DNA of 64,000 nucleotides from Spongiibacter sp. IMCC21906. Its GTDB lineage: Bacteria > Pseudomonadota > Gammaproteobacteria > Pseudomonadales > Spongiibacteraceae. Numbering within the stretch: the first letter of the stretch is position 1; each line of letters starts with the position of its first letter. The stretch spans positions 186,001-250,000 of the forward strand of contig NZ_CP011477.1 of assembly GCF_001010805.1 (NCBI RefSeq). The letters are read 5' to 3'. A model generated the notes under the pieces. That model did no database searches, was not told where the DNA came from, and was given only the letters and a program-made list of their open reading frames with translations. Both the position numbers and the translations under genes were made by a program. Below, piece by piece: positions 1 through 64,000 of this stretch.

Positions 1-480
1 CCCTTGTCGTCATACCGACCCCCGGCTCGTAGGCCGGGGCAGGCTCCACTCCGTCATACCGGCCTCCGAGCCGGTATCCAGTAAACCACTGTGCCATGAA
101 TAGTCTCTGAGGTTGGATTCAAGCCCCAGCAGCTGGATCCCGGCTCGCTGCGCGTCCGGGATGACGGGAGGGGGAAGTTGGTACGCCCGGGATAAACTAT
201 GGCTAGGCCCCGAGGGTCAGGATGACGGGGCGCTACAACCACCCTTGTCGTCATACCGGCCCCTCTACGTCATACCGGCCTCCGAGCCGGTATCCAGTAA
301 ACCACCGTGCCATGAATAGTCCCTGAGGTTGAATTCAGATCCGAGCAACTGGATCCCGGATCGCTACGCGTCCGGGATGACGGGAGGGGGAAGTTGGTAC
401 GCCCGGGATAACAGGAGGAAGTTGGCACGTCTGGAATGACGGCAAGTTTGGGTGGGGCGCTGCACGTCCGAAATGAAGGA
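1..480. repeat. Family 1 hairpin repeats, array upstream of GIY-YIG gene
   Basis: Two clear pairs of imperfect palindromes are visible. B-type hairpins (CGTCATACCGG...CCGGTATCCAG) lie at 52-81 and 268-297. Each is followed about 50 bases later by an A-type hairpin in the opposite orientation, at 133-166 and 349-382, with stem CCCGG...CCGGG and outer CGTC/CCAG ends. Partial copies lie at 7-50 and 249-267. Pair order here is B forward then A reversed, opposite to the array downstream of the GIY-YIG gene at 839. Short open frames here are translated repeats, not genes. Positions 480-838 are AT-richer and hold no gene I can recognise. Confidence 0.9.
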
Positions 481-838
481 AGATTGAGAGCATTTCTACA
501 CGTCCGGAGCAACAAAATATTGAAGCGATGACTACCGTATTTGAGTAAAAAATAAAAAGTAAGGATTTAAATCAAAAAAATTTACAGATTTCTTTGCAAA
601 TTCTGACACGGCGTCTATATTCTTAAGGTGGCTTAGGATGAGCCTTTGGCATGGAAGGCACTCTCAGGACGAGAGGTCAACACGGGATGGTTTGGCGTTG
701 CCAAGGAGGCGACTGCTTTTCTGCCACCTTTTTATTAGCCGGCTTCTTTTAACAAGAAGCTTACGCACTTTGCTTTACAACATCTGACATAATTATCTGC
801 CCCTGCTTGATCCTTCGCTTTAGCAAGGAGGCTAGCGT

Positions 839-1126
839 ATGCATCAACCTGCTGTTTATATTTTGGCCAACCGCCGAAATGGCACTTTGTATACTGGGGT
901 GAGCGCCGATTTGCCCGGCCGGATTTGGCAACATAAACAGCATTTGGTAGAAGGATTCAGTAAACGCTATCAAACACATTTACTAGTGTACTTTGAATGC
1001 CATAGCTCTATGTATGAAGCGATTGCCAGAGAAAAACAATTAAAGCGATGGCGGCGGCAATGGAAGCTGGAATTAATAGAAACAATGAATCCTAATTGGC
1101 AAGACCTGTACGACACCTTATTTTAA
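839..1126 (+). CDS. GIY-YIG nuclease-like protein (YhbQ/UPF0213-type), flanked by family 1 repeats
   Basis: A 95-residue single-domain GIY-YIG protein. The first motif is VYIL near residue 7, the second LYTGV near residue 18, followed by an arginine helix (DLPGRIWQHK) and the segment AIAREKQLKRW, whose glutamate fits the metal-binding catalytic residue of the fold. The start is supported by GGAGG about 8-12 bases upstream. Small GIY-YIG proteins of this type are poorly characterised; nuclease activity is known for the fold, not shown for this protein. The gene stands alone between two arrays of the same palindromic repeats (1-480 and 1240-2215), in opposite orientations, which suggests a link between protein and repeats. 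Fold confidence is high; role is inferred. Confidence 0.85.
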   Translation: MHQPAVYILANRRNGTLYTGVSADLPGRIWQHKQHLVEGFSKRYQTHLLVYFECHSSMYEAIAREKQLKRWRRQWKLELIETMNPNWQDLYDTLF

Positions 1127-1229
1127 GGCCTTTCCCGAATTTTAATGTATTACCCACTGCCATTATTTCTTTAAAAGGCTTCAGGCTAAAACACTAAGAC
1201 CTCGCCACATCGAAGGACTAGACAATACA

Positions 1230-2215
1230 CAAAGACCCCGTCATCTCAGCCGGGATATAGATACACTGCGCTAAACTAACTCCCCATGCCCTTTTCTCGC
1301 ACAGTGGTTTACTGGATACCGGCTCGGAGGCCGGTATGACGACATTAGGGAGGATCGGCAACATGCTCCCTTCGTCATCCCGGACACCGCAGGTGAGCCG
1401 GGATCCAGCTACACGGTGCTAAACTAACTCCCCATACCCTTTCCTGCACGGTGATCTACTGGATACCGGCTCGGAGGCCGGTATGACGACATTAAGAAAA
1501 ATCGGTGACACGCACGTTCCTTTCGTCATCCCGGACGCGACAGCGAGCCGGGATCCAGCTGCTCGGGCTTGATTCAACCTCGGGGACTATTTATGAGACG
1601 GTGGTTTACTGGATACCGGCTCAAAGCCTGCCCCGGCCTACGAGCCGGGGGCCGGTATGACGACATTAAGAAGAATCGGTGACACGCTCCCTCCGTCATC
1701 CTGGACGCCGCAGGTGAGCCGGGATCCAGCTACGCGGTGCTAAACTAACTCCCCATGCCCTTTTCTCGCACGGTGGTTTACTGGATACCGGCTCGGAGGC
1801 CGGTATGACGACATTAGGGAGGATCGGCAACATGCTCTCTTCGTCATCCCGGACACCGCAGGTGAGCCGGGATCCAGCTACACGGTGCTAAACTAACTCC
1901 CCATGCCCTTTTCTCGCACAGTGGTCTACTGGATACCAGTTCAAAGCCTGCCCCGGCCTACGAGTCGGGGGCCGGTATGTCGACATTAAGAAGAATCGGT
2001 GACACGCACGCTCCCTTCGTCATCCTGGACGCGACAGCGAGCGAAAAGGACATGGAAAAAGCCAAAAACCTGTTCTTCGTCATCCCGGACGCGATAGCGA
2101 GCCGGGATCCAGCTGCTCGGGCTTGATTCAACCTCGGGGACTATTTATGACACGGTGGTTTACTGGATACCGGCTCGGAGCCTGCCCCGGCCTACGAGCC
2201 GGAGGCCGGTATGGC
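1230..2215. repeat. Family 1 hairpin array between GIY-YIG gene and ggt
   Basis: Alternating B reversed (CTGGATACCGG...CCGGTATGACG) and A forward (CGTCATCCCGG...CCGGGATCCAG) elements. B copies start near 1314, 1461, 1608, 1779, 1927 and 2162. A copies start near 1372, 1525, 1695, 1850 and 2082. The A loop varies: some copies carry a CACC/GGTG inner stem, others CGC/GCG, so pairing is kept while sequence changes. Several B copies contain an expanded GCCTGCCCCGGCCTACGAG loop. No convincing gene is present. Confidence 0.9.
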
Positions 2216-2364
2216 GATATAAGGAAGTAATCCCCCTGGGAATACCGAGCGAGCTGGTGACACTCACTGCCGTTACTATCGACATTTTGAGAGGCCTTCT
2301 AACTTTCCGATAGGGCTTGGACTCAGTACTATGGCTCATCCCACCAACAAAACACGGTCTGACA

Positions 2365-4080
2365 ATGCGATTGTTTCTGTTTTTTACCATCCTGCTCATC
2401 TCCTTCGCGGCCCGCGCCAGCGATCCGTTGATTGTGCCGGAAGCGGCTAGCGGTCTGACCGAGAACAAATCGGCAAGCTACAAAACAGCCATCGCCGTCA
2501 CGGCTAATCCTTACGCCAGCGAGGCAGCAAAGGCGATTCTTGCCCAAGGGGGATCTGCCGTAGACGCCGCGATTACCGCGCAGCTGGTACTGGGTTTGGT
2601 TGAACCCCAGTCCTCGGGAATTGGTGGCGGCGCATTTATGCTGCACTGGGATGCCCAGACACAGCAATTGAGTAGCTGGAACGGCAGAGAAACGGCACCA
2701 ATAGCAGTGGAGGAGTCGCATTTCCTCAATCAACACGGGAAGCCCATGGGCTTTTTTGACGCGGTAATCGGCGGCCATGCGGTGGGCGTGCCGGGCGTCA
2801 TCGCCATGCTCGACGCAGCCCATAAAGAGTATGGGAAGCTGCCTTGGGCAAGACTTTTTCAGCCAGCCATTGATCTTGCTCAAACCGGTTTTACCCTCTC
2901 TCCTCGCCTCCATACCTTGCTGAGTAAAATGCCAAAGGTTGCGGTAAACCCAGAGATCAGCCAATATTTTTTTAACAATGGCCACGCTAAGCCAGTCGGC
3001 ACCTTGCTAAAAAACCCCGCCTACGCGGAAAGTTTGGCCCTGATTGCGCAAGAAGGAGCAAGCGCGTTTTATCGTGGTGCCCTGGCTAAAAAAATCGTCG
3101 CCGCCGTGCAGAGCGATCCAAACCGTTCGGGCAAATTGCAACTCACCGACCTCGCCGATTACCACGCTCAACGTAATGAAGCCGTGTGCACGAGTTTTAT
3201 GGCATATCAGGTTTGTGGTGTGCCGCCGCCCTCTTCTGGTGGCACAACCGTGTTGGCAATTCTTGGAATACTGCAGTCTTTGGATATTGCCGATAAGCCT
3301 TCAGCAACACCCCATGCATTTATAGAAGCCTCCCGTTTGGCCTTTGCTGATCGCAATCATTATGTGGGAGATCCGGATTTTGTGCCGGTCCCAACACTCG
3401 GCATGGTGGACCACCGTTATTTAAAACAACGAGCGGCACTGATTGGCACAAAAGCCCACCAAGGAAGCTTTCTCCCCGGCAAGCCACCCGGAGCGCAGCC
3501 CAGACAAACAACGCCCTCTCCCGAGCTGCCTTCTACCAGTCATTTCAGCATTGTAGATACGCAGGGTAATGTGGTCAGTATGACCACCAGCATCGAAACC
3601 GCCTTTGGCTCCCGGATCATGGTGGGCGGCTTTTTGCTGAACAATCAGCTGACGGACTTCTCCTTTTCACCCATCAACGACGAGGGCGAAAAGGTCGCGA
3701 ATCGCATTCAAGCAGGCAAACGCCCTCGCTCGTCGATGTCGCCCACTATTGTTTTTAAAGATGGTCAGCCCGTACTTGCTATAGGTAGTCCTGGCGGCGC
3801 CAGAATTATCGATTATGTTGCCCTGAGTTTGTATCGGATTCTCGCCCAAGGTGACAGCCTTAGTAATGCCATTTCCGAAGGGCATATTGTGGCAATGGGC
3901 GAGCAGGTAGAACTTGAGCGTGGACGGTTTACTCCGGGTAGTGTCACATCACTACAACAACTAGGGCACCGCGTAAAAGAAAGCGATCAAACCAGCGGTA
4001 TTCATGCTGTTCGTATTACAAAAGACGGTTTAGAAGGCGTTGCAGACCCTCGGCGCGAAGGCACCATAGCCGGGTTTTAA
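2365..4080 (+). CDS. ggt: Gamma-glutamyltranspeptidase precursor
   Basis: Periplasmic N-terminal-nucleophile enzyme that removes gamma-glutamyl groups from glutathione and related peptides. The chosen start gives a clear signal peptide (MRLFLFFTILLISFAARA); an in-frame ATG at 2317 would add 16 hydrophilic residues before it and is less likely. The protein is 571 residues, usual for the family. Autoprocessing is expected before the Thr of PSTSHFSIVD, at about residue 391, with the following SMTTSIETAFGS and a GSPGGARI segment typical of the small subunit. It is monocistronic, between two family 1 arrays. A 5-oxoprolinase/hydantoinase-like gene lies 2.7 kb downstream, but a shared glutathione-breakdown role is only speculation. 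Confidence 0.95.
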   Translation: MRLFLFFTILLISFAARASDPLIVPEAASGLTENKSASYKTAIAVTANPYASEAAKAILAQGGSAVDAAITAQLVLGLVEPQSSGIGGGAFMLHWDAQTQQLSSWNGRETAPIAVEESHFLNQHGKPMGFFDAVIGGHAVGVPGVIAMLDAAHKEYGKLPWARLFQPAIDLAQTGFTLSPRLHTLLSKMPKVAVNPEISQYFFNNGHAKPVGTLLKNPAYAESLALIAQEGASAFYRGALAKKIVAAVQSDPNRSGKLQLTDLADYHAQRNEAVCTSFMAYQVCGVPPPSSGGTTVLAILGILQSLDIADKPSATPHAFIEASRLAFADRNHYVGDPDFVPVPTLGMVDHRYLKQRAALIGTKAHQGSFLPGKPPGAQPRQTTPSPELPSTSHFSIVDTQGNVVSMTTSIETAFGSRIMVGGFLLNNQLTDFSFSPINDEGEKVANRIQAGKRPRSSMSPTIVFKDGQPVLAIGSPGGARIIDYVALSLYRILAQGDSLSNAISEGHIVAMGEQVELERGRFTPGSVTSLQQLGHRVKESDQTSGIHAVRITKDGLEGVADPRREGTIAGF

Positions 4081-4139
4081 GCTCGCGGTGTTCTCTTGGC
4101 CCCGGCTAGGAGGAATGTTTTGGTACCGGCGCTTACTCA

Positions 4140-5400
4140 ACGTCTGGCGGCTTTCTGGATACCGGCTCAGAGGCCGGTAGGACGACGTAGGGCAGGTTGA
4201 TGGCACTCACAGCTTTTACCGAAGGGCGGCATCACAAAACAAAAACGCTGGTACACACTCCCTCCGTCATCCCGGACGCGATAGCGAGCCGGGATCCAGC
4301 TGCTCGGTGTTATGTTTTTACTACAGGTAGATATTCATAGCGCGGTGGCTTTCTGGATACCGGCTCGGGGGCCGGTATGACGACATGAGGGCTGTCATCC
4401 ACGTCTTACCGAAGACTGGCATGACTACACGAGGAGAGTCGGCCAAGCTCTCCCCCACTCATCCCCGCAGAATAATAACCCTCACCCCGTCATCCCGGAC
4501 GCGATAGCGAGCCGGGATCCAGCTGCTCGGTGTCATGTTTTACTACAGGTAGATATTCATAGTGCGGTGGTCTTCTGGATACCGGCTCGGAGGCCGGTAT
4601 GACGACATGGGGAGAGTCAATAGTAAGCACTGTCTTTACCGAAGACTCGTATAGCGACACGAGATGAGTCGGCGGCACACCTCCTCACTCATCCCTCGAA
4701 GAATAATAACCCCCACCCCGTCATCCCGGACGCGATAGCGAGCCGGGATCCAGTTGCTCGGTGTCATGTTTTTACTACAGGTAGATATTCATAGTGCAGT
4801 GGTCTTCTGGGTACCGGCTCGGGGGCCGGTATGACGATGCAGGGAGGGTTGATAGTAAGCACTGTCTTTACCCAAGGCCCGTATGACGACATGGGAATTG
4901 TCATCCACGTCTTACCGAAGACTGGCATGACGACACGAGGAGAGTCGACCAAGCTCTCCCCCACTCTCCCCCGCAGAATAATAACCCTCACCCCGTCATC
5001 CCGGACGCGATAGCGAGCCGGGATCCAGCTGCTCGGTGTCATGTTTTACTACAGCTAGATATTCATAGCGCGGCGGTCTTCTGGATACCGGCTCGGAGGC
5101 CGGTATGACGACATGGGGAGAGTCAATAGTAAGCACTGTCTTTACCGAAGACTAGTATAGCGACACGAGATGAGTCGGCGGCACACCTCCTCACTCATCC
5201 CTCGAAGAATAATAACCCTCACCCCGTCATCCCGGACGCGATAGCGAGCCGGGATCCAGCTGCTCGGTGTTATGTTTTATTACAGGGAGATATTCATAGT
5301 GCAGTGGTCTTCTGGATACCGGCTCAGAGGCCGGTATGACGATGCAGGGAGGGTCGATCGTAATCACTGTCTTTACCAAAGCCCTATGACGACGTAGGTA
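4140..5400. repeat. Family 1 hairpin array, ~230-270 bp units
   Basis: About five A forward hairpins (starts near 4266, 4492, 4720, 4995, 5226) alternate with B reversed hairpins (near 4353, 4577, 4807, 5080, 5311). The A-to-B gap is about 60 bases and carries a conserved filler (ACTACAGGTAGATATTCATAG). Units recur at roughly 230-270 bases and include a filler with GAGAGTC and TTTACCGAAG words. The array runs into the second GIY-YIG-like reading frame with almost no gap. Short open frames in it are repeat translations. Confidence 0.9.
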
Positions 5401-5529
5401 GGATTGAACCTACAAAACGACAAGGCACGTTTTTTAACTTATTGGTTATTTTTTCCGTATGCGCTGGCCATTCAGTTAATTAGCGCTACACTTATTTTTA
5501 CATTCTTTGCAACGCCATGGATTGGCATT

Positions 5530-5856
5530 ATGAAAATAGCGGCAATTTATATTCTTTATGATCCATCGGCCGGAGGTCGGTTGTATTTAGATGCCACGGC
5601 GGATTTGCAAAAGCGCCTTTGGGCACACAAGCATGCCCCGCCCAATCACGCAATTCGTAGCCTGCCAGAGCACACGCTCGTCTATTACGAAATTTTAGAA
5701 AACATGCATCAGGCGCTAATGCGAAAACGAGAAATTAAGCAAAGTGGCTCCCACACTAATATACGAATGATCAAGCAAAGCAATCCGGAGTGGCGGGACT
5801 TGTCTGCAGAGATTGCCAAGCAAGCCGGAGCTGTACATCCGAACCCACTGACTTAA
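5530..5856 (+). CDS. Degenerate GIY-YIG-like protein, second copy
   Basis: A 108-residue relative of the protein at 839-1126, alignable end to end: IYILYDPSAGGRLYLDATAD against VYILANRRNGTLYTGVSAD, and NPEWRDL against NPNWQDL near the C-terminus. The YIG-type motif has changed from LYTG to LYLD, and the position matching the catalytic Glu of AREKQ reads RKREI (Lys). The active site is therefore probably lost. The open frame extends upstream to 5404 with a hydrophobic segment, but homology begins at the ATG at 5530; no good ribosome site decides the start. It adjoins a family 1 array and overlaps the mutM stop by a few bases, tail to tail. It may be a pseudogene on its way out or a non-catalytic paralog. 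Confidence 0.6.
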   Translation: MKIAAIYILYDPSAGGRLYLDATADLQKRLWAHKHAPPNHAIRSLPEHTLVYYEILENMHQALMRKREIKQSGSHTNIRMIKQSNPEWRDLSAEIAKQAGAVHPNPLT

Positions 5857-6671
5857 CGCTGGCAGCGACCACAATATACGGTTGTTCGCTGAGCGAGGCG
5901 TACCTCTTTCAAAACCGCTCCGCATGCAGGGCAGCCCTGCCCGCCTCGGCCATAAACCTGTAGTTCTTGTTTAAAATAACCGGGCTTACCATCGCCGCCG
6001 ACAAAATCTTTTAAGGTGGTACCGCCTTGAATAATGGCGTTTGCTAGTACCTGTTTAATAGCCTGCACCAACAGCAGCAAACGGGCACGGCTCACAGAAC
6101 CCGCACTGCGGTTGGGATGAATGCCCGCCATAAACAGCGCTTCATTCGCATAGATATTACCCACCCCGACCACTATCTTGCCATCCATCAAAAAGCTTTT
6201 GATGGGCTGTTTTCGACCTTTAGCTTTGGTCTGTAAATACTCGGGGGTGAAATCCTCCGACAACGGCTCAGGGCCTAGATGACTCAACAGTACGTGCTGA
6301 CTGTATTCCGTTCCTGGCATCCACAGTACTGCGCCAAAGCGCCGAGGATCTGTATAGCGCAATACCCGACCGCTATCGAGCAGCCAGTCGATATGATCGT
6401 GCTTGGCCACTGCCGCATCGGCCTCTACCAAATACAGTCGCCCCGACATGCCCAAATGGATAATGAGCCAACCGCTGGCAAACTCAAGGAGCAAGTATTT
6501 TGCCCGTCGCTGAACAGATAGCACTTGCTGCCCTATCAACACATCGCCCAAGTCATCTGGCACCGGCCATCGCAAACTGGCATTGCGCACGGTAACGGCA
6601 CGAATAGCGCGCCCCAATAAATGCGGTGACACGCCTCGGCATACGGTTTCGACTTCGGGTAACTCGGGCAC
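5853..6671 (-). CDS. mutM: Formamidopyrimidine-DNA glycosylase
   Basis: Base-excision repair enzyme that removes 8-oxoguanine and formamidopyrimidines and nicks the abasic site. 272 residues, normal length. It starts with GTG, giving MPELPEVETV; the Pro after the initiator is the Schiff-base nucleophile and the following Glu the general acid. RRAKYLLLEF holds the conserved lysine. The C-terminal zinc finger is CPACG...CGRCQR. A GAGAG ribosome site precedes the GTG. It is divergent from the hydantoinase-like gene at 6795 and convergent with the degenerate GIY-YIG gene. Confidence 0.97.
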   Translation of the reverse strand: MPELPEVETVCRGVSPHLLGRAIRAVTVRNASLRWPVPDDLGDVLIGQQVLSVQRRAKYLLLEFASGWLIIHLGMSGRLYLVEADAAVAKHDHIDWLLDSGRVLRYTDPRRFGAVLWMPGTEYSQHVLLSHLGPEPLSEDFTPEYLQTKAKGRKQPIKSFLMDGKIVVGVGNIYANEALFMAGIHPNRSAGSVSRARLLLLVQAIKQVLANAIIQGGTTLKDFVGGDGKPGYFKQELQVYGRGGQGCPACGAVLKEVRLAQRTTVYCGRCQR

Positions 6672-6794
6672 GCGACTCTCTCAATATGAAATTTAATGAC
6701 AGGCAGCAAGATACCAGCAGCGTCACAGCAACAAAAGTGTGATCTTGACCAGGTTTTGGGCACAATAAGGCCTTTTATATGAAACAGGCGGGGC

Positions 6795-8822
6795 ATGAAG
6801 AACGCGACCAGCAACACTTTTCTCGGCGTGGATACCGGGGGCACATTTACTGATTTCGTGACGGTCAACGAAGATGGTCTGCGCAGCTATAAATGCCCCT
6901 CCACCCCCGACCACCCGGAACAGGCTATTCTCAGTGGTATTGCCGCGCTAGGTTTAAACGATCATGTTACCGATGGTTCTCTGGTGGTCGTTCATGGGTC
7001 GACCGTCGCCACCAATGCCGCGCTAGAAGGCAAGGGCGTTAAAACCGCCTTTATCACCAATCGCGGCTTTGCCGATATGCTCAGTATTGGCCGACAAACC
7101 CGCGCTGAACTCTATAACCTTCGTCCCGAATATACGCCACCGCCCGTGCCCGCTGAACTTTGTCTTGAAACCGGCGGCCGCCTTGATGCTCAAGGCAATA
7201 TGATTGAGCCACTGACCGAAGCGGATCTCGCCGCTCTGCAAAACCAAATAGCCAAACTCCAGCCTGAGGCGGTAGCGATTAATCTGCTGTTTTCATTTCT
7301 GGACGCCAGTGCCGAACACGCCATTGCCGCCGCCATGCCCGCCTCGGTTTTTGTCAGCCGCTCCTCTGCCATTTTGCCGGAATACAAAGAATATGAACGG
7401 GGTATGGCTACCTGGCTTAACGCCTGGCTGGGACCCAAAGTGGCCGATTATTTAACCGCATTACAACGCGCCCTGGCGGGCACACCCTTGTCGGTGATGC
7501 AGTCCTCCGGCGGCACCCTGGATGCTGAAAATGCTGCCCAACGCGCGGTTAATTTATTGTTATCCGGCCCCGCCGGCGGCCTTGCTGCCGCCCGCCAACT
7601 GGGTATTGACCTGAACCGTCCCAAATTAATGACCTTTGATATGGGCGGCACCTCCAGTGATGTTGCGTTAATCGATGGCGATATCAAACTGACCAGCGAG
7701 GGCAAAATCGGCCCCTATCCCGTGGCGGTTCCCATGGTTGATATGCACACCATTGGCGCGGGCGGTGGCTCCATTGCGTTTATTGACGATGGCGGCCTGC
7801 TTCGAGTCGGGCCGGAATCTGCGGGGGCAAGCCCCGGCCCGGCCTGCTATAACAAGGGCGGCCTTTGCGCCACCGTGACTGACGCCAATATGGTGTTAGG
7901 GCGCATCCCCGCCGACGCTAAACTGGGCGGCGATATGCCCCTGAAACTCGACCTTGCCCAGCGCGCCGTCGCGAACCTGGCCCAACAGCTATCGCTGGGG
8001 ATAGAAGCAACCGCTCAAGGCATTATCGACATCGCCAATGAACATATGGTGCGAGCACTGCGCGTGATCTCTGTACAACGCGGCCACGATCCAGCCGACT
8101 TCAGTTTGAGCTGTTTTGGGGGAGCGGGCGGCCTCCACGTTTGTGCGCTGGCAGAAGCCCTCGGCAGTCGTGAAATTATTATCCCCAACAATGCCGGTGT
8201 CTTTTCTGCATTGGGCATGCTCCAGGCTCCACGGGAGCGACAGCTATCGAAAACCCTGAACCAAAGCCTTAAGCAAGATAAAAATCTAGCCCAGACCCTA
8301 GGGGCAGAGCTAAGTAAACTAGCTGATACTGGCAGAGAGCAACTGCTTAAAGAGGGAGCCATCGCGAATACGCTACACACCTCAGCCAGCGTAGACCTTT
8401 GCTACCAGGGCCAAAGCTACACCCTCAACCTGCCCTGGGACCAAAACATCGCTGCATTACAAAAGGCATTTCATCGCGCCCATCAAGACCGCTACGGTCA
8501 CGAGTTAGCATTGCCCGTACAATTAATTAATCTTCGTCAGGCGGTGCGTGCGCCCTCCGCGCTGGCATCAATACCTCAGCACAAGTACCTCACTGCCGGG
8601 GAAGCCAGCGATACACTCACCGTCGCCTTTCTCAATCAAGCGGTACCTCGCTATCAACGAACTCAATTAGCCATCGGCCAACGCATTGCCGGACCCGCAC
8701 TAATTTGCGAAGAAGTTGCCACCAGTTGGCTGGCACCAAACTGGATCGCAACGGTGGTCGATAACGGCCATTTACTGCTGCATCCAACTACCACCGACAA
8801 AGCCACTGTAGACAGCCACTAG
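6795..8822 (+). CDS. Hydantoinase/5-oxoprolinase subunit A-like protein (orphan)
   Basis: 675 residues with the full HyuA/OplA architecture. The N-terminal ASKHA-type segment GVDTGGTFTDFV begins near residue 10, and a second phosphate-binding motif, TFDMGGTSSDVAL, lies near residue 280, followed by HTIGAGGGS and GPESAGASPGPACY. The family performs ATP-dependent opening of 5-oxoproline, hydantoin or related rings, usually with a B subunit. No B-subunit gene is adjacent, and none is visible in the window, so substrate cannot be assigned. The GGCGGGG sequence just before the ATG is a weak ribosome site. It is divergent from mutM and followed directly by the MITE-like element. Confidence 0.88.
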   Translation: MKNATSNTFLGVDTGGTFTDFVTVNEDGLRSYKCPSTPDHPEQAILSGIAALGLNDHVTDGSLVVVHGSTVATNAALEGKGVKTAFITNRGFADMLSIGRQTRAELYNLRPEYTPPPVPAELCLETGGRLDAQGNMIEPLTEADLAALQNQIAKLQPEAVAINLLFSFLDASAEHAIAAAMPASVFVSRSSAILPEYKEYERGMATWLNAWLGPKVADYLTALQRALAGTPLSVMQSSGGTLDAENAAQRAVNLLLSGPAGGLAAARQLGIDLNRPKLMTFDMGGTSSDVALIDGDIKLTSEGKIGPYPVAVPMVDMHTIGAGGGSIAFIDDGGLLRVGPESAGASPGPACYNKGGLCATVTDANMVLGRIPADAKLGGDMPLKLDLAQRAVANLAQQLSLGIEATAQGIIDIANEHMVRALRVISVQRGHDPADFSLSCFGGAGGLHVCALAEALGSREIIIPNNAGVFSALGMLQAPRERQLSKTLNQSLKQDKNLAQTLGAELSKLADTGREQLLKEGAIANTLHTSASVDLCYQGQSYTLNLPWDQNIAALQKAFHRAHQDRYGHELALPVQLINLRQAVRAPSALASIPQHKYLTAGEASDTLTVAFLNQAVPRYQRTQLAIGQRIAGPALICEEVATSWLAPNWIATVVDNGHLLLHPTTTDKATVDSH

Positions 8823-8838
8823 CGATAAGGCGTAAAAC

Positions 8839-9158
8839 TTAAGGCACCTCTTATTAATTCGATGATATCTCAAGCTTAGCCAAAAGCGGCTCAACAAGGC
8901 GCCGACATGAAGGAATGCTGGTTGCCTTTCAAGTGGCGGCAACGCAGTTGAGCCGCTTTTGGCTAAGCCCCGAGGGGCGGGCCTCTGGCGCACACTGGAC
9001 TGCGTTGCCATGCTCATTAAGGACAACCAGCCTTAATCTCGGCAACTGCTCCTGCGTTGCGCTATCTCCTGCATCCATGCAGTCGTTCGCATCGCGCCTT
9101 GCCAGTGCGCGCCAGAGACTCCGTTGAAACATTACCGAATTAATCAGAGGTGCCTTAA
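8839..9158. mobile_element. MITE-like inverted-repeat element with TTAA flanks
   Basis: Terminal inverted repeats GGCACCTCTTATTAATTCG (8843-8861) and its complement with one mismatch (9136-9154) bound a 312-bp segment. TTAA directly follows each outer end (8839-8842 and 9155-9158), as a 4-bp target duplication would. Inside are two further long inverted repeats: a perfect 22-bp pair (8874-8895 with 8947-8968) and a 16-bp pair with one mismatch (8983-8998 with 9102-9117). There is no credible coding sequence. This is the structure of a non-autonomous transposon needing a transposase in trans, and an IS5-like family is possible but unproved. It ends 58 bases before the cyaA start. Confidence 0.8.
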
Positions 9159-9216
9159 TATACAAGCAACCGTCATCATAATAATCACCGTTATTTAAAG
9201 GAGAACCGGATCTGCT

Positions 9217-12012
9217 ATGCCCAGCGATCCCTCAATACCAACACTGTTTGAACGCGGCATTAACAAAGACCGCCTCGCACAGGTTCGTGAGCGTTTTTTT
9301 GCCTTGAACCGCGAACGCTTGCTGCGCACAAGAACCGTCCTTAAATCTCGGCAACAACTGGTACTGGATCTGCTTCCGTTACTCTTTCACGTCAATCACC
9401 CAGTACTGCCTGGCTATGTCGGCGCCGAAACACCTTGCGGACTCAATAATTACCAACCCAGCTCCGACACTTTGGCCAGAGTCAAAACTCACCTCTCCGC
9501 CAGTTTTGATTACCGCCGCAACAAACAACCCCAAGCCATCCACAGTATTTTTCTGATGGGCTCCTGCGGCACCGTCGCCCAATCTCCCAGCTCAGACCTG
9601 GATGTCTGGCTATGCCACCAAGCTCGCTTAAGTGAACTGGCCCGGGAGCTACTGCAGAAAAAAGCCACCGCCATTTCACGCTGGGCAGAAAGTTTAGGCC
9701 TAGAAATTCATATATTTTTGATGGAAAGCGAGCAGTTTCGTCGAGGCCAGCGCAGCCAGCTCAGTGGTGAGGCGGCAGGCACTAGCCAGCATTATTTACT
9801 ACTTGATGAGTTTTATCGCAGCGCGATTTTGCTCGCCGGGCGCTATCCTGTTTGGTGGCTGGTACCACCCGAAGAAGAAATTAACTACCCCGAATACACT
9901 GCCATTTTGCGCAGTCAAGGCTTCGTCAGCCCAGAAGAGTCCATCGATTTTGGCGGCGTGGCCGACATCCCCGCGGGGGAGTTTATCGGTGCCGGGGTAT
10001 GGCAGTTATACAAAGCGATTAGCGCGCCGTACAAAGCGATTTTAAAGCTCTTACTGACCGAGGCCTATGCCCGAGAATTCCCCCACGTCACCACCATCAG
10101 TATGCAATTAAAGTCCTACCTTTATCGTGTCGATAATATTACTGATTCCTTGGGCACGAATACGCTAGACGCCGACCGGCTAGACCCCTATGCCATGGTC
10201 TATCGCAAGCTGGAGCGCTATTTATCTGAGCGCAATGAGACCGCCAGGCTCGAGTTGATCAGGCGGGCCTTTTATTTCAAAACGGCCCAGCACCTCTCCA
10301 ACCCCGCCGCTAACCGGCCAGAATGGCAACGTAAACTGTTAGAAAATTTAGTCACCTCGTGGCAATGGCCCAGCGAGCGGATTATGAACCTTGACACCCA
10401 GTACCGATGGAAGCTGCGCCGGGTAAGAGAAGAACACAAACTGCTCGTTACAGAACTCACCGAAAGCTACCGTTTTTTGCAGGACTTTGCGCAGCAAGTT
10501 CAAAGCCCCGCGCTTATCAACTCACAAGAAATGAACCTGCTGGGCAGAAAACTCTACGCCGCCTTTGAACGAAAACGTTTTAAGGTAGAGTGGTTAAGTC
10601 CCGGTATTACTTTGAGTTTGGCAGAAGAGCAGTTGTTTTTTAGGGCCAGTGGTTACGGTGAAAAAAGGCAGTGGCTCGTCAGCAATCACGCTATTGACGG
10701 ACAAGGCCAAGACGATGTGCTCAACAGCAGCGACCACCTTTGCGCGCTACTCTGCTGGTGCCATTGCAACGGTTTGATTGGTTCACAAACACGGCTTCGC
10801 CTCGGCGGTAACCCCGGCGGTATGAATGAGCGCCAACTGTTGTTGCTCAGCCAAGATTTAAAACATCATTTGCCAGCAAAAGCCGCCGCCGGAGACCCGC
10901 TCCAACACAATGCCTTTAAAGAACCCAAAAAGCCGCACACGCTATTGGCCTACGCCAATCTTGGCCACGATGCCCTAAGCAGCCTTGGCGGTAGCGGCTC
11001 CCCCAATGCGGATAATGCCTTTCCTGTCACCTACCTCGAAATGGTCGTTATTAACAGCTGGGGCGAAGTTTCTTCCTTAGCGTTCAGCGGTCCAGAAGCG
11101 CTTATTAACGGTCTTAAAACCTACCAACAGCTGATTTTAGCTAATGGCAAAAACGGTAAGCTCTGGCATTATTTTCGCTGTTTTAACGACAGCCAAGGCA
11201 AGCTTTACAGCAATATTAAGCAACTCGCTGAAACCATCGCGCCGCTCATCAAAAACCGTGAGCCCGCCATCCGTTTTGTGCTGAAACTCAGCAATGGTTA
11301 TTACACGCTTTACCGTCAAGACGATGAGTTACATGCCCTGCATGCACCCGATTACCCTAGCCTGATTCAAAGCCTTGGTCGACGGCAGTCACAATACAGC
11401 CCCATCATATTAGAACAACACTGCCTGCCAGACTCAGCCCTCAAAACCGTGCTCGCCCACACTCAGCCTGATGCCTGCCAAGTTTTTTTAATAAAAGATG
11501 GCACTGGTGTCGAGGTATTTATCAGCGATGAGAAAGCCTCGCTCACTCAGTTTTCATACCCGCATATTACCGTTAGCGAGCTGACACCTGCGCTAGCGCT
11601 GTTTTTAACCCGAATCAAAATTGAGCAAGGTGCCGAACACCAAATAAGCGTTTTTTTGTTGCATAGAGAACTACTGCAATGGCGCGCCGAAAATATCAGT
11701 ACTCAAGGTGAGATTACACTTCCTTTTATCATTGATGCTACCGCCGCCCCCCATCAAAGCGGGCGCTCGGTATTTGATATCACCTGTAACGGTGAGCTAT
11801 TCCGCTTTGCTGAATACGGGCCAAAGCAACTTAAAGCCGTGGCAGAGGCGCTACTCAAACAGGCACATCCTGATCAAGTTCTCACTGCTCCCCGAGTCTG
11901 GCTTCGCACGCTGTCACTGGGCGAGCAACAACTTCAGAGTAGTGTCTATTTACGCTACAAACGACACCTGGAAGAACTGCTCCAAGCCGTTATCGCAGAA
12001 CCCTCGCAATAA
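9217..12012 (+). CDS. cyaA: Class I adenylate cyclase
   Basis: Makes cAMP from ATP; the cytoplasmic enterobacterial-type cyclase. 931 residues, close to the usual length. The nucleotidyltransferase-like catalytic region has MGSCGTVAQSPSSDLDVWLC around residues 113-133, with the GS...SDLD residues that bind metal and triphosphate. The C-terminal half is the long regulatory region typical of the class. AAAGGAG lies about 14 bases upstream of the ATG, rather far. The promoter must lie in the 58 bases between the MITE-like element and the start, or within that element. A family 1 array follows immediately. Confidence 0.96.
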   Translation: MPSDPSIPTLFERGINKDRLAQVRERFFALNRERLLRTRTVLKSRQQLVLDLLPLLFHVNHPVLPGYVGAETPCGLNNYQPSSDTLARVKTHLSASFDYRRNKQPQAIHSIFLMGSCGTVAQSPSSDLDVWLCHQARLSELARELLQKKATAISRWAESLGLEIHIFLMESEQFRRGQRSQLSGEAAGTSQHYLLLDEFYRSAILLAGRYPVWWLVPPEEEINYPEYTAILRSQGFVSPEESIDFGGVADIPAGEFIGAGVWQLYKAISAPYKAILKLLLTEAYAREFPHVTTISMQLKSYLYRVDNITDSLGTNTLDADRLDPYAMVYRKLERYLSERNETARLELIRRAFYFKTAQHLSNPAANRPEWQRKLLENLVTSWQWPSERIMNLDTQYRWKLRRVREEHKLLVTELTESYRFLQDFAQQVQSPALINSQEMNLLGRKLYAAFERKRFKVEWLSPGITLSLAEEQLFFRASGYGEKRQWLVSNHAIDGQGQDDVLNSSDHLCALLCWCHCNGLIGSQTRLRLGGNPGGMNERQLLLLSQDLKHHLPAKAAAGDPLQHNAFKEPKKPHTLLAYANLGHDALSSLGGSGSPNADNAFPVTYLEMVVINSWGEVSSLAFSGPEALINGLKTYQQLILANGKNGKLWHYFRCFNDSQGKLYSNIKQLAETIAPLIKNREPAIRFVLKLSNGYYTLYRQDDELHALHAPDYPSLIQSLGRRQSQYSPIILEQHCLPDSALKTVLAHTQPDACQVFLIKDGTGVEVFISDEKASLTQFSYPHITVSELTPALALFLTRIKIEQGAEHQISVFLLHRELLQWRAENISTQGEITLPFIIDATAAPHQSGRSVFDITCNGELFRFAEYGPKQLKAVAEALLKQAHPDQVLTAPRVWLRTLSLGEQQLQSSVYLRYKRHLEELLQAVIAEPSQ

Positions 12013-12059
12013 CGAGGCTTTTAAAAACGACTTGTCCCTCGCGACACGCTTCCACTGCA

Positions 12060-14360
12060 AACAGCATCGTCATCCCGGACGCGATAGCGAGCCGGGATCC
12101 AGCTGCTCGGAGGAACGTTTTACCCCCGGCGTGAGTTCAAAGTGCGGCGGTTTTCTGGATACCGGCTCGGAGGCCGGTATGACGAAGCTCGGGAGAACTT
12201 TTTACCCTCGGCGTGAGTTCAAAGTGTGGCGGTTTTCTGGATACCGGCTCGGAGGCCGGTATGACAACCAAACAACACCGTCATCCCGGACGCGCAGCGA
12301 GCCGGGATCCAGCTGCTCGGAGGAACGTTTTACCCCCTGGGGGGGATTCAAAGCGCGGTGGCTTTCTGGATACCGGCTCAGAGGCCGGTATGACGAACCA
12401 AACAACACCGTCATCCTGGACGCGCAGCGAGCCGGGATCCAGCTGCTCGGAGAACGTTTTACCCCCGGCGGGAGCTCAAAGTGCGGTGGCTTTCTGGATA
12501 CCGGCTCGGAGGCCGGTATGACGACATGATGAGAATCGACGACATACTCACCCTGCTCTGCAAATACGAACGCTGCAGGATAATACCCTCACACCGTCAT
12601 CCCGGACGCGCAGCGAGCCGGGATCCAGTTGCTCGGAGAACGTTTTACCCCCGGCGGGAGTTCAAAGTGCGGTGGCTTTCTGGATACCGGCTCGGAGGCC
12701 GGTATGACGACATGGGGAGAATCGACGACATACTCACCCTGCTCTGCAATTACGAACGCAGCAGGGCGGCACCTTCCACCCCACCATGCCCAAAGCCACA
12801 TCACATTCCAAACAACACCGGCATCCCAGACACCACAAGATAGCCCCCTCTTCGTCATCTCGACCACTGCAGGATAATACCCTCACATCGTCATCCCGGA
12901 CGCGCAGCGAGCCGGGATCCAGCTGCTCGGGGAGCGTTTTACCCCCCCGCGGGAGTTCAAAGTGCGGTGGCTTTCTGGATACCGGCTCGGAGGCCGGTAT
13001 GACGACATGGAGAGAATCGACGACATACTCACCCTGCTCTGCAATTACGAACGCAGTAGGATGGCACCTTCCACCCCACCATGCCCAAAGCCACATCACA
13101 TTCCAAACAACATCGTCACCCCGGACGCGATAGCAAGCCGGGATCCAGTTGCTCGGAGAACGTTTTACCCCCGGCGGGAATTCAAAGTGCGGCGGTTTTC
13201 TGGATACCGGCTCGGAGGCCGGTATGACGACATGGGGAGAATCGACGACATACTCACCCTGCTCTGCAATTACGAACGCAGCAGGGCGGCACCTTCCACC
13301 CCACCATGCCCAAAGCCACATCACATTCCAAACAACACCGGCATCCCAGACACCACAAGATAGCCCCCTTTTCGTCATCTCGACCACTGCAGGATAATAC
13401 CCTCACATCGTCATCCCGGACGCGCGGCGAGCCGGGATCCAGTTGCTCGGGGAGCGTTTTACCCCCGGCGGGAATTCAAAGTGCGGTGGCTTTCTGGATA
13501 CCGGCTCGGAGGCCGGTATGACGACATGATGAGAATCGACGACATACTCACCCTGCTCTGCAAATACGAACGCTGCAGGATAATACCCTCACACCGTCAT
13601 CCCGGACGCGCAGCGAGCCGGGATCCAGTTGCTCGGAGAACGTTTTACCCCCGGCGGGAATTCAAAGTGCGGCGGTTTTCTGGATACCGGCTCGGAGGCC
13701 GGTATGACGACATGATGAGAATCGACGACATACTCACCCTGCTCTGCAATCACGAACGCTGCAGGGTGGCACCTTCCACCCCACCATGCCCAAAGCCACA
13801 TCACATTCCAAACAACACCGGCATCCCAGACACCACAAGATAGCCCCCTTTTCGTCATCTCGACCACTGCAGGATAATACCCTCACACCGTCATCCCGGA
13901 CGCGCAGCGAGCCGGGATCCAGCTGCTCGGGGAGCGTTTTACCCCCGGCGTGAGTTCAAAGTGCGGTGGCTTTCTGGATACCGGCTCGGAGGCCGGTATG
14001 ACGACATGATGAGAATCGACGACATACTCACCCTGCTCTGCAAATACGAACGCTGCAGGATGGCACCTTCCACTCAGTCATACCCGACACCACAAGATGG
14101 CCCCTCTTCGTCATCCCGATCGCTACAGGATAATACCCTCACACCGTCATCCCGGACGCGCAGCGAGCCGGGATCCAGCTGCTCAGGGAACGTTTTACCC
14201 CCGGCGGGAGCTCAAAGCGCGGTGGCTTTCTGGATACCGGCTCGGAGGCCGGTATGACGAAGCTCAAGGGAACGTTTTACCCCCGACGGGAGCCCAAAGT
14301 GCGGTGGCTTTCTGGATACCAGCTCGGAGGCCGGTATGACGAAGCTCGGAGGCGTGAGGA
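12060..14360. repeat. Family 1 hairpin array with large internal duplications, between cyaA and lptM
   Basis: About ten A forward and twelve B reversed hairpins, with fillers GAGAATCGACGACATACTCA and GTTTTACCCCCGGCGGGA between them. Higher-order copies are visible: blocks near 12629-12877 and 13149-13397 match at an offset of 520 bases, and blocks at 12481 and 13481 match at an offset of exactly 1000 bases. A further copy begins near 13961. Many long open frames here encode the same repeat translations (for example GYRLGGRYDD, DTGSEAGMTT) in several frames and are not genes. In related genomes cyaY lies in this position. Confidence 0.92.
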
Positions 14361-14552
14361 CGAAGTGCATAAATTCTCTAGTGGCAGGAGTGACGAAGCG
14401 CGGCGGTCATCTAAAGACGGGGTTAACGCGCGAGAAGATCGCTATGACAGGCTTAACGGAGATGCATTGAATCGGCCAGGCATAACAGCCCTTTCAGCCC
14501 AGTACCTGAGCTGGGTATAATGCCCGGCTTACTTACCCATTGGAGGCCCGCT

Positions 14553-14738
14553 GTGGCTGCAATTCGCCTGCTAATCTGCGCTGTTCTGCTACTGCAAGCC
14601 TGTGGTCAGACCGGGCCGCTGATTTATCCCGCCGACAAAAAAGCGGAAACAAACAAAAATTCAGCGCCCAACGCCAGCGAGCCAAATAGCCAAGAGCGCG
14701 ATGATAGCTCTGCCGTCATGCCCTCCTCTTCACAATAG
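14553..14738 (+). CDS. lptM: LPS-assembly lipoprotein LptM (YifL-like)
   Basis: Small outer-membrane lipoprotein that assists maturation of the LptD/LptE LPS translocon. The lipobox is LLQAC followed by GQTGPLIYP, the family hallmark motif after the lipidated cysteine. The rest is a low-complexity polar tail. I prefer GTG at 14553 because GGAGG at 14542-14546 is well spaced and the signal peptide then begins VAAIRLLICAVLL; an ATG at 14520 would add 11 residues. It begins the lptM-lysA-dapF-DUF484 cluster, with 8 bases before lysA. Confidence 0.9.
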   Translation: MAAIRLLICAVLLLQACGQTGPLIYPADKKAETNKNSAPNASEPNSQERDDSSAVMPSSSQ

Positions 14739-14746
14739 AGCGTTTA

Positions 14747-15994
14747 ATGAATCCCTTTAATTACCAGAACGGTGAGCTTTACGCAGAGGCCGTCCCCCTT
14801 AGCACCATTGCCCAGCACTATGGCAGTCCTTGTTATGTGTATTCTCGCCAGTATTTTGAGCAGCGCTATTTGGAGTACGCGGAGGCGCTAAAAGGCCAAG
14901 ACAGCTTGGTCTGCTATGCGGTAAAAGCCAACTCCAATATTGCAGTATTAAATGTGTTGGCCAGACTCGGCGCCGGTTTTGACCTGGTTTCTGTGGGCGA
15001 ATTAGAACGGGTATTGGCCGCCGGTGGCAGCGCCGACAAGATCGTGTTCTCCGGCGTAGGTAAAACCGCCGATGAAATGCGCCGAGCATTAGACGTGGGA
15101 ATTTACTGCTTTAATGTGGAATCAGAAGCTGAATTGGAGCGCTTAAACACCGTCGCGGCAGAAATGGGCAAACAAGCGCCTGTTTCCATCCGGGTCAACC
15201 CCGATGTCGATGCCAAAACCCACCCTTATATCTCTACGGGTTTAAAAGATAATAAATTTGGTATCGATTTTGAGTTGGCCCCGGCGGTTTACCAGCGTGC
15301 CGCCGCACTTCCCAACATCGCTCTTAAAGGCGTAGATTGCCATATTGGCTCCCAGCTAACCGAAACCAAGCCGTTTCTGGATGCAATGGAGCGAGTGCTG
15401 GTGCTTATCGATCAACTCGCCGAGCAAGGCATTATTTTAGAGCACCTTGATTTGGGCGGCGGCCTGGGGGTGTGTTACCGGGACGAAGTTCCACCATCAA
15501 CTGCCGACTATATTGCCCAAGTGCGTCAGCAATTGGGCGATCGCAAACTCAAACTGATGTTTGAACCGGGTCGCTCGATTGCCGCCAACGCTGGCGTCTT
15601 GCTCACCAAAGTCGAATATTTAAAGCTGAATGAGCATAAGAATTTTGCCGTTATCGATGCGGCCATGAACGATATGCTCCGACCTGCGCTGTATTCTGCC
15701 TGGATGAACTTACAGCCCGTGCAGCAACGCAGCACAGCCGAGCCCCGCCATTACGATGTTGTTGGCCCAGTATGCGAAACTGGTGACTTTTTAGCCAAAG
15801 ATCGTGAATTAAGTATTGAGGCCGGCGACTTACTGGCCCTGGGGTCTAGTGGAGCCTATGGATTTACCATGAGTTCCAATTACAATAGTCGTGGACGTGT
15901 CGCGGAAGTCATGGTCGATGGTGACCAGCATTATTTAATCCGCGAACGAGAAACTGTCGCCGACCTGATGCGAGGCGAAACGCTGCTTCCCTGA
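14747..15994 (+). CDS. lysA: Diaminopimelate decarboxylase
   Basis: PLP-dependent fold-type III decarboxylase, last step of lysine synthesis. 415 residues. Motifs: VCYAVKAN with the PLP lysine at about residue 60, DCHIGSQ, LDLGGGLG, the phosphate-binding EPGRSI segment, and CETGDF which supplies the active-site cysteine across the dimer. It lies immediately after lptM and upstream of dapF, so the lysine and peptidoglycan precursor genes are probably co-transcribed. Confidence 0.97.
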   Translation: MNPFNYQNGELYAEAVPLSTIAQHYGSPCYVYSRQYFEQRYLEYAEALKGQDSLVCYAVKANSNIAVLNVLARLGAGFDLVSVGELERVLAAGGSADKIVFSGVGKTADEMRRALDVGIYCFNVESEAELERLNTVAAEMGKQAPVSIRVNPDVDAKTHPYISTGLKDNKFGIDFELAPAVYQRAAALPNIALKGVDCHIGSQLTETKPFLDAMERVLVLIDQLAEQGIILEHLDLGGGLGVCYRDEVPPSTADYIAQVRQQLGDRKLKLMFEPGRSIAANAGVLLTKVEYLKLNEHKNFAVIDAAMNDMLRPALYSAWMNLQPVQQRSTAEPRHYDVVGPVCETGDFLAKDRELSIEAGDLLALGSSGAYGFTMSSNYNSRGRVAEVMVDGDQHYLIRERETVADLMRGETLLP

Positions 15995-16030
15995 GCATTG
16001 CTCAGACTTAAAGCCAGCCTGCATCGATTC

Positions 16031-16072
16031 AGACAGCCTCTGACTTAACTCAAGTTTAAATAGAGGCTGTCT
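16031..16072. other. Stem-loop between lysA and dapF
   Basis: An 11-base inverted repeat, AGACAGCCTCT (16031-16041) and AGAGGCTGTCT (16062-16072), with a 20-base AT-rich loop. It has no T-run, so it is not a classical terminator; it may affect mRNA processing between lysA and dapF. Function is unknown. Confidence 0.5.
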
Positions 16073-16110
16073 TCAGCGCCCTCGGCGAGGCGCAATAATT
16101 GGATAATACG

Positions 16111-16941
16111 ATGCTGTTACGCTTTACCAAAATGCACGGACTGGGCAATGATTTTGTCGTCATTGACCTCATTACCCAGCGCTTCAAAATCAAGCCCCAT
16201 CATATACGCAAAATTGCCGACCGCCATTTTGGCATTGGCTGCGATCAAGTATTACTGGTCGAAATTCCGACCCAGCCCGACGTCGATTTTCAGTACCGCA
16301 TTTACAATGCCGAAGGTAGTGAAGTTGAACAATGCGGTAACGGCGCCCGCTGTTTTGCCCGCTTTGTTCGGGACAAAAGGCTCACCGGTAAAAAAAGCAT
16401 CAAGGTTGAGACACTCGCTGGCATTCTTGAGCTGGAAGTAACCGACAATCGTCAAGTACGGGTGGATATGGGCCAACCGATTCTAGACCCTATGCGCATC
16501 CCGTTTCAGGCAGAGGAAGAACAAGCGAGCTATAGCTTGACGGTACATGATCAGCAGTGGCAAGTTGGTGCGGTCTCTATGGGCAACCCTCATGTGGTGC
16601 TACCCGTCGACGACGTTGACAACGCCCCCGTTGAAACACTCGGCCCCAGTATCGAAAGCCACAGCCGCTTTCCCCAGCGGGTTAATGTCGGCTTCGCTCA
16701 AATCGTCAATCGGCAAACACTACGGCTGCGGGTGTTTGAACGCGGCGTTGGCGAAACTCTCGCTTGTGGCACTGGCGCGTGTGCAGCCGTTGTCAGCGGT
16801 ATTGTGCAAGGCCAGCTCGATAGTAAAGTCAACGTCAGCTTACCCGGCGGTGAGCTGAGTATTGAGTGGCAAGGACTGGGACAGCCCGTTATCATGACCG
16901 GGCCCGCAACCACCGTTTTTGAAGGTCAAATTCAACTATAG
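16111..16941 (+). CDS. dapF: Diaminopimelate epimerase
   Basis: Converts LL- to meso-diaminopimelate for lysine and peptidoglycan. From the ATG at 16111 the protein is 276 residues and starts [15 protein letters not shown], as in the family; an in-frame TTG at 16099 is less likely. The two catalytic cysteines are in QCGNGARC (about Cys75) and ACGTGAC (about Cys219). It is followed after 8 bases by the DUF484 gene. Confidence 0.97.
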
Positions 16942-16949
16942 GACTCACC

Positions 16950-17651
16950 GTGGACTCTAGTCAGAAAAAAACCGAGCTTCCCAGTGAAGAGGAAGTCACT
17001 CGTTATTTACGCAACCATCCCGGCTTTTTTCTTGCTAATGAAGACTTGCTGGTAGACCTGAAGCTGTCCCACAAAACCGGTAAAGCTGTAAGCCTGTTGG
17101 AACGACAAGTTGCCCTATTGCGAGAACGCAATATGGATATGCGTAACCGTCTTAGTAAATTGCTCGATAATGCCCAACGCAACGAGCAACTCTTTGAGCA
17201 AAGTAAGGCGCTGATCTTGTCGTTGCTGGAGGCCAAGCGCGCAGATGAATTAAGCAATACCCTGTGTCGCCACTTGGTGAGTGACTTTGAGCCGGTAGAT
17301 TACGCCAGCCTAATTTTATTTGCTGACCCTAACAAACTTGGCGGCAGCCAATTGCGCGTCGAAAATCCCGAGCAAGCCCGAGAGCATATTGGCGGGCTAT
17401 TAGGCAGCCACAAAGCCGTCTGCGGTGTTTTGCGTCCCCAAGAACTGGGGTTTCTGTTTGGCAAACATGCTGACCATATTGGCTCTGCTGCAATTATGCC
17501 CATCAAACCCGGCAATATTGACGGCGTCATTGCCATCGCCAGCAAAGACCCCGAGCATTTTAAATCAAGTATGGGGACCTTGTTTTTGGACTATATCGTC
17601 GAAGTCGTCAACCGCAGCCTACCCAAACTAATGCGCAGCCCCTTTGGTTAA
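16950..17651 (+). CDS. DUF484 family protein (YigA-like)
   Basis: 233 residues with the DUF484 pattern: VTRYLRNHPGFF near the N-terminus, a coiled-coil region (about residues 45-90, ERQVALLRERN), then a GAF-like C-terminal part. It starts with GTG. Biochemical role unknown. In E. coli and Pseudomonas this gene sits between dapF and xerC. Here the DUF484 stop is followed by a family 1 array and no xerC. Confidence 0.9.
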   Translation: MDSSQKKTELPSEEEVTRYLRNHPGFFLANEDLLVDLKLSHKTGKAVSLLERQVALLRERNMDMRNRLSKLLDNAQRNEQLFEQSKALILSLLEAKRADELSNTLCRHLVSDFEPVDYASLILFADPNKLGGSQLRVENPEQAREHIGGLLGSHKAVCGVLRPQELGFLFGKHADHIGSAAIMPIKPGNIDGVIAIASKDPEHFKSSMGTLFLDYIVEVVNRSLPKLMRSPFG

Positions 17652-17689
17652 TCAAGACGCCTTCATCCCGAACGTCGCAGGACTCCACA

Positions 17690-19660
17690 CTCCGTCATAC
17701 CGGAGACCAAAAGATGTCCCCTCTTCGTCATACCAGATACGCCTTCCTCTTCGCCATCCAAGACACGCCTCTCTTTTCGTCATCCCGGACACGCCTCCCT
17801 TGCCGTCATCCCGGACGCGCCCCCCCTTTTCGTCATCCCGGACGCGATAGCGAGCCGGGATCCAGCTGCCCGGAGGCACGTTTTAACACTGGCGCTAATT
17901 CAGAGTTCGGTGGCTTTCTGGATACCGGCTCGGAGGCCGGTATGACGACATGGGGAGAATCGACGATATACTCACCTTACTCGCCGCAGAACCCCACCTT
18001 CTACTCCATCACCCCGAGCGCCGCTGAATGGCACCTTCCACTCAGGCATCCCCAACACCGCAGGATAATACCCCCACTCAAGTCATCCCAGACACGCCTC
18101 CCTTTTGGTCATCCCGGACGCGACAGCGAGCCGGGATCCAGTTGCTCGGAGGCACGCTTTAACACTGGCGGTGATTCAGAGTACGGCGGCTTTCTGGATA
18201 CCGGCTCGGAGGCCGGTATGACGACATGGGGAGGATCGACGATATACTCACCTTACTCTACAGTCACGCAACAGAACCCCACCGTCTACTCCGTCATCCC
18301 GAGCGCCGCAGGATAATTCCCCCACTCAGTCCTCCCAGGCACCACAAAATAACCCCTCTTCGTCATCCAAGATATGCCTCCCTTTTGGTCATCCCGGACG
18401 CGATAGCGAGCCGGGATCCAGCTGCTCGGAGAAACGTTTTAACACTGGCGCTAACTCAGAGTACGGCGGCTTTCTGGATACCGGCTCGGAGGCCGGTATG
18501 ACGACATGGGGAGAATCGACGATATACTCACCTTACTCTGCAGTCACGAACGCAACAGAACCCCACCGTCTACTCCGTCATCCCGAGCGCCGCAGGATAA
18601 TTCCCCCACTCAGTCCTCCCAGGCACCACAAAATAACCCCTCTTCGTCATCCAAGATACGCCTCCCTTTTGGTCATCCCGGACGCGATAGCGAGCCGGGA
18701 TCCAGCTGCTCGGAGGCACGCTTTAACACTGGCGGTGATTCAGAGTACGGCGGCTTTCTGGATACCGGCTCGAGGGCCGGTATGACGACATGGGGAGAAT
18801 CGACGATATTCTCACCCTACTCTACAGTCACGAACGCCGCAGGATGACACTTTCTCCTCCGTCATTCCGAGCGCCGCAGGATAATACCCCCACTCAAGTC
18901 ATCCCAGACACGCCTTCCTTTTCGTCATCCCGGACGCGACAGCGAGCCGGGATCCAGCTGCTCAGGGGCACGTTTTAACACTGGCGGTGATTCAGAGTAC
19001 GGTGGCTTTCTGGATACCGGCTCGGGGGCCGGTATGACGACATGGGGAGAATCGACGATATACTCACCTTACTCTGCAGTCACGAACGCCGCAGAATGAC
19101 ACTTTCTCCTCCGTCATTCCGAGCGCCGCAGGATAATACCCCCACTCAATTCATCCCCAACACCGCAGGATAATACCCCCCACTCAAGTCATCCCAGACA
19201 CGCCTTCCTTTTCGTCATCCCGGACGCGACAGCGAGCCGGGATCCAGTTGCCCGAGACACGTTTTAACACTGGCGGTGATCAAAGTACGGCGGCTTTTTG
19301 GATACCGGCTCGGAGGCCGGTATGACGACATGGTGAGATTCGACGATATACTCACCCTACTCTGGCAGTCACGAACGCAGCAGAACCCCACCTTCTACTC
19401 CGTCATCCCGAGCGCCGCAGGATAATTCCCCCACTCAGTCCTCCCAGGCACCACAAAATAACCCCTCTTCGTCATCCAAGATACGCCTCCCTTTTGGTCA
19501 TCCCGGACGCGATAGCGAGCCGGGATCCAGTTGCCCGAGACACGTTTTAACACTGGCGGTGATCAAAGTACGGCGGCTTTTTGGATACCGGCTCGGAGGC
19601 CGGTATGACGACATGGGGAGAATCGGCAAAGTTAGTAGTGAAGCCGGTATGACGATATGG
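17690..19660. repeat. Family 1 hairpin array, ~280 bp units, at the usual xerC position
   Basis: Seven A forward hairpins (near 17832, 18110, 18390, 18675, 18926, 19217, 19498), each followed about 85 bases later by a B reversed hairpin. The whole unit recurs at about 280 bases. The A-to-B filler is TTTTAACACTGGCGGTGATTC-like. The longer filler contains AATCGACGATATACTCACC, related to the filler of the 12-14 kb array. Degenerate single hairpin halves (CGTCATCCAAGA, CGTCATTCCGAG) lie between units. The array ends just inside the 3' end of the hydrolase gene at 19676. No coding sequence is supported. Confidence 0.92.
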
Positions 19661-19675
19661 GGAGATTCGGCAAAG

Positions 19676-20887
19676 TTAATAGTAAAGTTGCTGTTCGTTG
19701 TCTGACAACATTCCCTGGCAATGGCTGTCCATAAATCGCAACATCAATTTTAAATACTCGCCTTGTCCCCAGTGCATCATGTGATTGCCAGGAAACCAGT
19801 GCAGGTGGGATTCGGGCCAATGAGAATGCATCAACCGGACAAAACGAGGGGGCGTAAAGCGGTCTCCTGCGCCACCAATGATCATCACCTTTTCGGGATC
19901 GAGTTTGGGCTGGTAGGTTAAAGGACTATGAATGGCCATTCCCTGCCGCAGATCTAACGGGGTAATGCCACTGTGCTGGCTAATTAAGTCTAATAAATGG
20001 CCCGTGGGTTGCCAGCCGCGCATCGTATCCACCGGCGCAACCAAAGGCGAGTTGGGAATACAGAAGGCCAAGCGATGCTCAACCACTGCCATCAAGGCGC
20101 TAATATAACCACCTAAGCTCAGCCCGGTAATGCCTACACTAGGCGTACCGCGCTCAACTAAATAATTGAAGAGTACCCGTAGGTCACTCACCGCATGTAG
20201 CACTGCCTCGTTTATCTGTGAAAACCCACCCGAAAACACCCCAAAACCATTAAAGAGACGATAGCTATCCGCGCGTTTGCCATGAAACGGCAGGGTAAAC
20301 ATCACCACGTCATAGCCTTGATCATAAAAAGACTTTAAGGAGAAAAATACGCTATTAACGCTGTACCAGCTCTCGACCACCCCGTGCACAAAAATCATGG
20401 TGGGGCGGGGGCCTTCGGGATGACGCCAGTGCAAAGCCCGTGCTCGACGGTTGTTTTTATGACTGAGGTAGCTGGCAGTGATATCTGGATTGAGGGGTGT
20501 AAAGGGGCTATCAAAACACAGCTCCACCGCCGGAATATCTTTCGGTATGCGGGTAAAAAAAGAGGGCTTGCACTCTTCTACGTAAACATCAGCCGGGGGC
20601 TGAAACACTTGATTAATGTCCCGGGCTTCGGCCATCTCTGTATAAAAATCCAGCCAGTGACGCTCTTTGCTTCCCATCGCTCCCTTGAGCAGCTTTGGTA
20701 ACATTGCCGCAGTCACCATTGCCCCTAAGCCACTGCGAAGCACCCGATCAATGGCGGCAGAGCCATAAACCTTAACCGGATACTCTGAATCCAGCTCGGT
20801 ACCATCTGATTGACAGTAAAAATCTTCTGGCAAGGTTCGCCACCACGGCGGTGACTCAGTCACCAAATGAAGGGCAGATTCCCGCAT
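19676..20887 (-). CDS. Alpha/beta hydrolase (ABHD18-like)
   Basis: 403 residues with an alpha/beta hydrolase core in the second half. The oxyanion segment is FVHGVVESWYS (about residue 170), the nucleophile elbow GLSLGG (about residue 250), a probable acid residue in GGAGDRFTP and a histidine in GNHMMHW near the C-terminus. The long N-terminal region resembles the ABHD18/DUF2048 group, but I hold that subfamily loosely. Substrate is unknown. It reads against the neighbouring lysA cluster and HAD gene, so it looks inserted between DUF484 and the HAD gene. Confidence 0.75.
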   Translation of the reverse strand: MRESALHLVTESPPWWRTLPEDFYCQSDGTELDSEYPVKVYGSAAIDRVLRSGLGAMVTAAMLPKLLKGAMGSKERHWLDFYTEMAEARDINQVFQPPADVYVEECKPSFFTRIPKDIPAVELCFDSPFTPLNPDITASYLSHKNNRRARALHWRHPEGPRPTMIFVHGVVESWYSVNSVFFSLKSFYDQGYDVVMFTLPFHGKRADSYRLFNGFGVFSGGFSQINEAVLHAVSDLRVLFNYLVERGTPSVGITGLSLGGYISALMAVVEHRLAFCIPNSPLVAPVDTMRGWQPTGHLLDLISQHSGITPLDLRQGMAIHSPLTYQPKLDPEKVMIIGGAGDRFTPPRFVRLMHSHWPESHLHWFPGNHMMHWGQGEYLKLMLRFMDSHCQGMLSDNEQQLYY

Positions 20888-21129
20888 AGCTATGTCCTAT
20901 TACGCTCTATCTTGCGCTCAAAAGTTCACCTCTCAAACGCCCAATATATTGATTATCCATGAAAATACGATGGCAGCCTATGACCATCAGCGGCAGTTTT
21001 GTTAAGCTACGAAGTAAGCCTCACCCCCGACTCCAGCTATGACAAGCCTAAGCATTGAGCCTGTACCCAACGCGAGCAGTGTTATGCCCCTCTCCTAATC
21101 ATCAGCTTTCAATCCACCGGAACGCCTCA

Positions 21130-21855
21130 ATGAATGATGTAAAGTTAATTTGTTTTGACCTAGACGACACCCTTTGGCCCGTTAGCACAACCATCAAACA
21201 GGCAGAAGCCGTATTCTTTGAACACTTACAAAAGCTGGCCCCCAAGCTCACGGCGCAATACAGTCAAGATGCTATTCGCGCTCACCGGCTCGATTACCTA
21301 AAACACTACCCAGAGCTAAGACACAACATTAGTGCCTGGCGGCGAGAAAGCTTAACCGCGCTGCTAAAAAGTTCTGGTCATGGGCTCCATAGTGAAAGTA
21401 TTGCCGAAGAGGTTTTTATACATTTTTTAGAAGCCAGACAGCTAGTTACGCCTTTTGACCACTGCGAGACCACTCTGGAAGCATTGAGCAAGAACTATCA
21501 ATTAATAGGGCTGACCAATGGCAATGCTGATTTGGCAAGAATAGCGGTGGGACAACACTTTACAGCGTATTTCAGAGCAGAAGAGTTTGGGGCGAGTAAG
21601 CCAGAGCCAGCACTGTTTAAAAAAGCACTGGAAGTCGCCAACTGCTCGCCTCATCAGGCCGTTCACATTGGCGATCATATAGAAGATGACATTGGCGGCG
21701 CTAAGGCACTGGGGTTTTATACTTTACAGGCAAGACTGACAGCAAAAGCCCCTTTGCCCAGCGACGAGGCTGACGGCCATTTTGATGACTGGCGCCAGCT
21801 ACCTGAGTTAATTAAAGGGCTAGGGAAGCCCGCGCTAAAAAATATCTTGATCTGA
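21130..21855 (+). CDS. HAD-superfamily hydrolase (YigB-like)
   Basis: 241 residues from the ATG at 21130 (MNDVKLICFDLDDTLWP); an upstream in-frame start at 21055 adds 25 residues without homology. HAD motifs: DLDDT (nucleophile and acid Asp), LTNGN (motif II), the Lys of GASKPEPALF and GDHIEDDIGGA (motif IV). Relatives are YigB-type phosphatases, including FMN phosphatase. In other gammaproteobacteria yigB follows xerC; here it is separated from dapF-DUF484 by an array and the reversed hydrolase. It overlaps the small SutA-like gene by about 21 bases, tail to tail. Confidence 0.85.
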   Translation: MNDVKLICFDLDDTLWPVSTTIKQAEAVFFEHLQKLAPKLTAQYSQDAIRAHRLDYLKHYPELRHNISAWRRESLTALLKSSGHGLHSESIAEEVFIHFLEARQLVTPFDHCETTLEALSKNYQLIGLTNGNADLARIAVGQHFTAYFRAEEFGASKPEPALFKKALEVANCSPHQAVHIGDHIEDDIGGAKALGFYTLQARLTAKAPLPSDEADGHFDDWRQLPELIKGLGKPALKNILI

Positions 21856-22032
21856 ATCGCTTAGCGCACTGTGCATATAAGATTCAAGATGCTGAATTTC
21901 GCCACCTTGCGCTAAGAAATCTTCGACATCTTTTGCCAACTGATCCCGCATTCTATCGTGGGAAGTCAGCACATTTGCCGCGCCTCTATTAAGCTGTTTT
22001 TTATTTTGATAGGTATTAATACGGGATTCCAT
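21835..22032 (-). CDS. SutA-like small protein
   Basis: 65 residues from the ATG at 22032, which has an excellent ribosome site (AAGGAGGCGTT then ATG); an upstream start at 22068 lacks one. The core DVEDFLAQGGEIQHLE resembles the segment EDFLAKGGKI of Pseudomonas SutA, an RNA-polymerase-binding regulator of slow growth. The position, between the HAD gene and the glnK/amtB genes, also matches where I recall sutA lying. It lacks the long acidic N-terminal tail of SutA, so orthology is a suggestion. Other small gammaproteobacterial proteins carry the same motif. Confidence 0.55.
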   Translation of the reverse strand: MESRINTYQNKKQLNRGAANVLTSHDRMRDQLAKDVEDFLAQGGEIQHLESYMHSALSDSDQDIF

Positions 22033-22451
22033 AACGCCTCCTTCAGGAACAAAGAACACCCTATACAAGAGGCTTTATACTGCTAGCCCATATCAAAAGA
22101 CAACGCCGTTTTTAGTATTTTTTATTCTTAAAAAGAAAAAATTGATAGCTATTTATTGAATACCCCGAAAACGCTACTGCCACAGGCCGATCCGCATTAA
22201 AAAATCGCAAAAATTTTTACGCGACCTGCTCGCAAACAAGCTTTTTCTCCCTCGCAATCGCATACCGCCAAAGACCATGTTGCCGCCAAAATTCTGTGTT
22301 TTACACGACGAAGACTACGCTACCGCAGAAACGCGATCTTAAGGCCAACAAAGAGGTGATTAAAGAGTGTTCTGGATATTCCGCAAAAGTTTAAATTGAA
22401 CAGCCGCGGATACAGAAGTAGGCTGGCCGCGAACGGGCCAGCCTGAAAGTG
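22033..22451. other. AT-rich intergenic region upstream of SutA-like gene
   Basis: No gene is seen in this ~420-base AT-rich stretch. It should contain the promoter of the leftward SutA-like gene. A G/C-rich inverted repeat at 22420-22444 (AGGCTGGCC...GGCCAGCCT) lies just after the glnK stop and may act as a weak terminator for it; the U-tract is poor. Confidence 0.5.
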
Positions 22452-22886
<435 letters not shown>

Positions 22887-22964
22887 TTATAGCGGAACGA
22901 TTAATACCAAGACCCTAAACCGATTACAAGCACAGGGCACAATCGTCAATAACCCCTGAAACAT

Positions 22965-22992
22965 AAAAAAGGGCGCTCATTGCTGAGCGCCC
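22965..22992 (-). terminator. Rho-independent terminator after amtB
   Basis: On the minus strand, GGGCGCTCA-GCAA-TGAGCGCCC followed by TTTTTT: a 9-base-pair G/C-rich stem and clean U-tract 26 bases after the amtB stop. It should end the torF-glnK-amtB transcript before the second glnK. Confidence 0.9.
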
Positions 22993-23017
22993 AGTATCAT
23001 CACCAAACGGGGGAGAC

Positions 23018-24262
23018 TTACTTGTTGGTGAACTCAGGATAGGCTTCCATCCCACACTCGGAGATGTCGACACCCTCGTACTCTTCCTCTTCGGTCACAC
23101 GCAGTCCCATAACCGCTTTGAGGATAGCCCAAACCACCAGGCTTGCACCGAAGGCCCAGGCAAAGATGATCACTGTGCCATAGATTTGTGAACCAAATGC
23201 CGTGTCACTGTTAGTTAATGGCACCGCCATCAAGCCCCAGATACCCACAACACCGTGAACCGAGATCGCACCGACAGGGTCGTCGATTTTGAGCTTGTCC
23301 AAGGTCAGGATGGCAAACACAACCAGCACACCACCAACCGCACCAATCAGAGTCGCCTCGATAGGGCCTGGTGTCAGCGGTTCAGCCGTAATAGCAACCA
23401 GACCAGCAAGCGCGCCGTTCAGTGCCATGGTTAAGTCCGCTTTACCGAACAGGATGCGTGCAACAATCAGCGCTGCAATCAAACCACCACTTGCCGCAGC
23501 ATTGGTATTCACAAACACCTGTGATGTTGCGTTGGCTTCATCGATGTTGGATATCATCAACTCAGAACCGCCGTTGAAACCGAACCAACCCATCCACAGA
23601 ATGAAGGTACCCAGCGTTGCCAAGGGCAAATTTGCACCGGGAATCGCGTTGACCTGGCCCGCTGCGCCGTATTTGCCCTTACGAGCACCCAGCAGCAGTA
23701 CACCAGCAAGTGCGGCAGAAGCACCACACAGGTGAACTACACCAGAACCCGCAAAGTCAGAGAATCCAGCCGCGTCAAGGAAACCGCCGCCCCACTTCCA
23801 CATACCTTGCAGCGGGTAGATAACACCTGTCATTACCACCGCAAAAGCGAGGAAAGTCCAAAGCTTCATACGCTCAGCAACCGCACCAGATACAATGGAC
23901 ATTGCCGTTGCAACGAACACCACCTGGAAGAAGAAGTCTGATGAGCCTGAGTAGTAGATATCGCCATTAGACGCGAGTACTTCTTCTACGCTAGCGTCGG
24001 CAATACTGTTGCCAAACCAGCCGTCAGGCAAAAAGCCACCCGCACTGCCACCATACATGATGGTGTAACCCATCAGCAGGTACATAGTACAAGCGATCGC
24101 AAACAGCGCGACGTTTTTAGTCAGAATTTCAGTTGTGTTCTTAGCCCGAACAAGGCCGGACTCCAGCATGGCAAAACCTGCCGCCATCCACATTACGAAC
24201 GCACCACAGACCAAGAAGTAGAATGTGTCCAGGGCGTATTTGACTTGTATGATGTCTTCCAT
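23018..24262 (-). CDS. amtB: Ammonium transporter AmtB
   Basis: 414-residue inner-membrane Amt/Rh channel with about eleven membrane segments. It shows the Amt signature region GGGFLDAAGFSDFAGSGVVH, and the pore histidines fit VVHLCGASAA and SVHGVVGIWG. The ATG at 24262 is preceded by GGAGG at good spacing; a GTG directly before it is also possible. It has no cleaved signal peptide by eye. It lies 69 bases after glnK (24332) in the same direction, the classic glnK-amtB pair, in which GlnK plugs the channel when nitrogen is plentiful. Confidence 0.96.
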   Translation of the reverse strand: MEDIIQVKYALDTFYFLVCGAFVMWMAAGFAMLESGLVRAKNTTEILTKNVALFAIACTMYLLMGYTIMYGGSAGGFLPDGWFGNSIADASVEEVLASNGDIYYSGSSDFFFQVVFVATAMSIVSGAVAERMKLWTFLAFAVVMTGVIYPLQGMWKWGGGFLDAAGFSDFAGSGVVHLCGASAALAGVLLLGARKGKYGAAGQVNAIPGANLPLATLGTFILWMGWFGFNGGSELMISNIDEANATSQVFVNTNAAASGGLIAALIVARILFGKADLTMALNGALAGLVAITAEPLTPGPIEATLIGAVGGVLVVFAILTLDKLKIDDPVGAISVHGVVGIWGLMAVPLTNSDTAFGSQIYGTVIIFAWAFGASLVVWAILKAVMGLRVTEEEEYEGVDISECGMEAYPEFTNK

Positions 24263-24331
24263 CACATGCCCTCCAAAGGGAGTTTGTTACAGAATATTTT
24301 TGTTAGAGCGAAAGCTCGACAACTCAATAAT

Positions 24332-24715
<384 letters not shown>

Positions 24716-24726
24716 TTATTAAAATT

Positions 24727-24754
24727 GGCTGGCGACCCAAAAGGGTCACCAGCC
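24727..24754 (-). terminator. Hairpin between torF and glnK, possible attenuator
   Basis: GGCTGGTGACCC-TTTT-GGGTCGCCAGCC, a 12-base-pair stem with one mismatch, followed by AATTTTAAT on the minus strand. The U-tract is weak, so partial termination is likely, which would make torF mRNA more abundant than glnK-amtB. Confidence 0.65.
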
Positions 24755-24761
24755 CCTGAAA

Positions 24762-25415
24762 TTACATTGAGATAGGCAGGCTGTAAGAAACAACAAACTT
24801 CAGATCGTCATCGTTGTCTTCATCCATCATCTGGCTAAATGTGAACGCCAAATTGTCGTTGTAAGCATACGAAACGTCGAAGTGTGCATAGTTTGCATCT
24901 TCGTTGTTGTTCTCAGTACCGCCAAGCAAGAAAGAGAAGCTGCCAACGTCATAACCTAATGTGTAATAGTTATAACCCTGTGCACCCGCAATATTGTCAT
25001 AAATGGTCAAGCTGACAGGCCCCACACCCAAACCAAGAATGACTTCACTCAGGTCACCATAGGTGTCGCCGTTGTCGACAAAGCCCGCGCTAGAACCGGG
25101 GTAGACATAGTTCCAAACACTCAAGTCGATACTAACTGGGCCCGCTTCAGTGGCGAAACCAGCATAGTAGTCAACTTCTTGGCCGTTAGTATCATCGCCG
25201 CTAGAACCCCAAACACCGGCATAGAAGCCAGCTTCGCTAATCGTGATATCACCAGAAACAGCAGGAGAGCCGTCGCTGAGATCAAAACCACGCCACAAAT
25301 ACAAACTGGCTACACTGGCACTCGCAGACACATCAACAGCAGACGCTGGAGCAGCAACCAAGGTCATTGACGCAGCCGCTACGCTAGCTGCAAGAAGGTT
25401 TTTTACGTTTTTCAT
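24762..25415 (-). CDS. TorF family (Gcw_chp) putative outer-membrane protein
   Basis: 217 residues with a Sec signal peptide (ends APASA, about residue 26) and then a beta-rich barrel-like sequence with alternating aromatic and polar residues and the family pattern VASLYLWRGFDLSDGSPAVSGDI. TorF/Gcw_chp proteins are predicted porins and frequently neighbour glnK-amtB in proteobacteria. A role in letting a nitrogen source through the outer membrane is plausible but unproved. It is first in the predicted nitrogen-regulated transcript. Confidence 0.85.
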   Translation of the reverse strand: MKNVKNLLAASVAAASMTLVAAPASAVDVSASASVASLYLWRGFDLSDGSPAVSGDITISEAGFYAGVWGSSGDDTNGQEVDYYAGFATEAGPVSIDLSVWNYVYPGSSAGFVDNGDTYGDLSEVILGLGVGPVSLTIYDNIAGAQGYNYYTLGYDVGSFSFLLGGTENNNEDANYAHFDVSYAYNDNLAFTFSQMMDEDNDDDLKFVVSYSLPISM

Positions 25416-25476
25416 GTCTTAAGTCTCCACTTAGGTTTGTAAGAGAGTGATCACACACAATCTTGTCGTTGTAATA

Positions 25477-25491
25477 GCATTTTCGATGCCA
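25477..25491 (-). promoter_or_regulatory. Sigma-54 promoter for torF-glnK-amtB
   Basis: Minus strand TGGCATCGAAAATGC: GG and GC separated by exactly 10 bases, with a near-consensus -24 box. Predicted transcription starts about 12 bases downstream, leaving a ~50-base leader before the torF ATG at 25415. Two NtrC-like boxes lie 80-140 bases upstream of it. Confidence 0.85.
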
Positions 25492-25569
25492 ACATTATTT
25501 TTATAATTAAAATTCAATGACTTATGCATTAATTGCTATTCGTTTAAACGACTTTTACAAAGCTCAAAG

Positions 25570-25614
25570 AGCACATTAAGGGTGCATTTAATGTGGCCGC
25601 ACAACTTAGGTGCA
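25570..25614 (-). promoter_or_regulatory. Two NtrC-like enhancer boxes
   Basis: Two 17-base sites of the form GCAC-N7-GTGCA: AGCACATTAAGGGTGCA at 25570-25586 and CGCACAACTTAGGTGCA at 25598-25614, centres 28 bases apart. Both match the known NtrC pattern GCAC...GTGC at the right spacing. The remaining region to about 25900 has no gene that I can see. Confidence 0.82.
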
Positions 25615-25619
25615 TTTTT

Positions 25620-25902
25620 TTATAGCTTTAAAGGGGAATGCATCAAAACTAAGCAGCCTGCTCCGAGTAGACATGGAGGCAGAAAGGGAATGAAAACCAA
25701 AATGGTATAATTTCACAATTTAAAACAAGTGCTTAGTGAAACTTTCTGTGTCGCAACGTAGACGCTCTTGCAAGCGCCCCCGTAAATCGCACCACGATAG
25801 AACCACTGCACCGATGCGCACCACTCAAGCAGAATGGGCTAAGGGCATCACAATCTTTTAGCACCAAAATAGAATGGCATCAGTATGACTGGGCAGAAAT
25901 GG
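25620..25902. other. Intergenic region with no recognised gene
   Basis: About 280 bases between the NtrC boxes and the end of the glycine-rich gene. I see no coding sequence or clear motif here. Confidence 0.5.
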
Positions 25903-25926
25903 AGCAGGCCCAGAGCTGGGCCTGCT
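25903..25926 (-). terminator. Hairpin after glycine-rich protein gene
   Basis: Inverted repeat AGCAGGCCCAG-AG-CTGGGCCTGCT just downstream of the stop at 25935. The stem is strong, but the following minus-strand sequence (CCATTTCTG) is only weakly T-rich. Confidence 0.5.
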
Positions 25927-25934
25927 GAAAAGAT

Positions 25935-26831
25935 TTATTTTGCGTTTTCTAAAACTTTAACCCGGCGCTCCAAGGCCTCTAGGCGCTGCAATAGCGAGCG
26001 ATTTTCTTTGGCTGATGATTGACTAGCCGCAGGGGACTGCATCATCAATGAATCAATCATGACGGCTCCGCTACTCCCTGGCTCACCGGACAAGCCCACG
26101 CTGCCTGATAAACCGGCCTCACCTCCTGAAACCCATTGACGGTTTCCCGCCAAGGTTTTCTTGGTAATGTAGTGACCACCACCGCCCTCACCGCTGCTGC
26201 CACCTCGGCCACCCGCACCGCCTTTCCCAGGCTCTGCACTGACCTTGACTCGCTGTGATACATCGATCGGCTCCAGATCACTGCCAAGCACTCTATACAA
26301 AATGGTGATTTCGCCACCGCTGCCACCTACGCCGCCATCACCGCCGTCGCCGCCATCGCCACCGCGCTCGCCGGCACAATCATCGTTATTATCAGCGCCA
26401 TTACCGCCGCTGCCACCGTTACCCCCGTTTCCGCCATCAGCGAGAATATTGAGGCTACCCAGCGACTCGATTCCCAGTTGCAAGCGCATCGACACACCAT
26501 CTGTGCCCGGCGCCCCATGGGCACCACCTTGGCCGTTTAACTGGTTTTTGCAATTATTAGCAGACACCCCACTGATGCCAGATTCGCCAACACTGCCACG
26601 ACCATCAATAACAACATTGTCACCAATGACAGCCGTTTTAGCTTGAACTCGCCATGCCGCGATTCCCTCAGCAAAACGAATATGGGCGGCATCACCGATT
26701 TCCAAATAATCAAGAACCAGCTGAGAGTTGTCTTTCTCAACCAGATAACTTTGACCAGGCCCAATCTTCAGCTCAGCGGCTAAAGTCATTGCAGGCAATA
26801 AGCCCAGCATCATTACTGCAAAGGATCGCAT
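25935..26831 (-). CDS. Exported glycine-rich protein with C-terminal coiled coil, next to the urease locus
   Basis: 298 residues from the ATG at 26831, with a signal peptide ending TLAAE (about residue 18). Residues 100-250 are very rich in glycine in GxxG runs such as GGNGGNGGSGGNG, GGDGGDGGDGGVGG and GEGGGG, collagen-like in composition but without a strict Gly-X-Y repeat. The C-terminus (LLQRLEALERRVKVLENAK) is a heptad-like coiled coil. One or two cysteines lie near N-terminal and middle asparagine-rich segments. I do not recognise the family. It lies 127 bases after the nickel permease gene and in the same direction. It could be a surface or matrix protein; nothing ties it to urease beyond position. 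Confidence 0.7.
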   Translation of the reverse strand: MRSFAVMMLGLLPAMTLAAELKIGPGQSYLVEKDNSQLVLDYLEIGDAAHIRFAEGIAAWRVQAKTAVIGDNVVIDGRGSVGESGISGVSANNCKNQLNGQGGAHGAPGTDGVSMRLQLGIESLGSLNILADGGNGGNGGSGGNGADNNDDCAGERGGDGGDGGDGGVGGSGGEITILYRVLGSDLEPIDVSQRVKVSAEPGKGGAGGRGGSSGEGGGGHYITKKTLAGNRQWVSGGEAGLSGSVGLSGEPGSSGAVMIDSLMMQSPAASQSSAKENRSLLQRLEALERRVKVLENAK

Positions 26832-26957
26832 CGTGTCATCATCCCAAATATAAATGTGGCAAAAGTGTAACCCGTAGTGGCTTTCATCGTCACACCTCTT
26901 CGCCACTGCTGTCGTTGTTTATTGCAGATACAAGCATGAAGTTAACAGCCGCCTTTA

Positions 26958-27566
26958 TTAACCTAACAACAAAAACACCCCAAAACCCACCGCAAAACTG
27001 GCCAAGCTACCTTGTAACGAAATTTGCAAACGGCCATCGCGATTAGCGGCAATCAACAAACCTCTGCGAAGCGTCGCGCCAACCCCGAGCATGGCCAGCA
27101 ACAGACCAAAATTAAACAATAAGATATGCAACATCCCCCACGCAGGGGAGGAAAAGTTAGCTGCGGGTATCAAGGCCAGCAACGGTGCCGAACCGGCACT
27201 GCCATGCACAAGCCCCACCAACATCGCATTGCTCCGCTTACCGTCATGGACGGTATTACCTTTATGCTGTTGCCAGAGGTGATAAAAAGTATGTACGCCG
27301 ATCAATATCAACATCCACGCAACGGCAGACTCAGCAAACGCACTAAAGCGCTCTGGAATAGCCGCACCAAAGACAATCACTGCCGCGGCAATAATAATAA
27401 CAGCGACACCGTGGCCCAAGCCCCAGTGTAATGCAAAGCGAACACTGCGCTTACCATCACTGCCACTGAGCCCACTTACCGCCGCCAGATGATCTGCATC
27501 AAAGGCGTGAAGTACACCGGCCGCAAACCCCATTGCCAACATACTCGGCAGAAAACCGATATCCAT
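26958..27566 (-). CDS. Nickel permease of the urease cluster (NiCoT/UreH-like)
   Basis: 202-residue membrane protein with about six hydrophobic segments. HAFDADHLAAV near residue 20 is the HX4DH nickel-binding signature of the NiCoT/RcnA/UreH superfamily, and GLVHGSAGSAP is a second conserved histidine segment. It should import nickel for urease maturation. It is last in the urease cluster, 23 bases after ureG. Confidence 0.85.
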   Translation of the reverse strand: MDIGFLPSMLAMGFAAGVLHAFDADHLAAVSGLSGSDGKRSVRFALHWGLGHGVAVIIIAAAVIVFGAAIPERFSAFAESAVAWMLILIGVHTFYHLWQQHKGNTVHDGKRSNAMLVGLVHGSAGSAPLLALIPAANFSSPAWGMLHILLFNFGLLLAMLGVGATLRRGLLIAANRDGRLQISLQGSLASFAVGFGVFLLLG

Positions 27567-27589
27567 GTGCTAAATTCCTCTAAACCTTT

Positions 27590-28207
27590 TTAAGCTGCGC
27601 TTGTCAGCATGCCCTGCTCAATAACAAAAGTAACCACCTCATCAAGTCCCGACTCGTCCTTTAAGTTTGTGAACACAAAAGGCTTGCTGCCGCGCATTCT
27701 TGTAGCGTCTTTGTCCATAACATCAAGACTTGCACCAACTAAAGGCGCCAAGTCAGTTTTGTTGATAATCAGCAAATCTGAACGCGTGATACCCGGGCCA
27801 CCTTTACGGGGAATTTTATCGCCCGCGGACACATCAATGACGTACAAGGTTAAATCGGACAGCTCCGGACTAAAGGTCGCCGCCAGGTTATCGCCACCGC
27901 TTTCAATCAAAATCAACTCAAGGTCAGGAAAGCGTTTATTTAATTCTGCTACCGCAGAAAGATTCATCGACGCATCTTCTCGAATTGCCGTGTGGGGACA
28001 GCCCCCGGTTTCCACCCCTAGAATACGATCTTGCTCCAACACCTCGTGGCGCAGCAAAAACTCCGCGTCTTCTCGGGTATAAATGTCATTGGTGATAACA
28101 GCAATATTGAAGCGGTTTTTCAAACGAGCACAAAGGGCTTTCACCAAGGCGGTTTTACCTGAGCCCACCGGGCCACCAATACCCAGACGCAATGCCGGTT
28201 TTTTCAT
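27590..28207 (-). CDS. ureG: Urease accessory GTPase UreG
   Basis: 205-residue SIMIBI GTPase that drives nickel delivery to apo-urease with UreE, UreF and UreD. Walker A is GPVGSGKT near residue 13, ESGGDNL follows near residue 102, and the base-recognition motif NKTDL lies near residue 150. The metal-site CPH motif is in [13 protein letters not shown]. It lies 24 bases after ureF. Confidence 0.97.
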
Positions 28208-28231
28208 TTCTTGTAAACTCCTTATTCGCGT

Positions 28232-28903
28232 TTATGAACGAAACAGCCGCGAGTACTGCGTTTCATGTTGTGCCGAGGCAACCGCCAAGCGGGGCAAACC
28301 CACACCTAACTCATCGTCCTCGCGTTGTTTTGCATTTATTACTGTTTGCTCAAGCAGAGGCATTAATCTCAGCAACAAACGCTGGCCGTCGGTCTGCCCC
28401 AGCGGCACTAATTTAATGGCCGCAGCAACTTGGTTTTCTAACCAGCTCCAAGCAAAGCCCTGCATGGCATCGGCCTCGGTCAACTGCCAATAACAGGCCG
28501 CCATGGCAAAGGCAGTGGCAAAGCTGGGCGTGCTTGCTTCAGGCCAACGGGCGGCAATATCCAAATTTAATGACAGCAGCAAACGCTGCAGCGCTTCACC
28601 CATTTGCCTATCTTCCAATAGCAGCTCATGGGATTCCCGAGATGCCTGCAGATAATCGTTCCAGTATTCAGCCTGAGCCAAATCGCCATTGCTAAAAGCC
28701 CGATACAAACGTTGCAATACCGGCAAATCCAAGCCACCCACGCTATGACTCAACACCGAACCAATCCAGTCTTCGGCCTCAGCCAAGGACGAGACCCAAT
28801 GTTGCTCAACGGCAAATTCCAAACCCTGGGAATAGGCGTAGGCCCCCACAGGCAACGCCGGACTGACCAGATGCAATAAGTGAAGCAACGGCGCACTAGC
28901 CAT
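28232..28903 (-). CDS. ureF: Urease accessory protein UreF
   Basis: 223 residues from the ATG at 28903 (MASAPLLHLLHLVSPALPVGAYAYSQGLE), the family start; the open frame upstream is only the out-of-frame shadow of the ureE histidine tail. All-alpha protein that bridges UreG with UreD on apo-urease and controls GTPase fidelity. It overlaps the ureE stop by 8 bases, so translation may be coupled. Confidence 0.95.
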   Translation of the reverse strand: MASAPLLHLLHLVSPALPVGAYAYSQGLEFAVEQHWVSSLAEAEDWIGSVLSHSVGGLDLPVLQRLYRAFSNGDLAQAEYWNDYLQASRESHELLLEDRQMGEALQRLLLSLNLDIAARWPEASTPSFATAFAMAACYWQLTEADAMQGFAWSWLENQVAAAIKLVPLGQTDGQRLLLRLMPLLEQTVINAKQREDDELGVGLPRLAVASAQHETQYSRLFRS

Positions 28904-29396
28904 GGGCGTGTCCGTGATGATGATCGTGAGAATCATGACCGTGACTGTGGCGATGCTCAGCGCCGCCATCATGGCTATGATAAGCACCATTTTCAGGGTG
29001 AAAAGGCTTCTCGGTCACCACAACCTGCAGCCCCAAGCCTTTAAGCATATCGTCCAGTACATGGTCGTGTTGGTAGCGAAGCTCACCAGCCATGATCTGC
29101 AGAGGCACATGGCGATTACCTAAATGGTAAGCCGCCCGGGCCAACAGCAAAGCATCCGCTGATTTCACTTCACTGACTGTCTCATCTGCCGCCAATATCG
29201 CGATTTTTTCGCCCGTACTGGCAACCAGTACGTCGCCCTGGGCCAACACCTCGCCACGCTCCACAAACCAACCCACGTCCTTGCCGCATAGGGTTTTGGC
29301 ACGAAAGCGACTGCGCTGACGCTCTTGATAACAGAGCACTAATTGCAACTCCAGCTGAGTTTCTGCGCCCCTGTGGTGTTCAAAGCATTCGAGCAT
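28896..29396 (-). CDS. ureE: Urease nickel chaperone UreE with histidine-rich tail
   Basis: 166 residues with a normal UreE core, then a tail from about residue 133 in which histidine alternates with Gly, Asp and Ser (HSHGHDSHDHHHGHAHG). In Klebsiella such a tail binds several nickel ions and stores metal. A conserved GNRHVPLQI segment in the core fits the metal-binding domain. A 930-base REP array separates it from ureC, so it may be expressed at a different level from the structural subunits. Confidence 0.95.
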   Translation of the reverse strand: MLECFEHHRGAETQLELQLVLCYQERQRSRFRAKTLCGKDVGWFVERGEVLAQGDVLVASTGEKIAILAADETVSEVKSADALLLARAAYHLGNRHVPLQIMAGELRYQHDHVLDDMLKGLGLQVVVTEKPFHPENGAYHSHDGGAEHRHSHGHDSHDHHHGHAHG

Positions 29397-29439
29397 ATAT
29401 CTTATTCATCCTGATCCATTTCATTTTTCCCGCCACCTT

Positions 29440-30315
29440 ACTTACTGGAGGGAGCGGGCACCGACCGCGATTCGTGCAAATCTCTTTCGGCCTCAGCGCG
29501 GCCTCCTACAAACCCTTCACCCCGCCCTGTAGGAGCGGGCGCCGACCGCGACAGAAGCGACTTCAACCCCTGCCAACCCCTTCGGCCTCGGCGCGGCCTC
29601 CTACAAGCCCATCACTCCGCCCTGTAGGAGCGGGCGCCGACCGCGACAGAATCGACCTCAATCCGTGCAAACCTCTTTCGGCCTCAGCGCGGCCTCCTAC
29701 AAACCCATTACCCCACCTGTAGGAGCGGGCGCCGACCGCGACAGAATTTACCTCAAGCCCTGCCAACCCCTTCGGCCTCGGCGCGGCCTCCTACAAACCC
29801 ATCACCCCGCCTTGTAGGAGCGGGCGCCGACCGCGACAGAATCGACCTCAATCCATGCCAACCCCTTCGGCCTCGGCGCGGCCTCCTACAAACCCATCAC
29901 CCCACCTGTAGGAGCGGGCGCCGACCGCGACAGAATCGACCTCAATCCCTGCCTACCCCTTCGGCCTCGGCGCGGCCTCCTACAAACCCATTACCTCACC
30001 CTGTAGGAGCGGGCGCCGACCGCGACAGAATCGACCTCGATCCATACAAACCCCTTCAGCCTCGGCGCGGCCTCCTGCAACCCCATCACGCCGCCTGTAG
30101 GAGCGGGCGCTGACCGCGACAGAATTTACCTCAAGCCCTGCCAACCCCTTCGGCCTCGGCGCGGCCTCCTACAAACCCATCACCCCGCCTTGTAGGAGCG
30201 GGCGCCGACCGCGACAGAATCGTCCTCGATCCGTGCAAATCTCTTTCGGCCTCAGCGCGGCCTCCTACAAACCCATCACCCTCCCCTGTAGGAGCGGGCG
30301 CTGACCGCGACGTTC
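29440..30315. repeat. REP array (family 2) between ureE and ureC
   Basis: About nine pairs at roughly 95-base period. Each pair has CGGCCTCGGCGCGGCCTCCT, a ~20-base spacer, then GTAGGAGCGGGCGCCGACCG. The two inner heads read CTCCTAC and GTAGGAG, so each pair is a REPIN-like inverted dimer with GTAG heads inside. Fillers such as CAGAATCGACCTCAATCC repeat too. Short open frames here are translated REPs. Confidence 0.95.
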
Positions 30316-30324
30316 TCCCCAACA

Positions 30325-32028
30325 TTAAAACAAGCAATAACGCTGCGCTAATGGCAACTCGGTTGCGGGTTCGCAGGTGAGCACCACACCGTCTGCTTTC
30401 ACTTCATAGGTATTGGTATCCACTTCCATTACCGGCTGATAATCGTTGAGGACCATGTCGGCTTTAGTAATATTGCGGCAATTTTTAACGGCGACCAGCG
30501 GCCGCTGTAAACCCAGCGTTTCAGCCAAATTCGACGCCAGCGCCGCCTGGCTGACAAAGCTCACCGAGGTAGCCGTACAGGCTTTACCAAAGGCACCAAA
30601 CATCGGCCGGTAATGCACCGGCTGCGGGGTGGGAATGGAGGCATTGGGGTCACCCATCGGCGCGGCGGCAATCATACCGCCCTTGATAATCATTGATGGT
30701 TTTATGCCAAAGAACATCGGCTTCCACAGTACCAAGTCCGCTAATTTCCCCACTTCAATCGAGCCGACTTCATGAGCCAGACCCTGGGTAATCGCCGGGT
30801 TAATGGTGTATTTGGCAATATAGCGCCGGGCGCGAAAATTATCGCTGTACGCCGAATCTTCAGGCAGCGGTCCCCGTTGCACTTTCATTTTGTGGGCGGT
30901 TTGCCACGTCCGGCAAACCACTTCACCCACCCGCCCCATGGCTTGAGAATCTGACGAGATCATTGAGAAAGCACCGAGGTCGTGGAGAATATCCTCTGCA
31001 GCAATGGTCTCTTTACGAATCCGCGAGTCGGCAAAGGCCACATCCTCAGGAATATTGGGATCAAGATGGTGGCAGACCATCAACATATCCAAGTGTTCGT
31101 CCACGGTGTTGATAGTATAAGGGCGGGTGGGATTGGTGGATGACGGTAAAACATTGGCGCTACCACAAGCCTTGATGATATCTGGCGCATGACCACCCCC
31201 GGCACCCTCGGTATGGTAGGTGTGAATAGTGCGCCCTTTAAACGCCGCCAACGTGTCCTCTACAAAGCCAGATTCATTCAAGGTGTCAGTATGAATCGCG
31301 ACCTGCACGTCGTACTTTTCGGCCACACTCAAGCAACAGTCGATGGACGCTGGCGTCGTACCCCAGTCCTCATGAAGCTTAAGCCCCATCACCCCCGCTT
31401 TAACCTGCTCTTCCAGCGATTCGGGAAGACTGGCATTACCTTTACCCAAAAAGCCCAGGTTCATGGGAAAACTTTCAGCGGCCTGCAACATTTTGCCAAT
31501 ATGCCACGGTCCCGGTGTACAGGTGGTGGCATTGGTACCCGTGGCCGGACCAGTGCCACCACCAATCATGGTGGTCACACCGCTCATCAAGGCCTCTTCA
31601 ATCTGCTGGGGACAAATAAAATGAATATGGGCGTCAATGGCACCGGCCGTCAGGATTTGCCCTTCACCGGCGATCACCTCGGTACCGGGGCCAATAATAA
31701 TGGTCACATCCGGCTGAATATCCGGATTACCGGCCTTGCCAATCGCCGTGATACGCCCCGCTTTGATGGCTACGTCGGCCTTGACGACGCCCCAGTGATC
31801 CAAGATCAAGGCATTGGTAATCACCGTATCTGGGGTATGGGCACTGCCCAGCTGGCCTTGCCCCATGCCGTCGCGAATCACTTTGCCACCGCCAAACTTC
31901 ACTTCTTCGCCGTAGGTAGTAAAGTCCTTCTCCACCTCAATCCATAGCGCCGTGTCGCCCAGGCGGACCCGATCGCCCACAGTTGGGCCATACATATCCG
32001 CGTAGGCGCGGCGGTCTATTTTGCTCAT
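30325..32028 (-). CDS. ureC: Urease alpha subunit
   Basis: 567-residue catalytic subunit; hydrolyses urea to ammonia and carbamate with two nickel ions. Metal-site segments DAHIHF, the lysine-carbamylation segment [24 protein letters not shown] and the flap segment [20 protein letters not shown] (H residues of the active-site flap) are all present. It overlaps ureB by 4 bases. No frame damage is visible. Confidence 0.98.
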
Positions 32029-32354
32029 GATTTACCTCCAGCCTGACCATCCAACGGCCCCATCACATCGCCGCGAAAACCGTAAATTCGGCGCTCGCCG
32101 CTTAGCGCCACCAGCTCTACCTCACGACTTTGGCCGGGCTCAAACCGCACGGCTGTACCTGCGGCAATATTCAAACGAAAACCTTTGGCGGCCTCGCGAT
32201 CAAACTGCAGTGCTAAATTGGTTTCATAAAAATGATAATGCGACCCCACCTGAATAGGCCGGTCACCACTGTTAGTCACCTCAACAATAAGGGTTTGCCG
32301 ACCGACATTAAGTTCTATCTCGCCCTTGGCAACGTCAACTTCTCCGGGAATCAT
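32025..32354 (-). CDS. ureB: Urease beta subunit
   Basis: 109 residues, starting [16 protein letters not shown] and containing [13 protein letters not shown], both typical of UreB. Structural subunit of the UreABC trimer. It overlaps the ureC start by 4 bases and is 15 bases after ureA, so the three are translationally coupled. Confidence 0.98.
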
Positions 32355-32369
32355 GGTGTTTATCTCCCT

Positions 32370-32672
32370 TTAAACAATGGGGTTGTGGACGGTGACCAGC
32401 TTGGTGCCGTCGGGAAAGGTAGCCTCGACCTGCACCTCATGAATCATCTCTGCCACACCGTCCATCACATCCTCCCGCCCGAGCACCTGCTTGCCTGCGC
32501 TCATCATTTGCGCCACGCTTTTGCCTTCACGGGCACCTTCCATCACCTCGGCAGTGATCAAGGCAATGGCTTCCGGGTAGTTCAATTTTAAACCCTTAGC
32601 CTTGCGCCGTTCGGCTAACAAGGCTGCCGTAAAAATCAGCAACTTATCTTTGTCTCTGGGACTTAATTCCAT
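32370..32672 (-). CDS. ureA: Urease gamma subunit
   Basis: 100 residues, starting [20 protein letters not shown], the family pattern, with [13 protein letters not shown] and the C-terminal [15 protein letters not shown]. Structural subunit. A REP array separates it from ureD, which lies upstream in the same direction. Confidence 0.98.
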
Positions 32673-32699
32673 CGTTGTGCTTCCATTTTGTTGTCTTCG

Positions 32700-33190
32700 T
32701 CATAGTAGCCAGCACCGACCACGATATTCTTCACCAAAACCCATCGGCCTCAGCGCGGCCTCCTACAAACTCGGCATTGCCTCTAATCCCGTAGGAGCGG
32801 GCGCCGACCGCGACATTCTTCACCAAAACCCATCGGCCTCAGCGCGGCCTCCTACAAACTCGGCATTGCCTCTAATCCCGTAGGAGCGGGCGCCGACCAC
32901 GATATTCTTCACCAAAACCCATCGGCCTCGGCGCGGCCTCCTACAAACCCGGCATTACCTCTAACCCTGTAGGAGCGGGCACCGACCGCGAGACCTCGAT
33001 CCGCGCAAACCTCTTTCGGCCTCAGCGCGGCCTCCTACAAACTCATCACCCCACCTGTAGGAGCGGGCGCCGACCGCGACAGAATCGACCTCGATCCGTG
33101 CAAACCTCTTTCGGCCTCAGCGCGGCCTCCTACAAACCCGGCATTGCCTCTAATCCCGTAGGAGCGGGCGCCGACCGCGATGGATCAACA
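32700..33190. repeat. REP array (family 2) between ureA and ureD
   Basis: Five REP pairs at about 90-base period, with the same two halves and inward GTAGGAG heads as the array at 29.4-30.3 kb. Halves start near 32747, 32834, 32923, 33017 and 33116. The array lies inside the urease operon between ureD and ureA. Confidence 0.95.
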
Positions 33191-33206
33191 CCCCACAGGC
33201 CAGGCC

Positions 33207-34103
33207 TTAGGTATTCCAAATTCTCGGTCGACAGGCTTCGCGACCATTCAACAACGGCCGCAACTGCCCCCATAAATATTCAAAGCCTTTGCGACAATGC
33301 TCCGGCGAGTTGCCAAGATAGCGGGCCATAAACACATCTCGACGTTGAGACAAACCCCACTCAGCCTGGCATTTGTCAAAATAAGGCTGCGCCGCCAAAC
33401 CCTCTCGCAATACGTCCAAGGTGGCCCGGTCGGCCTCAAGCGTGGCAAACAGGCTGCCGCTCACCCAGCGATTCGCCATTCCCCAATTCGCGCGAAGCAT
33501 ATCGCTACCGCCTTCCCATAGGGTGCGCTCGTTCAGCAAAGGTCGGCCATCGCGCAGGATAGTAAATCTTTGCAGGCAACGCCCTGCGTCAAATGACTCA
33601 CCACTGGCCCGACGACCCAGTACCACGATATCCCAAGCCAGTAATTTTGCATTACCGCTGAGGTGAAAATCATTGCGCAATTCAGCTTCAGCACCGTCAA
33701 AAATAATGGTTTCTTGGGGCAGCCATTCCAGACAAGCATCGCTGCTAATATGCGCGGTAATGCCTTGGAGCTGGGCCGTTTTCTGTTTGTCGCTTTTATA
33801 GGCCTTGCCCGCCGAAGGTGTGGTTAACAAAGCTTCGGCGCCAGTGCCCAGATCGATAGCCACCTGCAATTCATCTCCTGGCACCATGCCGCCAGGGGGG
33901 TGCAATAAATACACATGGCAACACTCACCTTCGGGATAAAAGGGTCGCTGAATACGCAGTGGCCCTTTATGCAAGACATGACGAATATCAGTTCGTCCAG
34001 GCCCCTTTAGCAGCTCCAGCTCAATAGCTGCTGACCAAGACCGGGCAATCTTGTCTGACTGCTGGCCAGCCACATCGGCGACGACTGCATAGGGAATGTT
34101 CAA
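33207..34103 (-). CDS. ureD: Urease accessory protein UreD
   Basis: 298 residues with HPPGGMVPGDELQ and the TTPSAGKAYKSD segment of UreD/UreH. It holds UreF and UreG on apo-urease during nickel insertion. It starts with TTG, preceded by AAGGA at 6-7 bases, an unusual but supported start. First gene of the urease cluster, transcribed from a sigma-54-like promoter just upstream. Confidence 0.93.
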   Translation of the reverse strand: MNIPYAVVADVAGQQSDKIARSWSAAIELELLKGPGRTDIRHVLHKGPLRIQRPFYPEGECCHVYLLHPPGGMVPGDELQVAIDLGTGAEALLTTPSAGKAYKSDKQKTAQLQGITAHISSDACLEWLPQETIIFDGAEAELRNDFHLSGNAKLLAWDIVVLGRRASGESFDAGRCLQRFTILRDGRPLLNERTLWEGGSDMLRANWGMANRWVSGSLFATLEADRATLDVLREGLAAQPYFDKCQAEWGLSQRRDVFMARYLGNSPEHCRKGFEYLWGQLRPLLNGREACRPRIWNT

Positions 34104-34164
34104 GTAAAATCCTTCTTTTCATTGTCATCCAGAAGCAATATGCCCCCAAACTATAGCGGCGAAA

Positions 34165-34182
34165 AAGCAATATCTATACCAG
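34165..34182 (-). promoter_or_regulatory. Sigma-54-like promoter for the urease cluster
   Basis: Minus strand CTGGTATAGATATTGCTTTT: GG and GC are 10 bases apart, and the -12 element TTGC is perfect. The -24 element TGGTA differs from TGGCA by one base. Start would be about 12 bases downstream, giving a ~50-base leader before the ureD TTG. I found no clear NtrC box pair further upstream. Confidence 0.65.
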
Positions 34183-34297
34183 CAAAATTGAACTGGCTGC
34201 TCTAAAAAGAATACAACAGTAAATGCCTTGCTGCTTTTGCGCTACACTTAGAACCAAGATACAGCCCCTACCACCAAAGCATTGAGTTAGTGGATTT

Positions 34298-34567
34298 ATG
34301 AGTAAACCCGATTTTTTTAGTCAGCTTGCCGAACAGGCAAACCGCATCATTAAAGACGGCCCAGACATTCAGCAAGATATTGAGGAAAAGATTAAAGTAC
34401 TGCTGCAAAGCAGATTACGCAAAATGGATATCGTCTCCAGAGATGAGTTTGATGCTCAGCTGGCCGTACTCAACCGAACCCGCGCCAAGCTGGAGGCCAT
34501 GGAAGTGCAGCTGGCCGAACTAAGCCGCCAACTGGAAGCCTTGGAAAACAACAAAAGCGCCGACTAA
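34298..34567 (+). CDS. ubiK: Ubiquinone biosynthesis accessory factor UbiK
   Basis: 89-residue BMFP/YqiC protein: an N-terminal helix (FSQLAEQANRII) and a long C-terminal coiled coil (about residues 50-85, KLEAMEVQLAELSRQLEALE). It helps the aerobic ubiquinone pathway, with UbiJ. It lies between the divergent urease cluster and comM, as in related genomes. Confidence 0.9.
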   Translation: MSKPDFFSQLAEQANRIIKDGPDIQQDIEEKIKVLLQSRLRKMDIVSRDEFDAQLAVLNRTRAKLEAMEVQLAELSRQLEALENNKSAD

Positions 34568-34621
34568 GGCCTGCTACACCACACTAAAAATTCGCCACGG
34601 CCAAAACTCAAGGATGAGTCT

Positions 34622-36112
34622 ATGCCCCTCGCCACTGTTTTTAGCCGAGCCAAGCTCGGCGTTAAAGCGCCATTGGTTACGGTAGAAGTCCACCTCTCAT
34701 CGGGCTTACCGGCCTTCCATATTGTCGGCTTGCCAGAGGCCACGGTCAGAGAAAGCCGCGACCGGGTGCGCTCCGCACTCATTAACTCCCGTTTTGACTT
34801 TCCCGTCAGCCGCATCACCGTCAACCTGGCCCCAGCAGACCTGCCCAAAGAAGGTGGCCGCTTTGACCTGCCCATTGCCATTGGCATTTTGCTGGCGTCA
34901 GCTCAAATTCCCGTCAAGGCTGTTGATGGTTACGAATTTATTGGTGAACTGGGACTCAGTGGCGAGTTGCGCGCCGTAGATGCCGCGCTACCCGCCGCCG
35001 TGCAGACCCACCACGTTAACAAGGTGCTCATCCTCCCCGCCAGCAACGCAGGCTTGGCCGCCATTGTCGATAGCCAGCACCTCCGAGAAGCTCAATCCCT
35101 ACTTGACGTTGTCGCACACCTACAAGGACAGAGCAGTCTGCCCTTTGGCTCCGATGCGCCTCCCGGCACAGGCACAACCAAAACCATCGACTACCCCGAT
35201 CTTAGCGATGTATTGGGCCAGCAAACCGCCAAACGCGCACTGGAAATTGCCGCCGCTGGAGGCCACAGCCTGTTGCTAAGCGGCCCTCCCGGAACCGGCA
35301 AAACGCTGCTGGCCAATCGACTGGCCGGTATTTTGCCGCCCTTAAATGAGCAGGAAGAACGGGATATCGCTATTGTGCAGTCCATTGCAGGCAAGCCATT
35401 AAACCTACACCGCCCCTTTCGGGCGCCCCACCACACCGCCTCTGCGGTAGCGTTGGTTGGCGGCGGCAGTCAGCCGCGACCCGGCGAAATTAGCTTGGCG
35501 CACGGCGGCATTTTATTTTTAGATGAGCTGCCCGAATACCCACGCAAAGTACTAGAAGTGCTACGAGAACCTTTGGAGTCTGGCGAGGTGATGATTTCCC
35601 GCGCTGCGCAACAGCTGACGTTTCCTGCAAGATTCCAACTCGTCGCAGCGATGAACCCCTGCCCCTGTGGCTACGACGGTGACCCCACTCAAGACTGCCG
35701 CTGTACCCCGGACCAAATACAACGGTATCGGCAAAAAATCTCCGGGCCTTTACTAGACCGTATCGATCTGCGCATCACCGTGCCTCGACTACCACCAGGC
35801 GTATTGCAGTCCCTCTCAGCTGGCGAAAGCAGCGCCATGGTGCGAGAGCGGGTTTGCGCCGCAAGAGCACTACAGCTAATACGCAGCGGCGACTGCAATG
35901 CCAATTTAAGCGCAACCGAAGTGCGTCAGCACTGCGTACTTGGCCAGCAATGCAAAGAGCTAATGGTAAAAGCTGAGCAGCGTTTGGGCTTAAGTGCCCG
36001 GGCCCACCATCGCATTATCAAAATTGCCCGAACCATTGCCGACCTCGCCAGTGAACCGAAAATCACGCTGCCCCACCTACAAGAGGCCATTGCTTATAGG
36101 GGCGACTTCTAA
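34622..36112 (+). CDS. comM: YifB/ComM family Mg-chelatase-like AAA+ ATPase
   Basis: 496 residues: an N-terminal Lon-protease-like fold (to about residue 160), then an AAA+ domain with Walker A GPPGTGKT (about residue 220), Walker B ILFLDELPE and sensor region NPCPCGY. ComM is a branch-migration helicase active in natural transformation; relatives have been linked to recombination. It follows ubiK by 54 bases. Confidence 0.94.
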   Translation: MPLATVFSRAKLGVKAPLVTVEVHLSSGLPAFHIVGLPEATVRESRDRVRSALINSRFDFPVSRITVNLAPADLPKEGGRFDLPIAIGILLASAQIPVKAVDGYEFIGELGLSGELRAVDAALPAAVQTHHVNKVLILPASNAGLAAIVDSQHLREAQSLLDVVAHLQGQSSLPFGSDAPPGTGTTKTIDYPDLSDVLGQQTAKRALEIAAAGGHSLLLSGPPGTGKTLLANRLAGILPPLNEQEERDIAIVQSIAGKPLNLHRPFRAPHHTASAVALVGGGSQPRPGEISLAHGGILFLDELPEYPRKVLEVLREPLESGEVMISRAAQQLTFPARFQLVAAMNPCPCGYDGDPTQDCRCTPDQIQRYRQKISGPLLDRIDLRITVPRLPPGVLQSLSAGESSAMVRERVCAARALQLIRSGDCNANLSATEVRQHCVLGQQCKELMVKAEQRLGLSARAHHRIIKIARTIADLASEPKITLPHLQEAIAYRGDF

Positions 36113-36114
36113 CC

Positions 36115-36200
36115 CCCTGCAAGTCTCGGTCAGCGCCCGATCTTACAAAGCGGGGAGTCGATGTGTAGGCGGCCACGCCGAGGCCGAAAGCGGGATAGCA
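36115..36200. repeat. Degenerate REP pair upstream of RAYT gene
   Basis: GGTCAGCGCCCGATCTTAC...TGTAGGCGGCCACGCCGAGGCCGAAAG, a family 2 REP pair with imperfect heads, running opposite to the urease arrays. It starts directly after comM and ends 80 bases before the RAYT start. A further GTGGCCTACAAC half lies near 36241. Confidence 0.75.
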
Positions 36201-36280
36201 TAAATTGAGCGCAGTCAACGCTCTACTAAAACCCACCGAAGGTGGCCTACAACATTGTGTGAACCAAGGAAGGCGAGCAA

Positions 36281-36733
36281 ATGACATATCAAGCCCACAG
36301 CAAAAATCTCCGCCAGGGCCGCCGCTCCTTCCCCGGACAAATCTATTTAATTACCACCTGCACCGAGCATCGGCGCCATTACTTTAGCAATTTATGGGTC
36401 GGACGCTGTGTGGTTAACGCTCTACGAGACGCTCAGTACGCGTCCACTCTGGCCTTTGTGGTCATGCCTGATCATCTACATTGGTTGATGGCCTTAGAGG
36501 ATAAGTCGAATTTGTCCCAAACCGTACAATTCGTCAAAACCCATGCTGCCCGCCAATGTAATCGACTTATTGGGCGCACAGGCAAACTCTGGCAATCGGG
36601 GTTTCATGACCACGCCCTGCGGCGAGATGAAGATATTCAAGCCTGTGCTCGTTATATCATTGCCAACCCACTGCGAGCCGGTTTGGTGAAAGAAATTGGC
36701 CATTACCCACTTTGGGATGCCGTGTACTTTTAG
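36281..36733 (+). CDS. rayT: REP-associated tyrosine transposase (RAYT)
   Basis: 150-residue Y1 HUH transposase-like protein. The HUH motif is VVMPDHLHWLMAL (about residue 65), and the catalytic Tyr is expected in ARYIIANPLRAG (about residue 127). RAYTs cut and join single-stranded REP hairpins and are thought to spread them. Here the gene lies between family 2 REP copies at 36.1 and 36.7-37.0 kb, which is the usual RAYT layout. ATG at 36281 has AAGGAAGG about 9-13 bases upstream. Confidence 0.94.
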   Translation: MTYQAHSKNLRQGRRSFPGQIYLITTCTEHRRHYFSNLWVGRCVVNALRDAQYASTLAFVVMPDHLHWLMALEDKSNLSQTVQFVKTHAARQCNRLIGRTGKLWQSGFHDHALRRDEDIQACARYIIANPLRAGLVKEIGHYPLWDAVYF

Positions 36734-36734
36734 A

Positions 36735-37045
36735 CCTTTGTCGTCGCGGTCAGCGCCCGCTCCCACACAGGGGGGGGCAACATGTAGGAGACCGCGCTGA
36801 GGCCGAAGGGGTTGGCATGGATCGAGGTCAATTCTATCGCGGTCGGCGCCCGCTCCTACAGGCGGGGTGAGGGGGCTGTAGGAGGCTGCGCTGAGGCCGA
36901 AGGGGTTGGCATGGATCGAGGTCAATTCTATCGCGGTCGGCGCCCGCTCCTACAGGCGGGGTGATGGGGCTGTAGGAGGCCGAAAGCGGGATGGCACAGA
37001 TCCAGGGAAGTTCTATCGCGGTTAGTGCTCGCTCCTGCAATGAAC
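36735..37045. repeat. REP pairs downstream of RAYT gene
   Basis: Three family 2 REP pairs (near 36745, 36835, 36930) reading opposite to those in the urease cluster, each GGTCGGCGCCCGCTCCTAC then GTAGGAG...GCTGAGGCCGAAG. One half is partly lost near 37020. The run stops ~100 bases before the rep start. Confidence 0.92.
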
Positions 37046-37148
37046 AAGAAATGGCCGTTGATGAATTTTCAACGTCAATGGTTCTTCCGCTTTGCTGCCG
37101 CTGCTACAATACCCGCCCCTCCAGTTTGATTTCGGAAGCCCCCCAGGC

Positions 37149-39158
37149 GTGAGTAAGCTCAACGACAGACAGCGCGAAGCCGTTCACTATATTGATGGAC
37201 CACTTTTGGTATTAGCTGGCGCTGGCAGCGGCAAAACTAGCGTGATCACCCGCAAAATGGCTTATCTCATTGAGAAGTGTGGTATTCCTGCCCGCCATAT
37301 TGCTGCGGTGACATTTACCAATAAGGCCGCAAGAGAAATGAAGGAGCGGGTCTCGCAGTTGGTAAAAGGCCAGGCGGCAAAAGGCTTAACGGTATCGACT
37401 TTTCACAATCTAGGCATGAATATTCTGCGCAAGGAATATCGTGCGCTGAACTACAAATCGGGCTTTTCTATTTTCGACAGCCAGGATGCCCAGGCGCTGA
37501 TTCGCGACCTGCTCATGCAAGAGCATGGCGGAGAAACTGACAAAGCAGAATTAATCCAAAGCCGCATCTCCAACTGGAAGAATGATTTCATCCTGCCTGA
37601 GCATGCCATCCAACTGGCAGAAAGCCCCGCCGATATGCTCTGCGCCCAAGCTTATGCTCGCTATCAAAACGCCTTAAAGGCCTATAATGCCCTCGATTTT
37701 GATGATCTCATTATGCTGCCGGCCCAGTTATTTGATGACCGGCCGGATATTCTCGACAAATGGCAGCAGAAAATTCGCTATATGCTGGTAGACGAATATC
37801 AGGATACCAATACCTCCCAATACCGCTTGATCAAACAGTTAGTTGGCAACCGCCAAGGCTTAACCGTGGTGGGGGATGACGACCAATCCATCTACGCTTG
37901 GCGTGGTGCCAAACCGGAAAATTTGTCGTTACTGGGCAAAGACTACCCCCATTTAAAAGTGGTGATGCTGGAACAAAACTACCGCTCCACCGCCCGCATA
38001 CTCAAAGCGGCCAATGTGGTGATTGCCAACAACCCTCACGAATTAAACAAAGCCTTATGGTCCGAGCTGGGTTACGGTGATCCCATCCGCATCATTAAAT
38101 GTCGCAACGAAGATGCCGAATGCGAGCGCGTCGTCACTGAAATTCTCAGCCATAAAATAGCGAGCCAGCAAGGCCGATTTGGTAACTACGCGGTGCTTTA
38201 TCGGGGCAACCACCAATCAAGATTGCTAGAACTAAAGCTGCAGGCCCACCAAATTCCTTACAAACTGAGTGGTGGCACGTCCTTTTTTGGCCGCAACGAA
38301 ATTAAAGACATCATGGCCTACCTGCGACTCATCATTAACCAAAGTGATGACAATGCCTTTCTGCGCATAATCAATGTACCTCGCCGAAAAATCGGCACCA
38401 GCACCTTGGAATCATTGGGACGTTATGCAACCGAGAGAGAAATCAGTCTTTATAGCGCCTGCGAAGAATTTGGCCTTGCCCAGCAGCTCCCCGAGGCGGC
38501 GCTAAAACGACTTCAGGAATTTACCCAATGGCTGGATAAACTGCGTCGCCGTTGCTATGAAGATGACGCCATTACGGCCATTCGTCAGCTTTGCAATGAT
38601 ATTAATTACCTCGACTGGCTGATTCAAAACAGTTCATCCGTAGCCGTGGCAGAAAGACGCATGGCCAACGTCACTACGCTGATTGACTCACTGGAAAAAA
38701 ACCTGAAAAACGATGAAGAAAACGCCGGCTTTGAAAATGCCATCAGCCGTTTAGTCTTGCGAGATTTATTAGAACGGCAAGAAGACGAGCAAGAAAGCCC
38801 CGACCAGGTTCAGCTAATGACGCTGCACGCCGCAAAGGGTTTGGAGTTTCCCTATGTGTTTATGATTGGCATGGAAGAGGGTTTACTCCCCCATCAAAAC
38901 AGCATTGACGACGGCATGGTCGAAGAAGAGCGACGGCTTTGTTACGTTGGCATTACCCGCGCCCAAAAAGTATTAACACTGAGCTATTGTGCAAAACGTA
39001 AAAGCTTTGGGCAATTTACCAGCTGCGAACCCAGCCGCTTTTTAGACGAATTACCCAAAGACGATGTGGAGTGGGAAGGCCGAGGTGACAACAACCCCGC
39101 TGTAAACCAAAAAAAGGCCGACCAAACCTTGGCCAGCCTCAAGAGTATGTTTGATTGA
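37149..39158 (+). CDS. rep: ATP-dependent DNA helicase Rep
   Basis: 669 residues from the GTG at 37149 (SKLNDRQREAVHY...), near the E. coli length of 673; an in-frame TTG at 37092 adds 19 residues without homology. SF1A 3'-5' helicase that helps replication forks. Walker A is AGAGSGKT (about residue 26), and Walker B is VDEYQDTN. QSIYAWRGA and NYRS are motifs III and IV, and VQLMTLHAAKGLEF and VGITRAQ are motifs V and VI. Confidence 0.95.
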   Translation: MSKLNDRQREAVHYIDGPLLVLAGAGSGKTSVITRKMAYLIEKCGIPARHIAAVTFTNKAAREMKERVSQLVKGQAAKGLTVSTFHNLGMNILRKEYRALNYKSGFSIFDSQDAQALIRDLLMQEHGGETDKAELIQSRISNWKNDFILPEHAIQLAESPADMLCAQAYARYQNALKAYNALDFDDLIMLPAQLFDDRPDILDKWQQKIRYMLVDEYQDTNTSQYRLIKQLVGNRQGLTVVGDDDQSIYAWRGAKPENLSLLGKDYPHLKVVMLEQNYRSTARILKAANVVIANNPHELNKALWSELGYGDPIRIIKCRNEDAECERVVTEILSHKIASQQGRFGNYAVLYRGNHQSRLLELKLQAHQIPYKLSGGTSFFGRNEIKDIMAYLRLIINQSDDNAFLRIINVPRRKIGTSTLESLGRYATEREISLYSACEEFGLAQQLPEAALKRLQEFTQWLDKLRRRCYEDDAITAIRQLCNDINYLDWLIQNSSSVAVAERRMANVTTLIDSLEKNLKNDEENAGFENAISRLVLRDLLERQEDEQESPDQVQLMTLHAAKGLEFPYVFMIGMEEGLLPHQNSIDDGMVEEERRLCYVGITRAQKVLTLSYCAKRKSFGQFTSCEPSRFLDELPKDDVEWEGRGDNNPAVNQKKADQTLASLKSMFD

Positions 39159-39187
39159 CCTCTGCGATTACCTGCTTCTGCTGAAAC

Positions 39188-40084
39188 TCATAACAGCGGT
39201 CGCGTAAAATCAGCCCAGGTCAGCAAGGATACACCGGGCTGAATAAAGCCATTGTCTTTGGCGTATTGCAATGCCATATCCAGATTCACGGCCCCTCCCC
39301 GAACCGGAGGCGACAATAAGTTATCGGTACCAAAGACCAGACCAAAGGTATTGATAACCGCCAATGCCCGACCATCACCGGTTAACACTGGACCACCGCT
39401 ATCACCCGGTGCCACCAACCCATCTAACAGCAGGTCGTAAGACCAGCCATTGCCTAATACATCAACAATCTCGCCCTGACGCACGACCAATGGATCCGCA
39501 TCTAATGTGGCAGAAGATCGGCCATAGATCAGCACAGGATCACCGACACTGGCCACGCCAGAAAATAAAGAAATAGGACCACCCACAGAAAATACGGCGG
39601 GATGAATATTGGCAATATCATCTGGGTGCAATTTCACCAGCGCGAAATCATTAAACTGACAGGTATTAGACCCCGGTTGCTCCCCCGCCTGCTGCATGGC
39701 ACTCCAACTGGAATACGCCAACTCAGCTGGCTGGCTCGCATTTTCGACAATGACCTGATCAAAGCCAATTGCCAGATTAGCCGTCTCACAGGGGTCAATC
39801 CCGGCATTGGTGTCGAGGCTGAAGCAGTGGGCCGCTACCCCGAGGTAAACCGTCTCGTCGTTAAGCGCAAATAAAAAATTACTGGTGCATTGAGATCCAC
39901 TGGCTTGTACCAAAACACCAGGCCGGATTTGGTTGTTGTTCGGCTCGGAAAATTCAAAACGACTGGAGCTCTCACCGCCATCGTTAGCGGAACTAACACC
40001 ACCACTTGACGAATCTCCACCGCAAGCCATCAAGCTCACAACACAGGCCGCTAGCCCAAACACGGCAAGGTCTTTTATTACCAT
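39188..40084 (-). CDS. Trypsin-like serine protease lipoprotein
   Basis: 298 residues. A lipobox SLMAC (about residue 21) with GGDSSSGG linker predicts a lipoprotein. Trypsin-fold catalytic triad: His in GVAAHCF, Asp in FNDFALVKL, and Ser in APGDSGGPV. Substrate unknown; secreted or surface protease likely. It is convergent with rep. Confidence in fold is high, in exact role low. Confidence 0.85.
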   Translation of the reverse strand: MVIKDLAVFGLAACVVSLMACGGDSSSGGVSSANDGGESSSRFEFSEPNNNQIRPGVLVQASGSQCTSNFLFALNDETVYLGVAAHCFSLDTNAGIDPCETANLAIGFDQVIVENASQPAELAYSSWSAMQQAGEQPGSNTCQFNDFALVKLHPDDIANIHPAVFSVGGPISLFSGVASVGDPVLIYGRSSATLDADPLVVRQGEIVDVLGNGWSYDLLLDGLVAPGDSGGPVLTGDGRALAVINTFGLVFGTDNLLSPPVRGGAVNLDMALQYAKDNGFIQPGVSLLTWADFTRPLL

Positions 40085-40166
40085 TTAAGTTCTCCAGAAA
40101 TACTATTATTGGTTTTCTACGTCTGATTTATCTATTTTAGACCTTAATCCGCCTGGTGACAGGCAC

Positions 40167-40190
40167 AAAAAAGCCGCGACAAGCGCGGCT
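40167..40190 (-). terminator. Terminator after cytochrome c5-like gene
   Basis: Minus strand AGCCGCGCTTGTCGCGGCTTTTTT: an 8-base-pair stem with a T-run, 23 bases after the stop at 40213. Confidence 0.88.
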
Positions 40191-40212
40191 CTCGGCAAAG
40201 CTCGCTGGATGA

Positions 40213-40647
40213 TTACTGGCTATTTTCAACCATATAGTCAACCGCAGCTTTAATTTCGTCGTCTGAACAACTCATGCATAAACCTTTGGCTGGCATCATG
40301 CCGACGTTATTCAAGCCTTCAATCGCATGGGTATAAAGCGTGTCTTTACCCTGAGCAATGCGATCACTCCAGGCTGCCGCATCACCAAATTTGGGAGCAT
40401 TACCTGCGCCAACGGCGTGACAGCCCTGACAGCTACCCTCATACACTTCTTTACCTGATTTTTCACCGCCACCCGCAGAAGCGGTGGCAGCGCCGCAGCT
40501 GCTATCGCCCTGCAGACACACTTTACCGGCCGGTTGAATGCGTGACGTCACTTCATCACGCTGAGAATCACTCAATGCCCAAGCTGACACGGCAACGCAC
40601 AGCATAGCTACAACCGCTGCAATTTGTTTTAAAACCACATTTTTCAC
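40213..40647 (-). CDS. Cytochrome c5 family protein
   Basis: 144 residues with a signal peptide (ends SAWA, about residue 24) and one haem site, CQGCH (about residue 74). The axial Met fits NVGMMPAKG, and a second cysteine pair CMSC is typical of cytochrome c5. A periplasmic electron carrier. An extra cysteine pair (CLQGDSSC) precedes the haem domain. It lies near rep, as in related genomes. Confidence 0.9.
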   Translation of the reverse strand: MKNVVLKQIAAVVAMLCVAVSAWALSDSQRDEVTSRIQPAGKVCLQGDSSCGAATASAGGGEKSGKEVYEGSCQGCHAVGAGNAPKFGDAAAWSDRIAQGKDTLYTHAIEGLNNVGMMPAKGLCMSCSDDEIKAAVDYMVENSQ

Positions 40648-40757
40648 TTTTATGTCCTCTCCGCTTGCAAGGCCACTGCCCCTGCACAGTACCAGCCGCG
40701 CATTATAGCGATATGACCGTCATTACTCCACTTACTTTCCATTGCCCCACCCTCTGC

Positions 40758-42944
40758 CTAATGACCCGCCGGTTGGGCTTGAAACACCGAAACCGCGATA
40801 GATTTGAATTGCGGCGTGTGACTACGAGGATCACTCAAGCGAGATGCCAACACATTCGCTTCTGGGTAATAGGCGGCCAAACAGCCCCGGGGCAAATCAA
40901 ATATATGCACTTGCACGGCCTTCATTTCACCAAAATCCGATTGCAGATTCACCCAACTGCCTTCTTCCAGTCCCATAGCAACGGCGTCCTGCTGGTTCAT
41001 TAATACCGTTTGGCGATGGGTAACGCCGCGGTAGCTATCTTTTTCTTCATAAATAATCGAATTAAACTGCCCCTCGCTGCGCAGCGTCGCCAACACAAAA
41101 GGGCGCTCTCCAGAATCAGCTTCAATCAAGGTCTCAGGCACCACAAATCGTCCTCGACCGTCTTTAGTCTTAAACTGCGGCGTATGCAGAACCTTGCCTC
41201 GCACCACAAACTCTTGCTTAGCGACGTCAATATCAGCTAACTCTTCAAGCCCCGGCACCACTTTAGCAATAGCTTCCCGCACCCGCCGATGGGCTTTAAA
41301 GGCTCTGAAATCAATGGCATTGCCCGGCAACAAACGGCTAGCAATATCTGCCAAAATGGCCACCTCCGAGCGAACGGAGGCGATACGCTGAATGCCGCCA
41401 TCGCTCAATCTCACGTAATTAAACATCGACTCTTGGGTCGTTGGCTCAGGTTCTTCGTCTCGGGCACAGACGGGCAAAATCAAGACTTCGCCTTTATCAA
41501 CACCAGTGATATGACCGCGATTCAGTGTGGTAGTCAAAAATAACTTAAAGCCTATATTATCCAGCGCCTCCGCAGCCCAGCGACTATCTGGGGTGGCTTC
41601 AAACAAATTGCCACCCAACATTAACGCCGCATCAATTTCACCACGATGGGCAGCCTCAAGAGATTGAAGCGTATGCATGCCTGGGCCCGTCGGTAAGCTA
41701 ACTCCAAAGGATTTCTCTATTCGCTTAAATACCTCTTCCGGCAAAACCGGTTTCACCCCAATGGTGCCAATACCTTGCACATTACTGTGGCCCCGCAATG
41801 GCAACAGGCCCGCGTATTGCTTACCGACCATGCCTCTCATCAAGGCTAAATTACTGATCCATTCAATATTATCAACGCCGTGGCGGTGATGGGTCATGCC
41901 CATTCCCCAGGCAAAAATGGTATTTTCAGAAGCAATATAGAAGCTTGCTACCTGATCAACTTCGGCGCGACTCACCCCACAGTTTTGTAAAAGCTCATCC
42001 CAACTTTGCGCTTCAATATGGGCGTGTAAATCAGCAAAGCCATCGCCGTGTTCAGCAATAAACGTTTTTGCTTCGCCACCTTGCTCAAGTATGGCTTTGG
42101 CAATGGCTTTAAACAGAGATATATCGCTACCGATGCGGGGCTGCAAATACAGGCTGGCCACCTCGTCACCGCCTTTAATCAGTGAACTCAGCATTTTGGG
42201 CGCAGCAAACTGTAGCAAACCCGCTTCTCGCAAAGGGTTAATCACAATCACCTTGCCGCCCCGACGCCGCAATTCAATGAGTTTATGCAATAACCGGGGA
42301 TGATTAGAGGCAGGGTTAGCGCCAATCAAAAAGAACAGGTCGCAACCTTTAATATCATTTAGCTCAACCGTAGAAGTCCCGGTGCCAATGGTATTTCCCA
42401 GCGCTTCGCCGGTGGCTTGATGACAATAATATGAGCAGTTACTGATGTTATTTGTGCCATACATTCTGGCCATTAACTGCAATACAAATCCGGCCTCATT
42501 CGAGGAGCGACCGGAACTGTAAAAGAAACTCCGCTTGGGGCTTACTAACGCAAATTTCTGTGCCGCTTGCGCAATCGCCCAATCCCAATCAACTTCTTGA
42601 AAACGGTCTTCGCTCTTGGCTTTGTATATTGGCTGACCCAATCGCCCCAAGTGCTCCAACTCTTTAGCGCTTAACTCTCGAAACGCCGCTAAATCATGCT
42701 TAAAAACGTCTTTAGGGATGGGTGGCTGAATATCAGTGGACTGGGCTTGAATACTTTTATTGCATACTGAAGGAAATTCATCCAGCTCGTTGGTCATCCC
42801 ACCGTGCTGCCCGCCCATCCCTAAACCACAGGCCTTGCAGGCATTTTTTGCCTTTAGCGCCTTGGCTGAGTCGAGCAAACCAATACTACGTGCTGTATTG
42901 AGTGTGTATAAAACCTTCTTTGCACCGCCACCAATAATTTTCAT
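40758..42944 (-). CDS. FdhF/YdeP-family molybdopterin oxidoreductase
   Basis: 728 residues. N-terminal CKACGLGMGGQHGGM (about residue 37), then DMSO-reductase-type molybdopterin segments SNCSYYCHQATGEAL, FLIGANPASNHPR and GMGMTHHRHG, and a C-terminal molydopterin dinucleotide-binding domain with GDFGEMKAV-like SDFGEMKAV. YdeP proteins are cytoplasmic, uncertain in substrate, and linked to acid resistance in E. coli; formate dehydrogenase activity should not be assumed. No accessory subunit gene is adjacent. Confidence 0.85.
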   Translation of the reverse strand: MKIIGGGAKKVLYTLNTARSIGLLDSAKALKAKNACKACGLGMGGQHGGMTNELDEFPSVCNKSIQAQSTDIQPPIPKDVFKHDLAAFRELSAKELEHLGRLGQPIYKAKSEDRFQEVDWDWAIAQAAQKFALVSPKRSFFYSSGRSSNEAGFVLQLMARMYGTNNISNCSYYCHQATGEALGNTIGTGTSTVELNDIKGCDLFFLIGANPASNHPRLLHKLIELRRRGGKVIVINPLREAGLLQFAAPKMLSSLIKGGDEVASLYLQPRIGSDISLFKAIAKAILEQGGEAKTFIAEHGDGFADLHAHIEAQSWDELLQNCGVSRAEVDQVASFYIASENTIFAWGMGMTHHRHGVDNIEWISNLALMRGMVGKQYAGLLPLRGHSNVQGIGTIGVKPVLPEEVFKRIEKSFGVSLPTGPGMHTLQSLEAAHRGEIDAALMLGGNLFEATPDSRWAAEALDNIGFKLFLTTTLNRGHITGVDKGEVLILPVCARDEEPEPTTQESMFNYVRLSDGGIQRIASVRSEVAILADIASRLLPGNAIDFRAFKAHRRVREAIAKVVPGLEELADIDVAKQEFVVRGKVLHTPQFKTKDGRGRFVVPETLIEADSGERPFVLATLRSEGQFNSIIYEEKDSYRGVTHRQTVLMNQQDAVAMGLEEGSWVNLQSDFGEMKAVQVHIFDLPRGCLAAYYPEANVLASRLSDPRSHTPQFKSIAVSVFQAQPAGH

Positions 42945-43091
42945 GTATTTTATCCACGGAACTAACCCCCCCAGTTTTTCTAACGCAGGGCCTTAGGTCA
43001 ACTCACACAGTTCAATTTAGCCGTATTGCGGCAAAACCTAAGCTTGATTTGCAGTGATTTAAGTCGAAGATTGAGAGTTTGGTCATAGCGT

Positions 43092-44135
43092 TTATGAGAA
43101 TACACCCATATCAACCACGAAGCGATAACGCACATCCGAGGCTTCCATACGCTCATATGCGGTATTTATGTCTTCCATACAAATGGCTTCAGTTTCCGGC
43201 AGAATATTCATACGACCACAAAAATCGAGCAATTCCTGAGTTTGTTCAATACCACCAATAAGAGAGCCGGCAATACGACGTCGACCAAAAATCATAGGCA
43301 ATGTAGAGGGCTCCGACAGTGGACCAAGCTGCCCCACCATCACCAAAGTAGCGTCAATATCTAACAGCGGGGTATAAATATTTACATCATGCTTAACAGG
43401 GACGGTATCTAATATGAAATCAAAACTAGACCGCTTCTTGACCATACTCTTATCATCGCCAGATACTAAAAACGCATCGGCTCCTAACTCCAAGGCATCA
43501 GACTCTTTATCTCTAGAACGACTGATAACAGTGACATGCGCACCTAAGCCAACCGCTAGTTTAATACCCATATGACCCAGCCCACCCATACCGATAACGG
43601 CAACACGACTGCCCGGTCCAATGCCCCACTCCCGCAAAGGTGAATAGGCCGTTATCCCTGCACAAACCAACGGCGCCACTCTGGCCAAATCCAAGTTTTT
43701 TGGCACCTGTAAAACAAATTCTTCACGAACTACAATGTGCTTAGCGTAGCCACCGAACGTTTGGCTACCGTCCACCCTATCCCGGCCACCGTAAGTCATC
43801 GTATTGCCTTGCCGACAGTACTGCTCATTCCCTTGGTGGCATTGGTCACATACCTGACAGCTATCCACCATGCAGCCCACAGCAACCGAATCGCCAATGT
43901 TAAAACGGCGAACATCCGAGCCAACCGCGCTCACACGACCAACAATTTCATGGCCGGGTACGCAAGGGTAAAGTGTCGACCCCCAATCGTTACGTGCATG
44001 ATGCAAGTCACTGTGGCAAACACCACAATATAAAATATCTATAGACACGTCGTTGGCTCGTGGCGTACGACGCTCAAAACTAAATGGTGCCAATGGCTCA
44101 CTAGAGGATCGGGCAGCATATCCTGAAACTTTCAT
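43092..44135 (-). CDS. Zinc-dependent alcohol/aldehyde reductase (YahK-like)
   Basis: 347 residues from the ATG at 44135, with GAGGAAC well placed upstream. Medium-chain dehydrogenase: catalytic zinc Cys in CGVCHSDLHH and the His of GHEIVGRV, structural zinc cysteines CQVCDQCHQGNEQYC, and cofactor loop GMGGLGHMGIKL. YahK relatives reduce many aldehydes with NADPH. Apart from divergent transcription neighbours nothing narrows the substrate. Confidence 0.9.
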   Translation of the reverse strand: MKVSGYAARSSSEPLAPFSFERRTPRANDVSIDILYCGVCHSDLHHARNDWGSTLYPCVPGHEIVGRVSAVGSDVRRFNIGDSVAVGCMVDSCQVCDQCHQGNEQYCRQGNTMTYGGRDRVDGSQTFGGYAKHIVVREEFVLQVPKNLDLARVAPLVCAGITAYSPLREWGIGPGSRVAVIGMGGLGHMGIKLAVGLGAHVTVISRSRDKESDALELGADAFLVSGDDKSMVKKRSSFDFILDTVPVKHDVNIYTPLLDIDATLVMVGQLGPLSEPSTLPMIFGRRRIAGSLIGGIEQTQELLDFCGRMNILPETEAICMEDINTAYERMEASDVRYRFVVDMGVFS

Positions 44136-44527
44136 CGCAATGTTCCTCTGTATTAATCGACAATACGGGGGCAATCAAAATTACCGTAGTTCTGTTATCC
44201 ATACAGTTTGTCAGTCAGTAGCTCTATTCATTCCACCATTTTGCTATCAATCCGGTGCTGGGGGCGCTATAGCCAGCAAAAAACCTCCCCCAATATCGCT
44301 TAGTTTGAAACGAGGAACAGACCAAGTCCTAAGAATGTGCTTATGAAGACACACTCAAATCAAGTTAATCGGGAATACAGTTAACTGGGAATACAAAAAT
44401 AGGCATTTGTGATCACGGTCTGCCCCCAAACCAATCGTGATAAATTATTCGCAAGCAAATCGGCAGGGTTGATTGAGGCGGAAAGCGCGCTCTGTTATAG
44501 TGTCGCGCTTCGCAAAATATGCGTTTT
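44136..44527. promoter_or_regulatory. Intergenic region with tRNA-Arg promoter
   Basis: No gene is seen between the dehydrogenase and tRNA-Arg. At its end, TTGAGG (44473-44478) and TATAGT (44496-44501) are 17 bases apart, and the GTCGCGCTTCGC discriminator is G/C-rich as in stable RNA promoters, giving a start close to the tRNA. Confidence 0.7.
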
Positions 44528-44604
<77 letters not shown>

Positions 44605-44637
44605 TTTATTGGTTTTAAACCATCGGCCATTCCTCTT

Positions 44638-46408
44638 TCCATCTATTTATATTCCTGCCACCAGCGATGCGTCCCCCTTACTGAGGGGTAACACTCATCA
44701 CGCAGCTCTACCCCCATAAACAGGAACTGGCACTCATCTCTCGTCATACCAGCTTTAAGCCGGTATCCAGGCAACCTCGGTGCAATAAATTTCCGTCGTA
44801 GTAAATACCTTGCTCCGATGCTGGATCCCGGATCGCCTGATGGCGTCCGGGATGACGACAAATATGTGCGTCTGGTATTTACGAATCGTCTGCGTATTCC
44901 GCAAGTGCGCGCTGGTGACGTATATGTGATTTTAATCATTGAGAATCGCCGCTGTATTCCACAAATGGGCGTTGGTAACGCCTATATTCAATATTCCTTA
45001 ATCACTTCGTCATACCGGCTTTAAGCCGGTATCCAGTCAGCCTCGGTGCAATACACCTCTGCCTTAGTAAATACCTTGCTTCGATGCTGGATCCCGGATC
45101 GCCTGATGGCGTCCGGGATGACGACAAATATGTGCGTCTGGTATTTACGAATCGCCGCAGTATTCCACAAGCGCGCGTTGGTGACGTATATGTGATTTTA
45201 ATCATTGAGAATCGCCGCTGTATTCCACAAATGGGCATTGGTAACGCCTATATCCAATATTCCTTAATCACTTCGTCATACCGGCTTTAAGCCGGTATCC
45301 AGTCAACCTCGGTGCAATACACCTCTGCCTTAGTAAATACCTTGCTCCGATGCTGGATCCCGGATCGCCTGATGGCGTCCGGGATGACGACGTATATGTG
45401 CGTCTGGTATTTAGGAATCGTCTGCTGTATTCCGCAAGTGCGCGCTGGTGACGTATATGTGATTTTAATCATTGAGAATCGCCGCTGTATTCCACAAATG
45501 GGCGTTGGTAACGCCTATATCCAATATTCCTTAATCACTTGGTCATACCGGCTTTAAGCCGGTATCCAGTCAGCCTCGGTGCAATACACCTCTGCCTTAG
45601 TAAATATCTTACTCCGAAGCTGGATCCCGGATCGCCTGTTGGCGTCCGGGATGACGACAAATATGTGCGTCTGGTATTTACGAATCGTCTGCTGTATTCC
45701 GCAAGTGCGCGCTGGTGACGTATATGTGATTTTAATCATTGAGAATCGCCGCTGTATTCCACAAATGGGCGTTGGTAACGCCTATATTCAATATTCCTTA
45801 ATCACTTCGTCATACCGGCTTTAAGCCGGTATCCAGTCAGCCTCGGTGCAATACACCTCTGCCTTAGTAAATACCTTGCTCCGATGCTGGATCCCGGATC
45901 GCCTGATGGCGTCCGGGATGACGACGTATATGTGCGTCTGGTATTTAGGAATCGTCTGCTGTATTCCGCAAGTGCGCGCTGGTGACGTATATGTGATTTT
46001 AATCATTGAGAATCGCCGCTGTAATCCACAAATGGGCGTTGGTAACGCCTATATTCAATATTCCTTAATCACTTCGTCATACCGGCTTTAAGCCGGTATC
46101 CAGTCAACCTCGGTGCAATAAATTTCCGCCATAGTAAATACCTTGCTCCGATGCTGGATCCCGGATCGCCTGATGGCGTCCGGGATGACGACAAATATGT
46201 GCGTCTGGTATGTACGAATCGCCGCAGTATTTCACAAGCGTGCGCTGGTAATGCCTATACTCAACATTCCTCTACCCCCGAGCCATAACGGCTTAAAGCC
46301 GTTATGGCTCGGGGGATGGCACTCATCTCACTCTGTTAATCACACCGTCCATCTATTTATATTCCTGCCACCAGCGATTCGTCCCCCTACTGAGGGGTAA
46401 CACTCATC
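44638..46408. repeat. ~267-bp tandem hairpin array after tRNA-Arg, bounded by a 61-bp direct repeat
   Basis: Six units start near 44742, 45008, 45274, 45541, 45808 and 46075, at offsets of 266-267 bases. Each begins with a fully palindromic variant of the family 1 B hairpin (ATACCGGCTT|T|AAGCCGGTAT core, CGTC/CCAG ends) and contains a reversed A-type hairpin (CTGGATCCCGG...CCGGGATGACG) ~80 bases further on. The whole array lies between two nearly identical copies of a 61-62-base sequence, 44638-44699 and 46348-46408. Short frames repeating in several phases are not genes. Confidence 0.92.
46275..46315. repeat. Perfect 19-bp hairpin closing the tRNA-side array
   Basis: CCCCCGAGCCATAACGGCT, loop TAA, then its exact complement: a 19-base-pair uninterrupted stem, 41 bases in total. 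The inner GGCTTAAAGCC resembles the core of the neighbouring hairpins, but the outer sequence is new. No T-run. Confidence 0.9.
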
Positions 46409-46477
46409 CACTACTTAAAGCGCCTTCAAGAGCAGCGCTTGACACTTCAAAAACGTACGCTAAAGACGCTCACTTTA

Positions 46478-47347
46478 TTATTGGAATAAACTTCGTAACT
46501 CATCCACCTCGCGCCTTGCCTGTAGCAGAAATTCTACACCTACCGATGGCGCAGTACTGCCCAGCCCTAATTTATGAAACGCGGGTAAATCGTGCAACTT
46601 TGGAAGATGCCTGTGTTGAGAGGTATTCAGGTAAGTATGAAAACGGGCTATCAACACAAGGTCTACTAGCGTCTTTGAAGATTGACTGTCATGCAGCCAA
46701 TTCTCTCGATACAGGGTAGTAGCAATAAGGTCACTATCAAAAGCCCATTTGTGTAAAACTAAACTGCCAATTTTACCCGTGAACTCGTGAATCAATTGTT
46801 TCAAACCTGTTGCAGAATTCAGCAGCTCAGGAAAGGCTTTTAAATTACTAAGCAAAGGAAGCGCACCGATGTCTTGCAGCAAACCCGCTAACATTGCCCG
46901 CTCAGGATCAAAGCCGCAGTGTTTAGCCAGAACATAACTTAATGCCGCAGTATGAACGCTTCGCTGCCAGCACTCTCGCATTTCTCGTTTAATGGCAGGA
47001 TCATTAATGGAAAACAGCGTTTTAAGCGCATAACTCATCGTTAAGTCACGCGCCAAGTTCAAGCCCAAGCGATTAATGGCCGACTGTAGACCGGTAATTT
47101 TATTGCCACGACTATAAACCGCACTCAAACTGACTTTCATTAAATAAGCTGAAAGCCCTGGATCTTGTTGAATTAAGCGAACAAGATCGTTAATTTCAAG
47201 ATCAGGGTTGGCCACAGCAACTCTAACTTCAATGGCAACATCAGGCAGGCTGGGTAATTCAATACTGCCATTGCGCAGCCTTTCCGACACTTGGGCCAGA
47301 AGACGCGATTTAGATCTGGCTAATACTTCAGTGCTCCCAGCAATCAT
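46478..47347 (-). CDS. HDOD domain protein
   Basis: 289 residues from the ATG at 47347 (MIAGSTEVLARSK); a start at 47470 would add 41 mostly hydrophobic residues and cannot be ruled out. HDOD region from LPSLPDVAIEV through LIQQDPGLSAYLMKV and HTAALSYVLAKHCG to AMLAGLLQDIGALPLL. HDOD proteins are usually signalling partners of GGDEF or kinase proteins; the metal-binding residues of true HD phosphodiesterases are mostly absent. It lies just after the tRNA-side array and convergent with it. Confidence 0.8.
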   Translation of the reverse strand: MIAGSTEVLARSKSRLLAQVSERLRNGSIELPSLPDVAIEVRVAVANPDLEINDLVRLIQQDPGLSAYLMKVSLSAVYSRGNKITGLQSAINRLGLNLARDLTMSYALKTLFSINDPAIKREMRECWQRSVHTAALSYVLAKHCGFDPERAMLAGLLQDIGALPLLSNLKAFPELLNSATGLKQLIHEFTGKIGSLVLHKWAFDSDLIATTLYRENWLHDSQSSKTLVDLVLIARFHTYLNTSQHRHLPKLHDLPAFHKLGLGSTAPSVGVEFLLQARREVDELRSLFQ

Positions 47348-47548
47348 AAAGCCACAAATGCTATAAATGGTGACTTTATAGCATCCCAATCCTGCGCAGG
47401 AGCCACAATAAGTACTTACCGCAGCCCACGTTGCTAATGCGGAAGCCAAAAACAAAAAAAGCGGCAACATACCAAAAGATCATTAATCTTCAGATATGGC
47501 CGCAAGGGTGGAATATTAAACCTGCTAGCGCCAGCTTATTGCTATCAA

Positions 47549-47827
47549 TCAGCCCTGCAAGGGCATTAAATACAAACCTATCACTGCGAGGGTTATTGCC
47601 GCCGTCCACGCTTCAAACACCATTCTAAGCAATGTCGGCGCCTCTTTCAAATCCATAAAATGAACCAAAACCAATCGTATCTTGAACGCCGCGATAGCAA
47701 TACTCCCCACCGCAGCGGCCTCAGCGGTAAAGCTGTCTTTAGATAGCAACCATGTGGTGGCGATACTCGCTACCATCAGCAGAAGCCAAACAATTGTCGC
47801 GCTGCCGCCATAAATTCTCGTCGACAT
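47549..47827 (-). CDS. Cytochrome c oxidase subunit IV/NorF-like membrane protein
   Basis: 92 residues with three membrane segments and the CoxIV/CyoD-type pattern AFKIRLVLVHFMDLKEAP. Partner of the subunit III-like protein directly upstream (12 bases). In known cases, such small subunits support assembly of haem-copper or NO reductases. No catalytic subunit lies nearby. Confidence 0.8.
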   Translation of the reverse strand: MSTRIYGGSATIVWLLLMVASIATTWLLSKDSFTAEAAAVGSIAIAAFKIRLVLVHFMDLKEAPTLLRMVFEAWTAAITLAVIGLYLMPLQG

Positions 47828-47839
47828 ACTCTTAGCTAC

Positions 47840-48418
47840 CTACCTCAACAAATACAACAGAGGAAACAACATAATCCAAAGCAGGTCTACCATATGCCAA
47901 TAAATCGTTCCCGCCTCTAGATTATTGATACCCTCGCCACCAATTAAACCAGCCTTGGCTCGTCGATAAAAAATAAATAACACAATAGTGCCAGCAATCA
48001 CATGCAATAAATGCAAGCCTGTGAGGGCATAATAAAACATAAAAAAGTCATTGCTGATGGGCGTATAACCCGAGCTTAATTTGCCTTGATACTCAAATGC
48101 CTTTGAGGCAACAAAAGCCAAACCGCACAAAATACCCCAAAATAAATAGCCATGAACCTTCTTAAATTTGCCCTGTTTGGCGGCTCGCATTCCCAACACG
48201 ACAAACCAAGAACTGGTAAGAAGAATCAAGGTATTGATACCGCCTATATCTTGATTCAACAGTTGCCGTGAAGACTCAAATACCGCTAGAGCTTTACCCC
48301 GCTCCATCATAAATGAGACAAACAACACGGAAAAAAAGAACATATCAGCGCCAACAAACACCCAAATACCTTCTACTCCGGGAATGCGCCGTTCTTTATT
48401 TTCCACCACTGTATCCAT
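47840..48418 (-). CDS. Haem-copper oxidase subunit III (NorE-like)
   Basis: 192 residues with about five membrane segments and subunit III patterns: GVEGIWVFVGADMFFF near the N-terminus, then TGLHLLHVIAGT and YWHMVDLLWIMLFPLLYLL at the end. Short form like NorE. It is 32 bases after the membrane protein gene at 48451 and 12 before the subunit IV-like gene, so the three probably form one transcript. No subunit I or II gene is in the window. Confidence 0.85.
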   Translation of the reverse strand: MDTVVENKERRIPGVEGIWVFVGADMFFFSVLFVSFMMERGKALAVFESSRQLLNQDIGGINTLILLTSSWFVVLGMRAAKQGKFKKVHGYLFWGILCGLAFVASKAFEYQGKLSSGYTPISNDFFMFYYALTGLHLLHVIAGTIVLFIFYRRAKAGLIGGEGINNLEAGTIYWHMVDLLWIMLFPLLYLLR

Positions 48419-48450
48419 TCAACAACCTAACCGCCCTTACCCGTAAAATA

Positions 48451-49218
48451 TTAAGCAGTCGCTGCCGATGAACTCATGTTCGATACCCTATCGCCTGCCT
48501 TTTCCTCTGCCTCTAAGCGATAAACAGCCTTGATGATAAAGAAGGACATTAACACAATCCAGATATACCAGGTCGGAAAAGCGACCCAAAAATTAAACAA
48601 GCCATCAAAGGCAAACGGGCCTGTCTTGAAGAACGGAATCAAACTAACTGGAAAGAAAGACGCAACCGTTACAAAACCCCACCAGCTCACATAGTTTGGT
48701 ACCAGCTTTTTCTCGCGCTTGTCACGCATAAAGCAAACGGAACACGCGATAATTTGCCAGCTGGTCACCATATAAGCCAAGTCGATAATCATCCAAGCGC
48801 CAATGTACAGCATGCGAATTGTTTCTGGCGCAAGGGAGTCAACCAAAATTGAGCCCGTCAGCCATAGGCCACAAGCAACAATAATTGGACAGCAGGTAAT
48901 TGTTGCACCCAGCATTTCCAGGTTAGACAACATCCCCTCTTCGCCATCTTCAATGCGGCGCATTACCCGAGAGACTGCAGACCCGAAAGTCATATAACAG
49001 GAACCCAACACGATACAAACAGACATCCCAATCATAATTGCCATTTGGTTGTCTTTATAATGCTGCCACATCCCTTCCGCGGGAACATTTGGAGACATCG
49101 GAGGGAAATTAAGCGCCAATAAGCCCCACATGACAAAAAAACCGATAAAGAACAACGGCCCAGTCCAAGTCATCAGCTTCCACATGCCATATTGTCTCGG
49201 GAGTGACTTACTATCCAT
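48451..49218 (-). CDS. Unknown polytopic membrane protein, first in NorE/F-like cluster
   Basis: 255 residues with about six or seven hydrophobic segments. Conserved-looking stretches include LMTWTGPLFFIGFFVMWGLLALNFPPMSPN near the N-terminus, MSVCIVLGSCYMTFGSAVSRVMRR and ACSVCFMRDKREKK. I do not recognise a known domain. It has no catalytic histidine pattern of oxidase subunit I. It is first in the cluster with subunit III- and IV-like proteins, so it may be the core of an unusual membrane complex, but this is inference only. Confidence 0.7.
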   Translation of the reverse strand: MDSKSLPRQYGMWKLMTWTGPLFFIGFFVMWGLLALNFPPMSPNVPAEGMWQHYKDNQMAIMIGMSVCIVLGSCYMTFGSAVSRVMRRIEDGEEGMLSNLEMLGATITCCPIIVACGLWLTGSILVDSLAPETIRMLYIGAWMIIDLAYMVTSWQIIACSVCFMRDKREKKLVPNYVSWWGFVTVASFFPVSLIPFFKTGPFAFDGLFNFWVAFPTWYIWIVLMSFFIIKAVYRLEAEEKAGDRVSNMSSSAATA

Positions 49219-49604
49219 ATTACTGTCCTTTAAGGTATCAATAACTACCAGCTTTGCTTTTAAAACGCAGCTTTCTTTATGAAAGTCATGGTGCGAGTTA
49301 TCAGTTAAGGCGGCAATCAGAAATCTGTTTCGATTTTGTAAGCAACAATTATTTTTATATCCGTTCTAAACCTAGTGACGGCAAATAATTCAATTTCTTT
49401 CCACTCGGATTATAAAAGTACCCTTTATTGACAATCCAGTCAACTACCTGTTGTTAATTCAGTCAATAAATATTTGCAAAGAGGATTGCAAGAGGGTGGA
49501 CAACCCACTTGCAAATAATTGGCAGGAAAACACAGAACAAAAAAATTAAGAACACTTAGCGATCGCTAGAGCGACACTCATAACGAAATTTTAAGAAAGG
49601 ATTT
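49219..49604. promoter_or_regulatory. Intergenic region with promoter and TTGAC/GTCAA palindrome
   Basis: A TATAAT (minus strand, + 49409-49414) lies upstream of the membrane protein gene. Just beyond is the palindrome TTGACAATCCAGTCAA (49428-49443), followed by another GTCAATAAA word at 49462. These words are shared with the region upstream of the TonB receptor. The leader would be ~180 bases. The rest holds nothing I recognise. Confidence 0.55.
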
Positions 49605-50258
49605 CTACCTGTTAGGCGCAATATAACTTAACACCAAAGAGTGTACTGTTTTCTGAATAACTTTCTGCGAGCTTCCAGAATAGCGCATATGCGCAATAGT
49701 GTGGGCCATCCCCATAATAACCCGAGAGGCGTCTACCGCATTAATTGTTGATGAAATAGAATCATCCTTACGACCCTGCAATAACATCTTACGAATTGCC
49801 GACGTAGCATCACGATAAAAGTTTTGATAAAGCTCCCACGTAAATCCGCGGGTAAAACCACTCCACTCTAACCACACCGTCACATAAGCTTTATCGCGAC
49901 CTTCCATTGCTTCGCCAAAAGAAACAAGCAACCTTTCAATTTTTTCATACGCGGGCAAGTTTTGATAAAGTACTTTACCTATTAAACTTTCCATGAAGTG
50001 GTGGTGAATTTCTTGCAGAACCGCTGCCTGAAGTTCTTCAAGCGTCGGGAAATAATGGAACACTGTGGGGATAGAAACTTTAGCTCGAGTAGCAACATCA
50101 GTATGCTTGGCATTGATTAACCCGGTATCGGCAAAAACATCAATGGCGCACATCAAAATCTGGTGATGCCGCGCCTCTGCAGACATTCGTTTTGCGCGCG
50201 GCTTCCCATCTGATTTCTCTTGTAGGTCGCTATTATCAAGCACTGCTGACAACTCCAT
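49605..50258 (-). CDS. TetR family regulator
   Basis: 217 residues. The N-terminal helix-turn-helix is in residues ~28-75 (ILMCAIDVFADTG, AKVSIPTVFHYFP), followed by a ligand-binding region without a clear family match. It is tail-facing to the NorE/F-like cluster promoter region at a distance of ~390 bases, so it could control that operon or others nearby. A candidate operator is described at 49428 and 55094. Confidence 0.88.
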   Translation of the reverse strand: MELSAVLDNSDLQEKSDGKPRAKRMSAEARHHQILMCAIDVFADTGLINAKHTDVATRAKVSIPTVFHYFPTLEELQAAVLQEIHHHFMESLIGKVLYQNLPAYEKIERLLVSFGEAMEGRDKAYVTVWLEWSGFTRGFTWELYQNFYRDATSAIRKMLLQGRKDDSISSTINAVDASRVIMGMAHTIAHMRYSGSSQKVIQKTVHSLVLSYIAPNR

Positions 50259-50346
50259 TTGGGTCCTTCTATAAATTAAGAAGTTTACAGAACTCGTTAC
50301 AATAGGTACATCACAACGTAACCTGCGGTATCAATGCTTAAATAAA

Positions 50347-50372
50347 AAAGGTGGGCATAAATGCCCACCTTT
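50347..50372 (-). terminator. Rho-independent terminator after repeat-protein gene
   Basis: Minus strand AAAGGTGGGCATTTATGCCCACCTTT then TTTATTT: a 10-11-base-pair stem and T-run, 30 bases after the repeat-protein stop at 50403. Confidence 0.9.
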
Positions 50373-50402
50373 AAGCCTCCTTTAACTCAGAGTGAATTAC
50401 AT

Positions 50403-51418
50403 TCACATACCAAGAAAAGAAAGCCCACCCACATCACCACTTAAAATCTCACCAATTGTCGGAACTGCACCCGTACCCAAATCAAGCCCTTGGGTAGCTA
50501 GAGCAGAAAAAACCACGGGACCTAACACCTGTACAGGATTTCGACCAACCACAGGAAGGCCAATAGGTAGAGTATAGTTCATCACCAAATCTTCCAAGCC
50601 TGACACTAAGCCCTCAGGAGTTAAAAAGTTACTCAGATCAACACCGACCAAAGGAATTGCAGCGATTCCACCTCCGCCAAGAACATTGCTCACAATATCC
50701 AGGCCTAAGTCAAGAACCGTATCCAGCCCACCTGTTAGCAGGCCAGTTGCAACAGGCGGCAACTCAAGACCCAGCACATCAGTTGCCGATACTAAGGAGC
50801 CAATCCCATCCAAAGACAAGGCGTCCAGGCCGTCTAAGCCACCCAGACCAGTACCCCCAACCAGCGGTATCGCGCCCAACAAATTATCGGACAACGATTC
50901 CAAGGAAAGAATGTTCAGCGGTAAGCCACCAGAAAGCAGCGGTATACCACCGCCAGACAGCAGGTCTAACAGCAACACCGCCAGTAATCTCCACAATAGC
51001 AGCGCCACAGACCACCGCCCAGTAAATCTCCCACAATAGGCAGGCCGCCACCAGACAAACCACCGCCCAGTAAATCTCCCACAATAGGCAGGCCGCCACC
51101 AGACAGACCACCGCCCAGTAAATCTCCCACAATAGGCAGGCCGCCACCAGACAGACCACCGCCCAGTAAATCTCCCACAATAGGCAGGCCGCCACCAGAC
51201 AGACCACCGCCCAGTAAATCTCCCACAATAGGCAGGCCGCCACCAGACAGACCACCGCCCAGTAAATCTCCCACAATAGGCAGGCCACCACCAGACAGAC
51301 CACCACTCAACAAGCTTCCAACCACTGGAATTTGCGCAGATGCAGGACCAGACATCAATGCCGTTGCACAAGCAACGCCATAAAGAGCAGATTTAGCTTT
51401 CTTAAATTTTACTGCCAT
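50403..51418 (-). pseudogene. Secreted 16-residue-repeat protein, frameshifted
   Basis: One gene that is now in two frames. The 5' part (51418 to 50966) encodes a signal peptide (ends ASAQ) and six perfect copies of LPIVGDLLGGGLSGGG, 48 bases each. The 3' part, in another frame to 50403, encodes a related Leu/Gly-rich tail (LLSGGGIPLLSGGLPLNIL, LLGAIPLVGGTGLGGLDGL, IGEILSGDVGG). The shift falls in a degenerate repeat copy at 50982-51019, where several single bases are missing from runs (AAA to AA, CCC to CC, GG to G). That pattern could be uncorrected sequencing error rather than mutation. Restoring the frame would give a protein of about 340 residues with a Gly/Leu-repeat fold, family unknown. 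A terminator follows. Confidence 0.75.
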
Positions 51419-51615
51419 TTTGATAACCTCATTATTTACGTAATAACGGCGCTAGCCACACCACTAATGTACGTCGTTATATCTCGTCTCGTCAATTTTG
51501 TAATCAAACCTACGTCACAAATTTGACCAATTGCTTAGGGATGCTCGGCTCCATCAGGCAGCGAAGTCATCTTAACTCGCCGCCCAACAACTACTCCCAT
51601 AAGCCCGCTCAGGCT

Positions 51616-52341
51616 TTATAGTGGAAACCTGATACCCACATTAAATTGCACTTCTTCAAACTGACCCGGAGCGTTAATGTCTGCTTCAAAATCATTTTCT
51701 CTCTCAAGAAAACGATCCTTTATCAAATAAACAGCTTCTGCACGAATACCAAATTCTGTTTCGCCTAGCTGCAATGGCAACACATAACCCACGCCACCGC
51801 CGTAGTTAACAGTGATAAAGTCATCATCCGAGTCTTCAAATGCATCTGGCGTTTGGGTTAAGGGATACTCTACGTACCGTGTGGCACCCATCGCGATTTT
51901 GAAGTACAAATTAGAGTCATTAAAGGGGTACAAAAGCGTATTAAAATCGATACCCTGCTTCTGCACATCAGCGTCCTCGCCATCTTTGGCATAAGAGAAA
52001 CCAAGCTCAAAGCCGTACCAACCCTTGCGCCGGAAACCCGCCAGCACGCTAATACCATGCGCCCTATCCAGCACTGGATCGAAGGTCGTGCTGCTGCCGC
52101 CACCCAAAAGGCCACCGGGCTCAGAGACCGTCTGAACGTCATCATCTTGGTTGAACTGTGTCAAAAACAGAACATCTACATAGCTTACAAACTCTGTAGA
52201 CCCCGTTGAGCCACCGGAGGAAGCGCCGCCACCAGGCGCACCACCTCCACCCTCGCCGCCATACTGGGCGAAAGATGGGTTTGCCATTAGCAGCATAGAA
52301 CCCGCTACCGGCATCATAATTTTCTTAACTAAATTCTTCAC
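51616..52341 (-). CDS. Outer-membrane beta-barrel protein with Gly-rich linker
   Basis: 241 residues from GTG at 52341 (VKNLVKKIMMPVAGSMLLM then cleavage at PSFA-Q); GAGGTGA lies about 5 bases upstream of the start. An in-frame ATG at 52395 is less likely. A Gly-rich linker (YGGEGGGGAPGGGASSGG) precedes a barrel-like domain with alternating residues and a C-terminal Phe-Pro-Leu after VGIRF, typical of outer-membrane insertion. It is 63 bases after the TonB receptor in the same direction, so probably co-transcribed. Family not recognised with confidence. Confidence 0.75.
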   Translation of the reverse strand: MKNLVKKIMMPVAGSMLLMANPSFAQYGGEGGGGAPGGGASSGGSTGSTEFVSYVDVLFLTQFNQDDDVQTVSEPGGLLGGGSSTTFDPVLDRAHGISVLAGFRRKGWYGFELGFSYAKDGEDADVQKQGIDFNTLLYPFNDSNLYFKIAMGATRYVEYPLTQTPDAFEDSDDDFITVNYGGGVGYVLPLQLGETEFGIRAEAVYLIKDRFLERENDFEADINAPGQFEEVQFNVGIRFPL

Positions 52342-52404
52342 AGAGATCACCTCTAGTGCTGTTATTTTTGGAGTTTGAATTAAAGAAGTCCGCATAACTC
52401 ACAC

Positions 52405-54786
52405 TCAAAATTCGTAATCGACCGCCAGACCCAATGAACGTCTCGCGCCCAATGAACCAAGCGCACCAAAGTCCAACTTCAGCATACCTGCAGTGTAGAA
52501 CTCATCCGCCAAGTTCTGGCCTGACAATGTCACACGCAAGTTGGATTCTTCAAGGAAGTAGCTCAAATGCGCACCCCAAAGATCATATTTTGGCTGAGAG
52601 AAGCGTGGATCGTTGGTTGCTGCATAAAAGAAGCCGTCGTTATAGTAATAACTCACTGTTGCTTCTAGCGGGCCACCAGGAATAAACCACGTGTTTGATA
52701 ATGACGCAGAACCACTGAACTCAGGCGTACGCGTTACAGTATTACCCGTAAAGTCATTGTTCGGAGTAAAGATACCTGTTACAGGATCGTGACCGGCACC
52801 GTCAATGTATTCGGTATATTCCGCATCCAGGAAGGTGCCATTGATCGTCGCGATCAGGCTGCCTTCAAAGATACTGGGGAAGACATCTGCTTTAATGTCA
52901 AATTCCCAACCGTTAGACTCAGAGTTACCTGCGCTATCCAGTGACAATGCACCACCGTTGGTCAAGGAGATAGACTGAGATTGAAGGTTTTCAAGTTCGT
53001 AGCGGAAGGCCGCCAAGTTCAACTGAACCGTATCGTTAAAGAGACGAGTTTTGATACCCACTTCATATGCGGTTGTTTCTTCAGCAGGTACATAAGCCGG
53101 GTTCAAATAAAACGCAAATGCGTTGTACGAGTGCGCTTTAATCGCCTCTTGATATGACGCGTATATCAGCGTGCCATCTTCAAACGGCGTAAAGTCAACT
53201 GCAACCTTAGGGGTGAACGCTTTGGTGCGGTCACCCAGAGGGTAAGGCTCGTTGTTTTCATCCCGCGCCTGTTGCCAGTCAAACAGCGGGATTTCTTCGC
53301 CATTTAATATCCGCGCAGTGGTTCCGGATTCTGCGACACCAACATACTCATCCTGATAACGACCCCCCAGCGTCACCGCCATCCATTCAGTGACCTGCGC
53401 GGTAGCTTGCATAAACACCGACCACGACTCACCTTCAACCATGCCGATGTTAGACAGGGCGTAAACCGGGACTTTAACGCCATCCAGGACCTCACCAAGT
53501 ACCGGAGTGAGAGCGCCTAGCAGATCCCCAAGCAGGCCGCCGGGGTTACCCAAGGCTGCGCTAAGGTTGGTCAAGTCTGCGCCACCCACGGTGAGCTCTA
53601 CAGGGTCAAAGCCTTGCTCTTTCTTAAAGTAGAAGGCACCCCCCGTCAACGTCAGCCAATCCGAGAACGGCGTACCGTCATTAGATAAAAACTGAATCTC
53701 AGCTTCATCAATATCGGCATCATGACGTTGTACGATGAAAGACGCACTAGGAAATGACGTGCCATCATAGTCATAGTTGTAAGGGTTGCTGTGAGCCTGT
53801 TGACTCGCCAGAAACTTTACATCCATATAGGGCAAATACAACTCAGACTGACTGGAGATAACAAACGACTGCAGATGGCCAAAAATTGGCAGATCGGGGT
53901 CAACCTCGTAATTGCGGCCTTTATCTCCGTCAATACCTATCACCGTACCTAAAGGTGTGGGGTCGATGTTAGCCGCCAAAGTTGAAGTACCGTCACGCTT
54001 AGCACCCTGTATTGTCAGGCGAGTGTCAAACATGTCATTAGGTTGCCAACGCAACATAGCGCGACCCGCAAATATTTTATCTGCCGGAACTTCGCTACCC
54101 GCAATGGTACTAGAGTCAGAAAAAACCTTGTCATCTTGACCCACGCTACCGGCAAAGTTCATTGCCACAGTATCAGTCAGTGGCACGTTTACAAACATAC
54201 CCACTTCATACTTATTGCGATCTTCTGCCTGACTAGCAGAAACAGATACTTCAGTCCAAGTATCTTCAAAATCAGGTTTTTTAAGAATAACGTTAATCGC
54301 GCCGCCTACAGCGTTACGACCAAACAAGGTACCTTGAGGCCCTTTCAACACCTCAAGCCGCTCAACACCTTTAAGATCTTGCGCCACTGAAGGAGCAAAT
54401 GGGTAGTAAACACCATCGATGTAAGTTGCAACACTGGGGTCTGACGTCAACCACGCTTCAGAACCGATACCGCGCATAAACACACTGGTAAAGTCGCCAG
54501 CCTGAGTACCCATATCCAAACCTGGGGTCACCTTCATCAAGTCAGTAGTCGACTCAACACCAAAGGCCGCAAGCTGCTCAGGGCTAAATGCCTGAATAGA
54601 AATTGGTACATCGTTAGCATTTTCTTCACGTTTCTGAGCCGTCACGACCACTTCTTCTAGTGCTCGAGAAACCCGACGAGGTTTTTTCTCTTCTACAGCA
54701 CCCTCTTGGGCGAAAGTCGCCAAAGGTAATGCTAAGACTGCGGAAGCTGTTACAGCCGCCAGCACATTCCGGTTACGAATAACCAT
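52405..54786 (-). CDS. TonB-dependent outer-membrane receptor
   Basis: 793 residues from the ATG at 54786, with GGAGGAG immediately upstream. Signal peptide (ends LATFA), then TonB-box-like LEEVVVTAQKR, plug domain (MRGIGSEAWLTSDPSVATYIDG and GPQGTLFGRNAVGGAINVIL), and a 22-strand barrel ending YEF. Receptors of this LEEVVVTAQKR type often take up hydrophobic or complex organic substrates rather than siderophores, but the ligand is not known here. It is divergent from a TetR gene at 55548 that is followed by an SRPBCC-SDR gene. Confidence 0.93.
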   Translation of the reverse strand: MVIRNRNVLAAVTASAVLALPLATFAQEGAVEEKKPRRVSRALEEVVVTAQKREENANDVPISIQAFSPEQLAAFGVESTTDLMKVTPGLDMGTQAGDFTSVFMRGIGSEAWLTSDPSVATYIDGVYYPFAPSVAQDLKGVERLEVLKGPQGTLFGRNAVGGAINVILKKPDFEDTWTEVSVSASQAEDRNKYEVGMFVNVPLTDTVAMNFAGSVGQDDKVFSDSSTIAGSEVPADKIFAGRAMLRWQPNDMFDTRLTIQGAKRDGTSTLAANIDPTPLGTVIGIDGDKGRNYEVDPDLPIFGHLQSFVISSQSELYLPYMDVKFLASQQAHSNPYNYDYDGTSFPSASFIVQRHDADIDEAEIQFLSNDGTPFSDWLTLTGGAFYFKKEQGFDPVELTVGGADLTNLSAALGNPGGLLGDLLGALTPVLGEVLDGVKVPVYALSNIGMVEGESWSVFMQATAQVTEWMAVTLGGRYQDEYVGVAESGTTARILNGEEIPLFDWQQARDENNEPYPLGDRTKAFTPKVAVDFTPFEDGTLIYASYQEAIKAHSYNAFAFYLNPAYVPAEETTAYEVGIKTRLFNDTVQLNLAAFRYELENLQSQSISLTNGGALSLDSAGNSESNGWEFDIKADVFPSIFEGSLIATINGTFLDAEYTEYIDGAGHDPVTGIFTPNNDFTGNTVTRTPEFSGSASLSNTWFIPGGPLEATVSYYYNDGFFYAATNDPRFSQPKYDLWGAHLSYFLEESNLRVTLSGQNLADEFYTAGMLKLDFGALGSLGARRSLGLAVDYEF

Positions 54787-55547
54787 TTCTCCTCCAATAC
54801 ATTGACTAAGCAAGGCAACTGCTAATGCAGGCGGACACCCACCCAACATATTCCATAGAGGTAAAAACCCAAATTAAGGCGAGACCGATCCACCCCAAAC
54901 CATAGAACCTAACAGCTACATTACTGTTTTTATTGTGAAACCCTCACTACACCCACAAGGGAAACGCCACTAGCCTCGCAGGAGAACCTGCTGAAATAAA
55001 GATCGACAAATGAATCTTCCCTTATACATACCTACACCCCATTCACTATTGATATTTTTTATAGCATTGCATAGTACTCATATTGAAATTCTTGTCAACT
55101 AGTTTATTGACCATTACTTCAATACCAAAGCCGCCAGCAAAAAAGTGTGACGCAGTTCTAGTTTTTATCGCCGCCGAGTATGCCCCCAACAAAAAACCAC
55201 GCCCATTTAGTTAGATTAGCCTAAATTGCGTAAAAATGCCGCATCCCGCTTTTTTAATCCAAAGTACATTCAGCTTTATGACCTCAATTGAAGTCTTTAT
55301 CTCGCCACCTAGCGACACAGCAAGGAAGAGAACTCGCTGTTGAGTTTCGCTCAATAATGCGCTAGTTTCTACGCTATAAAATAAGTAATGAAAAAAACGA
55401 AAACCCGCAAAGCCCTACCCAAATGTCTCAGCGGCACTTCGTTAGCAAGCCCAGCGGGCAGTACCCGCAACGCTCAAATACACACGCTATCTAAAAGTAC
55501 TCGAGCCTGATTCCACGCCTTTTGGCTCAAACAATAAGGCCACCACT
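54787..55547. promoter_or_regulatory. Promoter region of the TonB receptor with palindromic operator
   Basis: Minus strand TTGACA (+ 55093-55098) and TACTAT (+ 55071-55076) are 16 bases apart. The palindrome GTCAACTAGTTTATTGAC (55094-55111) overlaps the -35. This leaves a ~280-base leader before the receptor start. A 40-codon ATG frame at 55388 has no ribosome site and is probably noise. The remaining ~350 bases up to the TetR gene show nothing more. Confidence 0.65.
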
Positions 55548-56231
55548 TTGAGTTCAACAACAAAAAATAGCCCTCGGGTTCGTCATTCGCGGCAGTTCCG
55601 AGAAAAGCAGATTATTGACGCGGCACGCGGGATATTTGAGAAAAAGGGCTATGAAGCGGCTACGATATCCGAAATTGCCGACAGTGTCGGCGTCGTAGAA
55701 GGGACCGTACTCCATTACTTTCACAACAAACGTACTCTTATCGTAAGAGTTATCGAAAACTTCTACGCTGAAACACAGGCATCTATGGAGGGTGGCCTCA
55801 AAGCCATTCATGGTAGCCAAGATAAACTGCGCTACGCCATTCTCAGCCATATGACCTTTCTCAAAAATAACGCCTACCTGTGCTCGGTTATTTTGAATGA
55901 ATCCAGAGGCGCGCAGCTAAAGCTCTCGGACAAGATGCATCAATTCAACCGCCTCTATACCAGCAGCGTGATTAATATCGTGAAAGAAGGCCAAGCAGCT
56001 GGCGAGATTTCGAAAACGCTCCCCCCAGACCTGCTCAGAAATATCGTGTTTGGCACCACCGAGCACTACCTTTGGGACTTTCTGAGCAATCCTGAGGCAG
56101 CAGAAGAAAACAGTTTAAAAGTGGCCGAGCTCTTAACCGCACTACTCTTTAATGGCATTCATCCCCAAGAATCAAACAAAAACGCTGAAATTAAACACCT
56201 AATCAACAAGCTTAATACGCTTATCTCCTAA
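55548..56231 (+). CDS. TetR family regulator, probable repressor of the receptor cluster
   Basis: 227 residues. Helix-turn-helix in the first ~65 residues (IIDAARGIFEKKGYEAATISEIADSVG, VEGTVLHYFHNK). It starts with TTG at 55548, with AAGG about 8 bases upstream; no better start is visible. Divergent from the TonB receptor with the operator-like palindrome between them, and 90 bases upstream of the SRPBCC-SDR gene, so it may control both. Confidence 0.88.
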   Translation: MSSTTKNSPRVRHSRQFREKQIIDAARGIFEKKGYEAATISEIADSVGVVEGTVLHYFHNKRTLIVRVIENFYAETQASMEGGLKAIHGSQDKLRYAILSHMTFLKNNAYLCSVILNESRGAQLKLSDKMHQFNRLYTSSVINIVKEGQAAGEISKTLPPDLLRNIVFGTTEHYLWDFLSNPEAAEENSLKVAELLTALLFNGIHPQESNKNAEIKHLINKLNTLIS

Positions 56232-56321
56232 AGAAACCTTAGCCACTCACCACCCCGATGCCACTGATCCACCCCAACAAACTTACACGTAATACATTCA
56301 AATCAGGTACATGGGTGTGTG

Positions 56322-57731
56322 ATGAAGCAAGTATTAGAAGAGCGTATTGTCGTCAACCGCCAACTCGAAGACTGTTTTGAATACTTACGCGATTTTTCCA
56401 CCATAGAACAGTGGGACCCGGGCGTGTATCGAGCAGAAAAGCGTACCCCAGGCGCAGCTCAAAACGGCACCGAATACGTACTCACCTTAAAACTGCCTTT
56501 AGGCCAACGTGCAGCAATGCGCTACGTCCAGCAAAGTACCCGAGAAAATAGTGAAATCATCTTACAAGGCTTGGGCGAGGACATAAGCGCGCTGGATAGC
56601 TTGCGCTTTGACGCACTAGGGCCAAGCTGTACCGCCATTCACTACCGAGCAGAACTGAAGTTGCTTTCACTTTCGGCTGTAACAAAGCTTGCTATCAAAC
56701 CAATACTCAAGCGGGTCGGCAAGCAGGCTGCGACGGGGCTATATCATGCGCTATGTAACAACAACCCACCAACACCAAGAACATTTACCGAGCGATTAAG
56801 CGATAGACTGATTGCCCCAAAAGCACTGAGCTTTGGTAAACGCGGCTACCTCAACATGCCCAACAAAGCCCATTCACACCGCATGGATGGCAAAGTCGTG
56901 CTCATTACCGGCCCTACGGCCGGCCTGGGATTGGCCGCCGCCTGCGAACTCTCACGATTAGGCGCAACTCTGGTTCTGCTGGGCAGAGATCAGGAAAAAC
57001 TCCATTCTGCCAAACAAAAAATCTGTGCATTTTCGGGTGGCAGCCCCAGCAGCATCACCATTTTTCACGCAGACTTTAGCGAACTCCAAGAAACCGCCAA
57101 GGCCGCTGAGTATATTGCAGAGCGGCATCACCACATTGATGTCGTGATTAACAACGCTGGTGCAATACTCCCTGAGCGTCAGGAGAACCGTGACGGGCTA
57201 GAACACACAATAGCCGTTAATTTACTGTCGCCGCTACTACTTATCGACTTACTACAAACAAGGCTGACATCCAAAAGCCGGGTGATTAATGTAGTGTCTG
57301 GCGGACTTTACCTTCAGGGGCTGGATGTTAATGATATACAGTTTTCTAATCGCCCCTTCAGCGGCACAAAGGCCTACGCCAGTGCCAAGCGCGCATTACT
57401 GACAATGACCGAGCTCCTTAGCAAAACTCGAGAGTTTCACCTCTTTGCCATGCACCCAGGCTGGGCTGCAACCCCCGGTGTAGCCAAGTCACTACCCGGT
57501 TTTCAAAAAAGAATGCAAAACCAGTTACGCGACGCCCGCATGGGTGCGGACACCATGATTTGGCTAGCTAGCAACCCAGCTTTAAATTCAACGGCAAGCG
57601 GACAATTTTGGTTCGACAGACGCCCACAAATCAGCGATATTTTACCCGGTACCGCAGTCAACAGCGCAGATCAGCAACGCTTAGCGCACTGGATCGACAA
57701 CATCCTCTCGCACTATCGCAAGAACAACTAA
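56322..57731 (+). CDS. SRPBCC–short-chain dehydrogenase fusion protein
   Basis: 469 residues. The first ~150 are an SRPBCC/polyketide-cyclase-like domain (EDCFEYLRDFSTIEQWDPGVY). A linker of ~40 residues leads to an SDR domain from about residue 190: cofactor loop TGPTAGLG, NNAG, the active-site Ser in VVSGGLY and the Tyr-Lys pair YASAK, then MHPGWAATPG. The oxidoreductase resembles DHRS12-type enzymes acting on lipids or steroids, but substrate is unknown. A GTG directly before the ATG is an alternative start. Followed after 43 bases by a YfcH-like gene. Confidence 0.85.
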   Translation: MKQVLEERIVVNRQLEDCFEYLRDFSTIEQWDPGVYRAEKRTPGAAQNGTEYVLTLKLPLGQRAAMRYVQQSTRENSEIILQGLGEDISALDSLRFDALGPSCTAIHYRAELKLLSLSAVTKLAIKPILKRVGKQAATGLYHALCNNNPPTPRTFTERLSDRLIAPKALSFGKRGYLNMPNKAHSHRMDGKVVLITGPTAGLGLAAACELSRLGATLVLLGRDQEKLHSAKQKICAFSGGSPSSITIFHADFSELQETAKAAEYIAERHHHIDVVINNAGAILPERQENRDGLEHTIAVNLLSPLLLIDLLQTRLTSKSRVINVVSGGLYLQGLDVNDIQFSNRPFSGTKAYASAKRALLTMTELLSKTREFHLFAMHPGWAATPGVAKSLPGFQKRMQNQLRDARMGADTMIWLASNPALNSTASGQFWFDRRPQISDILPGTAVNSADQQRLAHWIDNILSHYRKNN

Positions 57732-57774
57732 CAAAAGGACCTTTCTCTAATGGAGTCGAAAGAATTTAGCCATC

Positions 57775-58713
57775 ATGGATGAACTCAATCACGATATAGA
57801 CAACTGGGTTGCCATTTCTGGGGCTACCGGCTTTATTGGTCGAGCACTCTGCATTGCCCTGCAACAGCAAGGCTATGGCATTATTGCATTAAGCCGCGAT
57901 CCTGCCCGCGCGCGTCGCGTCCTACACAAGCTCGACAAAAAGCGCTCTGTTATGTGTTCGTATAACCATTTAGATCAAATCACGCCACGCATTTTGATCA
58001 ACCTTGCCGGTGCCAATATCGCAGCTAAACGCTGGACCAAACGACGCAAAAAAACATTAAGAAACAGTCGCTTACAAATCACTTCTCGTTTGACAGCCGC
58101 AGCAGAGTCACACTGGCGCGACAAGCTGGAGCTCGTTATCAGCGGCTCTGCCATTGGTTATTACGGTGATGGAGGCGACACTGTCCTCGACGAAAGCACT
58201 CCTCCTGGCAACGACTTTGCCGCAGAGCTTTGCCATGACTGGGAACAGAGCGTTCCAGTAAGCGAGAGTTACCGCAGAGTCATTATAAGATTGGGCATAG
58301 TACTGGGACCCACCGAAGATGGCGGCGCGCTAGCCTCAATGCGCTTACCCTTTGCGCTAGGTTTAGGCGCTCAATTTGGCAACGGTCAGCATTGGCAATC
58401 GTGGATCAGTCGCGATGACGTCATTCGCGCAATCATGCATTTAATAACTCACCCCGAACTGAATGGGCCATTTAATCTCGTTTCACCACAGCCTGTCAGC
58501 AATCGTGAGTTCAGCTTATGTTTGGCAGACACCTTGGAGCGCCCCATGTTACTCAGCATTCCCAATGCTGCTTCAACGCTTCTGTTTGGTGAAATGCGTA
58601 GCTTACTGCTGGCTTCCCAGCGGGTATTACCCACAGCCTTGTTGGCAAGCGGCTTTAAATTTCGCTATCCAGAACTGGATCGCGCCATGGCCAAGGCACT
58701 TAGGGCCTGTTAA
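57775..58713 (+). CDS. TIGR01777 family epimerase-like protein (YfcH-like)
   Basis: 312 residues. NAD-binding GATGFIGRAL near residue 17, then INLAGANIAAKRW, SGSAIGYYGDGGD with the conserved Tyr and a C-terminal DUF1731-like region (GFKFRYPELDRAMAKAL). Extended-SDR proteins of this family (YfcH, SDR39U1) have no settled substrate. It follows the SRPBCC-SDR gene; together they suggest a lipid- or steroid-like modification step, tied to the TonB receptor. Confidence 0.88.
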   Translation: MDELNHDIDNWVAISGATGFIGRALCIALQQQGYGIIALSRDPARARRVLHKLDKKRSVMCSYNHLDQITPRILINLAGANIAAKRWTKRRKKTLRNSRLQITSRLTAAAESHWRDKLELVISGSAIGYYGDGGDTVLDESTPPGNDFAAELCHDWEQSVPVSESYRRVIIRLGIVLGPTEDGGALASMRLPFALGLGAQFGNGQHWQSWISRDDVIRAIMHLITHPELNGPFNLVSPQPVSNREFSLCLADTLERPMLLSIPNAASTLLFGEMRSLLLASQRVLPTALLASGFKFRYPELDRAMAKALRAC

Positions 58714-58925
58714 CACTAATTGGATTACGCCTGCTGGAGCCAAGCATCTCAAGAATCAAAGCGCTGATCTCTCACAACAGGCAAGGCAAATCTCGGCTGT
58801 TGCTTTTTAAGCAAAGCACTACACTTACAAGCGTCAGGGATGACGTAGGTGCGACAAGGACGTCTTGCACCGCTTGATCGGCCTGATCAGGCGATCACTT
58901 TGAAATATATTGCATTACCTTCAAT

Positions 58926-58958
58926 AAAACTCCCAGCGCCAACAGTGCCGGGAGTTTT
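58926..58958. terminator. Bidirectional terminator between YfcH-like and FKBP genes
   Basis: AAAACTCCC-AGCGCCAACAGTGCC-GGGAGTTTT, an inverted repeat with A/T runs on both sides. It suits both converging transcripts (YfcH-like gene ends 58713, FKBP gene ends 58983). Confidence 0.8.
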
Positions 58959-58982
58959 ATGCTTCGTATTTTCCTTTCAGGC

Positions 58983-59714
58983 TTACTCAGCAGCGGCTTC
59001 TTTCTCTGCGTCTGCGTCAGCCTCTGGGTCAACAATGTCAATCAACTCAACTTCAAACACTAGCGCAGCGTTAGGGCCAATCATTTCACCAGCACCACCT
59101 GCGCCATAAGCCAGCTCAGAAGGGATGAACAATTTATATTTAGCACCTTCAGACATCAGCTGCAGTGCCTCAGTCCAACCCGGGATCACCCCCTTCACAG
59201 GAAAGCTAACCGTTTGACCACGCTCATAAGAGCTATCAAAAACAGAGCCATCTAGCAGCGTACCGCGATAGTGCACCTCAACCTTGTCTTCCGCAGTAGG
59301 CTTCTCGCCCTCACCCTCGGCCAAAACCTTGTACTGCAAACCAGATTCGGTGGTAACAACGCCTTCTTCAGCGGCATTTTTGGCAAAGAAGGCCTCCGCT
59401 TTAGCTTTATTCTCTGAACCCAACGCTTTGGCTTCCGCTTGACGCTCAGCCATTTGCTTCTGCTGATAGGCTTGCAGGGTGCTCATAATTTCTTCGTCGG
59501 TCATCTTCAGCTCACCGCCGGCCATAGCGTCTTTTACACCAGAACTAAACGCGTCCACGTCCAACGGCAGGTCATCGCCAAAACGAGAGCCTATATTTGC
59601 ACCAATGCCATAACTCACTTTGGAGATTTCTGAGTCCAATGTTGGTTCGGCACCCTCGCCACAGCCGACCAATAGCCCTGTCGCCATCGCGACACAAAAC
59701 AATGATTTTTTCAT
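58983..59714 (-). CDS. FKBP-type peptidyl-prolyl isomerase lipoprotein
   Basis: 243 residues from the ATG at 59714; the open frame beyond it is not coding. Lipobox LLVGC (about residue 18), helical FkpA/Mip-type dimerisation region (residues ~30-120), then FKBP domain from GLQYKVLAEGEGEKP, with VEVHYRGTLLDG, FDSSYERG and PSELAYGAGGAGEMIGPN. A periplasmic folding factor. Acidic tail DPEADADAEKEAAAE. Divergent from the AlgP-like gene. Confidence 0.93.
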   Translation of the reverse strand: MKKSLFCVAMATGLLVGCGEGAEPTLDSEISKVSYGIGANIGSRFGDDLPLDVDAFSSGVKDAMAGGELKMTDEEIMSTLQAYQQKQMAERQAEAKALGSENKAKAEAFFAKNAAEEGVVTTESGLQYKVLAEGEGEKPTAEDKVEVHYRGTLLDGSVFDSSYERGQTVSFPVKGVIPGWTEALQLMSEGAKYKLFIPSELAYGAGGAGEMIGPNAALVFEVELIDIVDPEADADAEKEAAAE

Positions 59715-59874
59715 GTAACTCCCTAATATCGGTAAGATTCGATAGTGCCACTGAATATAAAGGACCACAGTCTGCCATAAGCGTTCCCCCATAGACACCG
59801 GGTCATAGATTCTGGTAAACAAGTTTGTATAATGCAAAACGATGTTATTACACATTATCTCAAGGTCTAAGAGC

Positions 59875-60663
59875 ATGATTCGCAATAATAAAAAGAGCGA
59901 TCCCCTTGCAGAGCTAAAACAACTGCAATCCAAGCTGGATTCACTCCGGGATAAGCACGTAGCAACACTGGATGCCCAACTCCAAGCTATTGAAAAGAAA
60001 ACAGAAAGCTTGAAAGCAAAGGTCGACAAAAGTCGCGAGGCAGTCAACAGCACCAAGCAAAAACTGAATGCTGCCACGGGCGCCCGAGCCGGGGTGCAAA
60101 AGCGCGCCCAAGCCGCATTTGACAAGGCCAATAGCCAATTTGAGCAATACCAGGGCGAATTGGCCCAGCTACGTAGCGAAGGAATTGAGTTACGCTTAGA
60201 AATTCGCCGAGAAAAAGCCGTTCTCAAAGCAATTCAAGACGCAGAGCGCTCAATAAAGCGACAAAAACCATCCGCCTCGAAAACAGCGGCCACAAGCAAA
60301 GTACAAAAAAATACCGCAAAAAAATCGGCAACACCGGCCAAAAAAACCTCGACGGATAAAGCGCCAGCCCCAAAAACCAAAGCGGCGAGCGAGCCAGAGA
60401 ACAGCCCAAACCAAAAAACGACTACCCCTGTAAAAGCAACAGCAACAAAGCCTGCCCCTCCCGAACAAAAAGCCCCAGTAGAAAAGGCCCCGCCAAAAAA
60501 AGCGGACCCTGAGACAGCAATAAGCAGCAAAAAAGCCAGCCCAGCTATCGACGCAGTCAAACCCAGACCTCGTCGTAGCAAATTGCCCATGAGCGACATC
60601 CCCAGCCATCCCGATAAAGCAGAAGACCGATTGGTCAGTTTATTCGATGACTTTAAAGATTAA
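59875..60663 (+). CDS. AlgP-like protein with Lys/Ala/Pro-rich tail
   Basis: 262 residues from ATG 59875. The N-terminal half is coiled coil (LAELKQLQSKLDSLRDKHV, FDKANSQFEQYQGELAQLRS), and residues ~130-240 are a histone-H1-like tail of KKSATPAKK, KAPAPKTK and similar runs. Resembles Pseudomonas AlgP, a histone-like regulator of alginate genes, and shares its neighbours (FKBP, TIGR02444, ABC-F). DNA binding is inferred from composition only. Start at 59842 is possible but less likely. Confidence 0.75.
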   Translation: MIRNNKKSDPLAELKQLQSKLDSLRDKHVATLDAQLQAIEKKTESLKAKVDKSREAVNSTKQKLNAATGARAGVQKRAQAAFDKANSQFEQYQGELAQLRSEGIELRLEIRREKAVLKAIQDAERSIKRQKPSASKTAATSKVQKNTAKKSATPAKKTSTDKAPAPKTKAASEPENSPNQKTTTPVKATATKPAPPEQKAPVEKAPPKKADPETAISSKKASPAIDAVKPRPRRSKLPMSDIPSHPDKAEDRLVSLFDDFKD

Positions 60664-61153
60664 GCGCGGCCACCAAGGCCAACAATTGATCACGTTCAGC
60701 TGCCTCAGCCGAAATCGCGCACAACAGAATATTTGAATTGTGCTGTTTCATGTCATTGCTAACGTCAGCCTTCAGCAATGACGCATATTCCTCTGACAAT
60801 TTCTCAGCCAATATCGACAGCTGCCACTGTTCAAGCGCCAACTCCGCGTCCTTTAGCGCTTGATATGCTCTATCGGGAGCCTGAGCTTTAGCCGCGACTC
60901 GCATAGCCCGCATGGGTAAAATATAGCTCTGCCGCAGCTCAGCACAGGCCTTGCGAAGCCGCGCCACCGTCGCTGTGGACCACACCATCCCCTTGAGGTC
61001 GCTAAAACCTGCCGCCAGTAACATATTTACGTCCTGGCCAAATTGCGTTTGCAAAGCCAAACATAATTCTGCAACTTCAGGCTGGCCATAACGCGCCAAA
61101 GCATAGCGCCACAGCGCATCCGTGAGATTTTCTTTACTAAAGCCTTCTTTCAC
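60653..61153 (-). CDS. TIGR02444 family protein
   Basis: 166 residues, mostly alpha-helical, with the family patterns LWRYALARYGQPEVAELCLALQ near the N-terminus and RLRKACAELRQSY. Function unknown. It overlaps the AlgP-like gene by 11 bases tail to tail and diverges from the ABC-F gene after 30 bases, as in Pseudomonas. Confidence 0.82.
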   Translation of the reverse strand: MKEGFSKENLTDALWRYALARYGQPEVAELCLALQTQFGQDVNMLLAAGFSDLKGMVWSTATVARLRKACAELRQSYILPMRAMRVAAKAQAPDRAYQALKDAELALEQWQLSILAEKLSEEYASLLKADVSNDMKQHNSNILLCAISAEAAERDQLLALVAALNL

Positions 61154-61183
61154 ACCCCCGCTCCCACGCTATAATCCCGCCCT

Positions 61184-63082
61184 ATGATTGAACTCCAAGA
61201 ACTCAGCTTACAACGCGGTGGCAAGCCCTTGCTAGAAGAGGCCAGCCTGCGCATTAATCCCGGCGAGCATATGGCGCTGGTAGGCGCCAACGGCAGCGGC
61301 AAATCCAGTCTATTCCTGTTGCTTACCGGGGCACTGCATCAAGACCAGGGGGATTGCAGCATTCCCAGCCACTGGCAAATCTCCGAGATGAAGCAGGAGC
61401 TGGACAGCAGCGATCGTCCCGCGGTGGATTACGTCATGGACGGTCACCGCCGTTTTCGTGAGTTAGAAACAGCCATTGCCGACTGCAACAACGACAAACA
61501 GCTGGCTGAATACCACGCCGAACTGGATTTGATCAAAGCCTATCAAATTCCCAGCGACGCCGAGCGCTTGCTGCAAGGGCTCGGTTTTAAACAGTCAGAA
61601 CTCCAACACCCCGTGAACAGCTTTTCTGGTGGCTGGCGTATTCGTTTAAATCTTGCCCAAGCATTGATGTGTCCCTCAGAGCTGTTATTGCTAGACGAAC
61701 CCACCAACCACTTAGACTTGGACGCCAGCCTGTGGCTGGAGCAGTGGCTGCGGCGCTATGAAGGCACCTTGTTGTTAATCTCCCATGACCGGGATTTTAT
61801 CGATGCCTGCTGTGATTTTGTGGTTCATCTGGAACAGCACACCCTGACCCGATATCGTGGCAACTACACGGCCTTTGAGCGCCAACGCGGCGAACGCTTG
61901 GCTCAGCAACAGCAAGCCTTTGAAAAACAACAAGCTGTACGCGCCCATATGGAAGACTTTGTACGTCGCTTCCGGGCACAGGCCAGCAAAGCCAAACAGG
62001 CCCAGAGCCGCCTGAAAGCCTTAGAAAAAATGGCTGAGATTGCCCCGGCCCACGTTGACTCGCCCTTTAAGTTTCAGTTTCTGAGCCCCAAACAGTTTTC
62101 CGATCCGCTACTCACCCTGTCCCAGGCCGACCTGGGCTATGGTGATACGGCAATATTGCGCAATATTAACCTCAGCCTGCATCCCGGCAGCCGGGTGGGT
62201 TTATTGGGGGCCAACGGTGCCGGTAAATCAACATTGATGAAAGCCCTGGCAGGCGCCGTGCCCTTAATCGCGGGGCAGCGCCAACAGGGGGAGCATTTTT
62301 ACGCCGGTTATTTTCATCAGCACCAACTGGAGTCATTGGACCTCAAGGCCAGCCCCATGCTCCAGTTGCAGCGCTTGCGACCAGACGCGCGGGAACAAGA
62401 TATTCGCAATTATATTGGCGGCTTTAATTTTCATGGCAAACGTGCCGAAGAAAGCTGCGAGCATTTTTCCGGCGGCGAAAAAGCGCGACTGGCCTTGGCC
62501 TTAATCGTATGGCAGCGACCCAATCTCTTACTACTGGACGAGCCCACTAACCACCTCGACTTGGAAATGTGCCAGGCCTTGACCAGCGCGCTACAAAACT
62601 TTGAAGGCGCGATTGTGGTGATTTCTCACGATCGTCACTTAATTCGCAATACCGTCGACGAACTCCTGCTGGTAGACAATGGGATCGCCGAAGCCTACGA
62701 AGGCAGCCTGGACGACTACCGCCAATGGCTGCTCAGCCGGGATAAGTCCAACCCCGCCGAACCGGGTAGCGACAACGGCAATAGCACAGAACCCATGGTC
62801 GACAAAAAGCAGGCGCGGCAACAAGCGGCTCAACGTCGCCAACAACTGGCGCCGGTGACCAAGCAAATCAAGCAGCTCGAAAACCAAATGGAAAAACTGG
62901 CCACCGCATTAAACGGTATTGAAGAGCAGCTTTCCGACGCGAGTCTCTACGACGCAGAAAACAAGGAGCAGCTCAAAACCTTGCTAGGCAAGCAACAGCA
63001 ACTCACACATGAGAACAACGATGTAGAGGCGCGGTGGCTCGAATTACAAGAACAGCTGGACACCCTGGAAGCCAGCCTCTAA
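61184..63082 (+). CDS. yheS: ABC-F ATPase, YheS-like
   Basis: 632 residues with two ABC domains, no membrane segments. Walker A motifs GANGSGKS (about residue 34) and GANGAGKS (about residue 345). Signatures FSGGWRIRLNLAQ and FSGGEKARLALAL. Walker B LLLLDEPTNHLDL in both halves, with an interdomain linker (ERQRGERLAQQQQAFEKQQ) and a C-terminal coiled coil. ABC-F proteins act on ribosomes; YheS rescues stalled ones. Confidence 0.95.
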   Translation: MIELQELSLQRGGKPLLEEASLRINPGEHMALVGANGSGKSSLFLLLTGALHQDQGDCSIPSHWQISEMKQELDSSDRPAVDYVMDGHRRFRELETAIADCNNDKQLAEYHAELDLIKAYQIPSDAERLLQGLGFKQSELQHPVNSFSGGWRIRLNLAQALMCPSELLLLDEPTNHLDLDASLWLEQWLRRYEGTLLLISHDRDFIDACCDFVVHLEQHTLTRYRGNYTAFERQRGERLAQQQQAFEKQQAVRAHMEDFVRRFRAQASKAKQAQSRLKALEKMAEIAPAHVDSPFKFQFLSPKQFSDPLLTLSQADLGYGDTAILRNINLSLHPGSRVGLLGANGAGKSTLMKALAGAVPLIAGQRQQGEHFYAGYFHQHQLESLDLKASPMLQLQRLRPDAREQDIRNYIGGFNFHGKRAEESCEHFSGGEKARLALALIVWQRPNLLLLDEPTNHLDLEMCQALTSALQNFEGAIVVISHDRHLIRNTVDELLLVDNGIAEAYEGSLDDYRQWLLSRDKSNPAEPGSDNGNSTEPMVDKKQARQQAAQRRQQLAPVTKQIKQLENQMEKLATALNGIEEQLSDASLYDAENKEQLKTLLGKQQQLTHENNDVEARWLELQEQLDTLEASL

Positions 63083-63085
63083 GCC

Positions 63086-63706
63086 ATGAGTATTCTTCTC
63101 GATAACCTTAATATTGACGCGGTTAAGGGCTTTCTTTCCCGTACCGAAGGCAACGCCCTTTATCACTATGCCCTCAGCAGCAGCCACCTCGGCCCCATAC
63201 TGGAAGTCGGCAGCTACTGTGGCAAATCCACAATCTACCTCGCCGCAGCCTGCCAGGCACAAGACAACCTGGTTTATGCCGTGGATCATCACCGGGGGTC
63301 TGAAGAGCATCAACAGGGTGAAATGTTTCATGACCCTGATCTTTTTGACCTGGCTCAGCAGCAACTCGACAGCTTCGGAGAATTTCGTCACAACTTAGCG
63401 CGGGCAGGGCTAACGAATTGGGTCGTCCCCATTGTCGCCAGCTCCACACAAAGTGCTAGATTTTGGCAGACACCGCTGGGCATGGTATTTATTGACGGAG
63501 GTCACAGCCTAGACGCAGCAGTCAATGATTACCGCTGCTGGGCTGGTCATATTCAACGCGGCGGTATACTCGCCATACACGATCTTTTTGCCAACCCGGA
63601 CGAAGGTGGCCAGGCCCCCATCGCTATTTACCGACTGGCGTTAGCATCGGGCTTATTTGAAGAAGTGGAAAAAGTCGATAGCCTGGGAATACTGCGGCGC
63701 TGCTAA
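63086..63706 (+). CDS. Class I SAM-dependent methyltransferase
   Basis: 206 residues. SAM site ILEVGSYCGKSTIYLA (about residue 37), then VYAVDHHRG, FIDGGHSLDAAVNDY and LAIHDLFANP with metal-like acidic residues. Similar to class I methyltransferases of Rossmann fold; substrate unknown. It begins 3 bases after yheS and is probably co-transcribed with it. Confidence 0.85.
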   Translation: MSILLDNLNIDAVKGFLSRTEGNALYHYALSSSHLGPILEVGSYCGKSTIYLAAACQAQDNLVYAVDHHRGSEEHQQGEMFHDPDLFDLAQQQLDSFGEFRHNLARAGLTNWVVPIVASSTQSARFWQTPLGMVFIDGGHSLDAAVNDYRCWAGHIQRGGILAIHDLFANPDEGGQAPIAIYRLALASGLFEEVEKVDSLGILRRC

Positions 63707-63719
63707 AGACCGCACGCGC

Positions 63720-64000
63720 TTAGCGCGGCGGATCAAGCTGGTGATTAACGCTGGCATTGACCCGAAACCAACCCGCAATACTGTAGCGACTGCGGTTTGC
63801 CGCCAACACCTCATGGGGCACCCGGTCGCTTAAAAACACCACCAAACTGCCAATTAACGGAATCACCCGACTGGCTTCGGCACCGTCATCACCGTAAATC
63901 ACCAACTGACCACCATCACTGCTTAGCCAACCGGGGTTTAAATAAAACACCGTCGACAGCACCCGATTGCTGCGGCCCTTAAAAGCATCGACATGTTTTT
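63720..64000 (-). CDS. 2OG-Fe(II) oxygenase, C-terminal part, cut by the window edge
   Basis: The open frame runs to the window edge. Translated through the edge, it reads KHVDAFKGRSNRVLSTVFYLNPGW, with HxD iron ligands, and ends with the distal His in DRVPHEVL and the Arg in RYSIAGWFRVN, all hallmarks of the prolyl-4-hydroxylase/SM-20 type. The N-terminus is missing. Convergent with the methyltransferase gene. Confidence 0.88.
   Translation of the reverse strand, partial: KHVDAFKGRSNRVLSTVFYLNPGWLSSDGGQLVIYGDDGAEASRVIPLIGSLVVFLSDRVPHEVLAANRSRYSIAGWFRVNASVNHQLDPPR

Follow-up and report, generated by a model that had tools for sequence, protein, structure and literature searches.

A 64,000-nucleotide stretch of the Spongiibacter sp. 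IMCC21906 genome (positions 186001-250000 of its contig; hereafter the window) opens with a small GIY-YIG nuclease gene lying among structured hairpins, which raises the question whether enzyme and repeats form one system. A preliminary description of the window had placed the gene between hairpins of one family in opposite orientations, arranged in REPIN-like inverted pairs, with four further arrays, none of them near the RAYT; our analysis confirms this layout (Table 1). The scan counted 71 CGTC-type hairpins in the window versus 0-2 in 10 shuffles, the 71 including three that look like chance (26011, and 60751 on both strands) and a nested double count at 249. A B hairpin, CGTCATCCCGGAC...GCCGGGATCCAG, and an A hairpin, CGTCATACCGGCCTCCGAGCCGGTATCCAG, make one pair, with the CGTC ends outward and a spacer of ~50 nt, and one A/B pair is able to fold into a single long hairpin (z = -5.1). 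The left array runs on beyond the window start (184275-185840 of the genome), and the right array includes three A copies with longer loops (1609, ~1930 and ~2164), two of which the structural scan missed. Over the whole genome (G000), a strict pattern gave 208 exact matches and a looser one 329, with 0 matches for the control in each case (the reversed pattern for the strict one).

Table 1. Positions of the nuclease gene, the hairpin arrays and related genes in the window.
Feature	Positions	Strand	Description
Left hairpin array	1-420		A(+) 52-81, B(-) 133-166, A(+) 268-297, B(-) 349-382
GIY-YIG nuclease gene	839-1126	+	95 aa; catalytic residues intact; Pfam, alignment and predicted fold
Right hairpin array, opposite orientation	1312-2216		A(-)/B(+) pairs, e.g. 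A 1312-1341, B 1373-1408, A 1459-1488, B 1524-1558
Further array	4142-5381 (approx.)		Same B(+)/A(-) pairs; structural scan
Diverged GIY-YIG ORF	5404-5856	+	15 bits, below Pfam cut-off; without YIG and catalytic Glu
Further array	12030-14380 (approx.)		Same pairs; structural scan
Further array	17700-19683 (approx.)		Same pairs; structural scan
RAYT-like gene	36281-36733		Pfam Y1_Tnp
Tandem array, sequence variant	44742-46190 (approx.)		A(+)/B(-), period 266-267

Rfam gave no match in the hairpin repeats. Their CGTC end, the AT pairs at the base of a short stem-loop, the unpaired CCA tail, the high copy number and the mostly inverted, heads-out dimers are all shared with the CGTC-tagged REP superfamily, for which the available text of Di Nocera, De Gregorio and Rocco (2013, PMC3733652) likewise gives many copies per genome and heads-out (HH) heterodimers. 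That text states that CGTC REPs "apparently lack a dedicated transposase" and equates the CGTC-1 repeats of Neisseriae with dRS3 repeats. It names no enzyme, whereas the repeats here are linked to a GIY-YIG gene; and it describes grouped CGTC elements as rare save in Neisseriae and Wolbachia, whereas long arrays are common here. The hairpins around the GIY-YIG gene are of this CGTC type, not of the GTAG type that belongs to RAYT/REPIN systems.

The encoded protein matches the Pfam GIY-YIG family (PF01541) with 54 bits against a cut-off of 22.6. It carries the GIY and YIG motifs together with the Arg, Glu and Asn that are catalytic in the GIY-YIG superfamily, and Y7, Y18, G20, R28, H32, E65 and N84 are invariant in an alignment of 30 rows, from which L034 and L044 were dropped for in-frame stops and L013, L032, L051, L068, L069, L070, L087 and L097 were also left out. 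For the predicted fold (pLDDT 95.5), a fold search placed a YhbQ-type protein (1zg2), Slx1 and the nuclease domain of UvrC nearest, though its scores were modest (best E 1.6e-3); WD-40 chains matched by sequence in the PDB were read as repeat-score noise. UPF0213/YhbQ-type proteins (PDB 1zg2, 1ywl) are thus the closest solved folds, yet their loci in these genomes have no flanking full-form CGTC hairpins. The same genome encodes two other GIY-YIG proteins above the Pfam cut-off, UvrC and a short YhbQ-like protein, the latter 34% identical to the 95-aa protein over ~70 residues. No Y1 match, as expected of a RAYT-type HUH transposase, was found in the 95-aa protein. Nor does the locus resemble that of a homing endonuclease: the gene stands free between coaD and ggt, outside any intron or intein, the NCBIfam intron-endonuclease model gives the protein 16.8 bits, under the cut-off of 56, and the PADLOC 'homing endonuclease' model reaches an E value of only 0.018.

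We then asked whether gene and hairpins are associated beyond this genome, taking the best 80 of at least 525 confirmed relatives in named genomes, a sample in which sphingomonads are over-represented and in which 77 loci have 250 nt of sequence on both sides. These best 80 come from Alpha-, Beta-, Gamma- and Deltaproteobacteria, Chloroflexi, Zixibacteria, Elusimicrobia, Atribacterota and Patescibacteria. In 67 of the 80 a CGTC hairpin lay no more than 500 nt from the gene, in 48 there were hairpins on both sides of it, and hairpin density was 2.19/kb near the gene versus 0.14/kb further out. The orientation was preferred as well: among the same best 80, the closest upstream hairpin was on the plus strand in 47/59 and the closest downstream one on the minus strand in 46/56. 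The usual frame is REPtron-like: relative to the matched coding part, a plus hairpin lies ~20-50 nt upstream and a minus hairpin ~5-50 nt downstream. A model-free search agreed with this, as the words enriched in the near flanks are parts of CGTC hairpins; the 8-mer CGTCATGC, found de novo, occurs in 38 near flanks of the best 80 versus 0/80 distal samples. Among control loci (UvrC and short YhbQ-like genes), 2 of 16 were flanked, both by hairpins without the ATCCA end, with the fragmentary locus L108 judged across its whole 2 kb. Additionally, protein distance and flanking-hairpin distance were correlated (Mantel r 0.64, with 0 of 2000 permutations as high) in the 64 of 80 loci that have a hairpin no further than 250 nt away and are free of in-frame stops. 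Both the linkage and the Mantel figures are inflated, because flanking hairpins are inherited along with the gene.

A genome was called repeat-rich with at least 20 matches of GTCATNCYN{8,36}RGNATCCA, a pattern whose reversed control gave at most 7 matches in any genome of the order sample. In the genus, all seven genomes with an intact gene are rich (G000 329 matches, G245 139, G249 123, G152 101, G247 73, G210 64, G246 62; range 62-329) versus 2 of the other 11 (18 genomes; Fisher P 0.0023). The remaining nine of those 11 hold 0-7 matches: two carry a diverged gene without the catalytic Tyr and Arg (G056 2, G132 0) and seven have no gene of this type (G108 7, G191 7, G229 3, G248 2, G172 2, G250 2, G252 1). 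In neither of the two rich exceptions was a gene detected: G251 (109 matches) is 84% complete and also misses mutM, and G020 (55 matches) is 100% complete, with a contig ending in an array at the gene's place. On a mutM tree of 17 rows, from which G251 is absent for want of a mutM match, the rich/poor label requires about four changes, two of them forced; it is weakly clustered, shuffled labels being as low in 50 of 500 trials. The pattern in the genus is therefore more than one inherited event, with few independent events.

Across 245 genomes of the order, 15 of the 25 with the gene were repeat-rich versus 7 of the 220 without it (Fisher P 1e-12), and by genus the figures were 9/14 versus 5/95 (P 7e-7), with the gene called present at E ≤ 1e-13 and both this cut-off and that of 20 matches chosen after the lists were seen. 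The flanks of the gene proved informative within the 25: where the best gene is flanked by hairpins, 14 of 16 genomes are rich, versus 1 of 9 where it is unflanked. Of the two flanked exceptions, G120 has hairpins ending ATCTCA or ATCTCG, which the pattern does not see, and G024 has 16 matches. Among the ten repeat-poor genomes with the gene, two have genes without catalytic residues and one a gene with an in-frame stop.

On the opposite side, in 7 of the 22 repeat-rich genomes the GIY-YIG complement consists solely of UvrC, short YhbQ-like proteins or other types, so a genome can hold repeats and lack the gene. Hidden GIY-YIG genes as the explanation were rejected by a PF01541 search of eight genomes (these seven and G155), which returned UvrC in 8/8, mostly plus a YhbQ-like protein. 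Six of them (G020, G093, G129, G155, G175, G194) have UvrC and a short GIY-YIG protein of 103-119 aa, which we read as YhbQ-like from the sequence seen for four of the six; in G029 UvrC is the sole GIY-YIG protein, and G218 has UvrC and two weak matches, one of them sub-threshold. No full CGTC hairpin lies beside these GIY-YIG genes in the eight genomes, except at the sub-threshold match of G218, ~280 nt from a hairpin; another GIY-YIG protein might therefore serve there. The association across the order is strong but imperfect. The check proposed in the preliminary description, that repeat counts should follow presence of the gene, was thus answered positively in both genus and order, with the exceptions given.

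The gene mostly keeps its position. The order at its old place, with gene names from our own reading of the translations, is coaD - GIY - ggt - mutM - hyuA, and the gene occupies the coaD-ggt place in G000, G245, G247, G249, G152, G056 and G132, as does a copy in G210 that is 52% identical to the window gene. The gene is therefore mostly vertically inherited. In G246 the locus is split between contigs, the coaD-GIY half holding ~20 hairpins and the ggt-mutM-hyuA half 0; relocation of the gene was rejected there, as it still adjoins coaD while the ggt-mutM half lies elsewhere. Several related genes per genome also occur, with two or three in G210, G162 and G096.

Repeats crowd around the gene in several species. 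Within 15-18.5 kb at the gene we counted 45 of 329 matches in G000, 28/123 in G249, 25/101 in G152, 13/139 in G245 and 12/73 in G247, where 0.3-1.8 were expected, and the flanked copy of G210 has 5 of 64 nearby versus 0.31 expected and its unflanked copy 0/64; these ratios are approximate, the local count taking one match per start and the genome totals coming from a separate search. At larger scale, among 100 matches listed in each case, 77/101 of the G152 matches fall at 591-651 kb, with the gene at 603 kb, 87/139 of those of G245 at 179-279 kb, with the gene at 212 kb, and 81 of 112 forward strict matches of G000 (a few of them nested) within 100 kb of the gene. Among the 50 of 64 matches listed for G210 and the 100 of 102 listed for G162, a member of another genus with scattered doublets, most are dispersed, and the 50 of 123 listed for G249 include clusters on a different contig, distant from the gene.

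Across related bacteria, gene and hairpins thus tend to occur, to be missing and to diverge in step, suggesting that hairpins once regarded as enzyme-less have a partner enzyme. With physical linkage, co-occurrence, correlated divergence and crowding near the gene in several species all directly observed, we propose that the locus is probably a two-part system of a small GIY-YIG endonuclease and a CGTC-type hairpin family recognised by it. Two further observations favour it: the two congeners whose diverged gene lacks the catalytic Tyr and Arg are poor in repeats, and the repeats between ftsY and ftsE in G210 and G000 (below) face 16 genomes in which that site is empty. The 95-aa protein is most likely a site-specific nuclease for hairpins or single-stranded DNA accompanied by its target family, in the manner of the Ssn enzymes. 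The preliminary description had suggested that the protein recognises or spreads the hairpins: recognition is well supported by inference, and spreading is only suggested. In detail, the protein would bind the hairpin at its conserved unpaired ends and base (5'-CGTC-AT...AT-CCA-3') in single-stranded or extruded DNA, as on the lagging strand, during recombination or in taken-up DNA, and would cut there. Repeated cutting and repair at hairpins could further promote recombination between them, so that units would multiply both in tandem and in the vicinity of the gene, which might itself be carried along inside an array. After loss of the enzyme, renewal of the repeats would stop and they would decay, which fits their near absence in the nine of 11 congeners without an intact gene. 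Recognition and cutting are the economical reading and are what we infer here; amplification of units and travel of the gene in arrays are weaker. The nuclease would then serve CGTC REPs as RAYTs serve GTAG REPs, with an unrelated enzyme fold. We put forward only tentatively the broader proposal that GIY-YIG nucleases of this type supply, over many phyla, the dedicated enzyme that CGTC REPs have seemed to lack. They would form a second selfish hairpin-nuclease system beside RAYT/REPIN, its enzyme having arisen independently; cutting at hairpins would drive amplification near the gene, which would spread inside an array.

The likeness to RAYT/REPIN systems is considerable. According to the available text of Bertels and Rainey (2011, PMC3116915), RAYT genes are mostly vertical and single-copy, and RAYT and repeat diverge together; inverted hairpin doublets, clustering beside the enzyme gene, a mostly vertical gene and joint divergence are common to both systems. 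RAYTs are Y1 HUH enzymes with GTAG repeats, whereas the system here has an unrelated GIY-YIG fold with CGTC repeats, and where RAYTs are single-copy in that text, some genomes here hold the two or three related genes noted above.

A different role for the same activity was considered, namely that the nuclease, by cutting incoming single strands at hairpins, restricts or shapes how foreign DNA is taken up and recombined, the hairpins being kept for that purpose. The joint absence of gene and hairpins in most gene-less congeners and the closeness of the fold to YhbQ-type, Slx1 and UvrC nucleases would suit such a role, but repeats that crowd round the nuclease gene itself in several species would not, and we regard it as somewhat doubtful.

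Unlikely, in our view, is that the GIY-YIG protein is a transposase-like disseminator which excises hairpin pairs and inserts copies elsewhere, as proposed for RAYT/REPINs. It would account for linkage and co-occurrence, for the dispersed doublets of G162 and for a single site at which a 39-nt hairpin is present or absent between short direct repeats, and it would also suit the place between ftsY and ftsE, which abut or overlap in 16 of the 18 genomes of the genus and are separated in two sister species. In G210 the gap of ~0.98 kb holds a GIY-YIG gene, 71% identical to that of the window, between repeats; in G000 the gap of ~1.1 kb is filled by CGTC pairs and GTAG-type repeats, with the gene absent. 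The window gene resembles this copy (71%) more than it does the one that G210 keeps at the old place (52%), so a gene copy was probably moved or exchanged between places at least once. Directly oriented near-copies of one stretch (88% over 255 columns) lie on either side of this G210 gene, an arrangement that would let homologous recombination between arrays move it. Speaking against dissemination, the five sites compared between G245 and G247 include no clean insertion of a pair into previously unoccupied sequence: at two the hairpin is retained, one of these with a 22-nt indel adjoining, at two there are differences in repeat units within or beside an existing array, and the fifth is the single 39-nt hairpin named above, a difference that could equally be a small deletion. 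This comparison shows turnover, not transposition. In addition, synteny of the gene is largely preserved, both within the genus and in several groups of named loci, and GIY-YIG enzymes are not known to have strand-transfer activity. For spreading of the hairpins, the comparison of filled and empty sites called for in the preliminary description gave a divided answer: the ftsY-ftsE site speaks for it, as does the crowding, but the five G245/G247 sites taken together do not.

We consider it very improbable that the hairpins amplify by replication slippage and recombination on their own, the gene merely sitting in a repeat-prone neighbourhood. Arrays of close species do differ by repeat units, and orphan repeat families occur without the gene; yet the gene is bracketed across phyla with a preferred orientation, gene and repeats are jointly absent in the genus, and in G246 the half of the split neighbourhood that holds the gene has kept the repeats, while the other half has none. 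Hardly credible, finally, is mobilisation of the CGTC hairpins by the RAYT-like Y1 protein encoded in the window, which is adjoined by repeats of its own, GTAG type and has its closest convincing CGTC hairpin 8 kb away in the structural scan, while the available text of Di Nocera et al. (PMC3733652) shows no RAYT flanked by CGTC repeats. With this RAYT ruled out as their cause, linkage and co-occurrence uphold the earlier claim that gene and hairpins belong together independently of it.

The preliminary description had also known of no published system of this kind, which is probably wrong, given the CGTC REPs already described (PMC3733652) and the Ssn family of GIY-YIG single-strand nucleases with cognate repeats reported in 2025. 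A search of the literature by title and start of abstract returned no link of GIY-YIG to CGTC or dRS3 repeats, a weak negative with the 2025 Ssn paper outside its reach. In the available text of RepRanger (2025, PMC12306157) the terms 'GIY' and 'nuclease' are absent, and that of a restriction review (PMC12707154) has a single mention of GIY-YIG, on a different subject.

The closest parallel would lie in Neisseria. There, GIY-YIG enzymes named Ssn were reportedly first found and shown to cut single-stranded DNA at specific repeats (a study said to have appeared in Nat Commun in 2025), and the Neisseria target is said to lie in dRS3-type repeats, the nuclease shaping DNA uptake and transformation. 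That family would have in common with the present system a small free-standing GIY-YIG protein and a genome-wide repeat, and the locus here indeed combines a free-standing GIY-YIG protein with a cognate repeat both near the gene and across the genome. For Ssn, cutting, a preference for single-stranded DNA and an effect on transformation are reported, whereas cutting by the protein here is predicted. If that account of Ssn is right, this GIY-YIG/hairpin system belongs among the already known Ssn-type systems. What the present analysis adds, with some overlap with the Ssn paper possible, may be that the gene is tied to CGTC-tagged REPs, that inverted hairpins bracket it across phyla, that gene and hairpins are missing together in part of the genus, that repeats crowd round the gene, and that one insertion has its empty sites.

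CGTC REPs were left without an enzyme in 2013; if this nuclease fits, two unrelated folds have independently joined short hairpin families. With 7 of 18 genomes intact and rich, absences, a split locus and one insertion with 16 empty sites, the genus offers a natural experiment on the origin, spread and death of repeats, which would show the role of an Ssn-like nuclease over evolutionary time, beyond the reach of a cleavage assay. As a minor observation, the diverged ORF next to the array at 4142-5381 has an orthologue adjoining mutM in the sister species G210 (48% identity) and is probably an inactive paralogue of the GIY-YIG gene.

Two repeat-rich genomes of genus g51 in the order sample (G175 and G194), both small, carry 248 and 218 matches, respectively, to the hairpin pattern GTCATNCYN{8,36}RGNATCCA, and their only GIY-YIG proteins are UvrC and one short YhbQ-like protein. 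The repeats of these genomes are large orphan repeat families. In G218, also repeat-rich and lacking the usual gene, a 176-aa frame (L129) gives a GIY-YIG match that is weak and stays below the threshold; a CGTC hairpin lies about 280 nt from this match.

The window holds a second, diverged GIY-YIG ORF near mutM, with an orthologue in one sister species. This ORF is probably an inactive GIY-YIG paralogue, which might still bind hairpins.

GTAG-type repeats (TGTAGGAGCGGGCGCCGACCGCGAC) also form arrays in the window, some adjoining urease genes and others directly 3' of a RAYT-like Y1 protein. With these repeats, and with this protein as their dedicated enzyme, the second REP superfamily is present in the same window as the CGTC type. 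Both types occur together in the ftsY-ftsE insert of the window's own genome (L210); about 1 kb of repeats splits these otherwise abutting genes there and in the sister species G210 (L131/L209).

Two further tandem arrays were observed. The hairpin-variant array starts about 140 nt past a tRNA-Arg gene, and the other encodes a GGLSGGGLPIVGDLL-type peptide repeat, with overlapping frames open.

Further features of the window
Feature	Position	Remarks
Diverged GIY-YIG ORF	5404-5856	Without YIG and catalytic Glu; flanked by hairpin array and mutM
GTAG-type repeat arrays	29451-30310, 32705-33180, 36783-36982	
5' ureB small RNA match	31594-31877	Rfam, 76.5 bits; strand opposite urease alpha-subunit-like gene
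RAYT-like Y1 protein	36281-36733	
Hairpin-variant tandem array	44528-46190	Six units, period 266-267; span includes preceding tRNA-Arg gene
Tandem repeats within ORF	50959-51390	Seven, 48-nt spacing; minus strand
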